Assembly (NCBI RefSeq): GCF_000758525.1
Contig: NZ_CP009241.1
Span: 1,736,001-1,800,000 of the forward strand
Direction: 5' to 3'
From: Paenibacillus sp. FSL H7-0357
GTDB lineage: Bacteria; Bacillota; Bacilli; Paenibacillales; Paenibacillaceae
DNA: 64,000 bases
Below are positions 1 to 64,000 of the stretch, in pieces. Position 1 is the stretch's first letter. The number at the start of each line of letters is the position of its first letter. Below the pieces are notes generated by a model. The model was given only the letters and a program-made list of their open reading frames with translations, did not search any database and had not been told where the DNA came from. The translations under genes and the position numbers were made by a program.

Positions 1-326
1 GCATCCTTGGCGGGTATGAGGACGGCACGTTCCGTCCGAACAACAAGATTACGCGCGAAGAGCAGGCGGTCATGGTTGTCCGCGCAATGACCTACGCGGG
101 CATCGACGCCAAAGTATCACAGGCGAAGCAGGATGAGATTTTGGCATCGTTCAAGGATGCCGGCCAGGCCGACTGGTCGAAGGCGGAGCTGGCTGCAGCC
201 ATTCAAGCCGGTCTGATAAAAGGCATGACAAGTGATACTTTGGAACCGGGCAGCGTTGCTACCCGTGCCCAATCAGCAACTATGCTGAAGCGCTTCTTAA
301 TCACAGCTAATTTCATCAACGAGTAA
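1..326 (+). CDS. SLH-domain protein, C-terminal end (partial)
   Basis: The reading frame is open from base 3 to the stop at 324-326 and runs off the left edge. The visible part holds the end of one S-layer homology domain (GGYEDGTFRPNNKITREEQA, then AVMVVRAM) and all of a second one (FKDAGQADWSKAELAAAIQAGLIKG, then TRAQSATMLKRFL). SLH domains attach secreted proteins to pyruvylated secondary cell-wall polymer, so this is the wall-anchoring tail of an exported protein. The N-terminal catalytic or structural part is outside the window, so its function is unknown. A hairpin follows at 395-426. Confidence 0.9.
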   Translation, partial: ILGGYEDGTFRPNNKITREEQAVMVVRAMTYAGIDAKVSQAKQDEILASFKDAGQADWSKAELAAAIQAGLIKGMTSDTLEPGSVATRAQSATMLKRFLITANFINE

Positions 327-394
327 AACAAACCAATCCTGCCTGAAGCCCCAAGTCAGGCTCAGGCAGGACGTTTAAATTGCTTAATATTCCC

Positions 395-426
395 AAACAG
401 GCCAACCGAAATCGGTTGGCCTGTTT
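395..426 (+). terminator. Hairpin terminator after the SLH gene
   Basis: A perfect 14-bp stem, AAACAGGCCAACCG with CGGTTGGCCTGTTT, closes on an AAAT loop. The A-rich left arm and T-containing right arm suit an intrinsic terminator, although the run of T is short. It sits about 70 bases after the stop of the SLH gene. Confidence 0.75.
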
Positions 427-527
427 GACCGTAGGTAGCTAGATTTAGCCATCCGGGTTCTCCTATTGTTCTGAGACCGCCCAAGCAATACTGTTAATCC
501 AGTCTGCCTCCGGGACAGCGTTCTGAA

Positions 528-581
528 TTGACATTAATTTAACCTGGCGTTAATACTCTGATGATTCTTTCGCCTTAAAAT
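528..581 (+). promoter_or_regulatory. Pho-box promoter, copy 1
   Basis: TTGACA (528), TTAACC (539), TTAATA (550) and the weaker ATGATT (561) follow each other at exactly 11-bp steps. This is the arrangement of PhoP boxes in Gram-positive bacteria (TT(A/T/C)A(C/T)A with about 5-bp spacers). A -10-like TAAAAT lies at 576-581, so the boxes would cover roughly -60 to -22 of the start, as in PhoP-activated promoters. The same geometry recurs at 1924-1977. PhoP control is inferred from sequence only. Confidence 0.7.
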
Positions 582-611
582 AGACATAAGAGCACCAATT
601 TAAAGCCGCAG

Positions 612-702
612 GGTAGGAGACGAGGAGAAAACCTTCTATGCGTCAAAGTGAATGCAGGTCCATACGGGTCTGATTGAACCTTGACGGATTGTAGGTTTTT
701 TT
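612..702 (+). promoter_or_regulatory. Putative GlpP-responsive antitermination leader, copy 1
   Basis: GGAGACGAGGAGAAAACC (616-633) is followed 60 bases later by AGGTTTTTTT (693-702). AAAACCT can pair with AGGTTTT to make a terminator ending in a T run. The leader at 2018-2101 has the same motif with AAAACCC/GGGTTTT, so the pairing is kept while the base changes. glpP lies between the two leaders. GlpP of Bacillus subtilis antiterminates glp leaders when bound to glycerol-3-phosphate; assignment to these RNAs is inference. No intact gene follows, only the SLH relic. Confidence 0.6.
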
Positions 703-719
703 GTGCTGCTCAGATTTCA

Positions 720-1262
720 CTACAACATTTGGGAGGGTACAGTCACAGATGCAAAAAGTGCGAAAAGCAAAAAGCTTGTGAACCTGGTGGACAATGCGAA
801 ACCTTCGTTGAGACCTATAAGGATGAGCGCAAGGGGATCACGCCTGAGCTTGTATTCCTGGATGGGTAGGAGCTGCTGCAGGTGGATGGCCGGATGAATG
901 CCCGGAAACCGGGTACGGGCTCCCACTGAAGCAGCGGCAGCTTGAGTTTTGGAGACGGAGCTCTCCGTCCGGATGCCGAGGTGATGTGAAGTGAGCAAGC
1001 GGTGGTGCTGGCCCCCGCCCTGGGGTATATCGGGCAGGACAGCGCTGCTGGCGGCACAGCTGCGGAATCACCGCCAGCCATGGAAGTTATTCCAGGATGC
1101 AGCAAGCATCTCATGGGCGCGCGAGGAATGGAACATGGTCATTCAAGCCGGATTAATGAAGGGTTTATCTCAAAAGCTGCTGATGCCGGAAATGAGCACA
1201 ACCGCTGCACCCACTCGGCCGTGCGGGTGCAGCGGTTCCTGAGCTTGGCGGGCTTCATTTAA
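720..1262 (+). pseudogene. Decayed SLH-domain gene
   Basis: No frame is open throughout, but SLH pieces survive in two frames. FQDAASISWAREEWNMVIQAGLMKG (frame read from 991) matches the second SLH domain of the 1-326 gene. It then shifts by one frame near 1218-1225 into AVRVQRFLSLAGFI, ending at the stop at 1260-1262 and matching that domain's C-terminal end. Coding-like stretches with internal stops run back to about 720. It was probably the gene once driven by the Pho/GlpP module at 528-702. What its N-terminal part did cannot be read. Confidence 0.65.
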
Positions 1263-1271
1263 TGACATGCT

Positions 1272-1291
1272 GGCGGGACTGCGGTCCCGCC
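1272..1291 (+). terminator. GC-rich hairpin after the SLH relic
   Basis: GGCGGGAC and GTCCCGCC form an 8-bp GC-rich stem around a 4-base loop just after the relic's stop codon. There is no T run after it, so it may be a decayed or weak terminator. It separates the relic from glpP. Confidence 0.5.
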
Positions 1292-1303
1292 GTTAATACC
1301 ACG

Positions 1304-1334
1304 CTGACAAACGGCTGTTACAATGGTCTATAAT
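1304..1334 (+). promoter_or_regulatory. Putative glpP promoter
   Basis: A perfect -10 TATAAT lies at 1329-1334, with a -35-like CTGACA at 1304-1309. The spacing of 19 is longer than optimal. It sits 26 bases before the glpP start and has no Pho box, so glpP is probably expressed independently of the flanking PhoP-type promoters. Confidence 0.45.
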
Positions 1335-1359
1335 CACAGGTACAGAAGGGGGATAACAG

Positions 1360-1938
1360 GTGAAGAACGGACTGTTTGCTGGAAGCAGCGACCACAGAAT
1401 TATACCGGCAGTGCGCAAGGCTGAAGACTTGCAGAAGGCCTGCGACAGCGAATGGCCGATGATCTTTCTGCTGATTGGCGATCTGTTCACTGTGAAGCAA
1501 TATGTGAGGCAGGGCCTGGAAGCTGGCAAGAAAGTTTTCCTGCATGTAGATTTCATCGGCGGATTGGGGAGCGATCCGCTGGTGGTCAAATATATTGCCG
1601 AGAAGATTGGTCCGACTGGCATTATCTCAACCAAGAACCATATGGTCAAGCAGGCTAAGAAAAGCGGGCTTCTGGCGATCCAGCGCCTGTTCCTGATCGA
1701 CACCTCCGCGCTGGAGCACGGCATAAACAACGTGCGCCAGAATGAATCGGATGCGCTTGAAGTCATGCCGGGGCTGATTCCCAGGGTCATTACCGAGCTG
1801 AGCCGCAGTACCTCCCGCCCTATCATTGCCGGTGGCCTGATCAAGGAGCATCATGAGATTCAGGCAGCTCTCCAAGCAGGAGCGAGTGCAGTATCGATGG
1901 GCAACCCGGAGCTTTGGCGCAGTTTTACACAAACTTAA
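1360..1938 (+). CDS. glpP: Glycerol-3-phosphate-responsive antiterminator GlpP
   Basis: This 192-residue protein has the family's usual length and motifs: HVDFIGG (62-68), GIISTK (87-92), QRLFLID (108-114), EVMPGLIP (134-141) and PIIAGGLI (154-161). The fold is a TIM-barrel-like phosphate binder. In Bacillus subtilis GlpP binds glycerol-3-phosphate and then the 5' leaders of glp transcripts, preventing termination. The start is GTG with AAGGGGG about 10 bases upstream. Two leader-like RNAs (612-702, 2018-2101) flank it. Its stop codon lies inside the Pho box of the next operon. No glpF, glpK or glpD is next to it; the neighbours are an importer and a phosphatase. Confidence 0.92.
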   Translation: MKNGLFAGSSDHRIIPAVRKAEDLQKACDSEWPMIFLLIGDLFTVKQYVRQGLEAGKKVFLHVDFIGGLGSDPLVVKYIAEKIGPTGIISTKNHMVKQAKKSGLLAIQRLFLIDTSALEHGINNVRQNESDALEVMPGLIPRVITELSRSTSRPIIAGGLIKEHHEIQAALQAGASAVSMGNPELWRSFTQT

Positions 1939-1977
1939 CCTGGAGTTAATATCAGAATGACACGGTTTATTTATAGT
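1924..1977 (+). promoter_or_regulatory. Pho-box promoter, copy 2, of the ugp-like operon
   Basis: TTTACA (1924), TTAACC (1935), TTAATA (1946) and ATGACA (1957) are spaced exactly 11 bp apart. A -10 TATAGT lies at 1972-1977. The distance from the fourth hexamer to the -10 (15 bases) is identical to copy 1, and the middle hexamers TTAACC/TTAATA are the same. This strongly suggests PhoP activation of the downstream uptake operon under phosphate limitation. Confidence 0.78.
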
Positions 1978-2017
1978 GAAGAAGTAAGTTGAACGATTCA
2001 ATTTCATATCAAGGGTC

Positions 2018-2101
2018 GGAGACGAAGAGAAAACCCTTATGCAGCTCATATAGACGGCGGATTCATTATGCCTGATTACTGTGCTGGATATAGGGTTTTT
2101 T
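2018..2101 (+). promoter_or_regulatory. Putative GlpP-responsive antitermination leader, copy 2
   Basis: GGAGACGAAGAGAAAACCC (2018-2036) shares all but two positions with copy 1. AAAACCC(T) at 2030-2037 can pair with (A)GGGTTTTTT at 2092-2101, giving a terminator with a T run. This terminator lies between the Pho-type promoter and the AAGGAGG ribosome binding site (2116-2122) of the phosphatase gene. Transcription would therefore need both PhoP activation and GlpP antitermination. The RNA-protein pairing is inference from motif, pairing and glpP adjacency. Confidence 0.65.
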
Positions 2102-2133
2102 GGTTTGTTCCTATTAAGGAGGCTGCTTTCCTA

Positions 2134-2943
2134 TTGCAGGATGTGCTTGCGTACGAGACGTATTTTTTTGATTTGGACGGCACCATTTTTATTGGTGACC
2201 TGCTGCTGCCGGGAGTGAGTCAGACACTGCAGTATCTAAGGGAACATGGGAAACAGGTGTTGTTCCTGAGCAATACTACCATTCGGACCCGGGAAGAATG
2301 CCGGAATCGGCTAAGGCTGATGGGAATTGAAGCCCATACGGAGGAAGTCGTGACCGCGGCTTCGGTAACTGCGGCGTATTTCCGGGAAATGCAGGGAATG
2401 AACCACAGGCCTCAGGTGCTGGTGATTGGGGAGCAGGCGCTAAAATATGAGATGGCTGGCGGGGGGACGGTACTCACCGATGAACCCATGGAAGCCACGC
2501 ATGTGCTGGTCGGGATGGACCGCGAATTCGATTATGAGAAGCTTCACCGAGCGATGAAGGCTGTCCGAGCGGGCGCATATCTGATTGCCGCGAACCCTGA
2601 TCCGAATTGTCCGGTAGTGGGCGACTTGCTTCCCGATACCTGGGCCATGGTCAAGGCCATTGAGGCAGCCAGCTGCGGCACTGTACAAGAGATTATCGGC
2701 AAGCCATCCGCCTATTATGCGGAGAAGGTACTGGAGCAGAGCGGGAGTAGCCGGGAGAACTGTCTGATGGTCGGAGACCGGATGGATACGGATATCCAGT
2801 TTGGCCTGAGCCACGGCATCAGCACTGCATTGGTGTTAACCGGAGTGACCGCGAGAGAGGATCTGGAGCAATATTCTACCATGCCGGATCATATCTGGAC
2901 CTCAATGTCCGAGATGCTGCAGGATCATTTACGCCTGTCCTGA
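2134..2943 (+). CDS. HAD-IIA (NagD/AraL-like) phosphatase
   Basis: This 269-residue protein carries the HAD motifs in order: DLDGT (13-17, two catalytic aspartates), SNTT (46-49), K190 in IIGKPS, and GDRMDTD (214-220, Mg2+ binding). The C2 cap between motifs II and III is typical of NagD, AraL and glycerol-phosphate phosphatases. I chose TTG at 2134, 11 bases after AAGGAGG, because an in-frame ATG at 2068 lies inside the leader terminator. It is the first gene of the operon with a UgpB-type importer, so dephosphorylation of imported glycerol phosphate, releasing phosphate and glycerol, is the likely role. The substrate is inferred, not read from sequence. Confidence 0.85.
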   Translation: MQDVLAYETYFFDLDGTIFIGDLLLPGVSQTLQYLREHGKQVLFLSNTTIRTREECRNRLRLMGIEAHTEEVVTAASVTAAYFREMQGMNHRPQVLVIGEQALKYEMAGGGTVLTDEPMEATHVLVGMDREFDYEKLHRAMKAVRAGAYLIAANPDPNCPVVGDLLPDTWAMVKAIEAASCGTVQEIIGKPSAYYAEKVLEQSGSSRENCLMVGDRMDTDIQFGLSHGISTALVLTGVTAREDLEQYSTMPDHIWTSMSEMLQDHLRLS

Positions 2944-3074
2944 TTATAGCGGAGCTGAACCACAGGATTACAGAGGGGATTCCCATGCTTGCCAGAGTAA
3001 GAGGATCAGCCGCTCGCGGAGGGTTGCCGATCTTTCTGCTACTTATGAATAGATAAATGGAGGAGATTACAGGG

Positions 3075-4442
3075 ATGCGTAAAGTAAATGTAATGGTTAT
3101 GGCAGCTGCACTAGGGATGTCGGTGTTGGCAGGCTGCGGCAACAACACAAACACAAACTCGAACACAAACAACAATAACGCTGCTGGCAATGGCAGCGGC
3201 ACCGGGGCTGGTGAAGCCGCAGCCGCTCCGGCGGATAACGGAACCAAGACGGAACTGACTTACTATTACCCGATTGCTGTCGGAGGACCGCTGACGGCTA
3301 CCATTGAAGCCATGACTGCAGATTTTATGAAGGAGAATCCGGATATTGTGGTTAAGCCGGTATACACCGGCAGCTATGCCGATACGGCGGTCAAGACCCA
3401 AGCCGGAGTCCAGTCGAAGCAGCCGCCCGATGTAGCGGTATTGCAGTCCACGGAGCTCTTCAGCCTGCTGGATATGGATGCGATTATTCCGCTGGACGAG
3501 TTCATAGCGCAGGAGGGCGGAGACACTTATTTATCTGACTTCTATCCCGCTTTTATGGAGAATTCCCAGACAGAGGGCAAAACCTACAGTATTCCGTTCC
3601 AGCGCAGTACCATAGTTCTGTATTACAACAAGGATATGTTCAAGGCCGCCGGACTGGACCCGGAGAAGCCGCCTGCAACCTGGGCAGAGATGCAGGAATA
3701 TGCGGTCAAGCTGGCCGGTGACGGCAAGTGGGGGCTGGAGATTCCGGTGACCGGCTACGCCTATTGGATGCTTCAGACCTTCGCGTTGCAGAACGGCAAC
3801 AATCTGATGACTCCTGACGGCAAAAAAGTAATGTTCAACACTCCGGAGAATATCGAGGGTCTCCAGTATTGGGTAGATCTGGCGGCGAAGCACAAGGCTA
3901 TGCCTGGCGGCGTAACCGATTGGAGCACAGTGCCTTCCGACTTCCTGGAAGGAAAAACTGCGATGATGTACCATACGACCGGCAACCTGACCAATGTCAA
4001 GAAAAATGCGGCGTTTGATTTCGGCGTCAGCTTCCTGCCGGCGCAGAAGCAATATGGCAGTCCTACCGGCGGCGGAAATTTCTATATTTTCAAGGATATC
4101 GACAAAAAGAAGCAGGAAGCAGCCTGGAAATTCGTCAAGTTCATGACTGAAACCGAACGTGCGGCGCAGTGGAGTATCGATACCGGTTATGTGGCAGTGA
4201 AAAAATCGGCATATGAAACTGAACAGATGAAGGCTTATGCTGCTGAGTTCCCGGCTGCGCTGATTGCCCGTGACCAGTTGGAATATGCATCCGCCGAATT
4301 GTCGACCCACAACAACGGCAGAATTGTCAAAATCCTGAGTGACTCCGTCCAGGCTGCGCTCACTAATGAGCTGACACCGGCGGAAGCCTTGCAGAAAGCG
4401 CAGGATGGTGCGGACCAGGCACTGGCTTCTTTTAATAAATAA
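3075..4442 (+). CDS. ugpB: UgpB-like ABC substrate-binding lipoprotein
   Basis: This 455-residue lipoprotein has signal peptide MRKVNVMVMAAALGMSVLAG and lipobox cysteine C21. The Gly/Asn/Ala-rich linker after it is common in Paenibacillus lipoproteins. The body follows E. coli UgpB closely around SIPFQRSTIVLYYNKDMFKA, then GLDPEKPPATWAEM, which points to sn-glycerol-3-phosphate or glycerophosphodiesters as ligand. The start is ATG 3075 after GGAGGA; the upstream ATG at 3057 overlaps that site. The two permeases follow directly. No ATPase is in the operon, so a shared MsmX-type ATPase encoded elsewhere is expected. Confidence 0.85.
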   Translation: MRKVNVMVMAAALGMSVLAGCGNNTNTNSNTNNNNAAGNGSGTGAGEAAAAPADNGTKTELTYYYPIAVGGPLTATIEAMTADFMKENPDIVVKPVYTGSYADTAVKTQAGVQSKQPPDVAVLQSTELFSLLDMDAIIPLDEFIAQEGGDTYLSDFYPAFMENSQTEGKTYSIPFQRSTIVLYYNKDMFKAAGLDPEKPPATWAEMQEYAVKLAGDGKWGLEIPVTGYAYWMLQTFALQNGNNLMTPDGKKVMFNTPENIEGLQYWVDLAAKHKAMPGGVTDWSTVPSDFLEGKTAMMYHTTGNLTNVKKNAAFDFGVSFLPAQKQYGSPTGGGNFYIFKDIDKKKQEAAWKFVKFMTETERAAQWSIDTGYVAVKKSAYETEQMKAYAAEFPAALIARDQLEYASAELSTHNNGRIVKILSDSVQAALTNELTPAEALQKAQDGADQALASFNK

Positions 4443-4443
4443 G

Positions 4444-5322
4444 ATGAATACCAGTCTGAGAAGAAATGGGTTCGCCTGGCTGTTGTTGCTGCCCTCACTG
4501 TTGTTTCTGCTGCTATTTACATTCTATCCGATCGCGCTGACGCTGCGGCTGAGCCTGTTCCAGGCGGATTTGTCCACGCCGGAGCCAGTCTTTGCGGGTC
4601 TGGCCAATTACCGCACCATGTTTCAAGACGAGGTCTTCCGCAAGGTTATGGTGAACAATGCGCTGTTTGCGCTGGGGACGGTTCCACTCGGAATCGCTCT
4701 GGCGCTTTTGATGGCAGTTTTCGCCAACAAGGCGCTGCATGGCAGAGGTTTTATGCGTTCTGCATTCTTTTATCCGACTCTGATCCCCATGATTGCAGCA
4801 GCTAACATTTGGCTTTTTATTTATACACCGGAATATGGATTTATGAGCAGGCTGCTGTCCTGGTTCGGTGTGAACGATATCAATTGGCTGGGCACACCAG
4901 GGCTGGTGATGTGGGCGATGATCCTGATGATCATTTGGAAGGAGGCGGGATTCTTTATGATTTTTTACCTCGCCGGTCTGCAAAATATCTCGAAAGAGCT
5001 GTATGAAGCCGCACATGTCGATGGGGTGGGCCGGTTCACCGTGTTCCGCAAAATCACTTTCCCGCTGCTGATGCCGACTACGCTGTTCGTAAGTATTGTT
5101 GCGCTCACCAACGCCTACAAGCTTGTCGACCACCTGATGATCATGACCCGGGGAGGGCCCAACAACTCCAGCAATCTGCTGCTCTATTACATTTATGAAA
5201 CAGCATTCAGCTTTTGGGATCAGGGAATGGCGTCTGCGCTGACGGTCGTTATGATTGCAGTATTGCTGCTGATTGCGGCTGTGCAGTTCTTTGGCCTGGA
5301 TCGAAGAATTCACTATAACTAA
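4444..5322 (+). CDS. ugpA: UgpA-like ABC permease
   Basis: This 292-residue membrane protein with about six TM segments belongs to the MalF/UgpA class. It has the EAA loop for ATPase contact in KELYEAAHVDGVGRFTVFRK, followed by ITFPLLMPTT. I placed the start at ATG 4444, one base after the stop of the binding protein, because the family N-terminus is short. The ribosome binding site is poor, so translational coupling is likely. An upstream in-frame start at 4405 would overlap the lipoprotein gene. Confidence 0.88.
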   Translation: MNTSLRRNGFAWLLLLPSLLFLLLFTFYPIALTLRLSLFQADLSTPEPVFAGLANYRTMFQDEVFRKVMVNNALFALGTVPLGIALALLMAVFANKALHGRGFMRSAFFYPTLIPMIAAANIWLFIYTPEYGFMSRLLSWFGVNDINWLGTPGLVMWAMILMIIWKEAGFFMIFYLAGLQNISKELYEAAHVDGVGRFTVFRKITFPLLMPTTLFVSIVALTNAYKLVDHLMIMTRGGPNNSSNLLLYYIYETAFSFWDQGMASALTVVMIAVLLLIAAVQFFGLDRRIHYN

Positions 5323-5354
5323 ATCTGCATGGCTGCCGGAAGGAGGGCAATTCT

Positions 5355-6170
5355 ATGAAAACTAAATTTACATCTAAGCTCGGAAATATACTGATGCTGG
5401 CCCTCGCGGCCGTCTGGATGATCCCGCTGCTCTGGATGACGGTGACGGCGTTTCGTCCCCGTCATGCAGCACTGTCGAGCCTGTTCTCGCTGGACTTCAC
5501 TTTGAGCAACTTCGCTACAGTCTGGTCTGCCGCGCCATTTTCCACTTATTATCTCAACACGATTCTGATTGTGGTGTGTGTGTTTGCTGTGCAGATGCTG
5601 ACGGCCAGCATGGCTGCTTTTGCTTTTGCACGTGTAACCTTTGCCGGCAGCAGCATAGTGTTCCTGTTGTTTCTGGTGCAGATTATGATTCCCCCCGATG
5701 TGCTGATCTTCCCCAACTACAACGTCCTGAAGCAGCTGTCGCTGCTCGACACCAAGTTAGGCATTATGCTGCCGTTTCTGGCTTCGGCGTTCGGAATTTT
5801 TCTGCTGCGCCAGGTATTTAAGACGATCCCTGCCGAGCTGGAAGAGGCGGCGCTGATCGAGGGCTGCAGCCAATGGCAGGTCCTGTGGAAAATTTATTTC
5901 CCGCTGGCCCGGCCCACCTATGTGGCCTTCGCACTCGTCTCGATCAGCTATCAGTGGAATAACTTTCTTTGGCCGCTGATTATCACCAATTCGGTGGAGA
6001 ACCGGCCGCTTACGGTGGGGTTGTCGATCTTTGCCCAATCATTCGAGATTGGGGTGCAGTGGACGGAAGTCAGCGCGGCTACCCTGCTGGTGATCACCCC
6101 GCTGCTGCTGATCTTCCTAGTGTTCCAGCGCCAGTTCATTGAGAGCTTCATGCATTCCGGCATTAAATAG
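5355..6170 (+). CDS. ugpE: UgpE-like ABC permease
   Basis: This 271-residue, six-TM permease of the MalG/UgpE class has the EAA motif in AELEEAALIEGCSQWQVLWK followed by IYFPLARPT. The C-terminal QRQFIESFMHSGIK is a typical MalG-type tail. It starts at ATG 5355 with AAGGAGGG about 9 bases upstream. With the preceding gene it forms the membrane channel of the glycerol-phosphate importer. Confidence 0.88.
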   Translation: MKTKFTSKLGNILMLALAAVWMIPLLWMTVTAFRPRHAALSSLFSLDFTLSNFATVWSAAPFSTYYLNTILIVVCVFAVQMLTASMAAFAFARVTFAGSSIVFLLFLVQIMIPPDVLIFPNYNVLKQLSLLDTKLGIMLPFLASAFGIFLLRQVFKTIPAELEEAALIEGCSQWQVLWKIYFPLARPTYVAFALVSISYQWNNFLWPLIITNSVENRPLTVGLSIFAQSFEIGVQWTEVSAATLLVITPLLLIFLVFQRQFIESFMHSGIK

Positions 6171-6193
6171 AACTGTTCAAGGAGGAGTTCAGA

Positions 6194-7132
6194 TTGACGG
6201 CATTACAGAACTGCGCAGTATCTACTTATGTCTATATCGGCCGTCCACTGGCTGAAGCTATTGAATTACTAACCGCCGAGGGCTGGAAGCACATTGAGAT
6301 TATGTGCGAAGGCAGGCACGTGGAGCTGCTGGAATGGACGGCAGGCCAGTTGGCTTCACTGGCACGCAAAGGCAAGGACCTTGGCATCCGGTGGAGCATC
6401 CATGCACCAATTACCGGCTGCAATCCGGCAGCAGCGGACGAGCAGCAGCGTGCGGAGGCGGAAACGCTGCTGCTGGATACGCTGCGTGTTGCAGAAGTGC
6501 TGGAATGCAGCTATGTGGTGCTGCATGCGGGAGAGCTGTCTGCTGTGGACACTGAGGAAACAGGAGCGGAACCCGGGGGGGGCGCGCTTCTGGAGGAAGC
6601 ACAGGCCACTGCAGGTGCTGGAGCGGCTTCCGCCGGTGCACGGGAAGCCGCCAAAGCGCGGGTGGTGCGTTTCCTCCAGCGGATACTGACGGAGACCGCC
6701 GGCTCTGCGGCAGTTATCGCGCTGGAGAATGTTCCCCCGTACCCCGGGCTGCTGGGGACGGAGGTCACAGAGCTGCTGGAGCTGGCCGCGCGGGTGAATT
6801 CCTCTCGCATAGGTCTGGTGTTCGACAGCGGCCATGCCCTGATGGCAGGCAAAGACCGCTGCCTGTTGATGATGCAGCAGGCCATGCCCCGCGCGGTCGC
6901 GCTGCATCTCAGCGACAATGCTGCAGAGCAGGATGAGCACCTGGGACTTGGCCAAGGCAAGCTGCCGCTGGAGGCGATGCTCGCCGGGCTGGCGGCAGGC
7001 GGATTCAAGGGTGCCTGGGTGCTTGAGTTGCGGCATCCCAGAGATCTGCTGCCGTCCGCAGCCAAACTTCACCATTTACGGAAGCAATACCTGGCTGTCT
7101 ATGGCATTGAACCTGTCTCGGGAATAAGGTAG
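6194..7132 (+). CDS. Xylose-isomerase-like TIM-barrel protein
   Basis: This 312-residue protein belongs to the sugar phosphate isomerase/epimerase or AP-endonuclease-2 superfamily. Metal-site signatures are SIHAPITGC, VVLHAGE, ALENVPPYPG, FDSGHAL and ALHLSDN. The start is TTG 6194 after a strong GGAGGAG. An Ala/Gly/Glu-rich low-complexity stretch (about residues 115-155) is inserted between strands and is unusual for the fold. It is the last gene of the ugp-like operon, 23 bases after ugpE. A role in glycerol-phosphate or polyol-phosphate metabolism is suggested by position only; the reaction cannot be named. Confidence 0.8.
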   Translation: MTALQNCAVSTYVYIGRPLAEAIELLTAEGWKHIEIMCEGRHVELLEWTAGQLASLARKGKDLGIRWSIHAPITGCNPAAADEQQRAEAETLLLDTLRVAEVLECSYVVLHAGELSAVDTEETGAEPGGGALLEEAQATAGAGAASAGAREAAKARVVRFLQRILTETAGSAAVIALENVPPYPGLLGTEVTELLELAARVNSSRIGLVFDSGHALMAGKDRCLLMMQQAMPRAVALHLSDNAAEQDEHLGLGQGKLPLEAMLAGLAAGGFKGAWVLELRHPRDLLPSAAKLHHLRKQYLAVYGIEPVSGIR

Positions 7133-7284
7133 ACTTGATAGAGGAAAGCATGTTCCAATATCAATAAAGGCCGGATTGCCGACGAATGCGGTATACGGAT
7201 TTCTACAGTATTTTTTTCGATGCGTTCAGTAATTCGAGCCTTCCCACGTAGTGTGCTGCTGGGATATGGGCATGGTGACGTAAA

Positions 7285-7300
7285 GGGGTGTCCCAAAAGT
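7285..7300. repeat. Possible insertion-sequence end (scar)
   Basis: GGGGTGTCCCAAAAGT resembles the terminal inverted repeats of several Firmicutes insertion sequences. No matching inverted copy or transposase is visible, so at most this is a solo end. It lies exactly where the GC-rich ugp operon gives way to the AT-rich island. Confidence 0.25.
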
Positions 7301-7364
7301 ATTATGATGTTGGAATAGATAATAGTCTGTAATAAGGATATCCTTTAAATTAGGCGCAAAAAAA

Positions 7365-8621
7365 CTATACTCTGATCTCAGATGAGATAGAGTCATCTAA
7401 AGAAAGTAATTTATTCGAATATAAATGACTTTCCTTTCGATATTGTAGTGGTGTCATTCCAGTTGTTTTTTTGAAAATTGTTTGAAAGTAACTCTGATTA
7501 GAAAATGCTAAATATTCAGAAACCTCTAATAGCGGCATATTAGTAAATACGAGTAGCTTCTTAGCCTCTTGTATTTTTTTTTGGTTAATAAAAGAAGGCA
7601 GATTAATTCCAGTTACTTTCTTGAATTTAGATGACAAGTATTCAGGAGAAATACCTATTTTTTTCGCAATCATTTGTACTGTTATTTTTTCACGGTAGTT
7701 AGTAAATATGTAGTTAATGCATTTGTTAATGGTCTCATCTTTCGATTTTAAAGATTTCTCATTTTGAACTCTAGTACAGTAATCAATGATCATTGCAGTA
7801 GATACCCTGCTTAAACTTTCGATATTTTGACAGGCCTCCAGTTGTTGAATATAGAGCCCCCCCAATTTATAACAGGTATCAGGATTCAATCCTCCAGAAA
7901 TTGCGGCACGAAGAGATATTGAATTTAAGATAATAGTTGCATTTTTAAAATGCCGTAAAGCGTCAGGCCCTAATTTCCCTAGGATATAGCTCTTGTTTAC
8001 CATAACATCCTTAAGAACCTCAGTCATACCATTTTTAATGCAAAATGAAATCTGTTCTTCGTAATTAATTAAAGGTTGCTCTAAGGCTTCTTCGTAGATT
8101 TCTTTTTGCTCAATATTGATTAGCTTTAATTGTGTTTTTAACCAAACGTTTTCCTCTATACCTTTTGTTAAAAGCTGCTGATTTGTAATTATTTGGTGAT
8201 TAATAAAACAGTTTGCTGTGCAAAGTGCTGTTAAAAAACGTTCGATGGATATTATAGGGAGCTCTTTTAATTGCTTTTGTATTATTTCTTTTTCTTCCCC
8301 AGAAATGTTTTTAATATATTTAAGAATAATGTTTTCTGTATCCTTCTCCGAAAGTTCACCGATGGCACCGGGGCCAACTAAAATTAATAAATCCTCACTG
8401 CTGCTCTTTATGTAGCCAAAAACTAAAAAATCCTCAGTAACAAAGTATCTCACATATGAATCCGAATTTTGAATAATTGACAGATTAGAACTCAATAAAT
8501 CAAAACCCAGTAAGAAGGATGAACTGTAACTGATGGGTTCATTACTCCTGTAAATCGTATAGGGTAACTGATGTGTGGATGATTGAAGATTACAAAAATG
8601 AATTAGTACTTCCAGTTCCAT
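7365..8621 (-). CDS. AraC-family regulator with large N-terminal domain
   Basis: This 418-residue regulator has two C-terminal AraC helix-turn-helix motifs (MIAKKIGISPEYLSSKFKKV and VSEYLAFSNQSYFQTIFKKT, about residues 315-400) and a 300-residue N-terminal domain I cannot assign. There are no membrane segments, so it should act in the cytoplasm. It starts at ATG with GGAGG 8 bases upstream. It is AT-rich like the genes beyond it and divergent from the GH78-GH1-symporter cluster, which it most likely controls in response to an imported glycoside. Confidence 0.88.
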   Translation of the reverse strand: MELEVLIHFCNLQSSTHQLPYTIYRSNEPISYSSSFLLGFDLLSSNLSIIQNSDSYVRYFVTEDFLVFGYIKSSSEDLLILVGPGAIGELSEKDTENIILKYIKNISGEEKEIIQKQLKELPIISIERFLTALCTANCFINHQIITNQQLLTKGIEENVWLKTQLKLINIEQKEIYEEALEQPLINYEEQISFCIKNGMTEVLKDVMVNKSYILGKLGPDALRHFKNATIILNSISLRAAISGGLNPDTCYKLGGLYIQQLEACQNIESLSRVSTAMIIDYCTRVQNEKSLKSKDETINKCINYIFTNYREKITVQMIAKKIGISPEYLSSKFKKVTGINLPSFINQKKIQEAKKLLVFTNMPLLEVSEYLAFSNQSYFQTIFKKTTGMTPLQYRKESHLYSNKLLSLDDSISSEIRV

Positions 8622-8751
8622 AGATATACCTCCAATAAAATAAATTACCTTTGGATTTTATAATAGTATTTTGGAAAACACAAGAATGCGCTTTCTTATT
8701 TTGATATTCTTACATTATCAACTGAATGAAATTAGAAATACTCTCTTTTAA

Positions 8752-8943
8752 GAAACAACTCGAGCATTGAATAGTGATGGGAGGATAGATATATATAGGA
8801 AACTGCCGAATGGCCGAAACGCTTTTGATGTTGTGATTAATGGCGTCGATTCTATCGTGTTAGAAAGTCATCAAAACTGGATTGATAAATCAGCTGTTAA
8901 ATCTTTTCAGCGCAGCGCAGCGTTTATGAAACGATATATTTAA
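8752..8943 (+). pseudogene. Short coding relic between regulator and GH78 gene
   Basis: After an in-frame TAA at 8749-8751 there is a 63-codon open stretch ending at 8941-8943. It includes the readable NSDGRIDIYRKLPNGRNAFD and FQRSAAFMKRYI. It has no ATG near its beginning and no clear ribosome binding site; a TTG is the only candidate start. It looks like the C-terminal stub of a lost gene. I do not recognise the family. It fills most of the 328-base divergent intergenic region. Confidence 0.35.
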
Positions 8944-8949
8944 GTAAGG

Positions 8950-11220
8950 ATGGTGCTTCATGTGGAAGAGTTGAAAAAGCATTTTATTACTGCTAGTAAT
9001 CCGGAATTTATAGAAGGAACCGTTAATATTTTCGCCCAGCAAATTATATTATCTCAGAAAGAAGTAACTACAGCTCAGCTATACATGACAGCATTAGGTG
9101 TGTATGAAGCTGAACTTAACCAGGAGAAGATTGGGGATCAACTATTTGCTCCAGGTTTTACATATTATCATCGCGACTTATTTTACCAAAATTATGATGT
9201 GACTAAACAATTGAAGAAAGGTGAGAATGTCTTTAAGGTCTACCTTGGACAAGGCTGGTATAACGGACGTTTCACTCATGAGAACAAAACTCAAATTTAT
9301 GGTAATAATACAGCGGTTTCTTGGATTCTAGAGATCAAGTATGCCGATGGTACTTCTGAGCAATTTGTTTCGGGTACTGAGGTAGATGAGCTCGCATCCC
9401 CTTATAAATATGCAGGGTTTTATGATGGTGAAGTTTACGATGCGCGAATTCAGCAGGATGCGATGGGTAAGGCAAGTATGTTTACAGGTAAAATACCTGA
9501 ATGTTTTTCGGAAACAACGATAAAAGTTAAGCTTCAAGAGAGTATGCCTGTACAAAAAATTATCAGGAAAGAGAATTCAACAATTCTCGATTTTGGTCAA
9601 AACTTTGCCGGGATGATCGAGATTAATGCGGCTCTATTAGATGAAAATACTACTCTAACCGTGAAACATGGTGAAATCCTGATAGATGATACAACTCTCT
9701 ATACGGAAAATTTAAGAAAGGCTAAAGCAGAGATTGTATACTTCGCAGGCAAAAGAAAGGAGTCTTATCTTCCGCGGTTTACTTACATGGGGTTCCGTTA
9801 TGTTGAATTAACTGGGGCCCAGTATATCGAAGGATTGATTAGCGCTAGAGCGATTTACAGCGATATGCAACGAACGGGACATTTTACTAGCGATAATCCT
9901 TTGATAGAACGACTATTCAATAATCAATTTTGGGGACAAAAGTCTAATTATGTAGAAGTACCAACGGATTGTCCTCAAAGAGATGAACGGATGGGGTATA
10001 CAGGAGATGGCCAAGTTTTTGCTTTGACTGGTAGTTATAACTATGATACGGAAGTTTTCTTTGAGAAATTTTTAAAAGATATCCGGTATAGCCAGTTAGA
10101 CAATGAAGAAGGTTACGTTGCCCCAACTGTTCCAGCAGGCGGACCAGGAGGGATTGGATTTATTAACATGCTGGGTTGGGGGAACGCAGTTACCATTATT
10201 CCTGAAATGTTGTATTGGCAATATGGAACAGATAAACATTTGGTTCGTCAATATGACAGTATAAAAAAATTCGTTGAAGCTGAAATAAGAAGAATGGGCG
10301 ATCACGACCTATGGTTAGGTCCTAACCTTGGAGACTGGTTAATGCCAGGGAAAGATTTAGAATGGATGGCTAAAAATAATGAACCCATTTCCAATTCCTT
10401 TATCGTTCATGATTTAGAGGTTCTAAGTAAACTTGCTGGACAATTGGCGGATAAAGAACAGTTATTGAAGAAGTCAGAAAAAGATGAAACGGCATATTCG
10501 CAATATTTAGCCGATCAAGAACGCTATAGTGTTCAGCTTCAAAAAACTAGAGCAGCCTATATCGAAAAGTATATAAATGATAACGGAACAGTCAGCGGGG
10601 ATTATCAAGGCGCTTACATCATGGCGCTGAAATATGTGATCCCTGAAGGGAAACTTCGTCAAAAAGTACTAAAAAACTTTGTAGCAAACGTTGAGGAGAA
10701 CGGCTTGAATACTGGGTTTTTCTCGACCCAATTCATTCTACCGTTATTGATTGAAGCAGGAAATACACAACTGGCTTTTGATGTGTTATTGAATGAGGAT
10801 TGCCCTGGATGGATGTATCAAGTGAAACGAGGAGCGACTACTATATGGGAACGTTGGGACGCATTAAAAGAAGATGGAACAGTCAATGATGTGAAAGTCG
10901 TTTCTGATAATATGGTTTCCTTTAACCATTATGCGTTCGGTAGCGTTGGAGAATTTTATTATCAGTATATCCTAGGAATGAAACCACTTTTACCTGGTTA
11001 CCAAAAAATACAACTGAAACCTTATGTAGATCCACGTTTAGGAAAAGTAGCCGGTTCGTATTTGTCACGAGCAGGTTTGATAAAAGTATCATGGGCATAT
11101 CAAGAAGAAGGTATAGAATTCGAATTTGAAACTCCAGCAGCATCAACTATTGAACTTCCTGACGGCAGTTATTATGAAGTGGAAAAAGGAACCTATACTT
11201 ATCAAATCAAGCGCAGCTAA
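8950..11220 (+). CDS. GH78 alpha-L-rhamnosidase
   Basis: This 756-residue protein with no signal peptide should act on imported substrate. It has N-terminal beta-sandwich domains, then the (alpha/alpha)6 barrel with the GH78 signature DCPQRDERMGYTGDGQ (about 339-354, general acid region) and GATTIWERWD (catalytic base near E634). A C-terminal beta domain ends in PDGSYYEVEKGTY. It hydrolyses terminal alpha-L-rhamnose. The start is uncertain: AAGG lies too close to ATG 8950, and GTG 8962 would be better spaced. The next gene is GH1, 26 bases on, suggesting sequential removal of rhamnose and a beta-linked hexose. Confidence 0.92.
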   Translation: MVLHVEELKKHFITASNPEFIEGTVNIFAQQIILSQKEVTTAQLYMTALGVYEAELNQEKIGDQLFAPGFTYYHRDLFYQNYDVTKQLKKGENVFKVYLGQGWYNGRFTHENKTQIYGNNTAVSWILEIKYADGTSEQFVSGTEVDELASPYKYAGFYDGEVYDARIQQDAMGKASMFTGKIPECFSETTIKVKLQESMPVQKIIRKENSTILDFGQNFAGMIEINAALLDENTTLTVKHGEILIDDTTLYTENLRKAKAEIVYFAGKRKESYLPRFTYMGFRYVELTGAQYIEGLISARAIYSDMQRTGHFTSDNPLIERLFNNQFWGQKSNYVEVPTDCPQRDERMGYTGDGQVFALTGSYNYDTEVFFEKFLKDIRYSQLDNEEGYVAPTVPAGGPGGIGFINMLGWGNAVTIIPEMLYWQYGTDKHLVRQYDSIKKFVEAEIRRMGDHDLWLGPNLGDWLMPGKDLEWMAKNNEPISNSFIVHDLEVLSKLAGQLADKEQLLKKSEKDETAYSQYLADQERYSVQLQKTRAAYIEKYINDNGTVSGDYQGAYIMALKYVIPEGKLRQKVLKNFVANVEENGLNTGFFSTQFILPLLIEAGNTQLAFDVLLNEDCPGWMYQVKRGATTIWERWDALKEDGTVNDVKVVSDNMVSFNHYAFGSVGEFYYQYILGMKPLLPGYQKIQLKPYVDPRLGKVAGSYLSRAGLIKVSWAYQEEGIEFEFETPAASTIELPDGSYYEVEKGTYTYQIKRS

Positions 11221-11246
11221 TTTAAACGGGAGAAGGAGTGTGGAAA

Positions 11247-12506
11247 ATGAAATTTTTATTAGGAGCAGCGACAGCAGCACATCAAGTTGAAGGAAATAAT
11301 ATTCACAGTGATTACTGGATTCAGGAACATTTGCCGCATACTATGTTTGCAGAACCTTCATTAGATGCTTGTGATCATTACAACCGCTATGAAGAAGATA
11401 TTAAATTAATGAAGCAAGCAGGGCTAAACGCTTATCGGTTTTCGATTGAATGGGCACGTATTGAGCCGGAAAAAGGCAAATATGATGAAAAAGAAGTGGC
11501 ACATTATCGTCAAGTCATAGAATGCTGCCGCAATAATAATATCGAACCAATCGTTACTATGCATCACTTTACGAGTCCGAAGTGGTTGATTACAGAAGGC
11601 GGCTGGGAAGCCGAAAGTACAGTGGAATATTTCGCAAAGTATTGCAGCTATGTTGTTGAAAAGCTTGGGGATCTTCTAACTTATGTTTGTACGATCAATG
11701 AAGCAAATATGGGACTTCAGATAACAGCGATTATGAAGCGTATTCTGACACAAATGGGGATCAACATACAGGTTGGGGTGAATTTACCCATGCCGGAGAA
11801 TCAGAAGAAACAAATGGAAGAATCAGCTGCTGCATTCAATTTAAAGCCTGGTGAAACGGCCAATACCTTTGTTTCGCAACGAACTCCAGCCGGTGATCTT
11901 ATGGTCATGAAAGCACATGAGGCAGCAAGAGATGCAATGAAGGCTATAAAGCCGCACTTGAAGGTGGGAGTCACATTAAGTCTGCATGATCTGCAGGCGG
12001 CTGATAGAAGTCCTGAAACCCTTAAAAAGGTTGAAGAAGAATGGCATGAAGAGTTCTTGCACTATTTACCTTTTATTAAAAATGACGATTTCTTTGGAGT
12101 TCAAAACTATACCCGGGAAGTCATGAATGCGGATGGTGTTCTAAAAGCACCTGAGGGTGCTGAAATGACGCAAATGAATTATGAATATTACCCGCAGGCG
12201 CTTGAAAACGTGATCCGAAAAGTAGCTGAAGAATTTAAGGGAGAACTAATGGTAACAGAGAATGGCTTAGCGACCGATGATGATAGCCGGCGGGAAGCTT
12301 TTATAGAAACAGCGCTTTCTGGTGTGAAACGCTGTATTGCCGATGGCATTCCGGTTACAGGGTATATGTACTGGAGTCTATTGGATAATTTTGAATGGCA
12401 AAAAGGATTTTCAATGAAATTTGGATTGATTGCGGTCGATCGTGTCACTCAAAAACGCATTCCTAAACCAAGCTTGTCTTACTTAGGTGAATTTCAGATG
12501 AATTAG
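11247..12506 (+). CDS. GH1 beta-glycosidase
   Basis: This 419-residue GH1 enzyme opens with the family signature FLLGAATAAHQVEGN. The acid/base is E152 in TINEAN (the usual motif is T-x-N-E-P, so the proline is replaced by alanine). The nucleophile is E338 in VTENG, and the C-terminal [11 protein letters not shown] is present. The start is ATG 11247, 9 bases after GGAGAAGGAG; GTG 11238 overlaps that site. It is cytoplasmic. With GH78 before it and symporters after it, it probably cleaves the beta-glucoside left after derhamnosylation. The NEA variant and an insertion after it suggest an unusual subfamily. Confidence 0.9.
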   Translation: MKFLLGAATAAHQVEGNNIHSDYWIQEHLPHTMFAEPSLDACDHYNRYEEDIKLMKQAGLNAYRFSIEWARIEPEKGKYDEKEVAHYRQVIECCRNNNIEPIVTMHHFTSPKWLITEGGWEAESTVEYFAKYCSYVVEKLGDLLTYVCTINEANMGLQITAIMKRILTQMGINIQVGVNLPMPENQKKQMEESAAAFNLKPGETANTFVSQRTPAGDLMVMKAHEAARDAMKAIKPHLKVGVTLSLHDLQAADRSPETLKKVEEEWHEEFLHYLPFIKNDDFFGVQNYTREVMNADGVLKAPEGAEMTQMNYEYYPQALENVIRKVAEEFKGELMVTENGLATDDDSRREAFIETALSGVKRCIADGIPVTGYMYWSLLDNFEWQKGFSMKFGLIAVDRVTQKRIPKPSLSYLGEFQMN

Positions 12507-12545
12507 AGTCTTTACTTAATTATTTTCCAAAAAGAGGCCAAATCT

Positions 12546-12585
12546 AAAATCAGTGCTTGAATAGTCAAACGCTGATTTTGGTTTT
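12546..12585 (+). terminator. Terminator after GH1
   Basis: AAAATCAGTG pairs with CGCTGATTTT (12546-12555 with 12570-12579, one G-T pair) around a 14-base loop, followed by GGTTTTGC. It divides GH78-GH1 from the symporters, which must have their own promoter or depend on read-through. Confidence 0.6.
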
Positions 12586-12640
12586 GCTTCAATGTTTATT
12601 TATCTGAACGGGGAATAGAACCTATAAGGAGAATGTTTAT

Positions 12641-14017
12641 ATGGAACTGGCAAAGGAACAAACTCAAACGTCAGTAAAAGATAGGTTAACGATGGGGAAA
12701 TTCCTTGCATGGAAGGGACGCGATATTTCGGCCGCTTCTATGCAAGTTATTATGACAGGTTATCTTTTACTTTTTTGTACAAACACTTTGATGTTGTCAC
12801 CAGTAGTAGTGGGTTCAATATTAATGATAAGTAAGATTATCAATGCAATTACGAATCTTTTCGCCGGATTTCTTGTCGATAATACTAATACTAGATGGGG
12901 GAAAGCCCGGCCATATGAGATTTCTATAGTAGGAGTATGGATTTGTACAGTATTGTTATTCAGCGCCTCACCTAGTTGGAGTGAACCTATCAAAATCGGT
13001 TTTGTATTTGTGATGTACTTCTTCATTTTCTCAGTATTCAATTCATTACTGGCTGCTTCACAAACTCCATATGTGATTCGGGCATTTCCTTCTCGCATGC
13101 AAGTCATCAAAGTTTCTTCATATGGCGGTATTATCTCCATGCTCGGAGCGATGGTAGTAAGCGTTACATTTCCGATTGCCATGGGTAAACTTGCTACTTC
13201 TCCTGATGGCTGGCGTACCCTTATTCTCATCTATGCTATTCCCTTATGCTTAATTGGGGTTTTACGTATGATATTCGTCAAAGAGGATTCTTCGATTGAT
13301 GCAGACCGGGTTGGTGAAAAGATTCATTTGAAAGAAATTATCCAGATGTTTAAGAAAAATAAATATATTTGGGTATATGCACTGATTATTGGTCTATTTA
13401 ACGTTATTCAAGGGATGAATGTTAGTGCACAGTATTTCAAGTATGTTGTGGGTGATATTTCATTACAAAGTATCATGGGAATGCTATCCCTAATCATGCT
13501 GCCTATTATGTTTGTTTTCCCAAAACTTATGAAGAAGTTAAGTGTGTCAAATTTGATTGAGTTCAGTGCGATCCTGGCAGCAGTCGGGTATCTTATCAAT
13601 TATTTTGCAGGTTCTAATATACCTCTATTAATAGTAGGAAGTATTTTATCAGGATTAGTTATGTTACCGCTCTCTTATCTAGGAAGCGTTATTATTATGA
13701 ATCTTGCAACCAATAACGAAATGCATAATCTTCCCCGTATGGAAGGTAGCACTGGCGTAACGATCGGATTTGTTGGAGCGGTATTCAATGGTATAGGTTC
13801 AGGTCTGATAGGAGTGTTATTGAGTTTTTCAGGCTATATTAGTTCAGAAACAGCAATTCAACCTGACAGTGCATTATTGATGATCCGTAGTATATTTGCT
13901 TTAATACCGATGGCCTGTATGGTTGGGATTCTCTTCTTCGCCTGGAGATTGTCTAAACTAGAAACACAAATTCCTCAAATGGAGAAAGAAATACAAGCAC
14001 GTAAGCTGGTGGAGTAG
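12641..14017 (+). CDS. GPH-family glycoside:cation symporter 1
   Basis: This 458-residue, 12-TM protein belongs to the glycoside-pentoside-hexuronide family of the MFS (MelB/XynP relatives). The signature GFLVDNTNTRWGKARPYEI lies after TM2, with a charged central loop and a cytoplasmic charged tail. It starts at ATG 12641 with AAGGAG. It should import a glycoside with H+ or Na+ for the cytoplasmic GH78/GH1 pair. It is strongly AT-rich, like the rest of the island. Confidence 0.88.
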   Translation: MELAKEQTQTSVKDRLTMGKFLAWKGRDISAASMQVIMTGYLLLFCTNTLMLSPVVVGSILMISKIINAITNLFAGFLVDNTNTRWGKARPYEISIVGVWICTVLLFSASPSWSEPIKIGFVFVMYFFIFSVFNSLLAASQTPYVIRAFPSRMQVIKVSSYGGIISMLGAMVVSVTFPIAMGKLATSPDGWRTLILIYAIPLCLIGVLRMIFVKEDSSIDADRVGEKIHLKEIIQMFKKNKYIWVYALIIGLFNVIQGMNVSAQYFKYVVGDISLQSIMGMLSLIMLPIMFVFPKLMKKLSVSNLIEFSAILAAVGYLINYFAGSNIPLLIVGSILSGLVMLPLSYLGSVIIMNLATNNEMHNLPRMEGSTGVTIGFVGAVFNGIGSGLIGVLLSFSGYISSETAIQPDSALLMIRSIFALIPMACMVGILFFAWRLSKLETQIPQMEKEIQARKLVE

Positions 14018-14029
14018 CAGAAGCCTAAA

Positions 14030-14044
14030 TAGTAAGCGTTAACA
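14030..14044 (+). promoter_or_regulatory. Possible cre site
   Basis: TAGTAAGCGTTAACA fits the CcpA consensus WTGNAANCGNWNNCW with one mismatch (second position). It lies between the two symporter genes, 80 bases before the second start. It is weaker than the perfect sites at 21048 and 22843. Confidence 0.35.
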
Positions 14045-14123
14045 TGAATGGTATCAATAAGACTAAAATAGTCCCCAATAAAAGACATGCAGCATCTTTG
14101 TATAGTTGAAAGGAAGCAAAAGT

Positions 14124-15614
14124 ATGGCGCAGATGGTAAAAAGAAATCTAATCAAAGAACAAAAAGCTATGAACAGAGCTGTAAAAGAGAAAAAATATCG
14201 CCGGGCAAAAGTTTGGGAAATGAATCTATATCCGATCGGTGGCTTTGGTCATAATGCTTTTATTTTTTTGATGGGTCTTGTTTCTTACTATGCTGCTGGT
14301 ATTGTTGGCTTGGGGACTGTTATTGCTTCAATTGTTATTACTGGTTCAAGAATAATGGACGCTATTACAGATCCGGTCATTGGTGTCGTTCTGGATAAAA
14401 CTAATGGGAAATTTGGTAAAGTTAGACCAGCTCTACTTATTGCCTATGTTTTAATGGCTGCGTCAACTTTACTTTTATTTTTCACAAATCATCTTGTGCC
14501 TGATAGCCTTAAGCTTATTTATTTTATAGTTTTATACTTTTTTTTCATCATTGGTTATGCGATATCCCAAATTGCGCTCAACATCGGGAATTCCATTCTA
14601 ACCAATGATCCGGAACAACGGCCTATGTTTGGTGGCCTTACGATGATTTACACGATGTTATTTTACACAGCCGCCTCGGTATATCTATCGTCCTACTTAA
14701 CTGGGAAATACGGTGGTTATACGAATGTTCATCTTTTCCAAGAAATGACCATTACAACTGTTATAGTTGCTGGCATTGCCTATACTCTTGCAATTATTGG
14801 TATCTCATCAAAGGATCATAGCAGAAATTATGGCATAGGAAATAAAACGGAAGCACTAAGACTAAAAGAAATATGGCCTCTGTTAAAGAATAACCGGCCG
14901 TTGCAAATGTTTATGGTGTCTGCGTCCATTGACAAGTTGAGTTTACAAATTGCCGGGAACCAGATTGTGAATGTATTGCTGTTTGGAGTTGTCATTGGAA
15001 ATTATACTTTGCTCGGAACAACGAATGCGATAGCGATGATTCCCAATATATTAGTACTTATGTTTGGCATGCGCTATTCAATGAAATTTGGTTCGAAAAA
15101 AGGGTTTGTAATCGCGACCTGGGCCTGTTTGATCAGTTACAGTCTGTTATTCTTGCTGTTATGGTTAGGCGATCCACAACAAATTCGCATGGACAATATG
15201 GGTTTTATGACAATCAGCTTCCTAATTTTATTCCTGATAGGCGGATCTGTCCGTTATGTAGGTTCAGGCCTAATGATGCCAATGTTAGCTGATGTTATCG
15301 ATTACAGTGCGTATAAATCGAATCGCTTTGCACCAGGTTTAATATCTTCTGTATATGCATTTATTGATAAAGGAGTGTCTTCACTGCAGCAGACATTCGT
15401 AGGAATCATGCTTGCATGCATTGGATTTAAAACAGCTTTTCCAGATGTAAATACACCATATTCCAGAAAGATTTTTTGGATGACTATGTTCCTTTCTATC
15501 GGAATCATGTTATTAGCATGGATCATCTCATTAATCACAATGAGATTTTATGAACTTGATAAAGATCGGATGATCGAAATTCAGGAAGAACTTGAAGCGC
15601 GACATCGCTCTTAG
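14124..15614 (+). CDS. GPH-family glycoside:cation symporter 2
   Basis: This 496-residue, 12-TM GPH/MFS symporter has the family loop DPVIGVVLDKTNGKFGKVRP. It has a longer basic N-terminus than symporter 1 and is clearly a different paralogue. The start is ATG 14124 after AAAGGAAG, not the TTG at 14106. Two symporters of one family side by side suggest either two related glycosides or separate uptake of the glycoside and a released sugar. Confidence 0.87.
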   Translation: MAQMVKRNLIKEQKAMNRAVKEKKYRRAKVWEMNLYPIGGFGHNAFIFLMGLVSYYAAGIVGLGTVIASIVITGSRIMDAITDPVIGVVLDKTNGKFGKVRPALLIAYVLMAASTLLLFFTNHLVPDSLKLIYFIVLYFFFIIGYAISQIALNIGNSILTNDPEQRPMFGGLTMIYTMLFYTAASVYLSSYLTGKYGGYTNVHLFQEMTITTVIVAGIAYTLAIIGISSKDHSRNYGIGNKTEALRLKEIWPLLKNNRPLQMFMVSASIDKLSLQIAGNQIVNVLLFGVVIGNYTLLGTTNAIAMIPNILVLMFGMRYSMKFGSKKGFVIATWACLISYSLLFLLLWLGDPQQIRMDNMGFMTISFLILFLIGGSVRYVGSGLMMPMLADVIDYSAYKSNRFAPGLISSVYAFIDKGVSSLQQTFVGIMLACIGFKTAFPDVNTPYSRKIFWMTMFLSIGIMLLAWIISLITMRFYELDKDRMIEIQEELEARHRS

Positions 15615-15673
15615 GATTTCATTAGGGAGCCATAATTTTGAGATGAACTATGCACTTTATGGAGGAGACAAAT

Positions 15674-17248
15674 ATGAAAAGTTATAAAAATCCGATTATT
15701 CCAGGATTCCATCCTGATCCGAGCGTTTGCAGAGTGGGTGAAGATTACTACTTGGTCAATAGTTCATTCGATTACTTTCCGGGCATTCCGATTTTTCATA
15801 GCAAGGACCTGGTTAACTGGGGTCAGCTAGGTCATGTGCTAACCAGGGAAAGCCAGCTGCAATTAATGGGACAGTTCCCGCCAGGATGGTCAGAAGGAAT
15901 TTACGCACCGACAATTCGTTATCATGCAGGATATTTTTACGTCATTACGACGAACATCTCCATCCAGAAAAGTTTTTATGTCTGGGCAGAACATCCGGAG
16001 GGACCATGGTCGGAACCGGTCTTTCTTGAAGGCTGGGGAGGCGTCGATCCATCTTTGCTTTTTGATGAGGACGGTAAAGTATATCTCACAGGCACAACCA
16101 ACTTTTTTGGGGAACAGCCAGGGATTTATCAGGCGGAGTTGGACATTAAGAGCGGGGAATTATTGAGTGAAAGAAGATTAATTTGGGAAGGTACAGGCGG
16201 AAGCCATCCAGAAGGCCCGCACTTATACCGAATCCACGGATGGTATTATTTAATGGTGGCGGAAGGCGGTACAGAATACGGGCATATGGAGACAATAGCT
16301 AGAAGCTGCAATCCTTATGGTCCATTTGAAAGTAATCCGGCTAATCCGATTCTCTCTAACAGAAGCACACCGAAGCCGATACAAGCAACAGGTCATGCAG
16401 ACCTTGTCCAAGCGGCTGATGGCAGCTGGTGGTGCGTGTTTCTGGGCATTCGGCCGATTGCAAATGCTAAGCGCCACATCCTGGGTCGGGAGACGAATCT
16501 GGCACCAGTCTCCTGGAGTGAGGAGGGATGGCCGATAGTCGGTAATCATGGAATTGCTGAACTGGAGCATGATGCCGGTAATCTACCGATTGGGGAGACA
16601 ATGAAGTGGGAGCAAAGAGATGACTTCGATAGGGGTACGCTGGGGCCGGTGTGGAATTTTTACCGTAATCCTATTCCAGATTCATGGTCTTTCGAGGAAC
16701 GTTCCAGTTGTTTGACGTTAAAAGGTCAGACCTGCAGCTTAAGCGATAAGGGGGCACCTGCATTTGTCGGCCGTAGGCAGCAGCATAAAAATTGTGAGAT
16801 CAATGTGCTGCTGGAGTTTGAACCGTCTGCAGATGGAGAAGAAGCAGGGCTTACAGTATTTATGAACGAGAAATTCCATTACGAAATTGCCAAAACGATG
16901 AAAGACGGGTCACCTAAGTTGATTTTTAGACGCCGGATAGGAAGCCTGGTGCAAATTGAAGCGGAAGTAGATTACATCGAACCGTCGGTTATGCTCGGAA
17001 TTCAGGCGAACGAGGTAATGTATACATTCACATTCTCAATCCCCGGTGAAGAACCCGAGATGTTGGGGAAAGGGGAAGTTGCCTTTCTTACTAAAGAAGT
17101 CGCGGGAGGGTTTGCAGGTGCATACTTCGCAATGTATTCGACCGGCAACGGAAAAACGGCTAATGCTCTAGCCCACTTCGATTATTTCGATTACATCCCG
17201 TTAGAAGATAAACCTCTGAATTTATTTTCAATCTTTGAACTGTCGTAA
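15674..17248 (+). CDS. GH43 beta-xylosidase/arabinofuranosidase
   Basis: This 524-residue, two-domain GH43 enzyme has no signal peptide. It has an N-terminal five-bladed propeller with catalytic base D15 in FHPDPSV, the pKa-modulating D125 in GGVDPSL and the acid E180 in HPEGPHLY. A C-terminal beta-sandwich (from about residue 315) ends with FDYFDYIPL, as in XynB-type enzymes. The start is ATG 15674, 8 bases after GGAGGAG. It trims xylo- or arabino-oligosaccharides. It follows the AT-rich island but has higher GC, so it may belong to the older plant-glycan locus. Confidence 0.92.
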   Translation: MKSYKNPIIPGFHPDPSVCRVGEDYYLVNSSFDYFPGIPIFHSKDLVNWGQLGHVLTRESQLQLMGQFPPGWSEGIYAPTIRYHAGYFYVITTNISIQKSFYVWAEHPEGPWSEPVFLEGWGGVDPSLLFDEDGKVYLTGTTNFFGEQPGIYQAELDIKSGELLSERRLIWEGTGGSHPEGPHLYRIHGWYYLMVAEGGTEYGHMETIARSCNPYGPFESNPANPILSNRSTPKPIQATGHADLVQAADGSWWCVFLGIRPIANAKRHILGRETNLAPVSWSEEGWPIVGNHGIAELEHDAGNLPIGETMKWEQRDDFDRGTLGPVWNFYRNPIPDSWSFEERSSCLTLKGQTCSLSDKGAPAFVGRRQQHKNCEINVLLEFEPSADGEEAGLTVFMNEKFHYEIAKTMKDGSPKLIFRRRIGSLVQIEAEVDYIEPSVMLGIQANEVMYTFTFSIPGEEPEMLGKGEVAFLTKEVAGGFAGAYFAMYSTGNGKTANALAHFDYFDYIPLEDKPLNLFSIFELS

Positions 17249-17264
17249 AAGAGCACATTTGCTT

Positions 17265-17295
17265 AAAAGCCGGCCCTTTATTGGGCTCGGCTTTT
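17265..17295 (+). terminator. Terminator after GH43
   Basis: AAAAGCCGGCCC pairs with GGGCTCGGCTTTT with one bulged T, around a TTTATT loop. The TTTT end follows a GC-rich stem. Confidence 0.8.
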
Positions 17296-17492
17296 AGGCA
17301 TGCTCTAATTATAAAAACAGAAAAATCATGTAAATGTCCCTGAAAAAAATTAAAAACCCCTCTTTCATTATTAATTCCTTATAGTATATTTTCTTGTATA
17401 ACTAATTGGATATCAGCAGCAATCTTATCCTGTAGCTATGATGCCTTACAATGTGTATTATTAATGGAACATTAATGAAGGAAGGGCCCTGT

Positions 17493-19316
17493 ATGGAACA
17501 AACCCGAAAGCGCTGGAGAAGAAGAATATTTACAAGATTAAAAAATATGAAATTACAAAACAAGTTAATGCTCGGTTATGTATTGGTATGTGTTATTCCT
17601 CTGTTATCTGTAAGCGCATTCATATTTCAGCAATCCGCGAAAGGGTTAGAGGACTCTTCTCAGGAATTTGCCTCCTTGTATACTTCCCAAATCAAGACTA
17701 CCTTGAACGAATTTCTTAAAGAATATGAGGAGGTTACGAAATCAGTACTCGTAGATAACGACATCATATACGGTCTCGGCGAAACACAAAATTTGCCTTT
17801 TGACGAATTAGTTAATCAAAGACTTGCTGTGCAGCGGCTGCTGATGCGGGTCTCATTGCTCAAATCGGAAATGAGTACGGTGATGCTGGTTAGCAGGGAT
17901 AACAGCGTGTATCAGTACAGCAGTTCAACAAACAAAGTGAATGAGAACATGCTGTTGTCCCAGGAGTGGTACAGAGGGCTTCGCGATTCCAATGAAACCT
18001 TCTTCATTACCGGACTGCATGACCGTTCCTACTATGAGGATAAAGGGGAGGGAGCGGTTGTAACAGCGGGAAGAGTGCTATTCAGTTCAGATGGTGCATA
18101 TGCAGGAATGCTGCTTATTGATTTAGATCCCTTTACATTGCTGCAGCTTGATCATGAGTTTATTTTGGCCCGGGACAAGTATGGAATAAGTGTAGTTATT
18201 ACTAATCTTAAGCAACAAATAGTTTACCATTCTGATGCTGCCAGCGGAAAGTTATCCTGGAAGCAAGTTCTGGACTCAGGCGCTAGCTATATCAAGAATA
18301 ACGAAATCAAAAATCATATTGTGTTATTGGGAAAGACATCTCAAGGGGAGTTGTTAATTAGGACTGACATCCCCCGCTCAAGGCTTCTGCAAAAAATTAA
18401 TCAAATTAAAGTTATGACTGTCGTTGTCATTCTGATGAGCTGTCTGGTTATAACGCTGTTCTCATTTGGTTTAAGCTATACGATTACAAAGCCTATAAAG
18501 GCGCTCCGGAGAAGTATGAAGCAGGCTGAAGTAGGCCAGTATCTGGCTATAGAGAAAGAGCAGGCTAATGATGAAATCGGAAGCCTGGTGCACAGTTACA
18601 ACAAAATGATCACAACAATCCGCACTTTAATAGAGGATGTGTATATCGGAGAAATCAAACAGCGGCAGGCAAAATTCATTGCTCTCCAAAATCAAATCAA
18701 CCCTCATATGCTCTACAATACGTTAGAGTCCATTCGTATGAAGGCACTGGTGAAGGATGATGACGAGACTGCAGACATGATTAAAATTCTGGCGCGCATG
18801 TTCCGGCTGGCCTTAGCCAAAGAAGGTAAACAGCATTCAGTTAAGCATGAACTGGAATACACAGCTAATTATCTGCAGCTCCAGAATATCCGTTTTGATC
18901 ATATGTTTAAGCTTGAGATTGAGATACCTGATGAAATGCTGGAGTGCAGCATAATCCCTCTAGTCTTTCAGCCAATCGTTGAAAACAGCATAAATCATGG
19001 ATTTGAGGACTACGGCCGTATTATGGACATCAGGATTGAGGGCAGTTGGACGGAACAGGGAGAAATGTTATTTCGGATTATGGATAACGGAGTTGGTATG
19101 AGCCCGGACAAACAATCTGAGCTGCGTGCTCTTCTAGACGGAGCGGATTCACATAAATACAAATTTGAAAGCATTGGTGAGCAGGCTGGAAAAGGATTGG
19201 GACTGCAAAATATTGCGGAACGCATTAAGCTTCATTACGGCGACCGGTATTATTTAACCATTATACCCGGAGCTGTGGAAGGAACGAAAATTGAAATATT
19301 GATCCCAAAAGTTTGA
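17493..19316 (+). CDS. YesM-type sensor histidine kinase
   Basis: This 607-residue membrane kinase has TM1 near residues 30-50, an extracellular Cache-like sensing domain, TM2 near 305-330, HAMP, and a His_kinase domain with QNQINPHMLYNTLESI (phosphoacceptor H in INPH; many relatives have F after it). A HATPase_c domain follows with PIVENSINHG, DNGVGM and GKGLGLQNI. The start is ATG 17493 after GAAGGAAGGG. It phosphorylates the AraC-type regulator that follows 40 bases on. It should sense an extracellular oligosaccharide, directly or through the binding protein at 21088. Confidence 0.92.
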   Translation: MEQTRKRWRRRIFTRLKNMKLQNKLMLGYVLVCVIPLLSVSAFIFQQSAKGLEDSSQEFASLYTSQIKTTLNEFLKEYEEVTKSVLVDNDIIYGLGETQNLPFDELVNQRLAVQRLLMRVSLLKSEMSTVMLVSRDNSVYQYSSSTNKVNENMLLSQEWYRGLRDSNETFFITGLHDRSYYEDKGEGAVVTAGRVLFSSDGAYAGMLLIDLDPFTLLQLDHEFILARDKYGISVVITNLKQQIVYHSDAASGKLSWKQVLDSGASYIKNNEIKNHIVLLGKTSQGELLIRTDIPRSRLLQKINQIKVMTVVVILMSCLVITLFSFGLSYTITKPIKALRRSMKQAEVGQYLAIEKEQANDEIGSLVHSYNKMITTIRTLIEDVYIGEIKQRQAKFIALQNQINPHMLYNTLESIRMKALVKDDDETADMIKILARMFRLALAKEGKQHSVKHELEYTANYLQLQNIRFDHMFKLEIEIPDEMLECSIIPLVFQPIVENSINHGFEDYGRIMDIRIEGSWTEQGEMLFRIMDNGVGMSPDKQSELRALLDGADSHKYKFESIGEQAGKGLGLQNIAERIKLHYGDRYYLTIIPGAVEGTKIEILIPKV

Positions 19317-19356
19317 TATATCGGCAGCATGCTCAAGAAAGCAGGAGGGGTTTAGG

Positions 19357-20940
19357 ATGAAAGTAGTAATAATAGATGATGAAAAGGGTATTGTGGAAGG
19401 GCTCAAAAAGATCATTAGCCGCTATCTTCCAGAATGCAAGGTTGTCGGAGAAGCTTATAATGGGCTTGACGGATTTGAAATGATTCAAAAGCTCCTTCCC
19501 GATATTGCAATAACGGATATCCGTATGCCCAAAGCAGATGGTCTCGATATGATCAAAATGCTGGAAGAAACAAAAGTTCAGACTAAATTCATTCTGTTAA
19601 GCGGATATGCAGATTTTGAGTATGCGAGAAGAGGGATGAAGCTGGGAGTGCAGTTCTACATCAACAAGCCGGTAGAGGAAGAAGAACTGCGTGACAGTGT
19701 GAACCAGGTCATTGAACGGATTCGTGCAGACAGGATCAAGTTACAGGGGTTAGACGAATTAAAGCATGCAATGAATAGCCGGATTCAGGAAGAAACCTTA
19801 CGGGACATCCTTGATATCGGGAATGATCAGACCAGTCTGGTGGATGAGCTGCTTCGCAGTGCTCAAATTCCTACAGCTGGCATCTGGTTCAATTCGATCC
19901 TGATTGAAATTGATGGCAGCACTGATGCGCTGAAGGAGCTTGGTTTTCAGCCACTGTTCCATCTGATAGACCAGGCTTTGAAAAATTACTGCCAAGTATA
20001 CCGCTTCCGGTATTTCGGCCCGCAAATTGCCATAGTGATTGCACATAACAGCAATATTTTGCATGGAAGATTGCTTCATGTGATTCAAGAGATGAAACAG
20101 GCAGTCTACCGGGAGCTGAATCTGTCGATCAGCGTGGGAATTGGTACAGTGTATAAGCGAACAACAGGAATATGTCAGTCTTTCGAAGAAGCACGAAATG
20201 CACTAAGTTACAAAGTAATTAAGGGAGGAAAATCCGTGATCTCCTTTACGGAGATTATGAAAATAACAGACCGTAGCCACGCCGTTCCCGAGGAAGCTAT
20301 AACCAGACTGGAAGATGCACTCGATAACATGCATGAGGAGGAATGTGTGGCAATAATCCGCGAGATTTTCCGGGGAATGACAGCTGAGCCGGGGATGAAC
20401 CCTGCAGATCTCCAGCAATGGTGTTTAACCATTCTTCTGTCAAGTATCCGGAAGCTGTCTTTTCAGCAACTGCAGCAGAATGATCTGGTTGGCGGACCTA
20501 TTTTATCTCTGGAAGGCATTTCACGGTTTAGGACGCTTGAGTATCTGGAGGAGTGGATGATTCATGTTATTAGGGGGATCATCCGTTTCAAAGTAGAGCA
20601 TAATTTGGCGCAAAAAAAAGATATTATTTCAGAGATTAAGTTATATGTTTCCAAGCATTACAATGAACAAATCAGTCTTGCCGATTTGGCTGCGCGTTTC
20701 TTCATCAGTCCCTATTATTTAAGCCAGTTGTTCAAACGGAAGACGGGGGACAACTATTTGAATTTTTTGACACAGATAAGAATCGATAAAGCAAAAGAAC
20801 TGCTGGAGAATACAGATTTGAAAGTGTACGAAATTTGCCAGATGGTCGGATATTCAGATGCGCAGCATTTTGCTCGGATGTTTGAAAAATTCACGGGTTG
20901 TAAACCTAGAGATTTCCGCAAAAAGCTGCCGAACGTGTGA
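19357..20940 (+). CDS. YesN-type response regulator (REC-AraC)
   Basis: This 527-residue protein has a receiver domain with acidic pair D7-D8, phosphoacceptor D54 in ITDIRMP and K106 in the YINKP motif. A long linker follows, then a C-terminal AraC pair of helix-turn-helix motifs (LADLAARFFISPYYLSQLFK, and VYEICQMVGYSDAQHFARMF with EKFTGCKPRDF). It starts at ATG 19357 with AGGAGGGG. It is the cognate regulator of the preceding kinase. The twin elements at 20999 and 22794 are its likely targets. Confidence 0.92.
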   Translation: MKVVIIDDEKGIVEGLKKIISRYLPECKVVGEAYNGLDGFEMIQKLLPDIAITDIRMPKADGLDMIKMLEETKVQTKFILLSGYADFEYARRGMKLGVQFYINKPVEEEELRDSVNQVIERIRADRIKLQGLDELKHAMNSRIQEETLRDILDIGNDQTSLVDELLRSAQIPTAGIWFNSILIEIDGSTDALKELGFQPLFHLIDQALKNYCQVYRFRYFGPQIAIVIAHNSNILHGRLLHVIQEMKQAVYRELNLSISVGIGTVYKRTTGICQSFEEARNALSYKVIKGGKSVISFTEIMKITDRSHAVPEEAITRLEDALDNMHEEECVAIIREIFRGMTAEPGMNPADLQQWCLTILLSSIRKLSFQQLQQNDLVGGPILSLEGISRFRTLEYLEEWMIHVIRGIIRFKVEHNLAQKKDIISEIKLYVSKHYNEQISLADLAARFFISPYYLSQLFKRKTGDNYLNFLTQIRIDKAKELLENTDLKVYEICQMVGYSDAQHFARMFEKFTGCKPRDFRKKLPNV

Positions 20941-20998
20941 ATGTACGTAGTTATTCCCTTAGGAATGGCTTTTATTTTATTAAAAATGACATGTTTAA

Positions 20999-21062
20999 AC
21001 TTAAAAATGCCCATTTGAGCAGGGAGAAGACTGATTGTATCATTTAATTGTAAGCGGATTCA
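20999..21062 (+). promoter_or_regulatory. Activator element, promoter and cre site of the binding-protein gene
   Basis: ACTTAAAAATGCCC (20999-21012) lies just upstream of -35 TTGAGC (21015-21020), then a 17-bp spacer and -10 TATCAT (21038-21043). TTGTAAGCGGATTCA (21048-21062) fits the CcpA cre consensus perfectly and covers the expected transcription start. The layout is repeated at 22794-22857. I infer YesN activation at ACTTAAAAATGCCC and glucose repression through CcpA at the start site. Confidence 0.75.
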
Positions 21063-21087
21063 CTAAACGTATTTGAGGGGGAAAAGT

Positions 21088-22674
21088 ATGAGATTCAAAA
21101 AGATTGGGTTGATGTTAGCGGCAGGTGCCCTGGCTATTACAACCATAACCGGATGCAGCGGGAACAATAACAATACTGGTGATTCGGTAGCCGCTAACCA
21201 GAATCAGGACCAGGCCACTGGTGGGGATGAGATTGTTGATATTGAAGTCTGGGGTACAAATATCGGGTATAAACCGATTGAGAAGGGAAGCAAGCTGTAC
21301 GAGTTCTATAAGGAAAAGCTTGGCGTCGGCGTCCTTCATCCTTATGTGGAGTGGAACGGGGGTACCAATTACCTGAATCAGCTGAATCTGAAGATCGCTG
21401 CTAATGAAATGCCGGATCTGTTCGTGCCCCAGGCGGGGCTGGAGGATAACTTAGCAAAAAATGGTGCAATTGCCGACCTGACGGAACTACTGCCTAAATA
21501 TGCACCCAATGTATTGGAGGCCATTCCAGAAGATATGTGGAATGTGGTCAAGGCGAACGACCCTACCGGTCAGGGTAAAATCTATTATATCCCCAATATC
21601 GTGGAATACGGAAGATACGCAGGCATGATCCGTCAGGATTGGCTGGACAAGCTGGGCCTGCAGATGCCAAAGACCCAAGACGAATATGTAACGGTGTTAG
21701 AGGCATTCCGGGACAATGATACTAACGGCAATGGCCAAAAGGATGAGATTCCAACCGGCGGTCGGGAGCAAGCCCGTTGGATGGACCATTTATTCGCCAT
21801 GTACGGTGTGGCGATGTTCGAAGGCTACCCAGAATGGGACATATATGATGGCGAGTTGACTTATTCTGCAGTGACTCCGAATATGAAGGCGGCTTTGGAG
21901 TTCATCTCTAAGTTGTACAAAGAAGGCTTAATCGACAAGGAGTCACTTTTGAACAGCAAGGATAAGTGGGACGGAAAAATCCAGTCAGATAAAGTAGGAA
22001 ACTATTTCCACTGGGTAGAGCATGGGAATTTGATTTTTGAAAATCTCTATAAGAATACAGGCGTAAAAGCTGATTTTACTGTACTCCCTGTACCGGAAGT
22101 TGAAGGTTATAAAGGTTTCTACACGATGAAGAAATTTGCAAGTCCTGGTTGGGTCGTCAAGAACAATAAGGATGAGAAGAAGCTGATGGCCACGCTGAAA
22201 CTGCTCAATAACGTGTATGATAAGAAAAATTGGAAAGATTTATACCTTGGTGTGGAAGGCATGCACTATGAAATGAAAGATGGCATAGCTATAAAACTTC
22301 CAGATGACAAGAGCACTCAAGAAAATCTAGTCCTTAATCCATCTACAGGTGTATCAACCCTAGGCATGACATTAGACCTTTTTAATAGTACTGCATCGAA
22401 AGACAATAAATGGGCGATTGATCATGTTGTCCGTAATATGCAAGAGGCTCAGAAGTACGCCAAAGACATAGCTGGTGACGGGATGCCAGCCAGTATATAT
22501 GACGGCTACCCGGATATAAACAATCGTACGCTCTATGCGGAATATGCTGCAAAAATTATCATCGGACAATACCCGCTTAGCAAGTTTGATGAATTTGTGG
22601 AGAAATGGAATAAGTCCGGCGGCGAAGAGGTTACTAAGCGGGCCAGAAAATGGTACGAAAAAGTTAAAAAATAA
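21088..22674 (+). CDS. LplA/YtcQ-like sugar-binding lipoprotein
   Basis: This 528-residue lipoprotein has signal MRFKKIGLMLAAGALAITTI and lipobox cysteine C23 (TGC), then an Asn-rich linker. The body belongs to the large (about 500-residue) YtcQ/LplA binding proteins that partner LplB and YtcP permeases. It contains a DNDTNGNGQKDEIPTGG segment typical of calcium-binding loops in this family. The start is ATG 21088 after GAGGGGG. It has its own promoter and a strong terminator, so it is a separate transcript from its permeases. Confidence 0.9.
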   Translation: MRFKKIGLMLAAGALAITTITGCSGNNNNTGDSVAANQNQDQATGGDEIVDIEVWGTNIGYKPIEKGSKLYEFYKEKLGVGVLHPYVEWNGGTNYLNQLNLKIAANEMPDLFVPQAGLEDNLAKNGAIADLTELLPKYAPNVLEAIPEDMWNVVKANDPTGQGKIYYIPNIVEYGRYAGMIRQDWLDKLGLQMPKTQDEYVTVLEAFRDNDTNGNGQKDEIPTGGREQARWMDHLFAMYGVAMFEGYPEWDIYDGELTYSAVTPNMKAALEFISKLYKEGLIDKESLLNSKDKWDGKIQSDKVGNYFHWVEHGNLIFENLYKNTGVKADFTVLPVPEVEGYKGFYTMKKFASPGWVVKNNKDEKKLMATLKLLNNVYDKKNWKDLYLGVEGMHYEMKDGIAIKLPDDKSTQENLVLNPSTGVSTLGMTLDLFNSTASKDNKWAIDHVVRNMQEAQKYAKDIAGDGMPASIYDGYPDINNRTLYAEYAAKIIIGQYPLSKFDEFVEKWNKSGGEEVTKRARKWYEKVKK

Positions 22675-22687
22675 ACGGGTTAACGCT

Positions 22688-22726
22688 AAAAGGCCGCTCG
22701 ACACGTTACAGTCGGTCGGCCTTTTT
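22688..22726 (+). terminator. Terminator after the binding-protein gene
   Basis: AAAAGGCCG-CT-CGAC pairs with GTCG-GT-CGGCCTTTTT around an 8-base loop, ending in a T run. It separates the binding-protein transcript from the permease operon. Confidence 0.88.
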
Positions 22727-22793
22727 GTGTAGAACTTGTAGATTCAAGCTGATACCAAACGTATTAGATATTCCTTTAAATGACCTGGTAGGA

Positions 22794-22857
22794 ACTTAAA
22801 AATGCCCGATTGAGCGGGTTTTCACCTGGCTGTATAGTTACATTGTAAGCGAATTCA
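22794..22857 (+). promoter_or_regulatory. Activator element, promoter and cre site of the permease operon
   Basis: ACTTAAAAATGCCC (22794-22807), -35 TTGAGC (22810-22815), 17-bp spacer, -10 TATAGT (22833-22838) and perfect cre TTGTAAGCGAATTCA (22843-22857). The spacings from element to -35 and from -35 to -10 equal those at 20999-21062, while the spacer bases differ. This argues for selection on the boxes and not a fresh duplication. Confidence 0.78.
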
Positions 22858-22882
22858 ACAACGAGATATTGGAGGGGAAACA

Positions 22883-23788
22883 TTGAAATCTATTGCTTCT
22901 TATCAGATGAAGGTATACTGGCCGCTTTATCTGATGGCGATTCCGGGGATGATATTTCTCATCGTATTTAAATTCATTCCGCTGGCCGGCGCTGTAATCG
23001 CCTTCAAGGACTATTCCGTATTTAAGGGATTTATTGATAGTCCTTGGGTAGGGTTTAAGCATTTTGAAACCTTGCTGCAGCATCCTGACTTTCTTAATGT
23101 ATTTGGCAACACTTTACTGCTGGGACTATTTAAGCTTGCGATTGTTTTTCCGGTTCCAGTTCTGCTGGCGTTAATGATCAATGAAATCCGGAAATCGGCA
23201 CTGAAGAAAGGAGTCCAGACTGCACTATACATTCCACACTTTTTATCGTGGGTAATCGTGGGAGGTATTCTCTTCGATTTCTTTTCATTAAGCGGGATGT
23301 TCAACATTGTCCTTGGATGGTTTGGTGCTGAGCCTGTTCTGGCGATGCAGGAAAGCGCATACTTCAGACCTATTTATGTACTGGCCTCCATATGGAAGGA
23401 CGCGGGATGGGGAACCGTGGTTTACATGGCTGCAATCAGTGCAATCGATCCTCAGCTTTATGAATCAGCGATGATCGACGGTGCTTCCAGATTCAGACAA
23501 ATCAGACATATTACATTCCCGATTCTGCTGCCTACCGTGCTTGTGCTGTTCCTGCTCGATATCGGGAATTTCCTGGATCTCGGATTCGATCAGGTATATA
23601 ACCTGCTGACTCCAATGACCTATAACGTAGGGGATATCTTGGATACTTATGTGTTCCGGACGGGTATTCAGCAAGGGCAGTATAGTTTCGCAACAGCAGT
23701 AGGGCTGTTCCAATCGGTAATTGGATTTATCATGGTCTACACGTTTAACAAGTTGTCCAATAAGGTTTCGGATGGGGGGCTCTGGTAA
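22883..23788 (+). CDS. LplB-type ABC permease
   Basis: This 301-residue, six-TM permease has the EAA loop PQLYESAMIDGASRFRQIRH followed by ITFPILLPT. It starts at TTG 22883 with GGAGGGG 5 bases upstream. It is the first gene of its own promoter and overlaps nothing; the second permease starts 2 bases after its stop. Together with the lipoprotein at 21088 it imports a plant oligosaccharide. No ATPase is present, as usual for this class. Confidence 0.9.
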   Translation: MKSIASYQMKVYWPLYLMAIPGMIFLIVFKFIPLAGAVIAFKDYSVFKGFIDSPWVGFKHFETLLQHPDFLNVFGNTLLLGLFKLAIVFPVPVLLALMINEIRKSALKKGVQTALYIPHFLSWVIVGGILFDFFSLSGMFNIVLGWFGAEPVLAMQESAYFRPIYVLASIWKDAGWGTVVYMAAISAIDPQLYESAMIDGASRFRQIRHITFPILLPTVLVLFLLDIGNFLDLGFDQVYNLLTPMTYNVGDILDTYVFRTGIQQGQYSFATAVGLFQSVIGFIMVYTFNKLSNKVSDGGLW

Positions 23789-23790
23789 CT

Positions 23791-24660
23791 ATGCTTGCAT
23801 CAAGAGGAGAAAAAGTATTCGTAGGAGTCATTACTGGCTTGCTCATCCTATTCTCAGTCATAGCGTTAATACCGCTTGTGTCCGTGATCTCTACTTCCTT
23901 AAGCTCCAAAAGTGCTGTAGATATGAACCTGGTCACCCTGTGGCCGAAGCAATTCACTTTGGACTCTTGGAAGTACATTGTTGACCGTCCTGATTTATGG
24001 AAATCATTCTTTTTGACACTCAGCACGACTCTGATTGGTACAGTATTGGCGCTTCTGATGACAGCCTTATTCGCCTATCCGCTGTCGAAGCCGGAATTCC
24101 GGTGGGGTTCGGTCATTATGATGGCTGTTGTAGTTGCGATGATTTTCAAGGCGCCTATCGTACCGTATTTCCTGACTGTGCGCGGTATTGGTCTGTATGA
24201 CAATCCGCTGGTCCTGGTCATACCGCATATTTTGAATCCGTTCAATCTGATCATCATGCGAACCTTCTTCAAGCAATTCTCTAAGGAACTTGAGGAAGCG
24301 GCCTTTCTGGAGGGCTGCGGATATTTCCGGATGCTGTTCCAATTTGTGCTTCCGCTGTCCAAGGCTGTACTGGCAACCCTTGCTTTGTTTTATGGTGTGG
24401 TGCTATGGAATCAGTTCCAGCATCCGCTGCTCTTCCTGCAGGATACCAACTGGTTCCCGCTGCAAATCAAAATCCGCCAATTCATCACTGATGACAGCGT
24501 CATTATGGCGGGAGCCGCATCCACGGTGCATCTTAACTACAATGAGCGTACCTTAAGAGCAGCGACCGTTATCTTTGCCATTGTTCCAATCATTATAGTT
24601 TATCCTTTCCTGCAGAAGTACTTCGTCAAAGGAGCCATGATTGGTTCGGTCAAAGGATGA
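23791..24660 (+). CDS. YtcP-type ABC permease
   Basis: This 289-residue, six-TM permease has EAA loop KELEEAAFLEGCGYFRMLFQ and the C-terminal LQKYFVKGAMIGSVKG typical of YtcP. It starts at ATG 23791 with a GGGGGG site 10 bases upstream, inside the end of the previous gene. It is the second half of the channel. Confidence 0.9.
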   Translation: MLASRGEKVFVGVITGLLILFSVIALIPLVSVISTSLSSKSAVDMNLVTLWPKQFTLDSWKYIVDRPDLWKSFFLTLSTTLIGTVLALLMTALFAYPLSKPEFRWGSVIMMAVVVAMIFKAPIVPYFLTVRGIGLYDNPLVLVIPHILNPFNLIIMRTFFKQFSKELEEAAFLEGCGYFRMLFQFVLPLSKAVLATLALFYGVVLWNQFQHPLLFLQDTNWFPLQIKIRQFITDDSVIMAGAASTVHLNYNERTLRAATVIFAIVPIIIVYPFLQKYFVKGAMIGSVKG

Positions 24661-24790
24661 TTTATTAACACAAGCGTATCAACGCAACAAAGACGTTGGC
24701 GGCAAGCGCCCTTGCCATTATGCAGTATGCAGTTGAAGTGGTAATAATAATTCCGAGGGTTCCACAACTATTAACTAAAATCAAAACTAG

Positions 24791-24847
24791 AATCAGAACC
24801 ATGCCGCCAGCGGAGATGCCGGAGAATGGTACGCCAAAGTGAAGTAA
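24791..24847 (+). pseudogene. Relic of a binding-protein C-terminus
   Basis: A short frame between a TAG at 24788 and a TAA at 24845 reads NHAASGDAGEWYAKVK. The intact binding protein at 22674 ends in SGGEEVTKRARKWYEKVKK. The match in the last residues and stop position suggests the tail of a second, lost binding-protein gene after the permeases. The rest of 24661-24860 is non-coding with no other signal I can support. Confidence 0.4.
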
Positions 24848-24864
24848 AAAACTTCAATTTGCTG

Positions 24865-24902
24865 AATGCCCGATTGGTCCGATTACATGCCGGGCGGATA
24901 TT
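24865..24902 (+). promoter_or_regulatory. Degenerate third copy of the activator-promoter module
   Basis: AATGCCC (24865-24871), -35-like TTGGTC (24874-24879), 17-bp spacer and -10-like GATATT (24897-24902). The 9-base step from AATGCCC to the -35 and the 17-bp spacer equal those at 21006 and 22801. No cre site follows. It would drive the GH106-like gene, starting at 24965. Confidence 0.45.
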
Positions 24903-24964
24903 GTACTCCGGATCGTTCAGCAAGGGACTTACGGGATAAAGATCAGATAATGCAGGAGGTAAAC

Positions 24965-27634
24965 ATGAGCAGTCGTTTAACGGAAGTGCTGCAAGGTAAG
25001 CAGCACAATTATATTCTTCCTTTTCTCTGGCAGCACGGGGAGGAAGAAACTGTAATTCGGGAAGAGATCACCCGTGTCCATGAATCCGGAATCGGGGCGT
25101 TGTGCGTTGAGGCACGGCCTCATCCTGATTTTCTTGGACCAAAGTGGTGGCTGGATATGGATATTATTATGGATGAGGCGCGAAAGCGGGGCATGAAGGT
25201 ATGGCTGCTGGATGACGATCATTTTCCTACGGGACATGCGGCAGGCAAGGTGAAGGAGGCTCCGGAGGAGCTTCAGCGTAAATTTTTGGATGAACGCTAT
25301 ATCGATACCATGGGTCCTGCTAAGGGGACTTCACTGCTGCTCGACACCTTGCTGATGACCGGACTCCGGCCGACGTTCTCCTTGCGCCACAACGCCAGCG
25401 GCTTAAATAAGCTGATCTCAGTGGTTGCTGTCCGCCGTGACCCAGCCAATGGAGCATTACTCAATGAATGTGTCGATATCACTGAGTTTGTACATGAAGG
25501 TACCCTTTATTGGGACATCCCTGAAGGATATTGGCGGGTATTTATTATCTCAGAAAATAAGGATGGCGGCAGCAAGGAGCAGGAAGATTATCTGAATCCG
25601 CTTGTCCGGGATTCAGTCCGCATTCTGCTTGATACGGTCTATGAACCTGTTTATGAACGCTATAAAGCAGATTTCGGCAAGACATTTGCCGGATTCTTTT
25701 CAGACGAACCCGGATTTTATAATGATAAGACGACCTTCGATTTCAATTCGAGGCCTGGAAAACAAGGAGTGCCGCTTCCCTGGAGCAGTGAAATGCCAGC
25801 CTTACTTGAGCAGGCGTTGGGTGAGGGCTATCCTACACAGTTGCATCTTCTATGGCATGATATGGGGGAACAATCGCAGATAGTCCGGTACACATATATG
25901 AATATCGTCAGTAAGCTTTATGCAGAGAATTTCTGCAATCAAATCGGAGAGTGGTGCAGAGCACGCGGAGTAGAATACATCGGACATGTTCTTGAAGATA
26001 ACAATGTGCATGCAAGGCTTGGTCCCGGCACCGGACACTTCTTCCGCTCACTCTGGGGACAAGATATGTCCGGCCTTGACGTGGTGCTGTGGCAAATTGT
26101 TCCCGGCTTTGATCAATTATCTTTCCGCCAGCCAACGGGAGGAGAGACGGATAGTGAATTCTACCACTATGGACTCGCTAAGCTTGGTGTGTCACTCGGG
26201 CATATTGATCCGAAGAAACAAGGCCGGACGATGTGTGAAGTGTATGGGGCGTATGGCTGGGCGGAAGGGTTAAAGCTGATGAAGTGGCTCACAGACCATA
26301 TGCTCGTTCGCGGCGTCAACCATTTTGTCCCGCATGCGTTTACCCAAAAAGCTTTTCCGGAGCCGGATTGTCCGCCGCATATGTATGCAGGCGGAAAAAA
26401 TCCGCAGTACCGTTACTATGGCTATCTGAACCAGTACACTAACCGGATCAGTCACCTCATCTCAGGTGGTACACATGTGGCATCTGCAGCCGTCGTTTAT
26501 CACGCTGAAGCTGAATGGTCAGGGAGCGCAATGTACTTTCATAAGCCGGTTAAGGTATTGATGCAGCATCAAATCGATTGTGAAGTTGTTCCTGTTGATA
26601 CTCTTCTGGAGGCGGCATATGTCCAAGATAACAAGCTGCATGTTAATCGTGAGGATTATAGCTGCCTGATTGTACCTTATGCGGAAGCACTCCCGGCGGC
26701 GATGATACAACGTTTGGTCCAATTCGCTGAGCAGGGCTTATCTATTCGTTTTGTTGACGGACTGCCGGAACGCTCAAGTGAAGGTATCGATGTATCCGGT
26801 GAACTGTCACTGCTTTCAGTTCATCCGAATGTGAAGACTTGCGAATTAAGAGAACTTGCGCAAAATCTTACCGCAGACGGATATTATGATGTCAAAGCCC
26901 AGCAATACGAGCCCTATCTCCGGAATTATCACTATACTCATGATGATTTAGATGTTTTTATGTTTTTTAACGAGAGCCCGAATCAGATGATATCTACGAA
27001 GATTGTTCTACCGGTTCAAGGAGATGTTTATGCCTATAATGCTTTTCTTAATAAGATAAAAAGGCTGGAGGCAATTGGGCAGTCTGGGGCCGGAACGGTC
27101 GAGCTTGTTCTACATCCTTATGAATCCATTATCCTGCTGCATGGGCCTTCCCTTAAAGATTATCCTGCCTGTCCGCCCCAGATGGCAGCGGCTTTGAGCT
27201 TGGAATTAAAAGGAGAATGGACGGTTTCCATTGCTGATGCCGATCATTATCCGCAGTTCAGGGAGTGGGGAAAAACAACCACTTTGAAGAATATGAGCGG
27301 ACCGGATAATTTACCAGGATTTTCTGGAACCTTCCGTTATGAAACAGAATTTGAGTGGAACGAATCCTCAAACGGAGTATTGCTGGAATTGGGCGAGGTA
27401 TATGAGACGGCAGAAGTATGGTTAAACAACGGACATACGGGGGTGCGCATCTGTCCGCCTTACTGTTTGGAGATCAACGGTCTGCTAAAGAAGGGTAAAA
27501 ACAAGCTGGTCATTGAAGTTACGAATACATTGGTGAAAGATCAGCGCGACTTCTTGTCGTCTTTTGCGCAGCAGGAACCCAGCGGGCTCATTGGACCCGT
27601 TCAGGTGTTAAGTACCATGATTTCCGAAGAGTGA
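24965..27634 (+). CDS. GH106-like glycoside hydrolase
   Basis: This 889-residue cytoplasmic protein has an N-terminal TIM-barrel-like region with ILPFLWQHGEEETVIREEI, EARPHPDFLGPKWW and WLLDDDHFPTG. A central region has GFFSDEPGFYND and YIGHVLEDNN, and a C-terminal galactose-binding-like domain has RYETEFEW and AEVWLNNGHTGVRICPPY. The layout resembles GH106 alpha-L-rhamnosidases and related uncharacterised hydrolases of Paenibacillus. The start is ATG 24965 after AGGAGG; the frame is open further up but includes the promoter-like module. Family assignment is from memory of motifs; the substrate is unknown, probably a rhamnose-containing pectic side chain. Confidence 0.7.
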   Translation: MSSRLTEVLQGKQHNYILPFLWQHGEEETVIREEITRVHESGIGALCVEARPHPDFLGPKWWLDMDIIMDEARKRGMKVWLLDDDHFPTGHAAGKVKEAPEELQRKFLDERYIDTMGPAKGTSLLLDTLLMTGLRPTFSLRHNASGLNKLISVVAVRRDPANGALLNECVDITEFVHEGTLYWDIPEGYWRVFIISENKDGGSKEQEDYLNPLVRDSVRILLDTVYEPVYERYKADFGKTFAGFFSDEPGFYNDKTTFDFNSRPGKQGVPLPWSSEMPALLEQALGEGYPTQLHLLWHDMGEQSQIVRYTYMNIVSKLYAENFCNQIGEWCRARGVEYIGHVLEDNNVHARLGPGTGHFFRSLWGQDMSGLDVVLWQIVPGFDQLSFRQPTGGETDSEFYHYGLAKLGVSLGHIDPKKQGRTMCEVYGAYGWAEGLKLMKWLTDHMLVRGVNHFVPHAFTQKAFPEPDCPPHMYAGGKNPQYRYYGYLNQYTNRISHLISGGTHVASAAVVYHAEAEWSGSAMYFHKPVKVLMQHQIDCEVVPVDTLLEAAYVQDNKLHVNREDYSCLIVPYAEALPAAMIQRLVQFAEQGLSIRFVDGLPERSSEGIDVSGELSLLSVHPNVKTCELRELAQNLTADGYYDVKAQQYEPYLRNYHYTHDDLDVFMFFNESPNQMISTKIVLPVQGDVYAYNAFLNKIKRLEAIGQSGAGTVELVLHPYESIILLHGPSLKDYPACPPQMAAALSLELKGEWTVSIADADHYPQFREWGKTTTLKNMSGPDNLPGFSGTFRYETEFEWNESSNGVLLELGEVYETAEVWLNNGHTGVRICPPYCLEINGLLKKGKNKLVIEVTNTLVKDQRDFLSSFAQQEPSGLIGPVQVLSTMISEE

Positions 27635-27691
27635 AGGCAATCGAACTTATTCGAGAAAATACAAGTTTGGATGAGAGGAGATAGTTTTAAT

Positions 27692-30157
27692 ATGATTCGT
27701 ACTTCCTTTAACGAAAATTGGACGATAGGCCCGAAAACCGGTTTTTTTTCGGAAAAAGCGGCGGCAAAGATTCTGCCCAGGAGCGTTACTTTGCCTCATG
27801 ATGCGATGATCGAAAGGAAACGCATCAAACCTGTAGAAGGGGACAACAGAGGTCAAAACAGCAATATTGCTTTTTATCCGGAAGGGGAATATGAGTATAA
27901 AAAGACGTTTTTTGTGCCCGCAGAGTATAAAGATAAAAGAGTAACCATTGAGTTTGAAGGAGTATATATGAATGCCATGGTGTATTTGAATGGATCTTTT
28001 GCCGGACAACACCCTAATGGCTACACGAATTTCTATATCAAAGCAGACCGCTTCCTCAAATATGGGGAAGAGAATGAAATTAAAGTGATTTCGATGAATT
28101 ACAAAGATTCCCGTTGGTACTCTGGTGCTGGTATTTATCGCAATACCAAACTTGTCATAGGCAATTTGGTGCATATCACTCTTGACGGCGTCAAAATTTC
28201 CACCCCTGATATCCTTGCCGAGCGCGCAGTCGTCAATGTCGCAACCGTCATTGAGAACGAAGGACTTCACACCAATGTGGTCAATGTTCTTACAGAAATT
28301 GTCGACGCCGACGGTAGAGTCGTGGGCAGTGATTCCGCAACATTGACCACGTTTGCAGGGGAGGAGGCTACATTGCGTCAGCGTATATACGTTCGGCAGC
28401 CCAAGCTTTGGAGCGTAAATCAGCCCTATTTATATACATGTCGAACTCGCTTGATGACAGAGAATGAACAACTGGACGAAGACACGAATTCCTTCGGGAT
28501 CCGTTCGCTTGCGCTGGATCCGGATAAAGGACTCTGCATCAACGGCGAAATAGTGAAGCTGCGAGGTGCTTGTATTCATCACGACAATGGCGTGCTCGGA
28601 GCAGCCACGATCGATCGCGCTGAAGTGCGCCGTGTCGAGATACTGAAGCAGGCGGGTTTTAATGCATTGCGCGGCGCGCACCATCCGATGAGCAAGGCAA
28701 TTCTGGACGCGTGCGACCGCCTAGGTATGCTCGTAATGGACGAAAGCTTTGATATGTGGACCTCCACGAAAGCCGATCACGATTACGGACTTCATTTTCC
28801 AGTCTGGTGGGAGAAAGATATCCAAGCGATGGTAGACAAGGATTACAACCATCCTTGTGTCATTATGTATAGTATCGGAAATGAGATTCCGGAAGCGGGG
28901 AGGCCTCTTGATTCGGTTTGGGGACGCAAGTTGGCGGAGAAGATACGGTCGGTTGACAGCACTCGTTTTGTGACGAATTCGATCAACTTTATTATAGCCG
29001 TCATAGCTGAACAAATGAAGATCACGATCGCGAACGCTACAGCTAAAGGGGAAGGCATTAATACAATAATGAACAACATGGGCCAGTCCATGGCAGCGAT
29101 TACAGCATCTGAACTCGCCACGCACCGGACGGCAGAATCGTTTGGTTACGTGGACATCGCCGGTTACAACTATGCGGAAGAACGTTATCTGATGGATAGG
29201 GAGCTGTTTCCGAACCGGGTGATTGTTGGAAGCGAGACTTTTCCAACAATGATTGACAAAAATTGGAATCTGGTAAAGGAGAACAGCCACGTTCTCGGAG
29301 ATTTTACTTGGACAGGCTGGGACTATCTCGGTGAAGTAGGAGTCGGAAGAGTCAAGTATGATCCTAACGAAAAGAGCTTTATGGGGGCATATCCCTGGCT
29401 TACGGCCTGGTGCGGCGATATTGATATTATCGGCAACCGGCGCCCGGTATCTTACTACCGCGAAATTGTGTTTGGCCTTCGCAAGGACCCTTACATCGCA
29501 GTTCAGCGTCCCGAGTATTACGGCAAACAGCCCATTCCCACCACCTGGAGCTGGAGCGATTCCGTATCTAGTTGGTCCTGGAATGGGTACGAAGGAAAAT
29601 TGGTCCGAGTGGAAGTGTATGCCGATGCGGATGAAGTAGAACTATTGGTGAATGGTAAATCGGCAGGTAAGGCGGCTGCAGGCAAGGAGCAACGATATAC
29701 AGCAGAATTCGATGTAGTCTACGAGCCAGGGGAAATCGTAGCCATAGCCTCTACGGATGGTCAAGCGATTGGACGAATGAAGCTTCATTCGGCAACCAGC
29801 GAAGTCCAACTGAAAGTAGAAGCGGACCGGACGGATATTACCGCGTCCGACAGAGATCTGTCATTTGTGATGATCAGTTTGGTGGACGGACAAGGGAATC
29901 TATACAACACCGCCGACCGTAAAGTTTCTGTCCAAGTGGAGGGCTCAGGAGTACTGCAAGGACTTGGCAGTGCTGACCCGAAGTCTTCGGAAAACTTCTT
30001 TGATACCGAACGTACGACTTTCGACGGGAAAGCTTTAGCGGTTGTAAGGCCCCAGAATGCCGGCACGATCACTGTGACGGTCACCGCTGACGGATGTGGC
30101 CAAAAGGTTATACAGATCAAAGCCACAGACGAACCAGGCGGCTTAATAATAAATTAG
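27692..30157 (+). CDS. GH2 beta-galactosidase/glycosidase
   Basis: This 821-residue GH2 enzyme has an N-terminal sugar-binding sandwich (YEYKKTFFVP, GVYMNAMVYLNG), an immunoglobulin-like domain, and a TIM barrel with acid/base E398 in YSIGNEIPEAG and nucleophile E515 in IVGSETFP. C-terminal sandwiches include VELLVNGKSAGK, typical of the DUF4982/GalB group. It has no signal peptide. The start is ATG 27692 after GAGAGGAG. The aglycone specificity (galactoside or glucuronide) cannot be read. It follows the GH106-like gene by 57 bases and probably shares its transcript. Confidence 0.9.
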   Translation: MIRTSFNENWTIGPKTGFFSEKAAAKILPRSVTLPHDAMIERKRIKPVEGDNRGQNSNIAFYPEGEYEYKKTFFVPAEYKDKRVTIEFEGVYMNAMVYLNGSFAGQHPNGYTNFYIKADRFLKYGEENEIKVISMNYKDSRWYSGAGIYRNTKLVIGNLVHITLDGVKISTPDILAERAVVNVATVIENEGLHTNVVNVLTEIVDADGRVVGSDSATLTTFAGEEATLRQRIYVRQPKLWSVNQPYLYTCRTRLMTENEQLDEDTNSFGIRSLALDPDKGLCINGEIVKLRGACIHHDNGVLGAATIDRAEVRRVEILKQAGFNALRGAHHPMSKAILDACDRLGMLVMDESFDMWTSTKADHDYGLHFPVWWEKDIQAMVDKDYNHPCVIMYSIGNEIPEAGRPLDSVWGRKLAEKIRSVDSTRFVTNSINFIIAVIAEQMKITIANATAKGEGINTIMNNMGQSMAAITASELATHRTAESFGYVDIAGYNYAEERYLMDRELFPNRVIVGSETFPTMIDKNWNLVKENSHVLGDFTWTGWDYLGEVGVGRVKYDPNEKSFMGAYPWLTAWCGDIDIIGNRRPVSYYREIVFGLRKDPYIAVQRPEYYGKQPIPTTWSWSDSVSSWSWNGYEGKLVRVEVYADADEVELLVNGKSAGKAAAGKEQRYTAEFDVVYEPGEIVAIASTDGQAIGRMKLHSATSEVQLKVEADRTDITASDRDLSFVMISLVDGQGNLYNTADRKVSVQVEGSGVLQGLGSADPKSSENFFDTERTTFDGKALAVVRPQNAGTITVTVTADGCGQKVIQIKATDEPGGLIIN

Positions 30158-30216
30158 AAAAGAAATTTGTAAACATATACGTATGCAATCCAGTTAACAT
30201 GGAGTAGAAATATTAG

Positions 30217-30713
30217 CTTACCGGTGAAAGCGGCAGAATTATCGCCCACAGAGAAGAAGAGGCGGACCCACGGAAAATACTATCTCTTTCCTTCGATGAC
30301 AGCGCGATACTAGTAAGCGACAATTTGACGGACTGGTCCTTTCATCCCCTGGAGCATTTGCTGGTGTAAGAACAGGTTCATAGCTATGCAAGCATGATTC
30401 CCGGGATTACAGAAGAACAAATGAATGCGTAATAAAAGGCAGCGTGAAGGCCAGATATATCCGCTGTATGGTGCGTTGCTTCCTTATAACCAGCTGCTTG
30501 TATTTCCGGTCTCCACGTTTTCGGAACCGGAACAGGCTCACTTCCGGTGTGCTGTGGGGATTTATGCCGGATAAACTGTACCATAGTTAGAAGGTATTCG
30601 GCAGCCAGCAGTTGACGATCAAGGCCTTGATCCAAGGCCAGCCGGTATATGTCAGAGTAGATGCCTTCAATGAAACGGGGATTACCGAAGGAGTTGTGCA
30701 ACAACCAGTTTGA
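30217..30713 (+). pseudogene. Decayed GH43-type gene
   Basis: Two frames with coding character survive in this 550-base gap. The first, GESGRIIAHREEEADPRKIL then SFDDSAILVSDNLTDWSFHP, ends at a stop near 30369. The second, TIKALIQGQPVYVRVDAFNE then TGITEGVVQQPV, ends at the TGA at 30711-30713. The last motif (RVDAFNE-GITEG) is characteristic of the C-terminal end of some GH43 enzymes. The middle contains stops in every frame. It is a remnant of a GH43-like gene lost from the locus. Confidence 0.6.
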
Positions 30714-30739
30714 GCGAACCGGATGACAGGAGGAAGCCT

Positions 30740-33666
<2,927 letters not shown>

Positions 33667-33690
33667 AATTAGGACATATTGCAGGAATTC

Positions 33691-33722
33691 AAAAACACGC
33701 AGCCAAACTGCGTGTTTTTTTT
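33691..33722 (+). terminator. Terminator after GH1
   Basis: AAAAACACGCAG pairs with CTGCGTGTTTTT around CCAAA and continues into a run of eight T. A textbook intrinsic terminator. Confidence 0.95.
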
Positions 33723-33817
33723 GTCAGAATAGATTATTTGTAACTTTTTGAGTCAAATGTTCAATTCGCGGCATCATAAATGAGGAGTGTTGTTCACTTT
33801 AATATAATCCAGTGCTT

Positions 33818-34648
33818 TTAGCCTAACATATGTATCTTTTGTGCAATCAATTTAGTCATGGCATGTTTGTGAGGAACGCCTGATGAATTGCAGGCGAAAA
33901 CAATTTCCGGACTATCCTTAATCAGCCAGTCGTGATAATGTGTGAGCAGTTCTCCAGAGTACCACTTAAAAGAACTTGGTTCTTTTTCAGGCGGCGGAGC
34001 AATAAATGGCTTATGTACAAATACATTAAAGACATGTAAGCCGTTCTCATTGGTAAACTGCTTATAATTATCAAAGATTTCTTTACGGAATTCCGGCTTT
34101 ATGTAGTTTAGAACACCGCTTGAATAGATTATGTCAAAATGTGTATCCAAACGGTGGTCACAAATATCTGCCTTAAATACATTAACATGAACACCGGTTT
34201 TTTCAGAAAGTCTCTTCGTTTTCTCAATACCTGCGTCCGAAACATCAAATGCGCTAACATCATATCCATTACGGGCAAAGAACACGGCGTCTTTTCCCTC
34301 GCCACAGCCAATATCCAGTAATCTCAAATGTTTGGTAGGAGGCATAAGTTGCAGCACTTGATAACAAACTTTATTCGGTTCCGTCCCCCAGTAATATTCC
34401 TGAGTTTTATATGCTTCCTCATAAATAGTAATTGGCCGGTTCTGCGGCACATACCCAAGAAGCTTATCGATGCTTACTTCCAAGGTTCTTGATAACTGAG
34501 GCAGCAGCGAAATATCAGGCATTGTCAGAGCGTTCTCCCATTTGGATACTGCTTGAAAAGAAATCCCAAGTACTTGTGCAAGTTCTTCTTGGGTAAATCC
34601 CTTCTCTTTGCGGTATGTACTTATATTTCTTGCTAGTTTTTCCCTCAT
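33818..34648 (-). CDS. XRE HTH domain fused to SAM methyltransferase
   Basis: This 276-residue protein begins with a Cro/CI-type helix-turn-helix (about residues 5-60: YRKEKGFTQEELAQVLGISF then QAVSKWEN). A class I methyltransferase follows with the SAM motif LLDIGCGEGKDAVFFA (about 109-124) and FDVSDAGIEK, then SSGVLNYIKPEFRKEIF. It should bind DNA and methylate a small molecule or protein; a TehB-like small-molecule methyltransferase is the nearest guess. It is convergent to the GH1 gene and has no partner gene. It is lower in GC than the adjacent glycan genes. Confidence 0.85.
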   Translation of the reverse strand: MREKLARNISTYRKEKGFTQEELAQVLGISFQAVSKWENALTMPDISLLPQLSRTLEVSIDKLLGYVPQNRPITIYEEAYKTQEYYWGTEPNKVCYQVLQLMPPTKHLRLLDIGCGEGKDAVFFARNGYDVSAFDVSDAGIEKTKRLSEKTGVHVNVFKADICDHRLDTHFDIIYSSGVLNYIKPEFRKEIFDNYKQFTNENGLHVFNVFVHKPFIAPPPEKEPSSFKWYSGELLTHYHDWLIKDSPEIVFACNSSGVPHKHAMTKLIAQKIHMLG

Positions 34649-34790
34649 AATTATACCTCACGCTCCTTTACGTAACCCAATTTTATTGGAATTACCTGGG
34701 ATGTACAATAACTTCATATTTGATTTTTAATAATATTCAACCACCAGTTGAATCAAGAAATACATAATCAAGCGTATCGATAGAACGTTT

Positions 34791-34825
34791 AGAAAGCGAC
34801 TTGTCTGCGGATGAGTTGCTTCTGA
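34791..34825. repeat. Dispersed repeat, related to the terminator at 55326
   Basis: AGAAAGCGACTTGTCTGCGG then ATGAGTTGCTTCT nearly matches the hairpin at 55326-55361 (one change in the core, shorter A/T arms). It lies in the 290-base gap between the methyltransferase and the AraC regulator, where I see no gene. It may be a decayed terminator left by rearrangement. Confidence 0.5.
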
Positions 34826-34937
34826 CAGAAACACGCATCATCTGGTTGGTGAAAGTTCAAAATAGTCGCCGTCAATCCCGGAGAAATAGACCATCCGCTG
34901 AAAGCGGCAGCTAGGTTTCACTACAGACGGCCCGGAT

Positions 34938-37265
34938 CTATTTCTGATTGGATTTCCTGTAGACTGCCGGAGTAACGCCATATCTTTTTTTGAAAGCAAT
35001 ATAGAAGGTATTTAATGAAGAAAAGCCATATTTCAGTACGATCGGCTCAATCGGCGCTTCGCTGGATATCAGTTCCTCGCAGATGATGCTTAAACGCTTC
35101 TCGGAAATCGTTTCCGTAATGGAGCGGTTCGTCTCGTTCTTGTACAAATTTCTAATATAATTTACCGACAGGCCAAGCTCATCGGAGAGCATCTTAACGG
35201 ACAAATTAGCATCGGTCAGATGTGCTTCGATGAGCTGTTCAACCTGCCCGACCAGACCGGCATTTCTTGAGACACTGCGGACGGCTGCGATCTCATCCAG
35301 AAATTTGGCGGATACTCCTGCCATCCACTCCACAACGGCTTCAAGCGTTTCGAGCTTAATAATCTGATTCTCTACCGAGGTCAGACTCCAGGAGCTGGGC
35401 AGCACGGGTTGATGGGTGATCTCCTGCATCGAGCGGCGGATTTCCATGAATAAAGTGATTAATGACATTTTGCATTCGAAGTATGGCCGTTCTCTAAGCG
35501 AAGAAATAGCCATATACAGGCTGTCAAGGAAGGCGGAAGCATCCGCTCTATGGATGGCCTGTACCATTTGCCTTTCCAGCTCCAGCGGCATATGATACAG
35601 CTCGGCAGGACTTGCATCTGCATACTCCTCTATTACAAATGCTCCTTGCCCTAAACGGAAACGCTCCTGGGTCGTCTCATAGGCCTCCATATAACCCTCA
35701 TGAAGTTCGTTCAACCCCTCCAAATGTTTGCCGCAGGCTACTGTGGTTCCGATGGATAGAAATTGTGCTACCAGCCGCTGCGCCTGCTGAAGCTTCCCGG
35801 CATACATAACCGCAGATTGCCCCCTGCCAACCGGGAGAATCACTGCAACATGATCTTTGCCCATATCAACGGTAAGAATCCCTTTTATAACGTCTGTCTG
35901 CAGGGATTCCTGGATAATATTAGCCATGGCGAAGCGCAACAGCCGCTGGTCTTTCTCTGAATACCGCACTGTAAAGGAAGCAAACTGGTCTATCCGGAAG
36001 ATAGCTACAGATACTCCCTCCTCAGACAGTTCAATGCCAAGCTCGCTGCAATTGTTGCGGATTTCCGCAATGGATAAGGTAAGCCCTCCCAATAATTCAC
36101 GTATAAACCGCTCCCGGGCCAGAAACTTGTTCTTCCGCCCATGCTCGGTCAGCTCATGGATCCGCTCATTCTGGGAGACAAATACCTGGGATAAATACAC
36201 CAGCTCATTGGCTTCGTTCTGCCCGTCCAGCTGCTCCGCATGATGCTGCTCCATAACATTGTGAACAAGCTCCTGGATTGGCGAATACACCCGTTTCGAC
36301 AATAGAATGATCACCCACAGGGAAGCGGCAAACAGTCCTGCAAACAGTAACAGTGTCAAATTCCGCAGCCATGTGATTTTGCTTAAGATTATCGATTTGG
36401 GAATCGTCTCGATAAATCTCCAGTTTTGGATGCCATTGATGGAGGTATTGGCGTAGACCAGCATTTGCTCCGGGGATTTCTGCGGCTTAACGATCTTCCA
36501 GCCGTTCGTCTCCTTTTCCACGGCCTGGCTGAACTCTTGTATCTGTTCTGCGTCCAGCTTCACGGTGCTGAAGACAAGCTCTTTTTTGTCATTGAGCACA
36601 AAGACACTGGTCTCCAGAACATTGCTGTTTTTCTGCAGCAGCGTCATGATATTGTCAGCATCGACGTTCAGTACGAAAGCGGAAATAGATTTGCCGGTCT
36701 CATAGGGGACGATAGCCGTAATCACTTTCTTCTCCTTGCCGGATTCCAGCGGCAGCAGAAGGGTGCGGGGAATAAGAAAGGCTCCGTCAGTCAGTTTCCG
36801 GGTCCGCAGCCGCTGTAATACCTCCTGGTCATAGAAGCTGTCAAATTCATTCACGCCCAGCCGGGAATCGATAATTTGCTGCGTATAATCATTAATCAGA
36901 TAGACCGAATCGATGGATGGATTTCCCTTCTTGATGTTCATCAGCCGGCTCCAAACCGCATAGGTGTCCAGGTCGCTGTGCTGCTCTGAGAGCGCATAAG
37001 ACTCGATCTGGACATCGGAGCTCGAGGAATAAGCGTAATTGATAGACCATTCCATGAGCTGCGCTGTATTCTTGGCTCCATTGACTAACAGAGACTCGGA
37101 GTGGTCGCCGATTTCTTTGAGCAGGGTCTTTGAGGATAGAGAATAGAGGGCAATGAATGAAACCGCCAGTACGATAATATTGGCGCTGACAAAATAAATG
37201 ATGATTTTGATAAAAGTGGAGCGTTGCTTCAAAAAATTCAACCGGGATAGTTTTAATCTAGGCAT
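34938..37265 (-). CDS. Membrane-anchored AraC-family sensor-regulator
   Basis: This 775-residue one-component regulator has TM1 at about residues 20-45, an extracellular Cache-like domain to about 290, TM2 at about 300-322, and a long cytoplasmic region. Its C-terminal AraC pair is VKMLSDELGLSVNYIRNLYK and PIVLKYGFSSLNTFYIAFKK with YGVTPAVYRK. It joins outside sensing and DNA binding in one chain without phosphotransfer. It is divergent from the permease-SBP-GH130 operon, which it most likely controls. Confidence 0.92.
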   Translation of the reverse strand: MPRLKLSRLNFLKQRSTFIKIIIYFVSANIIVLAVSFIALYSLSSKTLLKEIGDHSESLLVNGAKNTAQLMEWSINYAYSSSSDVQIESYALSEQHSDLDTYAVWSRLMNIKKGNPSIDSVYLINDYTQQIIDSRLGVNEFDSFYDQEVLQRLRTRKLTDGAFLIPRTLLLPLESGKEKKVITAIVPYETGKSISAFVLNVDADNIMTLLQKNSNVLETSVFVLNDKKELVFSTVKLDAEQIQEFSQAVEKETNGWKIVKPQKSPEQMLVYANTSINGIQNWRFIETIPKSIILSKITWLRNLTLLLFAGLFAASLWVIILLSKRVYSPIQELVHNVMEQHHAEQLDGQNEANELVYLSQVFVSQNERIHELTEHGRKNKFLARERFIRELLGGLTLSIAEIRNNCSELGIELSEEGVSVAIFRIDQFASFTVRYSEKDQRLLRFAMANIIQESLQTDVIKGILTVDMGKDHVAVILPVGRGQSAVMYAGKLQQAQRLVAQFLSIGTTVACGKHLEGLNELHEGYMEAYETTQERFRLGQGAFVIEEYADASPAELYHMPLELERQMVQAIHRADASAFLDSLYMAISSLRERPYFECKMSLITLFMEIRRSMQEITHQPVLPSSWSLTSVENQIIKLETLEAVVEWMAGVSAKFLDEIAAVRSVSRNAGLVGQVEQLIEAHLTDANLSVKMLSDELGLSVNYIRNLYKNETNRSITETISEKRLSIICEELISSEAPIEPIVLKYGFSSLNTFYIAFKKRYGVTPAVYRKSNQK

Positions 37266-37498
37266 GTTGTACCCCCGTCTGTATCTCTGTGGATTGATAA
37301 GGCAGATTTATTGTATCATATCGCTGCTTTTGATAAAGACAATCGATGGTTCCTGAAACTGTGATGCTTTTGGGAAGTCCGCTGATTCATGCATACAGTA
37401 GACATCGTTAATTCCCGCAATGGTCTGGAATATCAAAGCCTGGTATGTTTTTCCCAGACAAAGCTTGTAACGAATTATTCACGAGGGGGTACACAGAA

Positions 37499-38437
37499 AT
37501 GCCAAATGTCCGGAAACGCGGGGCAGGCTACAAACTGCAGCAAATTGCACGTAATCCTTTTTTATACGGGATGGCGGTGCCAGGATTGCTCTTCTTTCTT
37601 ATCTTCAGTTATTTTCCGATTTACGGAATCCTTATTGCGTTTAAGAATTATGACTTTTCCAAAGGGATTACCGGAAGTGAGTGGGTAGGCTTCCGCAACT
37701 TCAATTATTTCTTTACATCGGACGACTTCTGGATCATCCTGCGCAATACCCTGCTGCTGAATGTGCTGTTCATTGTTTTTACAACACTTGCAGCGGTTCT
37801 TATTGCTCTGATGTTCAATGAGATCCGCAATAAGTATTTCAAACGGATTTCGCAGTCGCTGATTTTTCTTCCTTACTTCATGTCATGGATTGTGATCGGC
37901 ATGCTGGTTCAATCCTTCCTGGGAGGTGAATCTCCGCCTGTCAATGCGTGGATTCAGAATTTGGGCTTTGAGCCGGTCAATTGGATGTTTGAATCTGCCT
38001 TATGGCCATGGATCCTTACGATTATCCGTGTGTGGCAGGGAGCCGGCTACTTATCAATTATCTTTTTGGCGGCCATTACGGGTATTTCCGAGGATTTATA
38101 TGAAGCAGCACGGATAGACGGCGCCTCCAAAATGCAGATTATGCTGAGGATTACCTTACCTCTGCTTGTTCCGACCATTTCCATTATGACCCTTCTGTCG
38201 GTAGGCAGAATCTTCAACGGCGACTTTGCCATGATCTATGCGATTATCGGTGATAACTCTCTGCTGTACCCGACGACGGATGTGATTGATACCTTCGTAT
38301 TCCGTTCCATGCGGCAGCTTCATGATTTCGGGATGTCCTCCGCGGTGGGTTTATTCCAGTCGGTGATGGGTCTTATCTTCGTGATTATCGCCAATGCGGT
38401 TACGCGCAAAATGTCCAAAGAATCCGCTTTGTTCTAG
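37499..38437 (+). CDS. LplB-type ABC permease
   Basis: This 312-residue, six-TM permease has EAA loop EDLYEAARIDGASKMQIMLR then ITLPLLVPT. The start is ATG 37499 after CGAGGGGGT; the frame is open further upstream without a site. It opens the importer operon divergent from the AraC sensor. The 233-base divergent region has no sharp promoter I can defend. Confidence 0.9.
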   Translation: MPNVRKRGAGYKLQQIARNPFLYGMAVPGLLFFLIFSYFPIYGILIAFKNYDFSKGITGSEWVGFRNFNYFFTSDDFWIILRNTLLLNVLFIVFTTLAAVLIALMFNEIRNKYFKRISQSLIFLPYFMSWIVIGMLVQSFLGGESPPVNAWIQNLGFEPVNWMFESALWPWILTIIRVWQGAGYLSIIFLAAITGISEDLYEAARIDGASKMQIMLRITLPLLVPTISIMTLLSVGRIFNGDFAMIYAIIGDNSLLYPTTDVIDTFVFRSMRQLHDFGMSSAVGLFQSVMGLIFVIIANAVTRKMSKESALF

Positions 38438-38449
38438 GAGGGAAAACAC

Positions 38450-39328
38450 TTGAAACAGACGTTGTCTGACCGTTTATTTAGCATTTTTGCCTATGCTGTC
38501 CTCATCTTGTTCACGCTATTCTGCATTCTTCCATTTCTGCTGATGGTCATCGGTTCGTTCACAGAGGAGAGTGAGCTGATTGTGAACGGCTATACGCTTT
38601 TCCCCAAAGCGTTCTCGATTGACGCATACAAGGCGCTCCTGCACTCGGACGCTTTATACAATGGATATGGCATAACCATAATCATTACAGTTGCGGGTAC
38701 GATCACTGCACTCTGCATTTCGGCCATGCTGGCCTATTCACTGGCCAATAAGCGCAATGTACTGCAAACTCCATTTTTACTTTTCTGCTATCTGCCCATG
38801 CTGTTCTCGGGAGGAATCATTCCCTTCTATATCGTGGTCAGCCAATGGCTGCATCTGCAAAATACAATCTGGGCGCTGATTCTTCCGCTGCTCTGCCAGC
38901 CTTTCCTTGTATTTCTTCTAGTAAGCTTCTTCAGAACGGTTCCGGAGGAGCTGGAGGAAGCGGCACGTATAGACGGCGCCAATGAAATGAGAGTGTTCTT
39001 TCAGATTATACTTCCGATCTCCAAGCCGATTCTGGCCTCAGTGGGACTGTTCTACGCGCTTTATTATTGGAATGACTGGTACATGGGACTGATGTTTATC
39101 GATAACGAAAAGCTGTTCCCGCTGCAGCTGATACTGCGCCGGATGGTCTCTAATATGGAAGCGGCCAAAAATCTGATTCCGGCTTCCGCTGCAATCTCTA
39201 CCGTGGCGCCGACTTACGGGGTCCGCATGGCAACGACAGTGCTGACTATCGGTCCGATTATCCTGCTCTATCCCATGCTGCAGAAATATTTTGTCAAAGG
39301 GCTGACGGTAGGGGCAGTCAAAGGGTAA
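38450..39328 (+). CDS. YtcP-type ABC permease
   Basis: This 292-residue, six-TM permease has EAA loop EELEEAARIDGANEMRVFFQ and C-terminal LQKYFVKGLTVGAVKG. It starts at TTG 38450 with GGAGGG 8 bases upstream, 12 bases after the first permease. Confidence 0.9.
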   Translation: MKQTLSDRLFSIFAYAVLILFTLFCILPFLLMVIGSFTEESELIVNGYTLFPKAFSIDAYKALLHSDALYNGYGITIIITVAGTITALCISAMLAYSLANKRNVLQTPFLLFCYLPMLFSGGIIPFYIVVSQWLHLQNTIWALILPLLCQPFLVFLLVSFFRTVPEELEEAARIDGANEMRVFFQIILPISKPILASVGLFYALYYWNDWYMGLMFIDNEKLFPLQLILRRMVSNMEAAKNLIPASAAISTVAPTYGVRMATTVLTIGPIILLYPMLQKYFVKGLTVGAVKG

Positions 39329-39360
39329 GCCAGTTTCTGGCATCAACCGGATTTCCGGTT
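39329..39360 (+). other. Two short hairpins between permease and binding-protein genes
   Basis: GCCAG-TTT-CTGGC (39329-39341) and AACCGG-ATTT-CCGGTT (39345-39360) are small perfect inverted repeats with no T run. They sit directly after the permease stop and before the binding-protein gene. They may protect the mRNA 5' or 3' end so that the binding protein is made in excess; that role is inference. Confidence 0.4.
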
Positions 39361-39399
39361 ATTGCATATAAGCATTATGAATTGGGGAGGGTTATTAAA

Positions 39400-40941
39400 A
39401 TGAGATCAAAGAAAATGCTCAGCATCACAATAGCTGCGGTACTGTCACTATCCATGCTTGTATCCGGCTGCGGGGGAAACGGAAACAATAATACCGGAGC
39501 AAACACTCCGAATAACGGAGAGGGCAAGGGTCAGAGCAATTCAGCGGACAGCCCGAAGGAGACAGTGGAATTAAAAGCATATTTCCCGGGTGATAAGCCT
39601 TCTGGCTTCGAGGATGTGCTCAAGGCAGTCAATGAAAAGCTGAAAGCGGACAACGTAGGCGCTTCGTTAAATATCAATTTTCTCCCTTGGTCCGATTATG
39701 GTAATTCGGTCTCGGTTAAAATGTCGGCAGGCGAGGAATTTGACATGTATCTGGATGCGCCGTGGTTATCGATGTCACAGATGATTGCCAGCGGCTCGAT
39801 TATTCCGCTGGATGATATGGTAGCTTCGCGTAAGGAATTGAAGGAGTCCATTCCCGATCAAATGTGGGATGCCAACAAATTTGGCGGGAAGATCATGGGT
39901 ATTCCACTCGGGACTGTGCAGGGAACCTTGTACGGCTTCGTTATCCGCAAGGATCTGCGTGAGAAATACGGGATGCCCGAGCTGAAGACAGTAGCTGATG
40001 TGGAGAAATTCCTGTATACCGTCAAAGAAAAGGAAACTACGATTAAGCCGTTTGTAATCGACGGCCGCAAAGCAGACAAGCTTCCGGCATTATTTAATGA
40101 CACCTTAAATACTGGGAAAGTAAGCTATATTGAGACCTTAGTGCCTATGTTCTATTATTCACTTGAAAATAAGAAGGTTGTAGGAGCGTGGGATGCCAAG
40201 ACGCTGGACCAATCCTTTGAACGGGCGACTAAGTATTATGAGGATGGCATCCTATCCAAGAATATTGCCCAGGAGCAGAATGCCCAGACCTTATTCAACC
40301 AGGGTAAATATGCGGCAACCTATTATGCGGCTGATGGCGTAGAAGGTCTGAAGTATCTGGACGCGCTCAAGATTGATGGAGCCGAGCTTGAAGTGGTGGT
40401 TCCCCACGACGAGACCTCCAAGCCGTATTCCAATTACCAGCAGTGGAACTTCCTCACGATCCCCAAAGCTTCGAAGCATGCCGAGCTGGTCATGGATGTA
40501 GCCAATTGGCTGTCGGTTAAAGAAAATCACGATCTGCTGGAGTATGGTGTTGAAGGAAAAGACTGGGAATCCGTGGGCGATTCAAGTTACAAGCAGCTTT
40601 CTGCGTATGTATTCCCCGGGTTTGTGCTCACCTGGCGTCCAACACTGGAGCGTACTCCGGACAACATGCTGGCCGGTGACAAGGAATGGGTTGAAAAGGC
40701 CGGCGCAGCTGATTTCTTCAACTTAAGCCCCATCACCGGATTCAGCTTTGACGCCGAACAGGTGAAGACCGAATATGCCAAGACCACGCCATTCTTCGAT
40801 TCTGTGTTCCTGCCGCTGTCCCAAGGTGTACTGCCGGCAGATAAAGGCAAAGAAATGCTGAAGGACAAGATTCTCGGTGTCGGTGGTCAAAAGGTAATTG
40901 ACGAGATTCAGAAGCAGATCGATGCGGTAGTAGCCAAATAG
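39400..40941 (+). CDS. LplA-like sugar-binding lipoprotein
   Basis: This 513-residue lipoprotein has signal MRSKKMLSITIAAVLSLSML and lipobox VSGC, then an Asn/Gly-rich linker. The body is a large extracellular solute-binding protein with LPWSDYGN and YAATYYAADG. The start is ATG 39400 after GGGGAGGG. It follows its permeases, whereas the other two transporters in the window have the binding protein first. The ligand is probably a manno-oligosaccharide, judging by the GH130 gene after it. Confidence 0.9.
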   Translation: MRSKKMLSITIAAVLSLSMLVSGCGGNGNNNTGANTPNNGEGKGQSNSADSPKETVELKAYFPGDKPSGFEDVLKAVNEKLKADNVGASLNINFLPWSDYGNSVSVKMSAGEEFDMYLDAPWLSMSQMIASGSIIPLDDMVASRKELKESIPDQMWDANKFGGKIMGIPLGTVQGTLYGFVIRKDLREKYGMPELKTVADVEKFLYTVKEKETTIKPFVIDGRKADKLPALFNDTLNTGKVSYIETLVPMFYYSLENKKVVGAWDAKTLDQSFERATKYYEDGILSKNIAQEQNAQTLFNQGKYAATYYAADGVEGLKYLDALKIDGAELEVVVPHDETSKPYSNYQQWNFLTIPKASKHAELVMDVANWLSVKENHDLLEYGVEGKDWESVGDSSYKQLSAYVFPGFVLTWRPTLERTPDNMLAGDKEWVEKAGAADFFNLSPITGFSFDAEQVKTEYAKTTPFFDSVFLPLSQGVLPADKGKEMLKDKILGVGGQKVIDEIQKQIDAVVAK

Positions 40942-40961
40942 AGCAGAAAGAGGAGATATGA

Positions 40962-42023
40962 ATGACAGTAATACGTTCAGAACATAATCCTATCGTCAGG
41001 ACGACCGATGTGAAGCCTTCACGGCCGGACTTCAAAGTGCTTGGAGCCTTCAATGCTGGAGTTGCTGTTTATGGAGAAGAAACCATTCTGCTGCTCCGTG
41101 TGGCCGAAGCACCGGTCAGCAGCGCCGAAGGAGAGGTGCCGGTCCCGAAGCTGAATGATGTTACAGGAGAGATTACGGTAGAACGTTTGTCATCAAACGA
41201 TGAACGGTATGATCTTAGTGATACCCGCTTTGTTGCGGAGAAGGGTCAAATGGTGATGCTGACCTCCATGTCCCATCTTCGCGTGGCACGCAGCAAGGAT
41301 GGCATCCATTTCACCGTGGAGGATCAGCCGGCGATCTTCCCGCAGACGGCGCTTGAAGCCTGGGGAGTGGAAGACCCGCGCATCACGCAGATCGGAGATA
41401 AGTATTACATCACATACAGTGCGGCTTCTTCCCGCGGGGTAGGCGTAGGCTTGGCTGAGACATACGACTTTGTAACCTACAAGCGCCACGGAATAATCCT
41501 GGCTCCGGAGAACAAGGACGTGATGCTGTTTCCTGAGAGGATTGGCGGCAAATACTATGCCTTAACCCGTCCGGTACCGCATTCCTTCGGTGCGCCGGAA
41601 ATGTGGATCGCAGAATCGCCGGACCTGCTGCATTGGGGCAATCACCGTTTCCTGATGGGACTCCGCAAGGCGTCCTGGGACGGTGGCAGAATGGGCGGCG
41701 GAGCCGTACCGCTCAGGACTGAGCGGGGCTGGCTGACACTGTACCACGGTGCCGATACCAAACACCGGTATTGTATGGGAGCCGTACTGCTGGATCTCGA
41801 AGATCCGGGCAAAGTCCTGGCACGTTCGACCCGGCCGTTCATGGAGCCGGAGGCGGATTATGAAGTGAACGGTTTCTTCGGCGGCGTGGTCTTCTCATGC
41901 GGCGCCCTGTTAATCGGGGATACCGTCCGGATGTATTATGGGGCTGCTGACGAAGTCATGGCAGTTGCCGATATTCCGCTGAATGATATTTTTGATACAT
42001 TATCTTATGAGGAAATTAATTAG
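40962..42023 (+). CDS. GH130 beta-mannoside phosphorylase-like enzyme
   Basis: This 353-residue five-bladed propeller has the GH130 motif WGVEDPRITQIGDKYYITYS (EDPR at 137-140), with GGGAVPL and GWLTLYHGAD later and NGFFGGVVFSCG near the end. GH130 enzymes phosphorolyse beta-mannosides to mannose-1-phosphate, or hydrolyse them. Which subfamily applies cannot be decided by eye. The start is ATG 40962 with AGAGGAG. It is the last gene of the importer operon, so imported manno-oligosaccharides would be cleaved with energy saved as sugar phosphate. Confidence 0.9.
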   Translation: MTVIRSEHNPIVRTTDVKPSRPDFKVLGAFNAGVAVYGEETILLLRVAEAPVSSAEGEVPVPKLNDVTGEITVERLSSNDERYDLSDTRFVAEKGQMVMLTSMSHLRVARSKDGIHFTVEDQPAIFPQTALEAWGVEDPRITQIGDKYYITYSAASSRGVGVGLAETYDFVTYKRHGIILAPENKDVMLFPERIGGKYYALTRPVPHSFGAPEMWIAESPDLLHWGNHRFLMGLRKASWDGGRMGGGAVPLRTERGWLTLYHGADTKHRYCMGAVLLDLEDPGKVLARSTRPFMEPEADYEVNGFFGGVVFSCGALLIGDTVRMYYGAADEVMAVADIPLNDIFDTLSYEEIN

Positions 42024-42132
42024 TCTACCTGCATATTGTATTTACCGTAATTTTTCAGCAAAGGGAGCGCCATAATCGGTCGTAATTCATCACTATGCTC
42101 ACCTCTTTATACAAAAATTCTATATACGAAAA

Positions 42133-42168
42133 GAAAGCAGATAATCAAAGCATAGATTATCTGCTTTC
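42133..42168 (+). terminator. Perfect hairpin after GH130
   Basis: GAAAGCAGATAATC and GATTATCTGCTTTC form a perfect 14-bp stem around an 8-base loop. It lies 2 bases before the T-tailed terminator at 42171. The two in a row should stop GH130 transcripts. Confidence 0.8.
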
Positions 42169-42170
42169 TC

Positions 42171-42202
42171 AGGCTGTCGAGAAAGTCTCGGCAGCCTTTT
42201 TT
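42171..42202 (+). terminator. T-tailed terminator, probable group II intron target
   Basis: AGGCTGTCGAG pairs with CTCGGCAGCCT (one G-T pair), followed by TTTTTT. Directly after it starts GTGCGC of the intron remnant. Bacterial class C group II introns insert just after terminator hairpins, so this was probably the insertion site. Confidence 0.85.
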
Positions 42203-42203
42203 A

Positions 42204-42572
42204 GTGCGCATGGCATGGGCATCATCTCTAGGCTGAAACTCCTGAACTGGGGGTGGCGTTCCTATCTGCGGAGGTCTGATAAGATAAGTAAAAAAAACTT
42301 GTAACCGTAGCCGAGAGGCAACACTGTGCTGGCAGGAGTCCGCAGAGCAATAGTACTTAAGCTATTGCAACAGCAGCTTACTGAATGGTTGAACCGAAAG
42401 AAAAGAGCTAATGGATAGCGCGTCGTATGAAGAGCAAAGACAGCTGAATATCTCGCAAGAGAGCTGACAACAAAGAGAAGCGATGAAATCGTCAGGGGAT
42501 ATAGACCTGCACCAGTCAAGCGGGTGGAACTCCCCAAACCCGGAGGCGGTGCAAGGCTGCTAGGGAGCCCGA
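42204..42572 (+). mobile_element. Truncated group II (class C-like) intron with reverse-transcriptase fragment
   Basis: The segment starts GTGCGCATGGCATGGGCAT, as many bacterial group II introns begin with GTGCG, right after a terminator. Near its end it reads IVRGYRPAPVKRVELPKPGG then GARLLGSP, the conserved start of group II intron reverse transcriptases (usually EIPKPGG...RLLGIPT). Most of the reverse transcriptase and the intron 3' end (domains V and VI) are gone; the sequence jumps at about 42570 into a sigma-factor fragment. It cannot be mobile by itself. Confidence 0.8.
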
Positions 42573-42716
42573 CGGTTTGGTCTGGATACAGGCGGTGAAG
42601 AGCGGACGCAGCGGGAGATCGCCAAGGACCTGGGTATCTCATGCAGCTATGTTTCAAGAATAGAAAAATGGCGTCACAATAGAACATTTGAAAAAGCAAC
42701 TAAATGGTCAATGTGA
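42573..42716 (+). pseudogene. C-terminal fragment of a sigK-like sporulation sigma factor
   Basis: From 42573 the frame reads RFGLDTGGEERTQREIAKDL then [13 protein letters not shown], the region 4.2 helix-turn-helix of sigma-K-type factors (consensus [24 protein letters not shown]). After IEK the sequence diverges and stops at 42714-42716. Regions 1-3 and 4.1 are missing. The junction with the intron remnant is at about 42570. Sporulation sigma genes in other species are known insertion targets, but here only the scar is left. Confidence 0.75.
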
Positions 42717-42724
42717 ACTATGAG

Positions 42725-42779
42725 TTGACAAATACTACCTGAATGCCTTACTCTTAAAAACGACGCATGCGTCATTTTT
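42725..42779 (+). promoter_or_regulatory. Promoter with palindromic operator of the TetR operon
   Basis: -35 TTGACA (42725-42730), about 18 bases, -10-like TACTCT (42749-42754), then the perfect palindrome GACGCATGCGTC (42762-42773) flanked by AAAAA and TTTTT arms. It covers the likely start site, as expected for autorepression by the TetR protein encoded next. Confidence 0.7.
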
Positions 42780-42803
42780 ATTGAAAGGGGTGTGACAACA
42801 GGA

Positions 42804-43502
42804 ATGCCGAAGGTTCCGGAAGGTTATGAGCAGCGCAAACGCGAGTCAATTCTGGATGCTGCTGAGGTACTGTGTGAGAGCAAGCCTGCTTACGAGATAA
42901 CAATGAGAGATATCATCCGGCAAACCAAGCTTAGTCCAGGCAGCGTGTACCGCCATTTCTCAGATATTGATGATGTGTTGATCAGTTTGATGAACCGGAT
43001 CGACGGGAAGTTCAAGATTTGGGAACAGATTGAACCGGTCTTTTCCAGAGATGAAAGTGTGCCCAAGGTCCTCTTCGCGGTATTTGCCCAATTGGGAGCG
43101 TATTTGCGTGATTCTTTAGCAGGTGGCGGGAAAATCTCATTCGAGCTGAACACCAAGATGGTAACTGATCTGGAGTTTTTCCGGAAAATACAGGAGAGGT
43201 CTACAGAAGTTAACGACTACGCCTTGCTCATGCAGCGTTCGATGGAATATTTGGCTCAGAAGGTGGACGATGCTACGCTGAAGCCGCTGATTCCACTGGA
43301 GGATGTCTTTTCGTTTGCGGTAGTGTCCATGGATGGTATCGTGCGGGATTTGATCCTCACCCGTTGCTACAAGCTGCCCGCCGAAGCACCGGGATTATCA
43401 CTGGACGAAATGAAGCTGACAAACACCTTGGCCCGCAGCCTGCTGTTGATGCTGGGAGTCGATCCGAAGGAATTAAATATGAATGAAGGAGTCTTGACAT
43501 GA
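42804..43502 (+). CDS. TetR-family repressor
   Basis: This 232-residue protein has the N-terminal TetR helix-turn-helix (about residues 15-60: RESILDAAEVLCE, ITMRDIIRQTKLSPGSVYRHF) and a variable ligand domain. The start is ATG 42804 (AAGGGG about 13 bases upstream); GTG 42792 is too close to that site. Its stop overlaps the ABC ATPase start (ATGA). It probably represses its own operon through the palindrome at 42762 and lifts on binding an antimicrobial or lipid ligand. Confidence 0.9.
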   Translation: MPKVPEGYEQRKRESILDAAEVLCESKPAYEITMRDIIRQTKLSPGSVYRHFSDIDDVLISLMNRIDGKFKIWEQIEPVFSRDESVPKVLFAVFAQLGAYLRDSLAGGGKISFELNTKMVTDLEFFRKIQERSTEVNDYALLMQRSMEYLAQKVDDATLKPLIPLEDVFSFAVVSMDGIVRDLILTRCYKLPAEAPGLSLDEMKLTNTLARSLLLMLGVDPKELNMNEGVLT

Positions 43503-44203
43503 CAACGTTAATCAGTCTAACAAATGTGGTCCGCAGCTATCAGGTGGGGGCAATGACGGTCAATGCGGTGGATGGCCTGGATTTTACGATTGAGGTAGGG
43601 GAGTTCGTGGTTATCCTGGGGCCCTCCGGCTCCGGCAAAAGCACGCTGCTCAATCTGCTCGGGGGTATGGATAAAGCCAGCTCGGGACAGATTGTCATTG
43701 ATCAAAACAATATCGCTGATTACACTACTGCACAGCTCGGGGAATACCGCCGCAAAGATGTGGGATTTGTTTTCCAGTTCTATAATCTAATTCCCAATTT
43801 GACTGCCAGGGAGAATGTGGACGTAGCTAAGAAGCTAAGCGACAATTCCCTTAATGCGGCGGCCATTCTGAAGGCGGTTGGCCTCGAGGAGCGAATGGAC
43901 CATTTTCCGGGAGAGTTGTCCGGCGGAGAACAGCAGCGGGTGTCGATTGCCAGAGCTATCTGCAAAAATCCGAAGCTGCTGCTCTGTGACGAGCCGACAG
44001 GTGCACTAGACAGTACAACCGGGGAGCTGATTCTCTCAACGCTCTGGGACATGAGCAAGGCTAACGGCCAGACGGTAATTGTGGTCACCCACAATGCGGC
44101 AATAGCCAAAGCTGCCAATAAGGTGATTCATTTGAAGGATGGTAAAGTGATGAAGGTGCAGATCAATGAAACACCGGTGCCGATGAGCGAGGTGGCCTGG
44201 TGA
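43499..44203 (+). CDS. ABC transporter ATPase (LolD/MacB type)
   Basis: This 234-residue ATPase has Walker A GPSGSGKST (41-49), Q-loop FVFQFYNL, signature LSGGEQQR, Walker B LLLCDEPTGALD and the H-loop VVTHN. The pattern is that of the MacB/LolD/SalX class that pairs with FtsX-type permeases. It overlaps TetR by 4 bases at its start and the permease gene by 1 base at its end. It energises the following permease. Confidence 0.94.
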   Translation: MTTLISLTNVVRSYQVGAMTVNAVDGLDFTIEVGEFVVILGPSGSGKSTLLNLLGGMDKASSGQIVIDQNNIADYTTAQLGEYRRKDVGFVFQFYNLIPNLTARENVDVAKKLSDNSLNAAAILKAVGLEERMDHFPGELSGGEQQRVSIARAICKNPKLLLCDEPTGALDSTTGELILSTLWDMSKANGQTVIVVTHNAAIAKAANKVIHLKDGKVMKVQINETPVPMSEVAW

Positions 44204-46494
44204 TGATATTGCTCAAAAAAATGTTTCGGGACATCTGGTCTGAGAAAGCGCAGTTCCTAACCATCATCATCATTGTAGCCTGCGGGGTATTCGCTTACGC
44301 CGGTATAACTACAGTTGGCAGCCGCCTGCAGGAAAGTGTTTCAGATTTCTATTCCAAGACTCATCTTAACGACCTGTGGATTAACGGTGCGGAGATCAGT
44401 GAGGAAGATGTGGCTGCAATCTCCCAATTGGATGGAGTAGAAGAGGCCCAGGGGCGTACTGTCCATAAGGTTCATTCTGGCAACAGCCAGTTGGACCTAT
44501 TCATATTGGGAGATAACAAGCTATCCCGTCCCTATCTGATGGAAGGTCAGGCCTTCAGCCCTGACCAAAACGGAATCTGGCTGGACCGGGAATATGCACT
44601 AGCTAACAGGCTTAAGGTTGGCGACAAGATAGAGCTGGACGGAGTCGGTTCACAGTCGGAGTCTGCGGAATTAGTGATTAATGGACTGGTGCTTAGTCCA
44701 GAAAAGGTAACTGACACATCGGCTGAAACACCGTCCATCCGGCACGACATGTACGGTTATGGATTTATCGGGCGAGCAAGTGCCGCTGCAGCTTTTGGAG
44801 AAGAGCCCATGAATCAGATTATTCTGACAGTCCTGCCTGAAGCGGAGCTGGAGGAAGTGAACGCACTGGTCGAACAGGTGTTGGGTGACAAGTACATATC
44901 GGTAGTGAATCAGGCGGGATATAACAGCACAATTAGTGTGGAGGAGCAAATCATTCAATTCAATACGATCGCCTATATCGCACCTCTGTTTTTTTTCCTG
45001 CTGGCCATACTGGTTGTGGTCAGTACGATGACCCGGCTGATCGCCAAGCAGAGAATACAGATTGGCACATTGATGTCACTGGGTTTTAGCAGCAGACAGA
45101 TTCAGAATCACTATCTTTCCTATGGCCTGTGGATGGGGCTGGTTGGAGGGGGGGCAGGTCTAATTCTGGGGTGTTTCGGCCTTCCGGCGATCTTTATGCG
45201 AACCTTAACCCAATCGTTTATCCTGCCTGAATGGTCACAGAAGATTCCGCTACATACCGTATATGCCGTGATCGTGATCTGCTTGTGCTGCACGCTGGGC
45301 GTACTGCTCGCTGCCGGAAGCAAGCTTAAAGAACTGCCTGCCTTCGTGCTGAAGGGGCAGCCGAAGAAAAGACCGGCCAAAACGGTAATGGAGAACTTTA
45401 AAAACAGCTGGGAACGGATTTCGTTCGAGAACAAATGGATAATCCGCAACATGAACGCAAGTCGTATCCGTGGAATCATGGGTATTATCGGCTCTTTCGC
45501 TTGTACTTTTCTAATTCTGTTCGGCTTATCCAACATCAATACTTCCAACCGTTCAGTAGGACTCAGCTATGAGAACCAGTACCTCTATACTTATAAAGCG
45601 GAGCTTAACCGCGTAGTGGCTCCAAATACTGAGATGATCTCGGGCAATGACTACCAGTACATTCAGGAAGGGGAACTAGAACTTCGCAGCGGTGAGGTGC
45701 GCCGTAATCAGCCGGTCAAGATTGCTGATACGGGTGACTACATCAATCTCGACATGGACAACAGGGAACCGATGAAACTGCCTGCCAGCGGAATTGTGCT
45801 CTCTGAACGGACCGCCAAGGTTCTAGGCATCAACATAGGCGGAACGGTGGAGTGGCGTTTCGGGGGCGGAAAATGGAGCAGTGCTATCGTTGCAGATACT
45901 GTGGTTATTCCTACAGCCAATGAGATTTTTATCTCTAGAACGGCCTGGGAATCCATGGGTGAAACGTTCCAGCCAACCTCGATTCTGGCTGGTGCCGGTG
46001 CAGATCTTCAGCAGCTGAGAAATAGTCCAGCAATTACACAGGTGCTCGCCAAAGCAGATATGAAGGCAGCGACGTTCAAATTGAATGAAGGGGTATTCGG
46101 AACGGCGATTGTCCTGACCTTGTCGGCCATTCTGCTGGGAACCACAGTCATTTACAGTCTTGGTCTGATCAGCCTGACCGAAATGGGCAGGGAGTTCGCT
46201 ACTTTGAAGGTGCTCGGCTTCCGGCATAAGGAAATCAAACGGCTGCTGTTCAGTGAGAATATGTTAATTACCGTTACTGGAATCATCCTTGCGCTGCCTT
46301 TGGGCACTTATGTCATCAAAGCTACGGTAAGGATGAGCAACAGCGAGAGAATGGAGCTTTTTCCTGAGATCAAGCCTTACAGCTATATGATTGCGATTGT
46401 AGTAACTTTGCTGTGCTCTTATCTAGTCAGTATGGTTATCAACAGTAAGATTGAAAAGATTGATATGGTCACCTCGCTGAAATCAGTGGAATAA
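44203..46494 (+). CDS. FtsX-type ABC permease
   Basis: This 763-residue permease has a TM near the N-terminus (FLTIIIIVACGVFAYAGI), an extracellular MacB-like domain, a three-TM FtsX block (about 255-375), a second extracellular domain and a second FtsX block at the C-terminus. The start is ATG 44203 overlapping TGA of the ATPase (TGATG); GTG 44200 is also in frame. It probably extrudes a peptide or lipid-like compound or acts as a mechanotransmission unit. The substrate is unknown. Confidence 0.9.
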   Translation: MILLKKMFRDIWSEKAQFLTIIIIVACGVFAYAGITTVGSRLQESVSDFYSKTHLNDLWINGAEISEEDVAAISQLDGVEEAQGRTVHKVHSGNSQLDLFILGDNKLSRPYLMEGQAFSPDQNGIWLDREYALANRLKVGDKIELDGVGSQSESAELVINGLVLSPEKVTDTSAETPSIRHDMYGYGFIGRASAAAAFGEEPMNQIILTVLPEAELEEVNALVEQVLGDKYISVVNQAGYNSTISVEEQIIQFNTIAYIAPLFFFLLAILVVVSTMTRLIAKQRIQIGTLMSLGFSSRQIQNHYLSYGLWMGLVGGGAGLILGCFGLPAIFMRTLTQSFILPEWSQKIPLHTVYAVIVICLCCTLGVLLAAGSKLKELPAFVLKGQPKKRPAKTVMENFKNSWERISFENKWIIRNMNASRIRGIMGIIGSFACTFLILFGLSNINTSNRSVGLSYENQYLYTYKAELNRVVAPNTEMISGNDYQYIQEGELELRSGEVRRNQPVKIADTGDYINLDMDNREPMKLPASGIVLSERTAKVLGINIGGTVEWRFGGGKWSSAIVADTVVIPTANEIFISRTAWESMGETFQPTSILAGAGADLQQLRNSPAITQVLAKADMKAATFKLNEGVFGTAIVLTLSAILLGTTVIYSLGLISLTEMGREFATLKVLGFRHKEIKRLLFSENMLITVTGIILALPLGTYVIKATVRMSNSERMELFPEIKPYSYMIAIVVTLLCSYLVSMVINSKIEKIDMVTSLKSVE

Positions 46495-46574
46495 CTGTTA
46501 CTCGTTATATCTGCACTATTAGTGATGAATTTCGAAAGAAGGTTTAGTAATATGATGAGAAGCTCATTTCGTGC

Positions 46575-46958
46575 ATGGCTTCTAAGTACAAAGCTGTCTT
46601 CGGCCTTCTTGCTTTAAGCTTGACCCTGCTGCCTTTCCTCTACCTGATGTATTCTCTTGAGCCCTATGAGAACTGGTTCGAGAATCTGGCCTGGCCGCTG
46701 GTAAGGGTCATATTGCCTGCCTTTTGGTTAGTTGTGCTGTTTGCACAACTGGTGAAAGCAAGCCTGAAGGTGAAGCTTGCTTTTGCCTTAATAGTGTTGG
46801 CAGCACTGATGATCGGGATTGATTACGCAATAGGGAATTTCTTAAATGAACCAGTGGAACAGACGATGCTTCTGGTAAAGCCTACTGTAGCTGGGGGGGG
46901 AGCTCTCCTGCTGGTCATAGCCCAATTGCTGCGGCGCAGCATGAGACCCGAACAATAA
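46575..46958 (+). CDS. Small four-TM membrane protein
   Basis: This 127-residue protein has about four hydrophobic segments (7-27, 39-60, 66-84 and 99-117) and a basic end LLRRSMRPEQ. I do not recognise the family. The start is uncertain: ATG 46575 has no good site, while GAAGG sits before an ATG at 46552 in another frame that reads MMRSSFRAWLLSTKLSS and stops at 46617. Either a frameshift joined these or the short frame is a leader. It lies 80 bases after the permease and may be part of that operon. Confidence 0.6.
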   Translation: MASKYKAVFGLLALSLTLLPFLYLMYSLEPYENWFENLAWPLVRVILPAFWLVVLFAQLVKASLKVKLAFALIVLAALMIGIDYAIGNFLNEPVEQTMLLVKPTVAGGGALLLVIAQLLRRSMRPEQ

Positions 46959-47054
46959 CATCAGACCTGCTGCACAACACCCTACCATTACCTGTTACCA
47001 TGAGTTTTATAAGACGCAGTGATAGAGATGTTGAAAATTACAGCTTACTTTGAG

Positions 47055-47089
47055 AAATCTAAAGGGATAACATCCTTTTGGATTTTTTT
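47055..47089 (+). terminator. Terminator before the padR gene
   Basis: AAATCTAAAGGGAT pairs with ATCCTTTTGGATTT (two weak positions) around AAC, with a run of seven T. The 310-base gap 46959-47269 holds this terminator and the PadR promoter; I see no gene. Confidence 0.7.
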
Positions 47090-47178
47090 GTTTAGATTGA
47101 AAGCGCAGTACCGTCATTCTTTGATTCTAGTCCAGCGATGCTTAAATAAGATTGCTAAATAAAATTCCGCAAAGGCTA

Positions 47179-47232
47179 TTGACAAATCGATCGTCAGCCT
47201 TTAAGTTTAATGTATCGAGACGATATATATCG
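47179..47232 (+). promoter_or_regulatory. Promoter and palindrome of the padR operon
   Basis: -35 TTGACA (47179-47184), 17 bases, -10-like TAAGTT (47202-47207), then the perfect palindrome CGATATATATCG (47221-47232). Its position just after the expected start suits autorepression by the PadR protein. Confidence 0.5.
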
Positions 47233-47269
47233 CTTGTATATATAATTTATTCATGAAGGGATGGATTCT

Positions 47270-47815
47270 ATGTTGATTTACGTAATACTTGGGTTTCTCT
47301 GCGAAAAGGATATGACAGGATATGAAATCAAGCAGAAGATGACGTTAAGTACTTCCAACTTTATTGATGCCAGCTTCGGAAGCATATATCCTATGCTGAA
47401 AAAAATGGAAAAGGGGGAGCTTATCAAGTTTGAAGAAGTGGTAGAGGAAGGCAGATTTAAAAAATCATATGGTATCACGGAAAAAGGGAAGAGTGAATTT
47501 ATAGAATGGTTAAAAACACCCTGTACGTTTTCCCCTTTTAATTATGAGTATTTGAATAAGCTTTTCTTCTATAAATATCTTGACGATCTTGAGGTTGTTC
47601 GATTGATTGCCGACTTTCAAACCACTGTCGCCAGTGAATATAACAAGCTAACCTTGATAGAAGAGCAACATGGTCATGAGATGGGGGGATATGAGCACGC
47701 GACGTTGATGTTTGGCAAAGAGTATTATCAAATGATTATGAACTGGCACGATGAACTCACAAGAAAAATTACAGGAAAGAAGGTTAATGACTATGAGAAT
47801 GACAAAGAAATTTAA
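47270..47815 (+). CDS. PadR-family regulator
   Basis: This 181-residue protein has the PadR winged helix (LGFLCEKDMTGYEIKQKM, FGSIYPMLKKMEKGELI, about residues 6-55) and a C-terminal helical dimer domain (PadR/Vir_act_alpha_C type). I start it at ATG 47270, 9 bases after GAAGGG; ATG 47261 lies on top of that site. It overlaps the next gene by 23 bases, which suggests tight coupling. It probably controls its own promoter and the partner gene. Confidence 0.88.
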   Translation: MLIYVILGFLCEKDMTGYEIKQKMTLSTSNFIDASFGSIYPMLKKMEKGELIKFEEVVEEGRFKKSYGITEKGKSEFIEWLKTPCTFSPFNYEYLNKLFFYKYLDDLEVVRLIADFQTTVASEYNKLTLIEEQHGHEMGGYEHATLMFGKEYYQMIMNWHDELTRKITGKKVNDYENDKEI

Positions 47816-48278
47816 AATGCAGATTGCTGCTAATCATGTGAATTTGTACAAATGGGTAACTGAGATGACTCCAGCTGAATATGAATCCTTTTCAAAAGGT
47901 CACAAGGCAATGGGCAGTTATTTTGAAGATGGGGAATTCTATATGGTTAATGTGGAAAATATGGGGAATGAGATGATTGTTCAGCACTATCAATTAAAAG
48001 AGCACACAGACGATCATTTGCGTTTCTACTCTGACAGGACAAAAGCATATATATGCCGATGGATACCAGCCATTGTTGGAGTTCCATGGGAAATGAAGGT
48101 CACGCCTATTGATAACACCTCTTGCGAACTTAGTTGTACGATTGGAGCGGACTTTCCATCTCGGCTACTGGCTTTTGCAGCATGGATAAATGGTTTTGGC
48201 GGATTCTTTATGAGAAAACATTTAGCCGATGAGGGCGAGAAATTTGCTAAAGATATAGAAAATAAATTTAATAAATAA
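47793..48278 (+). CDS. SRPBCC-like small protein
   Basis: This 161-residue protein shows the alternating strands and terminal helix of SRPBCC/polyketide-cyclase folds: a first segment FKMQIAANHVNLYKWVTEMTP, then YMVNVENMGNEMIVQHYQL and a C-terminal helix GFFMRKHLADEGEKFAKDI. The start is ATG 47793, 9 bases after GAAAGAAGG inside the end of padR. It may bind a small hydrophobic ligand. The pairing with a PadR regulator suggests a ligand-responsive unit, but function is not known. Confidence 0.65.
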   Translation: MRMTKKFKMQIAANHVNLYKWVTEMTPAEYESFSKGHKAMGSYFEDGEFYMVNVENMGNEMIVQHYQLKEHTDDHLRFYSDRTKAYICRWIPAIVGVPWEMKVTPIDNTSCELSCTIGADFPSRLLAFAAWINGFGGFFMRKHLADEGEKFAKDIENKFNK

Positions 48279-48315
48279 ATTCTCATAACAACGGGGAAGA
48301 TGCTTTGAACTAGGA

Positions 48316-50016
48316 TCATACTTGAAGTTCGCCATAAGGAATTTTGAGTGTAACTTGAGTCCCTTCCCCGACAATACTATGGATCGTCAGTCCATACTGC
48401 TCGCCGTACATTAGAACCGCCCGATCATTTACATTTTTAAGTCCATACCCTTTAGAATGAGATTTAAGCAAAAGTACAAGCTGCTCTTCCTCCACTCCAA
48501 CCCCATTGTCAGTGATCTGCAGAACAATACTTTGCTCTTCTTTCTTGGCTGAGAGCTGTATTATTCCATCACCGTCTTCACGGTTTTCAATTCCATGAAT
48601 GATCGCATTTTCGACTAAAGGTTGGAGCATCAGATTAGGCATAAGGCAAGAAAGAATGGAATCATCAATCTGATAGTCCACTTTGAAATTGTTGCTGTGC
48701 ATAATCAATTGGATATTAATATAGGACTGCACATTAAGAATTTCATCTGAAACCAATATAAGATTATCTCCCTTATTGAGAGTAGTACGATAAAATGTTG
48801 ATAAAAGCTGTGCCATTTCACTAATGTCCGTCGCATGGATTCGCAGTGCTCTCCAATTAATTATAGAGAGGGAATTGTAAAGGAAATGAGGGTTGATTTG
48901 CGCCTGCAGAGCTTTCATCTCATATTCCTTGCGTGCGATTTCTGCCACATACACAGTATCAATAAGAGTCTTGGTTTTCCCCACCATATTTCCAAATCCT
49001 CTGATCAGATCACCAATTTCATCTTTAGACTCGCTAGAGACTTTAATTTCCAAATTCCCTTCTCCAACAAGCTTCATGCTTTTATGCAGCCGGTGAATAG
49101 GCAACATAATTCTACGCGAAAAGAGAGTGCCTGCCACGACAACTGCCGCGATGCAGGCGGCAATCATCAACAGGACGATCAAGGCAATCCACCATGCGGA
49201 CTTTGTGATTAGATTTGTCGGCTTATATAAATATACGTTCCATCCCGAAAGCGGGACAGTAGAAGACAAGGCGGTGTAGCTCTCACCTTGCCAATGTTGC
49301 TTAGCGGTAACCGGAATATCCGGATTTTCACGGTTAGCGCCCGAGGAATAGACGGTATTTCCGCTGGAGTCCAATATAATAATCTCCGAGCCGTGAGATT
49401 GGAGGGGCTCAAAAGTTTTGAATAGTTTATCATAGTTAACCCGTGCAAATAGAATATTATCTTTGGGATTTCTGTGTTTCGTGCTAAGGATTCTGCGGAC
49501 ACTGTATATGTTTTTTTCACTGGCAGACCAAAGAACATCAACCGATTTCATTACATTCGGATACCAGGAGGTTCCCTTTATTTCATCAATAGGGATTACG
49601 GTGTTTCCGTGTTGAGGTAAATTAGTCCCCGTATAAAGCGTGATTTGTTCTACTCCAGGATTTAAGTAACGTGCGGTATAGAAGTTTTGATCGATTACGT
49701 TAGTTAACTGATCATACATTTCATATTCACTGGTATAAGTGTTATTGGCGGCATTTATAATTTCTTGATTGAAGCTCAGAAAGTTCATGAATTTATTATA
49801 AACATCAAGTTGATTATTTACAGTTAAGACACTTTGAGTTAATGTGGCATTTAGATCGGCTTTTGCTTGCTGCACTAAGAGTGACCTGGTTTTCGAGAAG
49901 CAAAAACTTCCGAGAACAATCACAGGAATCATACTTACCAGTAAAAAAGAAAGCTTTATTTTGGTTTGAAATCGAAAGTCACCGATTCTCTGTTTAAAAG
50001 ACTGCCATATCTGCAT
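48316..50016 (-). CDS. YesM-type sensor histidine kinase
   Basis: This 566-residue kinase has TM1 at about residues 22-42, an extracellular Cache-like domain, TM2 near 275-298, HAMP, His_kinase with ALQAQINPHFLYNSLSIINW, and HATPase_c with PLVENAIIHGIENR, DNGVGV and SKGYGLKNV. It lies 1 base after its regulator on the same strand (regulator first). Both are divergent from the SBP-permease operon at 51782, the expected target. Confidence 0.93.
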   Translation of the reverse strand: MQIWQSFKQRIGDFRFQTKIKLSFLLVSMIPVIVLGSFCFSKTRSLLVQQAKADLNATLTQSVLTVNNQLDVYNKFMNFLSFNQEIINAANNTYTSEYEMYDQLTNVIDQNFYTARYLNPGVEQITLYTGTNLPQHGNTVIPIDEIKGTSWYPNVMKSVDVLWSASEKNIYSVRRILSTKHRNPKDNILFARVNYDKLFKTFEPLQSHGSEIIILDSSGNTVYSSGANRENPDIPVTAKQHWQGESYTALSSTVPLSGWNVYLYKPTNLITKSAWWIALIVLLMIAACIAAVVVAGTLFSRRIMLPIHRLHKSMKLVGEGNLEIKVSSESKDEIGDLIRGFGNMVGKTKTLIDTVYVAEIARKEYEMKALQAQINPHFLYNSLSIINWRALRIHATDISEMAQLLSTFYRTTLNKGDNLILVSDEILNVQSYINIQLIMHSNNFKVDYQIDDSILSCLMPNLMLQPLVENAIIHGIENREDGDGIIQLSAKKEEQSIVLQITDNGVGVEEEQLVLLLKSHSKGYGLKNVNDRAVLMYGEQYGLTIHSIVGEGTQVTLKIPYGELQV

Positions 50017-50017
50017 G

Positions 50018-51556
50018 CTATTTCTCTCCCAAGTTGAGTTTCTGATTCAACTGTCTGAATTTCTCAGGAGTATGCCCGAAAAAATCTCTGAAATTTTGGC
50101 AAAAATAAGAAACGTTTTGAAATCCCACTTTATAGCAAATGTCCGATACTTTTAGATGTGTCTGCATCAGCAAGTCTTTCGCTATTTTCATACGAACATT
50201 TTTAATATACTTGTTTAATCCGTTTCCCGTATTCTTTTTGAAAATTGAACTTAAATAATGGGGAGACAAATGTACCTTTGCAGCAAGAAGATCCAAACTC
50301 AAATCCTCGCCATAATGATCCCCGATGTACTGCTTTACAGAGGCAATATCCCGGTTTAAAAATTCCGAACTGCTGTACTCTTGTTCAAGACGGGCAATTC
50401 CTTCAAATATGATTTCTTTTATTTCCTTTAATTCTTCTGATTTGTATAGTTTTTCGATTCCCCGGCAGAGCTCTATTTCAGGGATAGGTGCTGAATAAGT
50501 CATAATTTCCTGATACAAAGAGGAGAACATATACTTGACATATAATTGTGAAAATTGAAGCTGCTTCGCATATTTTTGATACAATAAATCTGTATTGGCT
50601 CTAAGACTAAAAAAATCTCTATCCATCAAATCACTTCTGATTTTGTCTAATAAATCATTATCTGATAGTTCGGGGAGCCTATCATCAGCAAAATAAAAAT
50701 CTTTTTTGACATCAAATACAAAATAATCCGGTGAGAAGAACCGGTATTCCATCAGTTGATCTAATTGAATCAGAGCTGTTGAAAGATCCGGTAACATGGT
50801 GATTTCATCATAAATAGCAAGGTAGCAATTTACTTTATATTTCTTTAGTATGCTGTCTCGTATATGCATGCCTAATTCATGGGATGAAGAGAAAGACCAT
50901 GATTGGCGCTGGGAAAACAGCAGCAGACTTTGACAATCATTTAGATTTAAGTAATCAATCTGCCCCTCTAACAAAGACAAGATAAATTCCTCGAAATCCG
51001 GTTCGGCATTCTCAAAAAAATTCTTTTCAAATTCCATCAAAACCATTCCATGATAATGATCGGGTAGACCGAACGAAACATCCTTCATAGAGGACGGCAT
51101 TCCCAAGCCGTTGACCAGATTAAAAAGCACATGTTTCTTAACATAACCTTGTTTAATTTGCGAAGCTGCATTTTCCTGTTTTTGGTCCATTAACTGATCC
51201 ATTACTTTTTGCATGGTATTTTGAAAGGCTTCAACATTGATCGGTTTGAGGAGATAATCAGAAACACCGAGGGAGATGGCCGTTTTTGCATATTCAAATT
51301 CGGCGAAGCCGCTGAACAGAATAACTTTCAAGCTGGATTGAAGGCTTAAAGCTTTTTTTGAAAGCTGCAGTCCATCCATTAATGGCATTCTAACATCAGT
51401 AAAGAGGATATCTACAGACTTATGCTCTAAATAATCGAGAGCCTTTCGTCCGTTTTCCGCCGTTACGACATGGAGGGGAAACCCCAGTTCATGAATGAGA
51501 AATTCAATACCCTCCCGTTCTTCCCTTTGGTCATCTACTACTAATATGCTTAACAT
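50018..51556 (-). CDS. YesN-type response regulator (REC-AraC)
   Basis: This 512-residue regulator has a receiver domain with D8-D9, phosphoacceptor D54 in FTDVRMP and K in YLLKPIN. A linker and a C-terminal AraC pair (LDLLAAKVHLSPHYLSSIFK, SDICYKVGFQNVSYFCQNFR with DFFGHTPEKFR) follow. The start is ATG at 51556, 9 bases after GGAGAGG; a TTG 18 bases further up overlaps that site. The usual kinase-then-regulator order is reversed here. Confidence 0.92.
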   Translation of the reverse strand: MLSILVVDDQREEREGIEFLIHELGFPLHVVTAENGRKALDYLEHKSVDILFTDVRMPLMDGLQLSKKALSLQSSLKVILFSGFAEFEYAKTAISLGVSDYLLKPINVEAFQNTMQKVMDQLMDQKQENAASQIKQGYVKKHVLFNLVNGLGMPSSMKDVSFGLPDHYHGMVLMEFEKNFFENAEPDFEEFILSLLEGQIDYLNLNDCQSLLLFSQRQSWSFSSSHELGMHIRDSILKKYKVNCYLAIYDEITMLPDLSTALIQLDQLMEYRFFSPDYFVFDVKKDFYFADDRLPELSDNDLLDKIRSDLMDRDFFSLRANTDLLYQKYAKQLQFSQLYVKYMFSSLYQEIMTYSAPIPEIELCRGIEKLYKSEELKEIKEIIFEGIARLEQEYSSSEFLNRDIASVKQYIGDHYGEDLSLDLLAAKVHLSPHYLSSIFKKNTGNGLNKYIKNVRMKIAKDLLMQTHLKVSDICYKVGFQNVSYFCQNFRDFFGHTPEKFRQLNQKLNLGEK

Positions 51557-51681
51557 TTCGGTCGTCCTCTCCAAGCGCAGTATGCCAAACCCAGTAATTC
51601 ATTTCGATTGTACCATGGTTTAAATGAATTCAATCAGCGGGCACAACATGTTGCTTAAAGTGAGTTATATATTTGTGTAAA

Positions 51682-51698
51682 ACGCAATTTATTTGCGT
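51682..51698. promoter_or_regulatory. Inverted repeat in the divergent yesN/binding-protein region
   Basis: ACGCAA-TTTAT-TTGCGT is a perfect 6-bp inverted repeat 84 bases before the binding-protein start, with a -10-like TACAAT downstream at 51722-51727. It is a candidate operator for the adjacent YesN, though AraC-type regulators more often use direct repeats. Confidence 0.35.
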
Positions 51699-51781
51699 AT
51701 ACGGTCAAATGGCCATAGTTCTACAATGAAGATGCAAAACAATATGGGCTTTTGTTCTTATCAATTAAGGGGGATTATGTA

Positions 51782-53497
51782 ATGAAATCGACAGTTAAAA
51801 AGTCTGCTTCTATCTTGTTGATAGCGCTTTTATCCGCTTCGCTCGCAGGCTGTCAAAACTCCAATTCCAACAATACCACCAAAGACTCTGCGGTCAATTT
51901 GAATGATCCGGCATGGAAGAAGGCCATGACGACACCTTATGAAGCCTATCCTGAAACCGTTAACTATACGGTTGGAGCGACAGCAACTAGTTATACGGCG
52001 CTTGAGGGGACAGCTTATGAGGGGGATAATTCCACCAACAATGTGTGGACGAGATATTTTAAAAATAAGCTCAACGTGCAAAACGAAGTCGCATTTGAAG
52101 CGAATGACGGCGCGGATTATGTTCAAAAGGTTTCGATGGCCATTGCAGGGGGCACTATTCCCGACATCATGGTGGTTTCCGATCAGACCACCCTGCAACA
52201 GCTCTATGAGAACGATCTGATTGCGGATTTGACGGATGCTTATACAAACTGTGCCAGCGACCGGATCAAGGAGATTTACGATTCCTATGATGGCCGTGTT
52301 CTGGAGACCGCCAGATTTGACGATAAAATAATGGCGCTGCCCACTACCGAAATTTCACACGGCCCGGGTGTACTGTGGTTGCGTAAAGACTGGATGGACA
52401 AACTGGGCCTCTCCGAGCCTAAAACGATGGATGATGTAGAAAATATTATTAATCAATTTCTAGAGAAAGATCCCGGCGGCAATGGAGCCGGAAAAACGGT
52501 CGGTCTTGTAGTTGATAATGAAAATGTTGCCGGAATATCCGGGGGGCAGTACGAATTGAACAACATTTTTGCGCTGTATGGCGCTTTCCCAAAACAGTGG
52601 ATTAAGGATGGAAGCGGTAAGGCGGCTTATGGTTCCGTACAGCCTGAAATGAAACCTGCCCTTGCAAAGCTGGCGGATCTATACAACAAGAAATTGATTG
52701 ACCAACAATTTGCCGTGCGGACATCCGACGACCGAAAGGCGCTGCTTACCAGCGGAAAAAGCGGTTCGTTCATGGACAACTGGTGGGGAAGCTGGACGGT
52801 GGCGGATACGCTTAAGCTGAACCCGGATGCTAAGTGGGTTTCCTATGTGGCTCCGCAATCAGAGGATGGCTCAGTTACGATGTTCACCGGCAATCCTGCC
52901 AGCAGTTACCTTGTGGTTCGGAAGGGATTCGAGCATCCGGAGGTTGCTGTAAAAATGGCCAGCCTTCAGTTTGATTACCAGCGTTATCTGGAAAAGGACG
53001 CAACCGTTTTGAAGGAGTTTGAAGACTACAGCAGCAATAATATCGGAGGCTCTCCGCTGGCCATGAATATCGATTACTATGATGCATTTTACCGTAATGT
53101 CGGGATTTATGAGGATGCGCTAAAGACCGGAGACAGCAGCAAATTGCTCAGCAACAGTGATAAGAACTCCTATCGCTCCTACAAAAAATATTTGGACAGT
53201 GTAAAAAACGGAGAGAAGCCGGACCCGACCGCGTGGGCTGGGTATACTTCGAGCATCACAACTGCCAACCTGGTCAAGAATTCAAAAGTTAACGAGATTA
53301 ACCCTATCTTTTTTGGAACAACGCCTTCCATGGCGCTGAAGTTGCCGACATTGACGAAAATGGAGCTTGAAATGTATTTGAAGATCATTACCGGAGAGCA
53401 AACCCCTGATGCATTTGATAGTTTTGTGAGCAGCTGGAAAAAAACCGGCGGCGATACGATTACAAAGGAAGTCAACGAAGCACTCACCTCCAAATGA
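51782..53497 (+). CDS. LplA-like sugar-binding lipoprotein
   Basis: This 571-residue lipoprotein has signal MKSTVKKSASILLIALLSAS and lipobox LAGC (C24). The body is a large family-1-like binding protein with GVLWLRKDWMDKLGLSEPKT, shared in form with the 21088 protein. The start is ATG 51782 after AAGGGGGATT. It heads the third sugar importer in the window. No hydrolase gene is attached, so the imported sugar must be handled elsewhere. Confidence 0.9.
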   Translation: MKSTVKKSASILLIALLSASLAGCQNSNSNNTTKDSAVNLNDPAWKKAMTTPYEAYPETVNYTVGATATSYTALEGTAYEGDNSTNNVWTRYFKNKLNVQNEVAFEANDGADYVQKVSMAIAGGTIPDIMVVSDQTTLQQLYENDLIADLTDAYTNCASDRIKEIYDSYDGRVLETARFDDKIMALPTTEISHGPGVLWLRKDWMDKLGLSEPKTMDDVENIINQFLEKDPGGNGAGKTVGLVVDNENVAGISGGQYELNNIFALYGAFPKQWIKDGSGKAAYGSVQPEMKPALAKLADLYNKKLIDQQFAVRTSDDRKALLTSGKSGSFMDNWWGSWTVADTLKLNPDAKWVSYVAPQSEDGSVTMFTGNPASSYLVVRKGFEHPEVAVKMASLQFDYQRYLEKDATVLKEFEDYSSNNIGGSPLAMNIDYYDAFYRNVGIYEDALKTGDSSKLLSNSDKNSYRSYKKYLDSVKNGEKPDPTAWAGYTSSITTANLVKNSKVNEINPIFFGTTPSMALKLPTLTKMELEMYLKIITGEQTPDAFDSFVSSWKKTGGDTITKEVNEALTSK

Positions 53498-53518
53498 TGC
53501 TGAAAGAGATGATTCTTG

Positions 53519-54409
53519 ATGAAAAATAAAAAAGACCAAACTGCGTTCCACCTTATGCTCGCACCGAGTATGGTATTCTTGATTATTTTCTCCTTCATAC
53601 CGATGTTCGGCATCGTAATGGCTTTTCAAAATTACATTCCGGCGAAAGGTATCAGCGGATCAGCATGGGTGGGACTTGATAATTTCAAGTTTATGTTTCA
53701 AATTCCCGACAGCCGGCAGATTTTAATCAACACAATGGTAATCGCCATTTGGAAAATTATTGTGGGAACCTTTGTTTCGATTGTATTCGCCTTATTGTTA
53801 AATGAAATCCGCGTACGTTTTGCCAAAAAGTTTATGCAGACCGTTGTTTATTTGCCCAATTTTCTTTCCTGGGCCGTATTGGCTACAGTCGTGATGAATA
53901 TTTTTTCGTACGAAGGACCGGTCAACGCATTATTGGGCTGGCTTGGCATCGATCCGGTTTTGTTTATGGCCAGCAATCATTGGTTTAGACCTATGCTGGT
54001 GCTGACTGATGTGTGGAAAGGGTTTGGATATGGCTCCATCATATACTTAGCCTCATTGACGGCTATTGATCCGGGACTTTATGAGGCGTCTTCCATCGAT
54101 GGAGCCAATCGTTTTAAACAGCTGTGGTATGTGACTTTGCCCGGCTTGATGCCTACCATATTACTTGTTACGACTTTGAATTTGCCTAATGTACTTAATG
54201 CCGGTTTTGACCAAATTTTCAATCTTTATAATCCCTTGGTTTACGCAACTTCCGATATTATTGACACTTATGTATACCGGGTAGGCCTAGTGGAGAGACA
54301 ATACAGCTTGGGTACAGCCATCGGGCTCTTGCGGTCTGTTGTCGGAATCGTCCTCATTCTTTCTGCCAATAAGCTAGCTCAAAAGTTAACAGATTACCGA
54401 ATTTTCTAA
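53519..54409 (+). CDS. LplB-type ABC permease
   Basis: This 296-residue, six-TM permease has EAA loop PGLYEASSIDGANRFKQLWY then VTLPGLMPT. The start is ATG 53519, only 21 bases after the binding protein. The site upstream (AAAGAG) is weak. Confidence 0.9.
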   Translation: MKNKKDQTAFHLMLAPSMVFLIIFSFIPMFGIVMAFQNYIPAKGISGSAWVGLDNFKFMFQIPDSRQILINTMVIAIWKIIVGTFVSIVFALLLNEIRVRFAKKFMQTVVYLPNFLSWAVLATVVMNIFSYEGPVNALLGWLGIDPVLFMASNHWFRPMLVLTDVWKGFGYGSIIYLASLTAIDPGLYEASSIDGANRFKQLWYVTLPGLMPTILLVTTLNLPNVLNAGFDQIFNLYNPLVYATSDIIDTYVYRVGLVERQYSLGTAIGLLRSVVGIVLILSANKLAQKLTDYRIF

Positions 54410-54417
54410 AGAGGGAG

Positions 54418-55305
54418 GTGTTTTCCATTTACGCGCATTCCATAAAAAGCCGAATTGCGGACATCATGATCTGGATATTGCTGTTAGCTCTCACTTTGTC
54501 CTGCCTGATCCCTTTAATTAATCTGGTTGCTATTTCGTTCAGTGATAACGCTGCGGTTTCAGCAAACATGGTAAGTATTTTTCCGGTTCATCCTACGTTC
54601 AGTTCCTATGAGAAGCTATTCTCGGACAGCCAGTTTTGGCGCTCATTTATGATTTCGGTAGAGCGTGTTGTCCTTGGTTTGATCGTCAACATGAGTCTGA
54701 TGATTCTGGCCGCTTATCCGTTATCCAAAAGCTCAAAACAATTCCGGGCGCAGAAGGTGTACATGAATATTGTGATTATCGCCATGCTGTTCTCCGGGGG
54801 GCTAATTCCAACCTTTATGGTAGTCAAAGGGCTTCATCTCCTCGATTCTATCTGGGCTCTAATTCTGCCGGGAGCCGTGGCGGTCGGGAATGTCATTCTA
54901 CTGATGAACGCGTTCCGGGCAGTGCCCAAATCCTTGGAGGAAGCTGCAACCATTGATGGGGCTTCGCAGTGGAGAATTCTCTCAACCATATACGTGCCTG
55001 TGGTGTTGCCTACAATTGCTACAGTAACGCTGTTCACGATTGTTGGGCATTGGAATGATTATTTCGGTGCTCTGGTGTATATAAATAAAACGTCAAATTA
55101 TCCGTTGCAGACTTATATCCAGCAGCTCAGCGTAGACGCGCAAAATATAACCGATCCGCAAAAGCTGATCGAATACGCTAAGATTTCGAACCGGACACTA
55201 AATGCCGCCAAAATCGTTGTCTCAACATTGCCGCTGCTCTTAATTTACCCTTTTATGCAAAAATATTTTGTTACAGGAATTGTAGTAGGTTCTCTTAAAG
55301 AGTGA
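54418..55305 (+). CDS. YtcP-type ABC permease
   Basis: This 295-residue, six-TM permease has EAA loop KSLEEAATIDGASQWRILST and tail MQKYFVTGIVVGSLKE. GTG 54418 is the annotated start, but GGGAGG ends directly before it, which is too close. The next possible start with good spacing would be ATT at 54427, a rare start codon. A T-tailed hairpin follows the gene. Confidence 0.88.
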   Translation: MFSIYAHSIKSRIADIMIWILLLALTLSCLIPLINLVAISFSDNAAVSANMVSIFPVHPTFSSYEKLFSDSQFWRSFMISVERVVLGLIVNMSLMILAAYPLSKSSKQFRAQKVYMNIVIIAMLFSGGLIPTFMVVKGLHLLDSIWALILPGAVAVGNVILLMNAFRAVPKSLEEAATIDGASQWRILSTIYVPVVLPTIATVTLFTIVGHWNDYFGALVYINKTSNYPLQTYIQQLSVDAQNITDPQKLIEYAKISNRTLNAAKIVVSTLPLLLIYPFMQKYFVTGIVVGSLKE

Positions 55306-55325
55306 TGTATAGAGAATACAGCGTT

Positions 55326-55361
55326 CAAAAAGCGACTTGTCTACGGATGAGTTGCTTTTTG
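55326..55361 (+). terminator. Terminator after the third importer operon
   Basis: AAAAAGCGACT pairs with AGTTGCTTTTT (one G-T pair) around a 12-base loop. A near copy occurs at 34791-34825. It lies between convergent operons and may serve both strands. Confidence 0.82.
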
Positions 55362-55424
55362 TATTGTACGCCAACTCTAAAGTGAAAGTAACGAACGGGC
55401 ATGCCCTCCTATCCTGGCCGATTG

Positions 55425-56159
55425 TTAAATATTAGAAGAGATTTCGGAAACAACTCGCTTTAACTGCTCTACAATCTGATGACACAAATCTTCCTGATAT
55501 CGATGGCTAGGAAGCACAATACTGAGTGCACCAGCTACGGTAGCGTCTGCCTTTACGATAGGAGCCGCGATGCAATAATAATCATCAGGAGACTCGAATT
55601 GAGTGTAATAACCCTCCTGTTTTATTGAAGACAATAATGCAGGAAGCGGAGTTTCGAAATGTTGCTTTTCATGGTATTCATCAATGCCTCCAAGAAATTC
55701 TGGTAGATGGGGGGCTGAAAGATTGGCCAGGATAACAAGTCCGATAGCGGAGCGGAAGGCTTCCTCAGTCGTCCCAACCATAGACGTAAATCTGAATTTG
55801 TGAACGGATTCAACCTTGTCAATATATAAAATTTTATTTTCATAGGGCACAGCCAGATGAATGGTTTCATTATATTGTTCTGCAAGTTCCTCCATATAAG
55901 GGTGTGCAATTTCTGTGATTGAAAAATCGGCTTCGAACTGTTTCCCCCATTCAAACAATTTCAACCCCAATGAGTATTTCCCGCTGCTCGGATTTTTGTA
56001 GAGCAGTTTTCCGTATTCCAAAGTGGAGATGATCCCGTGTAATGTAGTGATTTTCATACCTAGCAAATGGCTTATGTCCGTCAGAGATAGTTTTCCGTTG
56101 TGTTTCGAAACATGTTCCAGCACGAAAATGGCTTTATCTATGGATTGAATCGTTTTCAT
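55425..56159 (-). CDS. IclR-family regulator
   Basis: This 244-residue protein has the N-terminal winged helix (SIDKAIFVLEHVSKHNGKLS, LTDISHLLGMKITTLHGIIS) and the C-terminal IclR effector domain (ETIHLAVPYENKILYIDKVE, YYCIAAPIVKADATVAGALS). It is divergent from the DUF336-SDR-monooxygenase operon. IclR proteins commonly control sugar-acid or aromatic catabolism. Confidence 0.92.
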   Translation of the reverse strand: MKTIQSIDKAIFVLEHVSKHNGKLSLTDISHLLGMKITTLHGIISTLEYGKLLYKNPSSGKYSLGLKLFEWGKQFEADFSITEIAHPYMEELAEQYNETIHLAVPYENKILYIDKVESVHKFRFTSMVGTTEEAFRSAIGLVILANLSAPHLPEFLGGIDEYHEKQHFETPLPALLSSIKQEGYYTQFESPDDYYCIAAPIVKADATVAGALSIVLPSHRYQEDLCHQIVEQLKRVVSEISSNI

Positions 56160-56360
56160 AGTACCCCCATAAACTATTTATATTTTGTAATGTATTTGGT
56201 CGAACAAAAACAACAAAGTTTTAGATCAAAGATAAATGCCCATAAACAATGGGGTATCTAGGTCTGAATATACAAGCTGATGTCTTTTATGGACAAATTA
56301 TAACAGTTGCTTGTGAAGACTTCAATTATAGCGAAATCAATATGACATTACCGAATTCAT

Positions 56361-56427
56361 TTGACTTCGTTCAGAGCCCATGATAATCTTTTTATACGAT
56401 ATTAGTGAAATCAATTCGACAATGTCG
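56361..56427 (+). promoter_or_regulatory. Promoter and palindrome before the DUF336-SDR operon
   Basis: -35 TTGACT (56361-56366), 17 bases, -10 TAATCT (56384-56389), then the palindrome CGACAATGTCG (56417-56427), 24 bases before the first start codon. The palindrome is a candidate IclR operator placed to block transcription. The remaining part of the 292-base divergent region shows no other signal. Confidence 0.55.
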
Positions 56428-56451
56428 TAATAACTTATGGAGATGATTCAT

Positions 56452-56928
56452 ATGAATGAAATAATGGAAAATTTGCTAGCTGAAGAAGATGAGCTTCAGT
56501 TTTCTTCCTTTACCAGCAAAGACGCATTACAGCTTGGACTACTATTTATTGAAATTGCAGAGGAGATGAACATGGGAGGGATTGGCGTTAAAATCGAAAA
56601 AAATAGACATGTCTTATTCACACATCTCATGGATGGGACAATGCCAGAAAATTCATACTGGTATGATCGGAAAAAGAACGTCGTTGACCGTTATTTTCAT
56701 TCTTCGAAATTCGCAGAAGAAATGTTTAAAGCTTCAGGAAGTACTTTTAGCGAAAGCAGTCTTCTTGATCCTGGAGAGTTTCAAGCTGTAGGCGGCTCTT
56801 ATCCGCTTCGCATTCAAAACGCAGGTGTTGTGGGTTCAATTACAGTGTGCGGACTAACGGGTGACCTTGACCATCAAATCTGTGTGGAAGGCATTCGAAA
56901 ATATCTGGGAAAGAAGGGGAACAACTAA
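56452..56928 (+). CDS. DUF336/UPF0303-like heme-degrading-domain protein
   Basis: This 158-residue protein of the GlcG/HbpS-like (DUF336, UPF0303) fold has FTSKDALQLGLLFIEIAEEM near the N-terminus, VGGSYPLRIQNAGVVGSITV and a final DHQICVEGIRKYL helix. It starts at ATG 56452, 8 bases after GGAG. The gene's stop overlaps the SDR start (TAATG). Members often sit in small sugar-acid or organic-acid operons; the biochemical role is unclear. Confidence 0.8.
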   Translation: MNEIMENLLAEEDELQFSSFTSKDALQLGLLFIEIAEEMNMGGIGVKIEKNRHVLFTHLMDGTMPENSYWYDRKKNVVDRYFHSSKFAEEMFKASGSTFSESSLLDPGEFQAVGGSYPLRIQNAGVVGSITVCGLTGDLDHQICVEGIRKYLGKKGNN

Positions 56929-57677
56929 TGCGGGTGGTTATAACAGGAGGGACATCGGGCATGGGCTTAAGTGCGGCAAAGCTCTTTCTTGAAAGAGGCT
57001 GGAAAGTGTTGCTGGCTGATCTCAACGAAGAGCGCGGCGCTGCTGTAATGGAGGAACTACAAGATTTGGGGTATAAAGAGGTGTACTTTTTCAAATGCAA
57101 CGTAGCTGTTGAAGCAGATATACAAAACTTATATGACTATACAATGAAAACCATGGGTGGTACTGACAGCATCATAAATAACGCAGGTATTTGGGCCGGC
57201 GGGATGCTGCACGAAACGAAAGATGATGATTGGGATCGATTATTTAATATCGATGTTAAATCTATTTATTACACCTCTAAGTACTTTGTGCCTTACCTAA
57301 TCCAAAATGGCGGAGGGACGATTGTGAACACCGCATCTGTATCCGGCATGGTCGGAGATTACGATATGGCTGCTTACAATGCCGCAAAAGGGGCTGTCGT
57401 TAATCTGGCCAGAGCTATGGCACTGGATTACGGAAAGTATAATATACGGGTAAACAACGTCTGCCCTGCGGCTTGCGCGACGCCTATGTTTTTGTCGAAT
57501 CCACCGGAAGTTATTGAATCGTTTAATCAGGCCAATCCGTTAAGACGAATTTGTACACCGGAGGAAGTGGCAAAAGCCATGTATTTCTTGGCCTCTGATG
57601 AATCAAGCTCAACGAATGGTTTGAACCTGACCGTTTCCGGAGGTTTGGAAGTGCACACGGGACAGCCGCTTCAATAG
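56928..57677 (+). CDS. Short-chain dehydrogenase/reductase
   Basis: This 249-residue classical SDR has cofactor motif TGGTSGMG (6-13), DLN after beta-2 (NAD-type preference), NNAG (about 84-87), catalytic Ser in NTASVSG, and Tyr/Lys in YNAAK. The C-terminal CTPEEVAKAMYFLASDESSS is typical. It probably oxidises a sugar, sugar acid or polyol. It is in an operon with DUF336 upstream and a monooxygenase-like gene downstream, under IclR control. Confidence 0.93.
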   Translation: MRVVITGGTSGMGLSAAKLFLERGWKVLLADLNEERGAAVMEELQDLGYKEVYFFKCNVAVEADIQNLYDYTMKTMGGTDSIINNAGIWAGGMLHETKDDDWDRLFNIDVKSIYYTSKYFVPYLIQNGGGTIVNTASVSGMVGDYDMAAYNAAKGAVVNLARAMALDYGKYNIRVNNVCPAACATPMFLSNPPEVIESFNQANPLRRICTPEEVAKAMYFLASDESSSTNGLNLTVSGGLEVHTGQPLQ

Positions 57678-57716
57678 AAATGTAAACCAATCCATTAAGT
57701 TGAAGGAGAACAGAAC

Positions 57717-58010
57717 ATGATTATTATTCATGCTGATTTGAATGTACTTCCAGACAAGAAAGAGGCTTTTTTAGAGGCGGTTAAACCGTTAATTCGAGCT
57801 TCTCAAGCGGAAAAGGGTTGCATTCGTTACACGCTTATGCATGAAGTTGGAGAAGAAAAGCTTATTTACACATTTGTGGAGGAGTGGGAGGATCAAGCGG
57901 CTCTCGATTTCCATAACGCGACCGATCACTTTATAACCTTCGATAAATTGGTACCATCTTTAACAAGTGGAAAAACGATGAAAGTTCTTACAACAACAGA
58001 TACGAAATAG
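57717..58010 (+). CDS. Antibiotic-biosynthesis-monooxygenase (ABM) family protein
   Basis: This 97-residue ABM-domain protein has MIIIHADLNVLPDKKEAFLE, GCIRYTLMHEVGE and FVEEWEDQAALDFHNATDHF. Family members are small dimeric ferredoxin-like proteins such as quinol monooxygenases, and many have no known role. It starts at ATG 57717 after AAGGAG, 39 bases after the SDR gene, and a terminator follows. Confidence 0.88.
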   Translation: MIIIHADLNVLPDKKEAFLEAVKPLIRASQAEKGCIRYTLMHEVGEEKLIYTFVEEWEDQAALDFHNATDHFITFDKLVPSLTSGKTMKVLTTTDTK

Positions 58011-58069
58011 ATGTTCAAGGTGGATTCTTATTTAGAATTGTACCCTTTCAGTACCATAGTTTTCTCATT

Positions 58070-58102
58070 AAAAGGCCGCTCGTAAAGAAGCGGTCTTTTT
58101 TT
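58070..58102 (+). terminator. Terminator after the ABM gene
   Basis: AAAAGGCCGCT pairs with AGCGGTCTTTT (one G-T pair) around an 8-base loop and ends in seven T. Confidence 0.9.
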
Positions 58103-58113
58103 CTAGTGAAAGT

Positions 58114-58164
58114 TACAATTTGGATACAAGTTCTCTAAATTCCGAAATAATTACTACCTATACT
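58114..58164 (+). promoter_or_regulatory. Response-regulator site and promoter of the deacetylase gene
   Basis: TACAA at 58114 and again at 58125 (11 bp apart, context GTTACAATTTGGATACAAG) and a -10 TATACT at 58159-58164. The distance from the second TACAA to the -10 is 34 bases, identical to the copy at 63391. An 11-bp direct repeat fits an OmpR-type regulator, most likely the one encoded at 60051. Confidence 0.6.
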
Positions 58165-58213
58165 CATAAGTACACTAATCCAATGATGGGTACTGAAAGT
58201 AGGTAAGTATATT

Positions 58214-59896
58214 ATGAAACAACAACATGATCTAGCAAGGCGCATTATCCTTACTATAATGGTAGTAGCCTCGATTGCCACAGTTGGGACCGGCAAGTCG
58301 GTAGCCAGTTCGTCTGAAAAAATGGTAGCGTTAACCTTTGATGATGGACCTGAAAAAAAGTATACCGGGAAAGTGCTTGATATTCTGAAAGATAACCAAG
58401 TCAAGGGAACTTTCTTTGTAATAGGAAAACAGGTCAAACAGTATCCCGATGTTATGAAACGTATCGCAAGGGAGGGGCATGAATTGGGCAACCATTCTTG
58501 GAGCCACCCCTATCTAACTAAGCTTAACAAAGAAGAGATTCATCAGGAACTATTAACCACAACTAAGGCGATTCGCGATAGTACGGGTATTACACCAGTA
58601 CTAATGCGCCCTCCCTACGGTGCTATATCAGATCAGGTGAAGAAAGAAATTAATGCGTCTGGATATGTGCAGGCCCTATGGAATGTAGATACCCGTGACT
58701 GGACGGGCAACTCAGTTGCTGAGATTCTCAAAACGGTGAAGTCAAACTCTAGCAACAAGATCACTCTGCTGATGCATTCAGGCGGCGGGAACCGGGATAA
58801 TACGATCAAGGCGCTTCCCCAAATCATTGATTATTATAAATCTCAAGGCTACACCTTTGTTACGATGTCTGTACTTAATGGTTTGGATGACAAAATCGAG
58901 TCACCGGCAGATTCAACTGATTATTTGAGTATCAAACAGAATTCAGACAGCGGTGATTCATCCCAGTCCAGTGCTGTGAATTCTGCTAGTGAGAAAGATG
59001 TTTTCTTAATATTCAATCAAATGAAAGTCAGTTTCCCGGATGCGAAGCCGTATGTAGATAAGAATAACAGGGTGCTGGCGCCTTTAAGATTCATAGCCGA
59101 GTTCTTGAACTTTAATGTCAATTGGAAACAAAGTGGCAGTGCTAAAACGATTACCCTTACCAAAGATAATTTAAATGTAGAATTGAATATTGGGGATCAA
59201 TCTGCTGTTGTTGATGGAATACCTTTAGAAATGGATACAGCCGCAACGATACTTCATGATAATACATATGTCCCGTTAAGGTTTTTAGGTGAACTTATCG
59301 GCATGGATATTAAGTGGGACTCTGTCAATAATACGGTTACGCTATCTTACAAGAATGCTATAAATAACAATACTGATGAAGGGAATCAGACCAGCGAAAC
59401 TCCTATATTGTCTGCACCAAGAGCTAATGTTCAACAAGCTAAAAATTGGGCGAAATCCAAGGGGGCAACAGATGTATTTATTGATCTGGCGGATATTATC
59501 TGGAATGAGGCTCCAAAAGCCGGGGTCGACCCCGTTGTTGTATATAGTCAGTCTGCAAAAGAAACCGGTTATGGAAAATTCGGAGGCGTACTTGATGAAA
59601 CATTTTTGAATCCTGCGGGCTTAAAAACACAGTCCGGTGGTTCTGATATAGATGAGGGAGCACACCAACGATTTTTCAGTTGGCAGGAAGGAGTTAAGGC
59701 GCAGATCGATCATTTAGCGTTGTACGCGGGCGCCTTTGGTTATCCTAAACTGGATACCACTGACCCAAGGCATTTTCCGCATTTAATGGGTAAGGCCGTT
59801 ACAGTTGAAGCATTAGGCGGAGCGTGGGCAGGCAGCCCATCATATGGTGTGGAAATTGTAAATATGATGTTAGAACTGAAATTGTCGGAAGGTTAG
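58214..59896 (+). CDS. Secreted polysaccharide deacetylase with CuAO-like and glucosaminidase domains
   Basis: This 560-residue protein has a signal sequence (about 1-32). A CE4 NodB domain carries TFDDGP (41-46), metal site NHSWSH (93-98) and RPPYG (132-136), with LLMHSGG near 188. A copper-amine-oxidase-like N domain follows (about 250-365, VLAPLRFIAEFLNFNVNW and TYVPLRFLGELIG), then a glucosaminidase-like domain (about 410-555, VVVYSQSAKETGYGKFGG). It can deacetylate and cut peptidoglycan or chitin-like chains in one protein. It carries the putative site of the downstream two-component system, suggesting a cell-wall stress response. Confidence 0.9.
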   Translation: MKQQHDLARRIILTIMVVASIATVGTGKSVASSSEKMVALTFDDGPEKKYTGKVLDILKDNQVKGTFFVIGKQVKQYPDVMKRIAREGHELGNHSWSHPYLTKLNKEEIHQELLTTTKAIRDSTGITPVLMRPPYGAISDQVKKEINASGYVQALWNVDTRDWTGNSVAEILKTVKSNSSNKITLLMHSGGGNRDNTIKALPQIIDYYKSQGYTFVTMSVLNGLDDKIESPADSTDYLSIKQNSDSGDSSQSSAVNSASEKDVFLIFNQMKVSFPDAKPYVDKNNRVLAPLRFIAEFLNFNVNWKQSGSAKTITLTKDNLNVELNIGDQSAVVDGIPLEMDTAATILHDNTYVPLRFLGELIGMDIKWDSVNNTVTLSYKNAINNNTDEGNQTSETPILSAPRANVQQAKNWAKSKGATDVFIDLADIIWNEAPKAGVDPVVVYSQSAKETGYGKFGGVLDETFLNPAGLKTQSGGSDIDEGAHQRFFSWQEGVKAQIDHLALYAGAFGYPKLDTTDPRHFPHLMGKAVTVEALGGAWAGSPSYGVEIVNMMLELKLSEG

Positions 59897-59935
59897 ATTA
59901 AGGTTTCTCCCAAAAAGATGCATGCTGCTTCAGAG

Positions 59936-59951
59936 TTGTTTCCAATTTGTA
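59936..59951 (-). promoter_or_regulatory. Inverted copy of the response-regulator site, upstream of the regulator gene
   Basis: On the minus strand TACAAATTGGAAACAA matches the 58114 site except for two bases, with TACAA and AACAA 11 bp apart. On the plus strand it precedes a promoter-like TTGATC (59965-59970), 17 bases, TGATAA (59988-59993), 100 bases before the regulator start. It may give autoregulation. Confidence 0.5.
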
Positions 59952-60050
59952 ACTTATAGGATTATTGATCAAAGAGTAGGGTGAATCTGATAAAATAAAG
60001 AAGAAAAAGAGACGATTTTAGATATTGCAATTAGGGAGATTAACGCAGCC

Positions 60051-60752
60051 ATGAATCAGAAAACGATATTATTAATTGAAGATGAAGACCCCATACGTGA
60101 TTTGCTTGCTTACTCCCTTCGCAAAGAAGGATTTGTTATCAAAGGAGCGGCTACAGGAACGCAGGGTCTGGAAATTCTGAAGCATTTCAAACCGGATTTG
60201 CTTTTACTGGACTTGATGTTGCCGGACATGAGCGGTTTTGATATTTGTAAACAAGTTTCTTTGGACTCCGCGATCCCGGTTATTATGATTACAGCCAAGT
60301 CCGACACAATAGACAAAGTTCTGGGCATGGAACTTGGAGCCGATGATTATATCACCAAACCTTTTGATATTAGAGAAGTGATCGCCCGAATCCGGGCGAT
60401 TTTCCGCAGAATCGATTTAATAGGAGATTCTTTGGAGAACCAAACCTCTGAAGTTATCAATGTAGGGGCAGAGATACAGATTCATAAAGGTAAAAGGGAA
60501 GTGCTAAAAAGCGGAATGAAAGTCGGACTTACCAATAAAGAATATGATCTTCTGTTATTTTTTGCAGAGCATAAGGGGAGAGTATTCAGCAGATCGGATC
60601 TCTTAGATAAGGTATGGGATTTTGATTTTGCTGGAGATACCAGGACTGTAGATATTCACGTGCAAAGAATCCGTAAAAAACTGGATGAGGAGCACAGCCT
60701 ATCCATGATAGAGACGATATTTGGTATCGGGTATAAGCTGGTATCGAGGTGA
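60051..60752 (+). CDS. OmpR/PhoB-type response regulator
   Basis: This 233-residue protein has a receiver with E10-D11-E12 acidic site, phosphoacceptor D54 in LLLDLMLPDMSG, T82 and K104 in DDYITKPF. A C-terminal winged helix follows (LTNKEYDLLLFFAEHKGRVF, TRTVDIHVQRIRKKL, GIGYKL). It starts at ATG 60051 with TTAGGGAGA upstream. The kinase gene follows 4 bases after. The 11-bp direct repeats at 58114, 59936 and 63391 are its likely targets. Confidence 0.95.
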   Translation: MNQKTILLIEDEDPIRDLLAYSLRKEGFVIKGAATGTQGLEILKHFKPDLLLLDLMLPDMSGFDICKQVSLDSAIPVIMITAKSDTIDKVLGMELGADDYITKPFDIREVIARIRAIFRRIDLIGDSLENQTSEVINVGAEIQIHKGKREVLKSGMKVGLTNKEYDLLLFFAEHKGRVFSRSDLLDKVWDFDFAGDTRTVDIHVQRIRKKLDEEHSLSMIETIFGIGYKLVSR

Positions 60753-60756
60753 GACC

Positions 60757-62172
60757 ATGAAATTTCCAATTCAATTTAAAATTGTGGTTGTTTTTTCAAT
60801 TGTTATTTTTGTGGGGCTTTCTGCAATGCTGTTTGTATCCTACAGAGTTACGGAACAAAATATGTATCGGATCATTAATGAGGACATGATTAATACGAAA
60901 ACAAATTTGGATATTTATATCAATCAATATTTTCTGGTCCATAAAAAAAGGATGAGCAGAAAAACATTAGTCACGGAAAAAAATAGACTCTCTCAGGAAT
61001 TATCGGCTGGAATTGGCGGACCTGTGACAATTTCTTATATAAATGGGGATGAAGTTAAGAGTGAATCTGCCTCGCACTCCCAAATTGCTTACACGATTAA
61101 TAGGGTTGACCACCAAGTGATTGTTACTTTGTCCTTCCCTATCCTGCAGAAGCAGTCGCCTATTGGATTTTTGAATTATCAGAAAGATTACAGCCAGCTT
61201 TATCAAAGGAATGCCCGTTTTCAATCCATCATCAAAATGTTTGCCTCTATCATTTTCAGCTTTATCTTTATTGCTTCCATCTTAATTTCCAGAAAAATCA
61301 CCAAACCGATCCGTGAGCTGACCGAACGTTCCAATCAGGTTACTTTAGGTAATTTTGATATAGACATTCCAATCTCATCCAGCGACGAGGTTGGCGAGTT
61401 AGCCCGCAGATTTCAGATCATGATTAAACACATTAAAGATCAGATCGAAATTATTAAACAAGAACGGGATGAAGTTAAACAGGCTCAGGCCCAAAGTAAA
61501 GTTTTTTTTGACAATGTTACGCATGAGCTAAAGACCCCCTTAACGACCATTCTCGGTTATGCACAGATTGTGAAGGATAACGGATTTACAGACGCTCCCT
61601 TTTTTGAAAAGGGAATGAATTATATCATTCATGAAAGTCAGCGGTTAAACCGGGCGGTCGTTGAAATACTGGAACTATCCCAATCGGCAACATTGAGTAC
61701 CACCTATCACTTTAAGAAGGTTAATTTGTCGGAAATTGCTAAAGAAGCATGTGAGGATATGAGGATTAAAGCTAGAAAATATAACATTAATATTCATTTC
61801 GAGCTTCAAGAAGGATTATTCGTTTTAGGGGACCGGGATAAACTGAAAGAGGTATTTCTAAATTTATTAGACAACTCCATTAAGTATGGGGATGTAAACT
61901 CTGTAATTTACGTGGAATCCTTCAAGGAAAGAGACGTGGTAGTGGTTAAGGTCAAAGACGAGGGGGAGGGGATTCCTGCAGAGGATATCACCCATGTGTT
62001 CGAACCGTTCTACAGAGCGAAGAAGAACATGCTCAAAGAGAAAGGAAGTGCCGGGCTTGGATTAAGTATTGTAAAAAATATTATCGAGGATCATCACGGA
62101 GCCATTAAACTACAGAGCATCTTGAACGAGGGCACAGAAATCAAAATCAGCTTGCCGGAGGATTGGAAATGA
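60757..62172 (+). CDS. Sensor histidine kinase
   Basis: This 471-residue kinase has TM1 at about 8-28, an extracellular sensing domain of about 130 residues, TM2 near 165-185, HAMP (KITKPIRELTERSNQVTLGN), HisKA with H256 in NVTHELKTPLTTI, and HATPase_c with LLDNSIKYG, VKDEGEGIP and SAGLGLSIVK. The start is ATG 60757 with GAGGTGAG upstream. Its stop overlaps the next start (ATGA). It phosphorylates the regulator at 60051. Confidence 0.94.
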   Translation: MKFPIQFKIVVVFSIVIFVGLSAMLFVSYRVTEQNMYRIINEDMINTKTNLDIYINQYFLVHKKRMSRKTLVTEKNRLSQELSAGIGGPVTISYINGDEVKSESASHSQIAYTINRVDHQVIVTLSFPILQKQSPIGFLNYQKDYSQLYQRNARFQSIIKMFASIIFSFIFIASILISRKITKPIRELTERSNQVTLGNFDIDIPISSSDEVGELARRFQIMIKHIKDQIEIIKQERDEVKQAQAQSKVFFDNVTHELKTPLTTILGYAQIVKDNGFTDAPFFEKGMNYIIHESQRLNRAVVEILELSQSATLSTTYHFKKVNLSEIAKEACEDMRIKARKYNINIHFELQEGLFVLGDRDKLKEVFLNLLDNSIKYGDVNSVIYVESFKERDVVVVKVKDEGEGIPAEDITHVFEPFYRAKKNMLKEKGSAGLGLSIVKNIIEDHHGAIKLQSILNEGTEIKISLPEDWK

Positions 62173-63317
62173 AGAAGGTGAGTTTGTTGGGGAATTACCG
62201 GCACTACATGATCTTGGGCCTGTTACTGCTTGTCTTTATATTGGGGTTTTATGGACTTGGCAGCATCTATGCCCTAAGTAGTATTGACTCTAGAACGGTG
62301 GTTCTTAAAAATAGTCAGTTCAATACGACTCTTATTTCAAGCAATGCTGAGGCTTTTGAGATTAAAGCTGTAACCAAGCTGACTAATAATTATCCTATAT
62401 ATGATCTTGAAGTGCGAGATCACAATAATATTATTATTACTGTGCCAGACAACTCTTTAAGTGGATTAAAAATAGCAGTATTGCATCTGGATAATAATCA
62501 AATGTCTGATATTGCTGAGAATGTTGAATATGGAATTACCTTGACTCCCGATGGGAAACAGCTAATCTATTCGAAGTTTGAAAATGGGGGAGAGAGCTTA
62601 AGAACTAATGTGTACAGCCTGGAGTTGAATAAGGATCTGAAACAGTTGAAGAATGATAATTCATATTCCAACATGTTCATTGATCATGAACGTTATTTAG
62701 GCTTCTCCGGGAGCGACGTTATACTAACTAATGTCTCGACGGGCGAAGTTCAGCAGTTGATCACGTATGATCAATTACTGCAATTAATAGGAACTGCCAT
62801 TGGCTCCAGCAATCTGAACGGAATTACAATTAGATGGGATATCATCCAGAAGTCAGGACAAAATAAGGTTTGTTTTTTAGCGGAAATTAACAGCAGCTAC
62901 GGTATATTTGAAATGGACTTGAAGAATACAAGTAAGGTAAAGTTAGTGGCCAAAAGTGAACAAATCAATCAATTTTTAGTAATGAATAATGGCGATTTTG
63001 TGCTACAGGGGAAAATAAATAATACAGATGGACTCTTCCAGTACAACCGAGGTACCAGTCAATTCAAGCTATTGAAGGAAGGTATCATAACAAATTATGC
63101 GTTGCAGTCCGATGAAAGCCGAATCGCTTACTTTATGGTAAACAGCAATCAAATAGGGGATCTGCATGCTGCTTATTTGGACAATGGGAGCCTGGATTCA
63201 GATACAGTGATATATCAAAATATCCATTCTGCACAAACGATGAAATGGCATGAGGATGATCTATTCATTATCGGTAGCCAATTAAGTAAAAGCGAAATTT
63301 ACCGTTTTTCGTTTTAG
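62169..63317 (+). CDS. Membrane-anchored propeller-like protein of the two-component operon
   Basis: This 382-residue protein has one N-terminal TM (about 14-36, YMILGLLLLVFILGFYGLG), then an extracellular part with repeated strand patterns (NNYPIYDLEVRDHNNIIITV, ITLTPDGKQLIYSKF, DESRIAYFMVNSNQIGDLHA), as in TolB- or WD-like propellers. I do not recognise a specific family. It is translationally coupled to the kinase (ATGA), so it is a candidate accessory sensor or modulator of it. A terminator follows. Confidence 0.75.
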   Translation: MKKVSLLGNYRHYMILGLLLLVFILGFYGLGSIYALSSIDSRTVVLKNSQFNTTLISSNAEAFEIKAVTKLTNNYPIYDLEVRDHNNIIITVPDNSLSGLKIAVLHLDNNQMSDIAENVEYGITLTPDGKQLIYSKFENGGESLRTNVYSLELNKDLKQLKNDNSYSNMFIDHERYLGFSGSDVILTNVSTGEVQQLITYDQLLQLIGTAIGSSNLNGITIRWDIIQKSGQNKVCFLAEINSSYGIFEMDLKNTSKVKLVAKSEQINQFLVMNNGDFVLQGKINNTDGLFQYNRGTSQFKLLKEGIITNYALQSDESRIAYFMVNSNQIGDLHAAYLDNGSLDSDTVIYQNIHSAQTMKWHEDDLFIIGSQLSKSEIYRFSF

Positions 63318-63332
63318 ACAAGGCAACTGCAG

Positions 63333-63368
63333 ATAAGACCAGCGTATATCTAATTGCGCTGGTCTTAT
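63333..63368 (+). terminator. Terminator after the two-component operon
   Basis: ATAAGACCAGCG pairs with CGCTGGTCTTAT in a perfect 12-bp stem around a 12-base loop, then TTG. Confidence 0.85.
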
Positions 63369-63390
63369 TTGTGCGCAGCAGTGAATGATT

Positions 63391-63441
63391 TACAACTTGG
63401 ATACAAGTCTGCCAAAGACCGATACAATCACTTTTTATAAT
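63391..63441 (+). promoter_or_regulatory. Response-regulator site and promoter of the ABC transporter gene
   Basis: TACAA at 63391 and 63402 (11 bp apart, context TTTACAACTTGGATACAAG), then -10 TATAAT at 63436-63441, 34 bases from the second TACAA exactly as at the deacetylase gene. A third TACAA lies at 63423. It links the ABC transporter to the two-component system. Confidence 0.65.
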
Positions 63442-63494
63442 GGAGATAACGAAACACAAGAAACACAAGTCATTATATTAAGGGAGTTCTTAAC

Positions 63495-64000
63495 ATGCTT
63501 CGAGTAGAGAATTTATCACATGCTTTTAGAAACAGCACAGAGTTAGTGCCGGTGCTGCATCAAGTCAGCTTTCGAGTGAAGCCGGGAGAGATGGTTGCTC
63601 TGCTGGGGAGCTCAGGATCAGGTAAATCGACCATGTTAAATCTTATGGCAGGCTTAATGAAGCCAACAGATGGCCAAATTTATATTGCGGACCAGGATAT
63701 CGTCAAGATGAGTGAGAATAAACTGGCCGAATTCCGGCGTGGACATATCGGTTTTGTTTTTCAATCCTATGAATTGATCGCCACAATGACGGTACGTGAA
63801 AATGTGGAATTACCCCTTGTTTTTCAATCGGTCCGCCCCTCTGTGCGCAGAAAGAAGGCACTTGCTTTACTTGAGGAAGTGGGGCTGCCGGGGAAATCTG
63901 ATCTCTTCCCTTCACAACTATCGGGTGGCCAGCAACAGCGCGTAAGTATTGCAAGGTCTCTTATTACAGAGCCTTCTATCATTTTTGCTGATGAACCTAC
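63495..64000 (+). CDS. ABC transporter ATPase (MacB/LolD type), partial
   Basis: The start is ATG 63495 after AAGGGAG, and the frame runs off the right edge after 168 codons. It has Walker A GSSGSGKST, Q-loop FVFQSYEL, signature LSGGQQQR and the Walker B region IIFADEPT. This class usually partners an FtsX-type permease, expected just past the edge, for export of or resistance to cell-envelope-active compounds. It carries the same TACAA repeat promoter as the deacetylase. Confidence 0.93.
   Translation, partial: MLRVENLSHAFRNSTELVPVLHQVSFRVKPGEMVALLGSSGSGKSTMLNLMAGLMKPTDGQIYIADQDIVKMSENKLAEFRRGHIGFVFQSYELIATMTVRENVELPLVFQSVRPSVRRKKALALLEEVGLPGKSDLFPSQLSGGQQQRVSIARSLITEPSIIFADEP

Follow-up and report, generated by a model that had tools for sequence, protein, structure and literature searches.

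A PhoP-type promoter followed by a GlpP-type terminator leader before a putative glycerol-phosphate scavenging operon in Paenibacillus

We analysed a 64,000-nucleotide stretch of the Paenibacillus sp. FSL H7-0357 genome (the window), in which glpP is followed by a promoter-like element, a terminator leader and genes for a phosphatase, an importer and a TIM-barrel protein (Table 1). An earlier note on this DNA had placed glpP directly upstream of the promoter and leader, which proved right, and a genome search showed glpP to be present as a single copy. The 3′ end of the gene falls within the promoter, the first two boxes of which overlap its last codons and stop. The calls of importer and phosphatase genes in that note were also correct apart from small changes of start read from the sequence: the phosphatase begins at TTG 2134 (behind AAGGAGG), ugpB at ATG 3075 and ugpA at ATG 4444. 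The range that it gave, 1924–7132, covers the operon but leaves out glpP and a second promoter/leader module at 528–702.

Table 1. Features of the locus in window coordinates. R1 is a leader model built from 11 leaders of ugp-1 operons and diesterase genes.
Feature	Position	Strand	Basis or remark
3′ end of intact 1778-aa GDPD + SLH surface protein	1–326	+	own GlpP-type leader
Module 1 promoter (putative)	528–581	+	Pho boxes at 528, 539, 550, 561; −10 TAAAAT 576–581
Module 1 GlpP-type leader and terminator	610–702	+	R1 E 5.5e-14; fold z −2.40
Decayed surface glycerophosphodiesterase gene	748–1262	+	blastn against P. jilunlii region
glpP, glycerol-3-phosphate responsive antiterminator	1360–1938	+	PF04309, E 1.2e-62
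Four PhoP-type hexamers, 11-bp period	1924–1962	+	21/24; conserved in 9/9 orthologs
−10 hexamer TATAGT	1972–1977	+	exactly 9 nt past last Pho box
Antiterminator arm 1 AAGGGT (predicted)	2011–2016	+	complementary to arm 2
Proposed GlpP site GGAGACGAAGAGAAAACC	2018–2035	+	general form GGAGA-N3-RGAGA-CC; common to glpF, glpD and glpT leaders
Antiterminator arm 2 ACCCTT (predicted)	2033–2038	+	doubles as 5′ part of terminator stem
Intrinsic terminator with T run	2028–2101	+	fold and covariation
HAD-IIA phosphatase	2134–2943	+	TIGR01460 above cut-off
UgpB-like substrate-binding lipoprotein	3075–4442	+	SBP_bac_8; below UgpB equivalog cut-off
UgpA-like permease	4444–5322	+	domain match; below equivalog cut-off
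UgpE-like permease	5355–6170	+	domain match; below equivalog cut-off
AP_endonuc_2 TIM-barrel protein, weakly CbiR-phosphodiesterase-like	6194–7132	+	PF01261

Judged from their sequences, the operon genes probably serve the uptake and breakdown of glycerol phosphates. Relatives of the phosphatase in the PDB include NagD and glycerol-3-phosphate phosphatases. UgpB, UgpA and UgpE score far under the curated equivalog cut-offs (169 against 411, 120.6 against 335 and 129.9 against 297 bits), and we name the importer Ugp for how it appears to work and infer its substrate. These low scores would also fit an importer of something other than glycerol-3-phosphate or its diesters, such as another phosphorylated sugar or a plain sugar, with GlpP control that is indirect, as would a TIM-barrel protein that has no assigned role (61 bits against NF041277, cut-off 105). 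Such a substrate is unlikely in our judgement: among solved structures in the PDB, E. coli UgpB matches the lipoprotein best (4aq4, E 1.3e-41), surface glycerophosphodiesterase genes share the locus, ugpE is followed by a glycerophosphodiesterase gene at the related locus G275, and GlpP adjoins.

The four hexamers upstream of the leader (TTTACA at 1924, TTAACC at 1935, TTAATA at 1946 and ATGACA at 1957) have a period of exactly 11 bp. Scored against TT(A/T/C)A(C/T)A, which we take to be the PhoP box consensus, they give the highest four-box score on both strands of the window, and the joint score of boxes, 9-nt gap and −10 hexamer (26/30) was equalled by none of 1,000 dinucleotide shuffles (mean 17.5). 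Among the nine orthologous modules (ugp-1), the −10 sequence TATAGT is present in all, and 13 of 18 positions in boxes 2–4 are invariant compared with 1 of 10 spacer positions. Across 17 modules, a period of 11 outscored the others from 7 to 15 (mean 19.8 against at most 16.4), and of the gaps from 4 to 17, one of 9 matched the −10 best on average. Box 1 is weak because it overlaps glpP coding sequence and reads TTTGCA, off consensus, in the eight other orthologs. The three-hexamer consensus alone was not enriched genome-wide (20 matches, compared with 23 for the reversed pattern). The four 11-bp-spaced Pho hexamers and −10 box of the earlier note thus hold up: as in a Pho promoter, repeats of TTAACA type (by our assumed consensus) lie 11 bp apart before a −10 box, above chance and conserved.

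This genome's phoP-like gene and pstB have promoters with the same layout of last box, 9 nt and −10 (TATGAT and TATCAT). In a shuffle test over a fixed 120 nt, the phoP-like promoter passed (0/1,000), with two of its four boxes poor; pstB, a positive control, did not pass (p = 0.136), the reason being that the annotated start overlaps the −10 there. PstB scores above its cut-off and a PhoU domain adjoins it, as do an OmpR-type regulator and a HAMP/PAS/sCache kinase beside pstB–phoU. We tentatively took this regulator for PhoP from its position beside the PAS/HAMP kinase and pstB–phoU, its score of 198 bits falling short of the 296 set by NCBIfam for PhoB. OmpR-type relatives of PhoP bind direct repeats with a similar period, and with an assignment by gene position a WalR- or ResD-like regulator might read the boxes instead, in which case the first control would not be phosphate. 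We regard this as highly improbable, given that the hexamers fit TTAACA rather than the TGT-type site of WalR, that such sites precede the phoP-like gene and pstB, and that the target genes look built for the release or import of phosphate compounds. A gene named glpQ in P. sonchi is reported to be up at 6 h and at 24 h once cells are moved to low phosphate (PMC7793946); the main text of two Paenibacillus SBR5 transcriptome papers makes no mention of ugp or glpP.

In a set of 26 chosen leaders the two short arms change together, to an extent that 0 of 100,000 shuffles reached; their pairing was assessed by this shuffle test, and a mixed alignment of 22 leaders misplaced arm 2 and hence was not used for folding. 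The terminator stem has 21 pairs, and at 8 of them both partners have changed in a compensatory way among 11 sequences. Positions 2008–2101 fold to the terminator (−27.2 kcal/mol, z −2.34), with 3 of 200 shuffles folding equally well, and 2018–2101 alone gave a z of −3.44 and 0 of 200 shuffles. A simple terminator scan (loops of 3–8 nt only) found no site in 450–2250, and missed 2028–2101 because its long interrupted stem falls outside the shapes allowed. Leaders of the same family as this one stand before glpF, glpD and glpT next to glpP in other Bacilli. Among intervals whose genes were recognised by eye, the site pattern fits the one before glpT, the two before glpD and 8 of the 11 before glpF; three glpF intervals (L065, L079 and L080) look similar but deviate from it, and it is absent from four glpK intervals, L091 and L066. 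Fold, covariation and family membership together confirm a terminator leader of the type expected for GlpP, as first proposed.

Rfam gave zero matches at gathering scores over the whole window and two sub-threshold matches in 480–2200. Because neither of the two leaders in the window matched a family at threshold, a riboswitch explanation was dropped. One of the sub-threshold matches, to a snoRNA family over the module 1 leader (21.5 against 45 bits), was taken as chance. An exact-word search for the site (5 sites in 4 of 148 genomes of the family) was too strict, and the three sites other than our own appeared by eye to be coding-like and to lack a terminator. Scanning the genome itself for the general site gave 50 matches against 36 for the reversed control; further GlpP leaders are possible.

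Positions 528–702 are, by sequence, a paralogous copy of the promoter/leader module (module 1). Its promoter reached a joint score of 24/30 (0/1,000 shuffles), and its leader is among the 11 sequences used to build R1. The gene behind it is decayed, aligning in three blastn blocks with two large gaps and with stops in all three frames, and its intact counterpart in P. jilunlii is a surface glycerophosphodiesterase. The leader of the intact GDPD + SLH gene lies 5.2 kb before the window; its R1 match (E 2.2e-13) is likewise that of a building sequence, and its Pho joint score misses p ≤ 0.01 (p = 0.12).

A search of related genomes for the module before ugpB homologues, as the earlier note had proposed, did find it. 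Promoter and leader precede the same operon (ugp-1) in 9 of 100 genomes of the genus, 7 of which also carry both before a diesterase gene. A second ugp type (ugp-2), whose loci carry by eye an ABC-ATPase-like frame, has the module in 9/9 loci examined for the leader, with Pho geometry at p ≤ 0.01 in eight; the L160 module misses this threshold (p = 0.023). Altogether, of the 30 ugp or diesterase modules that have a leader, 25 reached p ≤ 0.01 for boxes, 9-nt gap and −10 (1,000 shuffles each), namely 9/9 ugp-1, 7/7 diesterase-B, G275 and 8/9 ugp-2, which do not amount to 25 independent events because many are closely related. The control leaders (glycerol genes and glpP-HAD-GDPD loci) gave 0/14 at p ≤ 0.01 and 3/14 at p ≤ 0.05. 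The reuse of the module at several genes is an observation that the earlier note had missed.

R1 recovered the leader in all nine ugp-2 loci (E 6.7e-5 to 0.021; ten sources with one locus represented twice, two of the nine known beforehand) and at G275 (E 0.029), matched 0/13 leaderless orthologs in the same search, and missed the leaders of the distant orthologs L149–L151. Our initial leader patterns had missed G275 and some ugp-2 leaders, and a broader pattern and R1 were used for a recheck. GlpP was present in 13/13 genomes with a leader-bearing ugp-1-type operon compared with 4/12 without the leader. A search for related loci returned nothing beyond P. jilunlii and a single distant locus from Clostridia. 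The conservation of Pho boxes and leader that the earlier note had looked for at orthologous operons held in all nine close orthologs but was not universal: among 26 orthologous ugp loci of 53–100% identity (fragment L152 left out), 13 are leaderless, and L149–L151 have the leader and an ordinary-looking promoter, by eye, but no Pho geometry (p 0.85–0.98).

These three orthologs are what would be seen if GlpP were the only control, with a vegetative promoter (−35 TTTACA at 1924, 17 nt, −10 TAATAT at 1947) and Pho-like repeats that are incidental or a legacy of glpP coding. A simple scan does list the TTTACA/TAATAT pair, at 9/12 matches, and module 1 has a TTGACA-18-AATACT pair at 10/12. The scan, however, found 3 promoter-like sites where shuffling leads one to expect 2.2, and control by GlpP alone accounts neither for what is seen in 9/9 orthologs (box 4, a TATAGT that never varies, a constant gap of 9 nt) nor for the same geometry at the phoP-like gene and pstB. 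We consider it very unlikely, and return to control by both proteins.

The Paenibacillus modules resemble the B. subtilis GlpP regulon in having a glpP-linked leader, a GGAGA-N3-RGAGA site and a conditional terminator (a family seen in Bacilli loci, B. subtilis itself not being identified among them). They differ in their targets, a Ugp-like ABC importer and SLH-anchored diesterases, and the GlpP leader pattern is absent from the three glpK-like loci of this genome that we examined. Bacilli glpF promoters beside glpP carry, by eye, what we take to be a cre-like motif, whereas the Paenibacillus modules have Pho boxes instead. In B. subtilis, GlpP with glycerol-3-phosphate is reported to disrupt the terminators of glpD, glpFK and glpTQ, with glpQ also listed as a target (PMC9604022), and the glpQ diesterase is reported to be raised by phosphate limitation via PhoPR (PMC6232261); the two published statements combined suggest dual PhoP/GlpP control of glpQ. 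This is a precedent, although for a diesterase and not a Ugp importer, with the two controls reported separately. A GlpP-controlled ugp in a Gram-positive, suggested earlier to be new, appeared in no paper found by our literature search, and glpQ limits that novelty as a case of dual control. E. coli ugpBAECQ is reported to be under PhoB and CRP, from two promoters (PMC4415409), and so also combines Pho control of a Ugp importer with a second, carbon-linked input. Here, in contrast, a substrate-specific second input would antiterminate the same transcript, giving AND and not OR, and neither the ATPase gene ugpC nor ugpQ was found among the scanned genes of 1924–7132.

The elements, their conservation and their family are established by sequence, and comparison gives good support to serial control by PhoP and GlpP. 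We think it probable that the operon serves phosphate scavenging and is locked twice in succession, by a PhoP promoter and then by a GlpP leader, and from this serial arrangement we infer AND logic. Under phosphate starvation, PhoP~P would bind 1924–1962 and RNA polymerase would start from the −10 at 1972, and the transcript would normally stop at the terminator. At high intracellular glycerol-3-phosphate, loaded GlpP would grip the GGAGA-N3-RGAGA element and favour the small hairpin between the two arms, thereby blocking the terminator, and readthrough would yield phosphatase, importer and TIM-barrel protein. The same pair of locks would act before cell-surface glycerophosphodiesterase genes at this locus and in relatives. 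Diesters cut outside or imported would supply intracellular glycerol-3-phosphate, from which the HAD enzyme would free phosphate; import of the inducer would constitute positive feedback and the phosphatase would drain it.

More tentatively, with our own view falling slightly short of even, the double lock may be portable, standing before at least three kinds of scavenging gene (ugp-1, ugp-2 and surface diesterases), and GlpP may here serve phosphate scavenging only, out of glycerol catabolism, the latter part resting on three leaders from the type-tuned R1 and the three leaderless glpK-like loci. If the double-lock model is true, the operon would be a clean natural case of starvation and substrate signals in series on one transcript, sparing the cell the cost of surface enzymes and importers unless it both needs phosphate and has the right source at hand. 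Together with a covariation-backed three-arm model of GlpP leaders, it would widen the GlpP regulon of soil bacteria from glycerol use to phosphate scavenging and offer an explanation, open to testing, of how plant-associated Paenibacillus uses organophosphates.

The operon stands in a 7.69-Mb genome (window, G000:C1:1736001-1800000), and the product of the glpP upstream of it shares 95% identity with GlpP of P. jilunlii, a member of the same genus. Gene starts were taken from the nucleotide sequence itself. The UgpB-, UgpA- and UgpE-like proteins resemble Ugp most closely, yet fall under the NCBIfam equivalog cut-offs, and no ATPase was found among the operon genes scanned. The TIM-barrel protein shows weak likeness to the CbiR phosphodiesterase (61 bits; cut-off 105), and on this account a UgpQ-like step would be our guess for it.

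Features of the glpP-importer region (window positions)
Feature	Position	Remarks
C-terminus of GDPD and SLH protein	1-326	intact 1778-aa protein
Region of the decayed diesterase gene	475-1400	L012:1811-8041 in P. jilunlii; gene has lost two internal stretches and its open frame, promoter and leader retained
Module 1	528-702	repeat of promoter and leader
glpP	1360-1938	Pfam G3P_antiterm, E 1.2e-62; single copy in genome
Pho-type hexamers	1924, 1935, 1946, 1957	21/24
HAD-IIA phosphatase	2134-2943	downstream of glpP
UgpB-like lipoprotein	3075-4442	best solved relative E. coli UgpB 4aq4, E 1.3e-41
UgpA-like permease	4444-5322	
UgpE-like permease	5355-6170	
AP_endonuc_2 TIM-barrel protein	6194-7132	

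The earlier note had read four Pho-type hexamers at 11 bp with a -10 box before the operon, and this reading stood: their 4-box score is the highest in the 64 kb on both strands, and the arrangement is kept in 9/9 operons of this type (ugp-1, the importer operon and its close orthologues). For the 17 modules scored (nine before ugp, seven before diesterases and one further leader of this genome), a spacing of 11 gave a mean score of 19.8, against at most 16.4 for other spacings from 7 to 15. A -10-like hexamer lies exactly 9 nt past the last box, the best gap among 4-17 for a -10 match, and reads TATAGT in 9/9 ugp modules and TAAAGT or TAAAAT in 7/7 diesterase modules. As positive controls from the same genome, the promoters of pstB-phoU and of a PhoP-like regulator, whose gene adjoins a HAMP/PAS kinase, carry the last box, 9 nt and -10; the regulator promoter has two poor boxes among its four. 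We scored boxes, gap and -10 jointly over a fixed 120-nt stretch against 1,000 shuffles per module. The joint score reached p≤0.01 in 25 of 30 leader-bearing modules (9/9 ugp-1, 7/7 diesterase, the ugp module of genome G275 and 8/9 of a second, distant type, ugp-2), counts that are not independent because many modules come from close kin. Five modules missed this level, with p 0.023 for L160, 0.12 for the intact diesterase whose leader lies upstream of the window and 0.85-0.98 for L149-L151. Among 14 control leaders (11 before glpF, glpD or glpT and three of the six of glpP-HAD-GDPD type), none scored p≤0.01 and three p≤0.05; phoP passed, and pstB, whose -10 overlaps the listed start, failed (p 0.136). 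On its own, the Pho consensus was not enriched genome-wide (20 matches versus 23 for a reversed control), so that the Pho case depends on position, conservation and geometry.

The terminator leader of GlpP type, with glpP directly upstream, was likewise borne out by fold, covariation and a shared site. RNA 2008-2101 folds as a terminator (-27.2 kcal/mol, z -2.34), with z -3.44 for 2018-2101 and -2.40 for the module 1 leader; a simple scan for terminators with loops of 3-8 nt listed none in 450-2250. Among 11 leaders, 8/21 terminator pairs show a compensatory double change. The leader core, GGAGACGAAGAGAAAACC, is one form of the more general pattern GGAGA-N3-RGAGA-CC. We compared this pattern with 24 stretches behind glpP in other loci, whose genes were recognised by eye. 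It fits 8/11 before glpF, 2/2 before glpD, the one before glpT and L039; a similar yet deviant site is present in three glpF stretches (L065, L079 and L080) and L040-L042, and none in four stretches before glpK, in L091 or in L066. Bases 5' of the site are complementary to bases 3' of it in 26 leaders chosen as representatives (AAGGGT/ACCCTT, TGTG/CACA, GGTT/AACC, TAATGG/CCATTA, GGTC/GACC and others), with only three pairs in L084, L149 and L151 and another register in L014. Uncorrected for kinship, these arms co-vary (observed 294 versus 246.4 ± 9.3 with shuffled partners, 0/100000; in an earlier 21-leader set, 244 versus 195.6 ± 8.3, 0/2000). Because arm 2 doubles as the 5' part of the terminator, small hairpin and terminator are mutually exclusive; the hairpin alone is weak (-4.5 kcal/mol as drawn) and would thus need GlpP. 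Such a switch agrees with GlpP action as reported in PMC9604022 and PMC7430163, the latter describing binding of glycerol-3-phosphate (G3P)-bound GlpP to the antiterminator.

We ran R1, a model of 11 ugp-1 and diesterase leaders, over 100 genus genomes. Nine had strong matches (E≤5.2e-8); a ugp leader was among them in all nine and a diesterase leader in seven. Matches were weak only (E 0.002-0.0074) in ten more genomes, and of the five examined, four coincide with glpP-HAD-GDPD leaders and one lies before glpP in G275. This last match (G275:C1:682183-682257, E 0.004) ends ~135 bp before the GlpP match; if true, GlpP would control its own gene there.

UgpB relatives at E≤1e-60 gave 29 matches in 27/100 genomes. 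The proposed search for the module before ugpB homologues found it in full at nine loci (78-100% identity). Conservation upstream of orthologues held in part: G275 (UgpB 53%) has Pho boxes and leader upstream of HAD-ugpB and a surface diesterase behind ugpE; at L149-L151 (57%) the leader is present but the Pho geometry is not; and 13 loci (59-68%; 12 genomes) have neither a leader within ~1.5 kb upstream nor a Pho score >18. R1 matched 0/13 of these and likewise missed the L149-L151 leaders. That leaves three matches: L152 is a fragment, L153 a relative at 34% identity and L155 the ugp-2 locus in G149. GlpP occurs in 13/13 genomes with a leader-bearing ugp-1-type operon versus 4/12 without; of the three genomes whose leader lacks Pho geometry, G194 and G156 have glpP ~3.6 kb behind ugpB, and G296 has two partial GlpP matches there. 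Eleven leaderless loci (L138-L147, L154) share a gene of ~290-310 aa ending NFRHY.. before ugpB, directly in ten and ~0.4 kb off in L147; it may stand in for the phosphatase gene. The ugp-2 UgpB (30-34% identity) stands behind glpP and a leader in 9/9 loci examined, namely those with GlpP matches starting at model position 2 (two of these, L039 and L155, had been noted ahead of the remaining seven), and by eye an ABC-ATPase-like frame follows it. R1, built without ugp-2 leaders, detects the leader at 9/9 (E 6.7e-5 to 0.021; ten sources, one locus represented twice) and the G275 ugp leader at E 0.029.

The gene behind module 1 is decayed: it has stops in all three frames, and blastn aligns it with the P. 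jilunlii stretch in three blocks (84-89% identity) separated by two large gaps. In P. jilunlii the gene behind the module is intact and encodes 1949 aa with GDPD, CBM9 and SLH domains (L012:2056-7905). In G149, G172, G175, G178 and G182, the five other genomes that carry this diesterase leader, it is followed by an open frame with 68-89% identity over the N-terminal 470-500 residues, the part compared; the GDPD part lies outside the stretch. The intact diesterase whose C-terminus enters the window has the third leader, which lies 5.2 kb outside it. The region thus combines glpP and the importer operon with two genes for surface diesterases, one of them broken, and GlpP-type leaders stand before both diesterases and the importer.

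R1, which is tuned to this type, found only these three leaders in the genome, and three glpK-like loci there lack the GlpP leader pattern. One glycerol kinase homologue (G000:C1:5237343-5238756; L124, L125) is in two overlapping halves in different frames, and may be a broken gene or a sequence error; another (L123) lies just above the family cut-off. Elsewhere, L033-L038 have glpP, a GlpP-type leader and a HAD phosphatase, with a GDPD-like frame next in 4/6 within the stretch; the three that were scored lack Pho boxes. The leader would seem to be a conditional terminator inside a single operon. Behind glpP in L040-L042, GlpP-type leaders judged deviant by eye precede a HAD or phosphodiesterase-like gene, these too being phosphate-ester rather than glycerol genes.

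Antitermination by GlpP is known, as are PhoP promoters and Pho control of ugp. B. subtilis GlpQ is reported to be PhoPR-dependent (PMC6232261) and glpQ and glpT are listed among GlpP targets (PMC9604022), so diesterase double control has precedent; in E. coli, phosphate and carbon starvation each act on ugp through a promoter of their own (PMC4415409). An open-licence literature search found no description of a GlpP-controlled ugp or of a PhoP-GlpP pair in Paenibacillus. Elements, order, conservation and family are established from sequence, and the predicted double control of the importer operon by PhoP and GlpP is well supported at the sequence level. Phosphorylated PhoP would initiate transcription and GlpP with G3P would let it through the terminator, which together would amount to AND logic; import of G3P would then feed back positively, and the phosphatase negatively.
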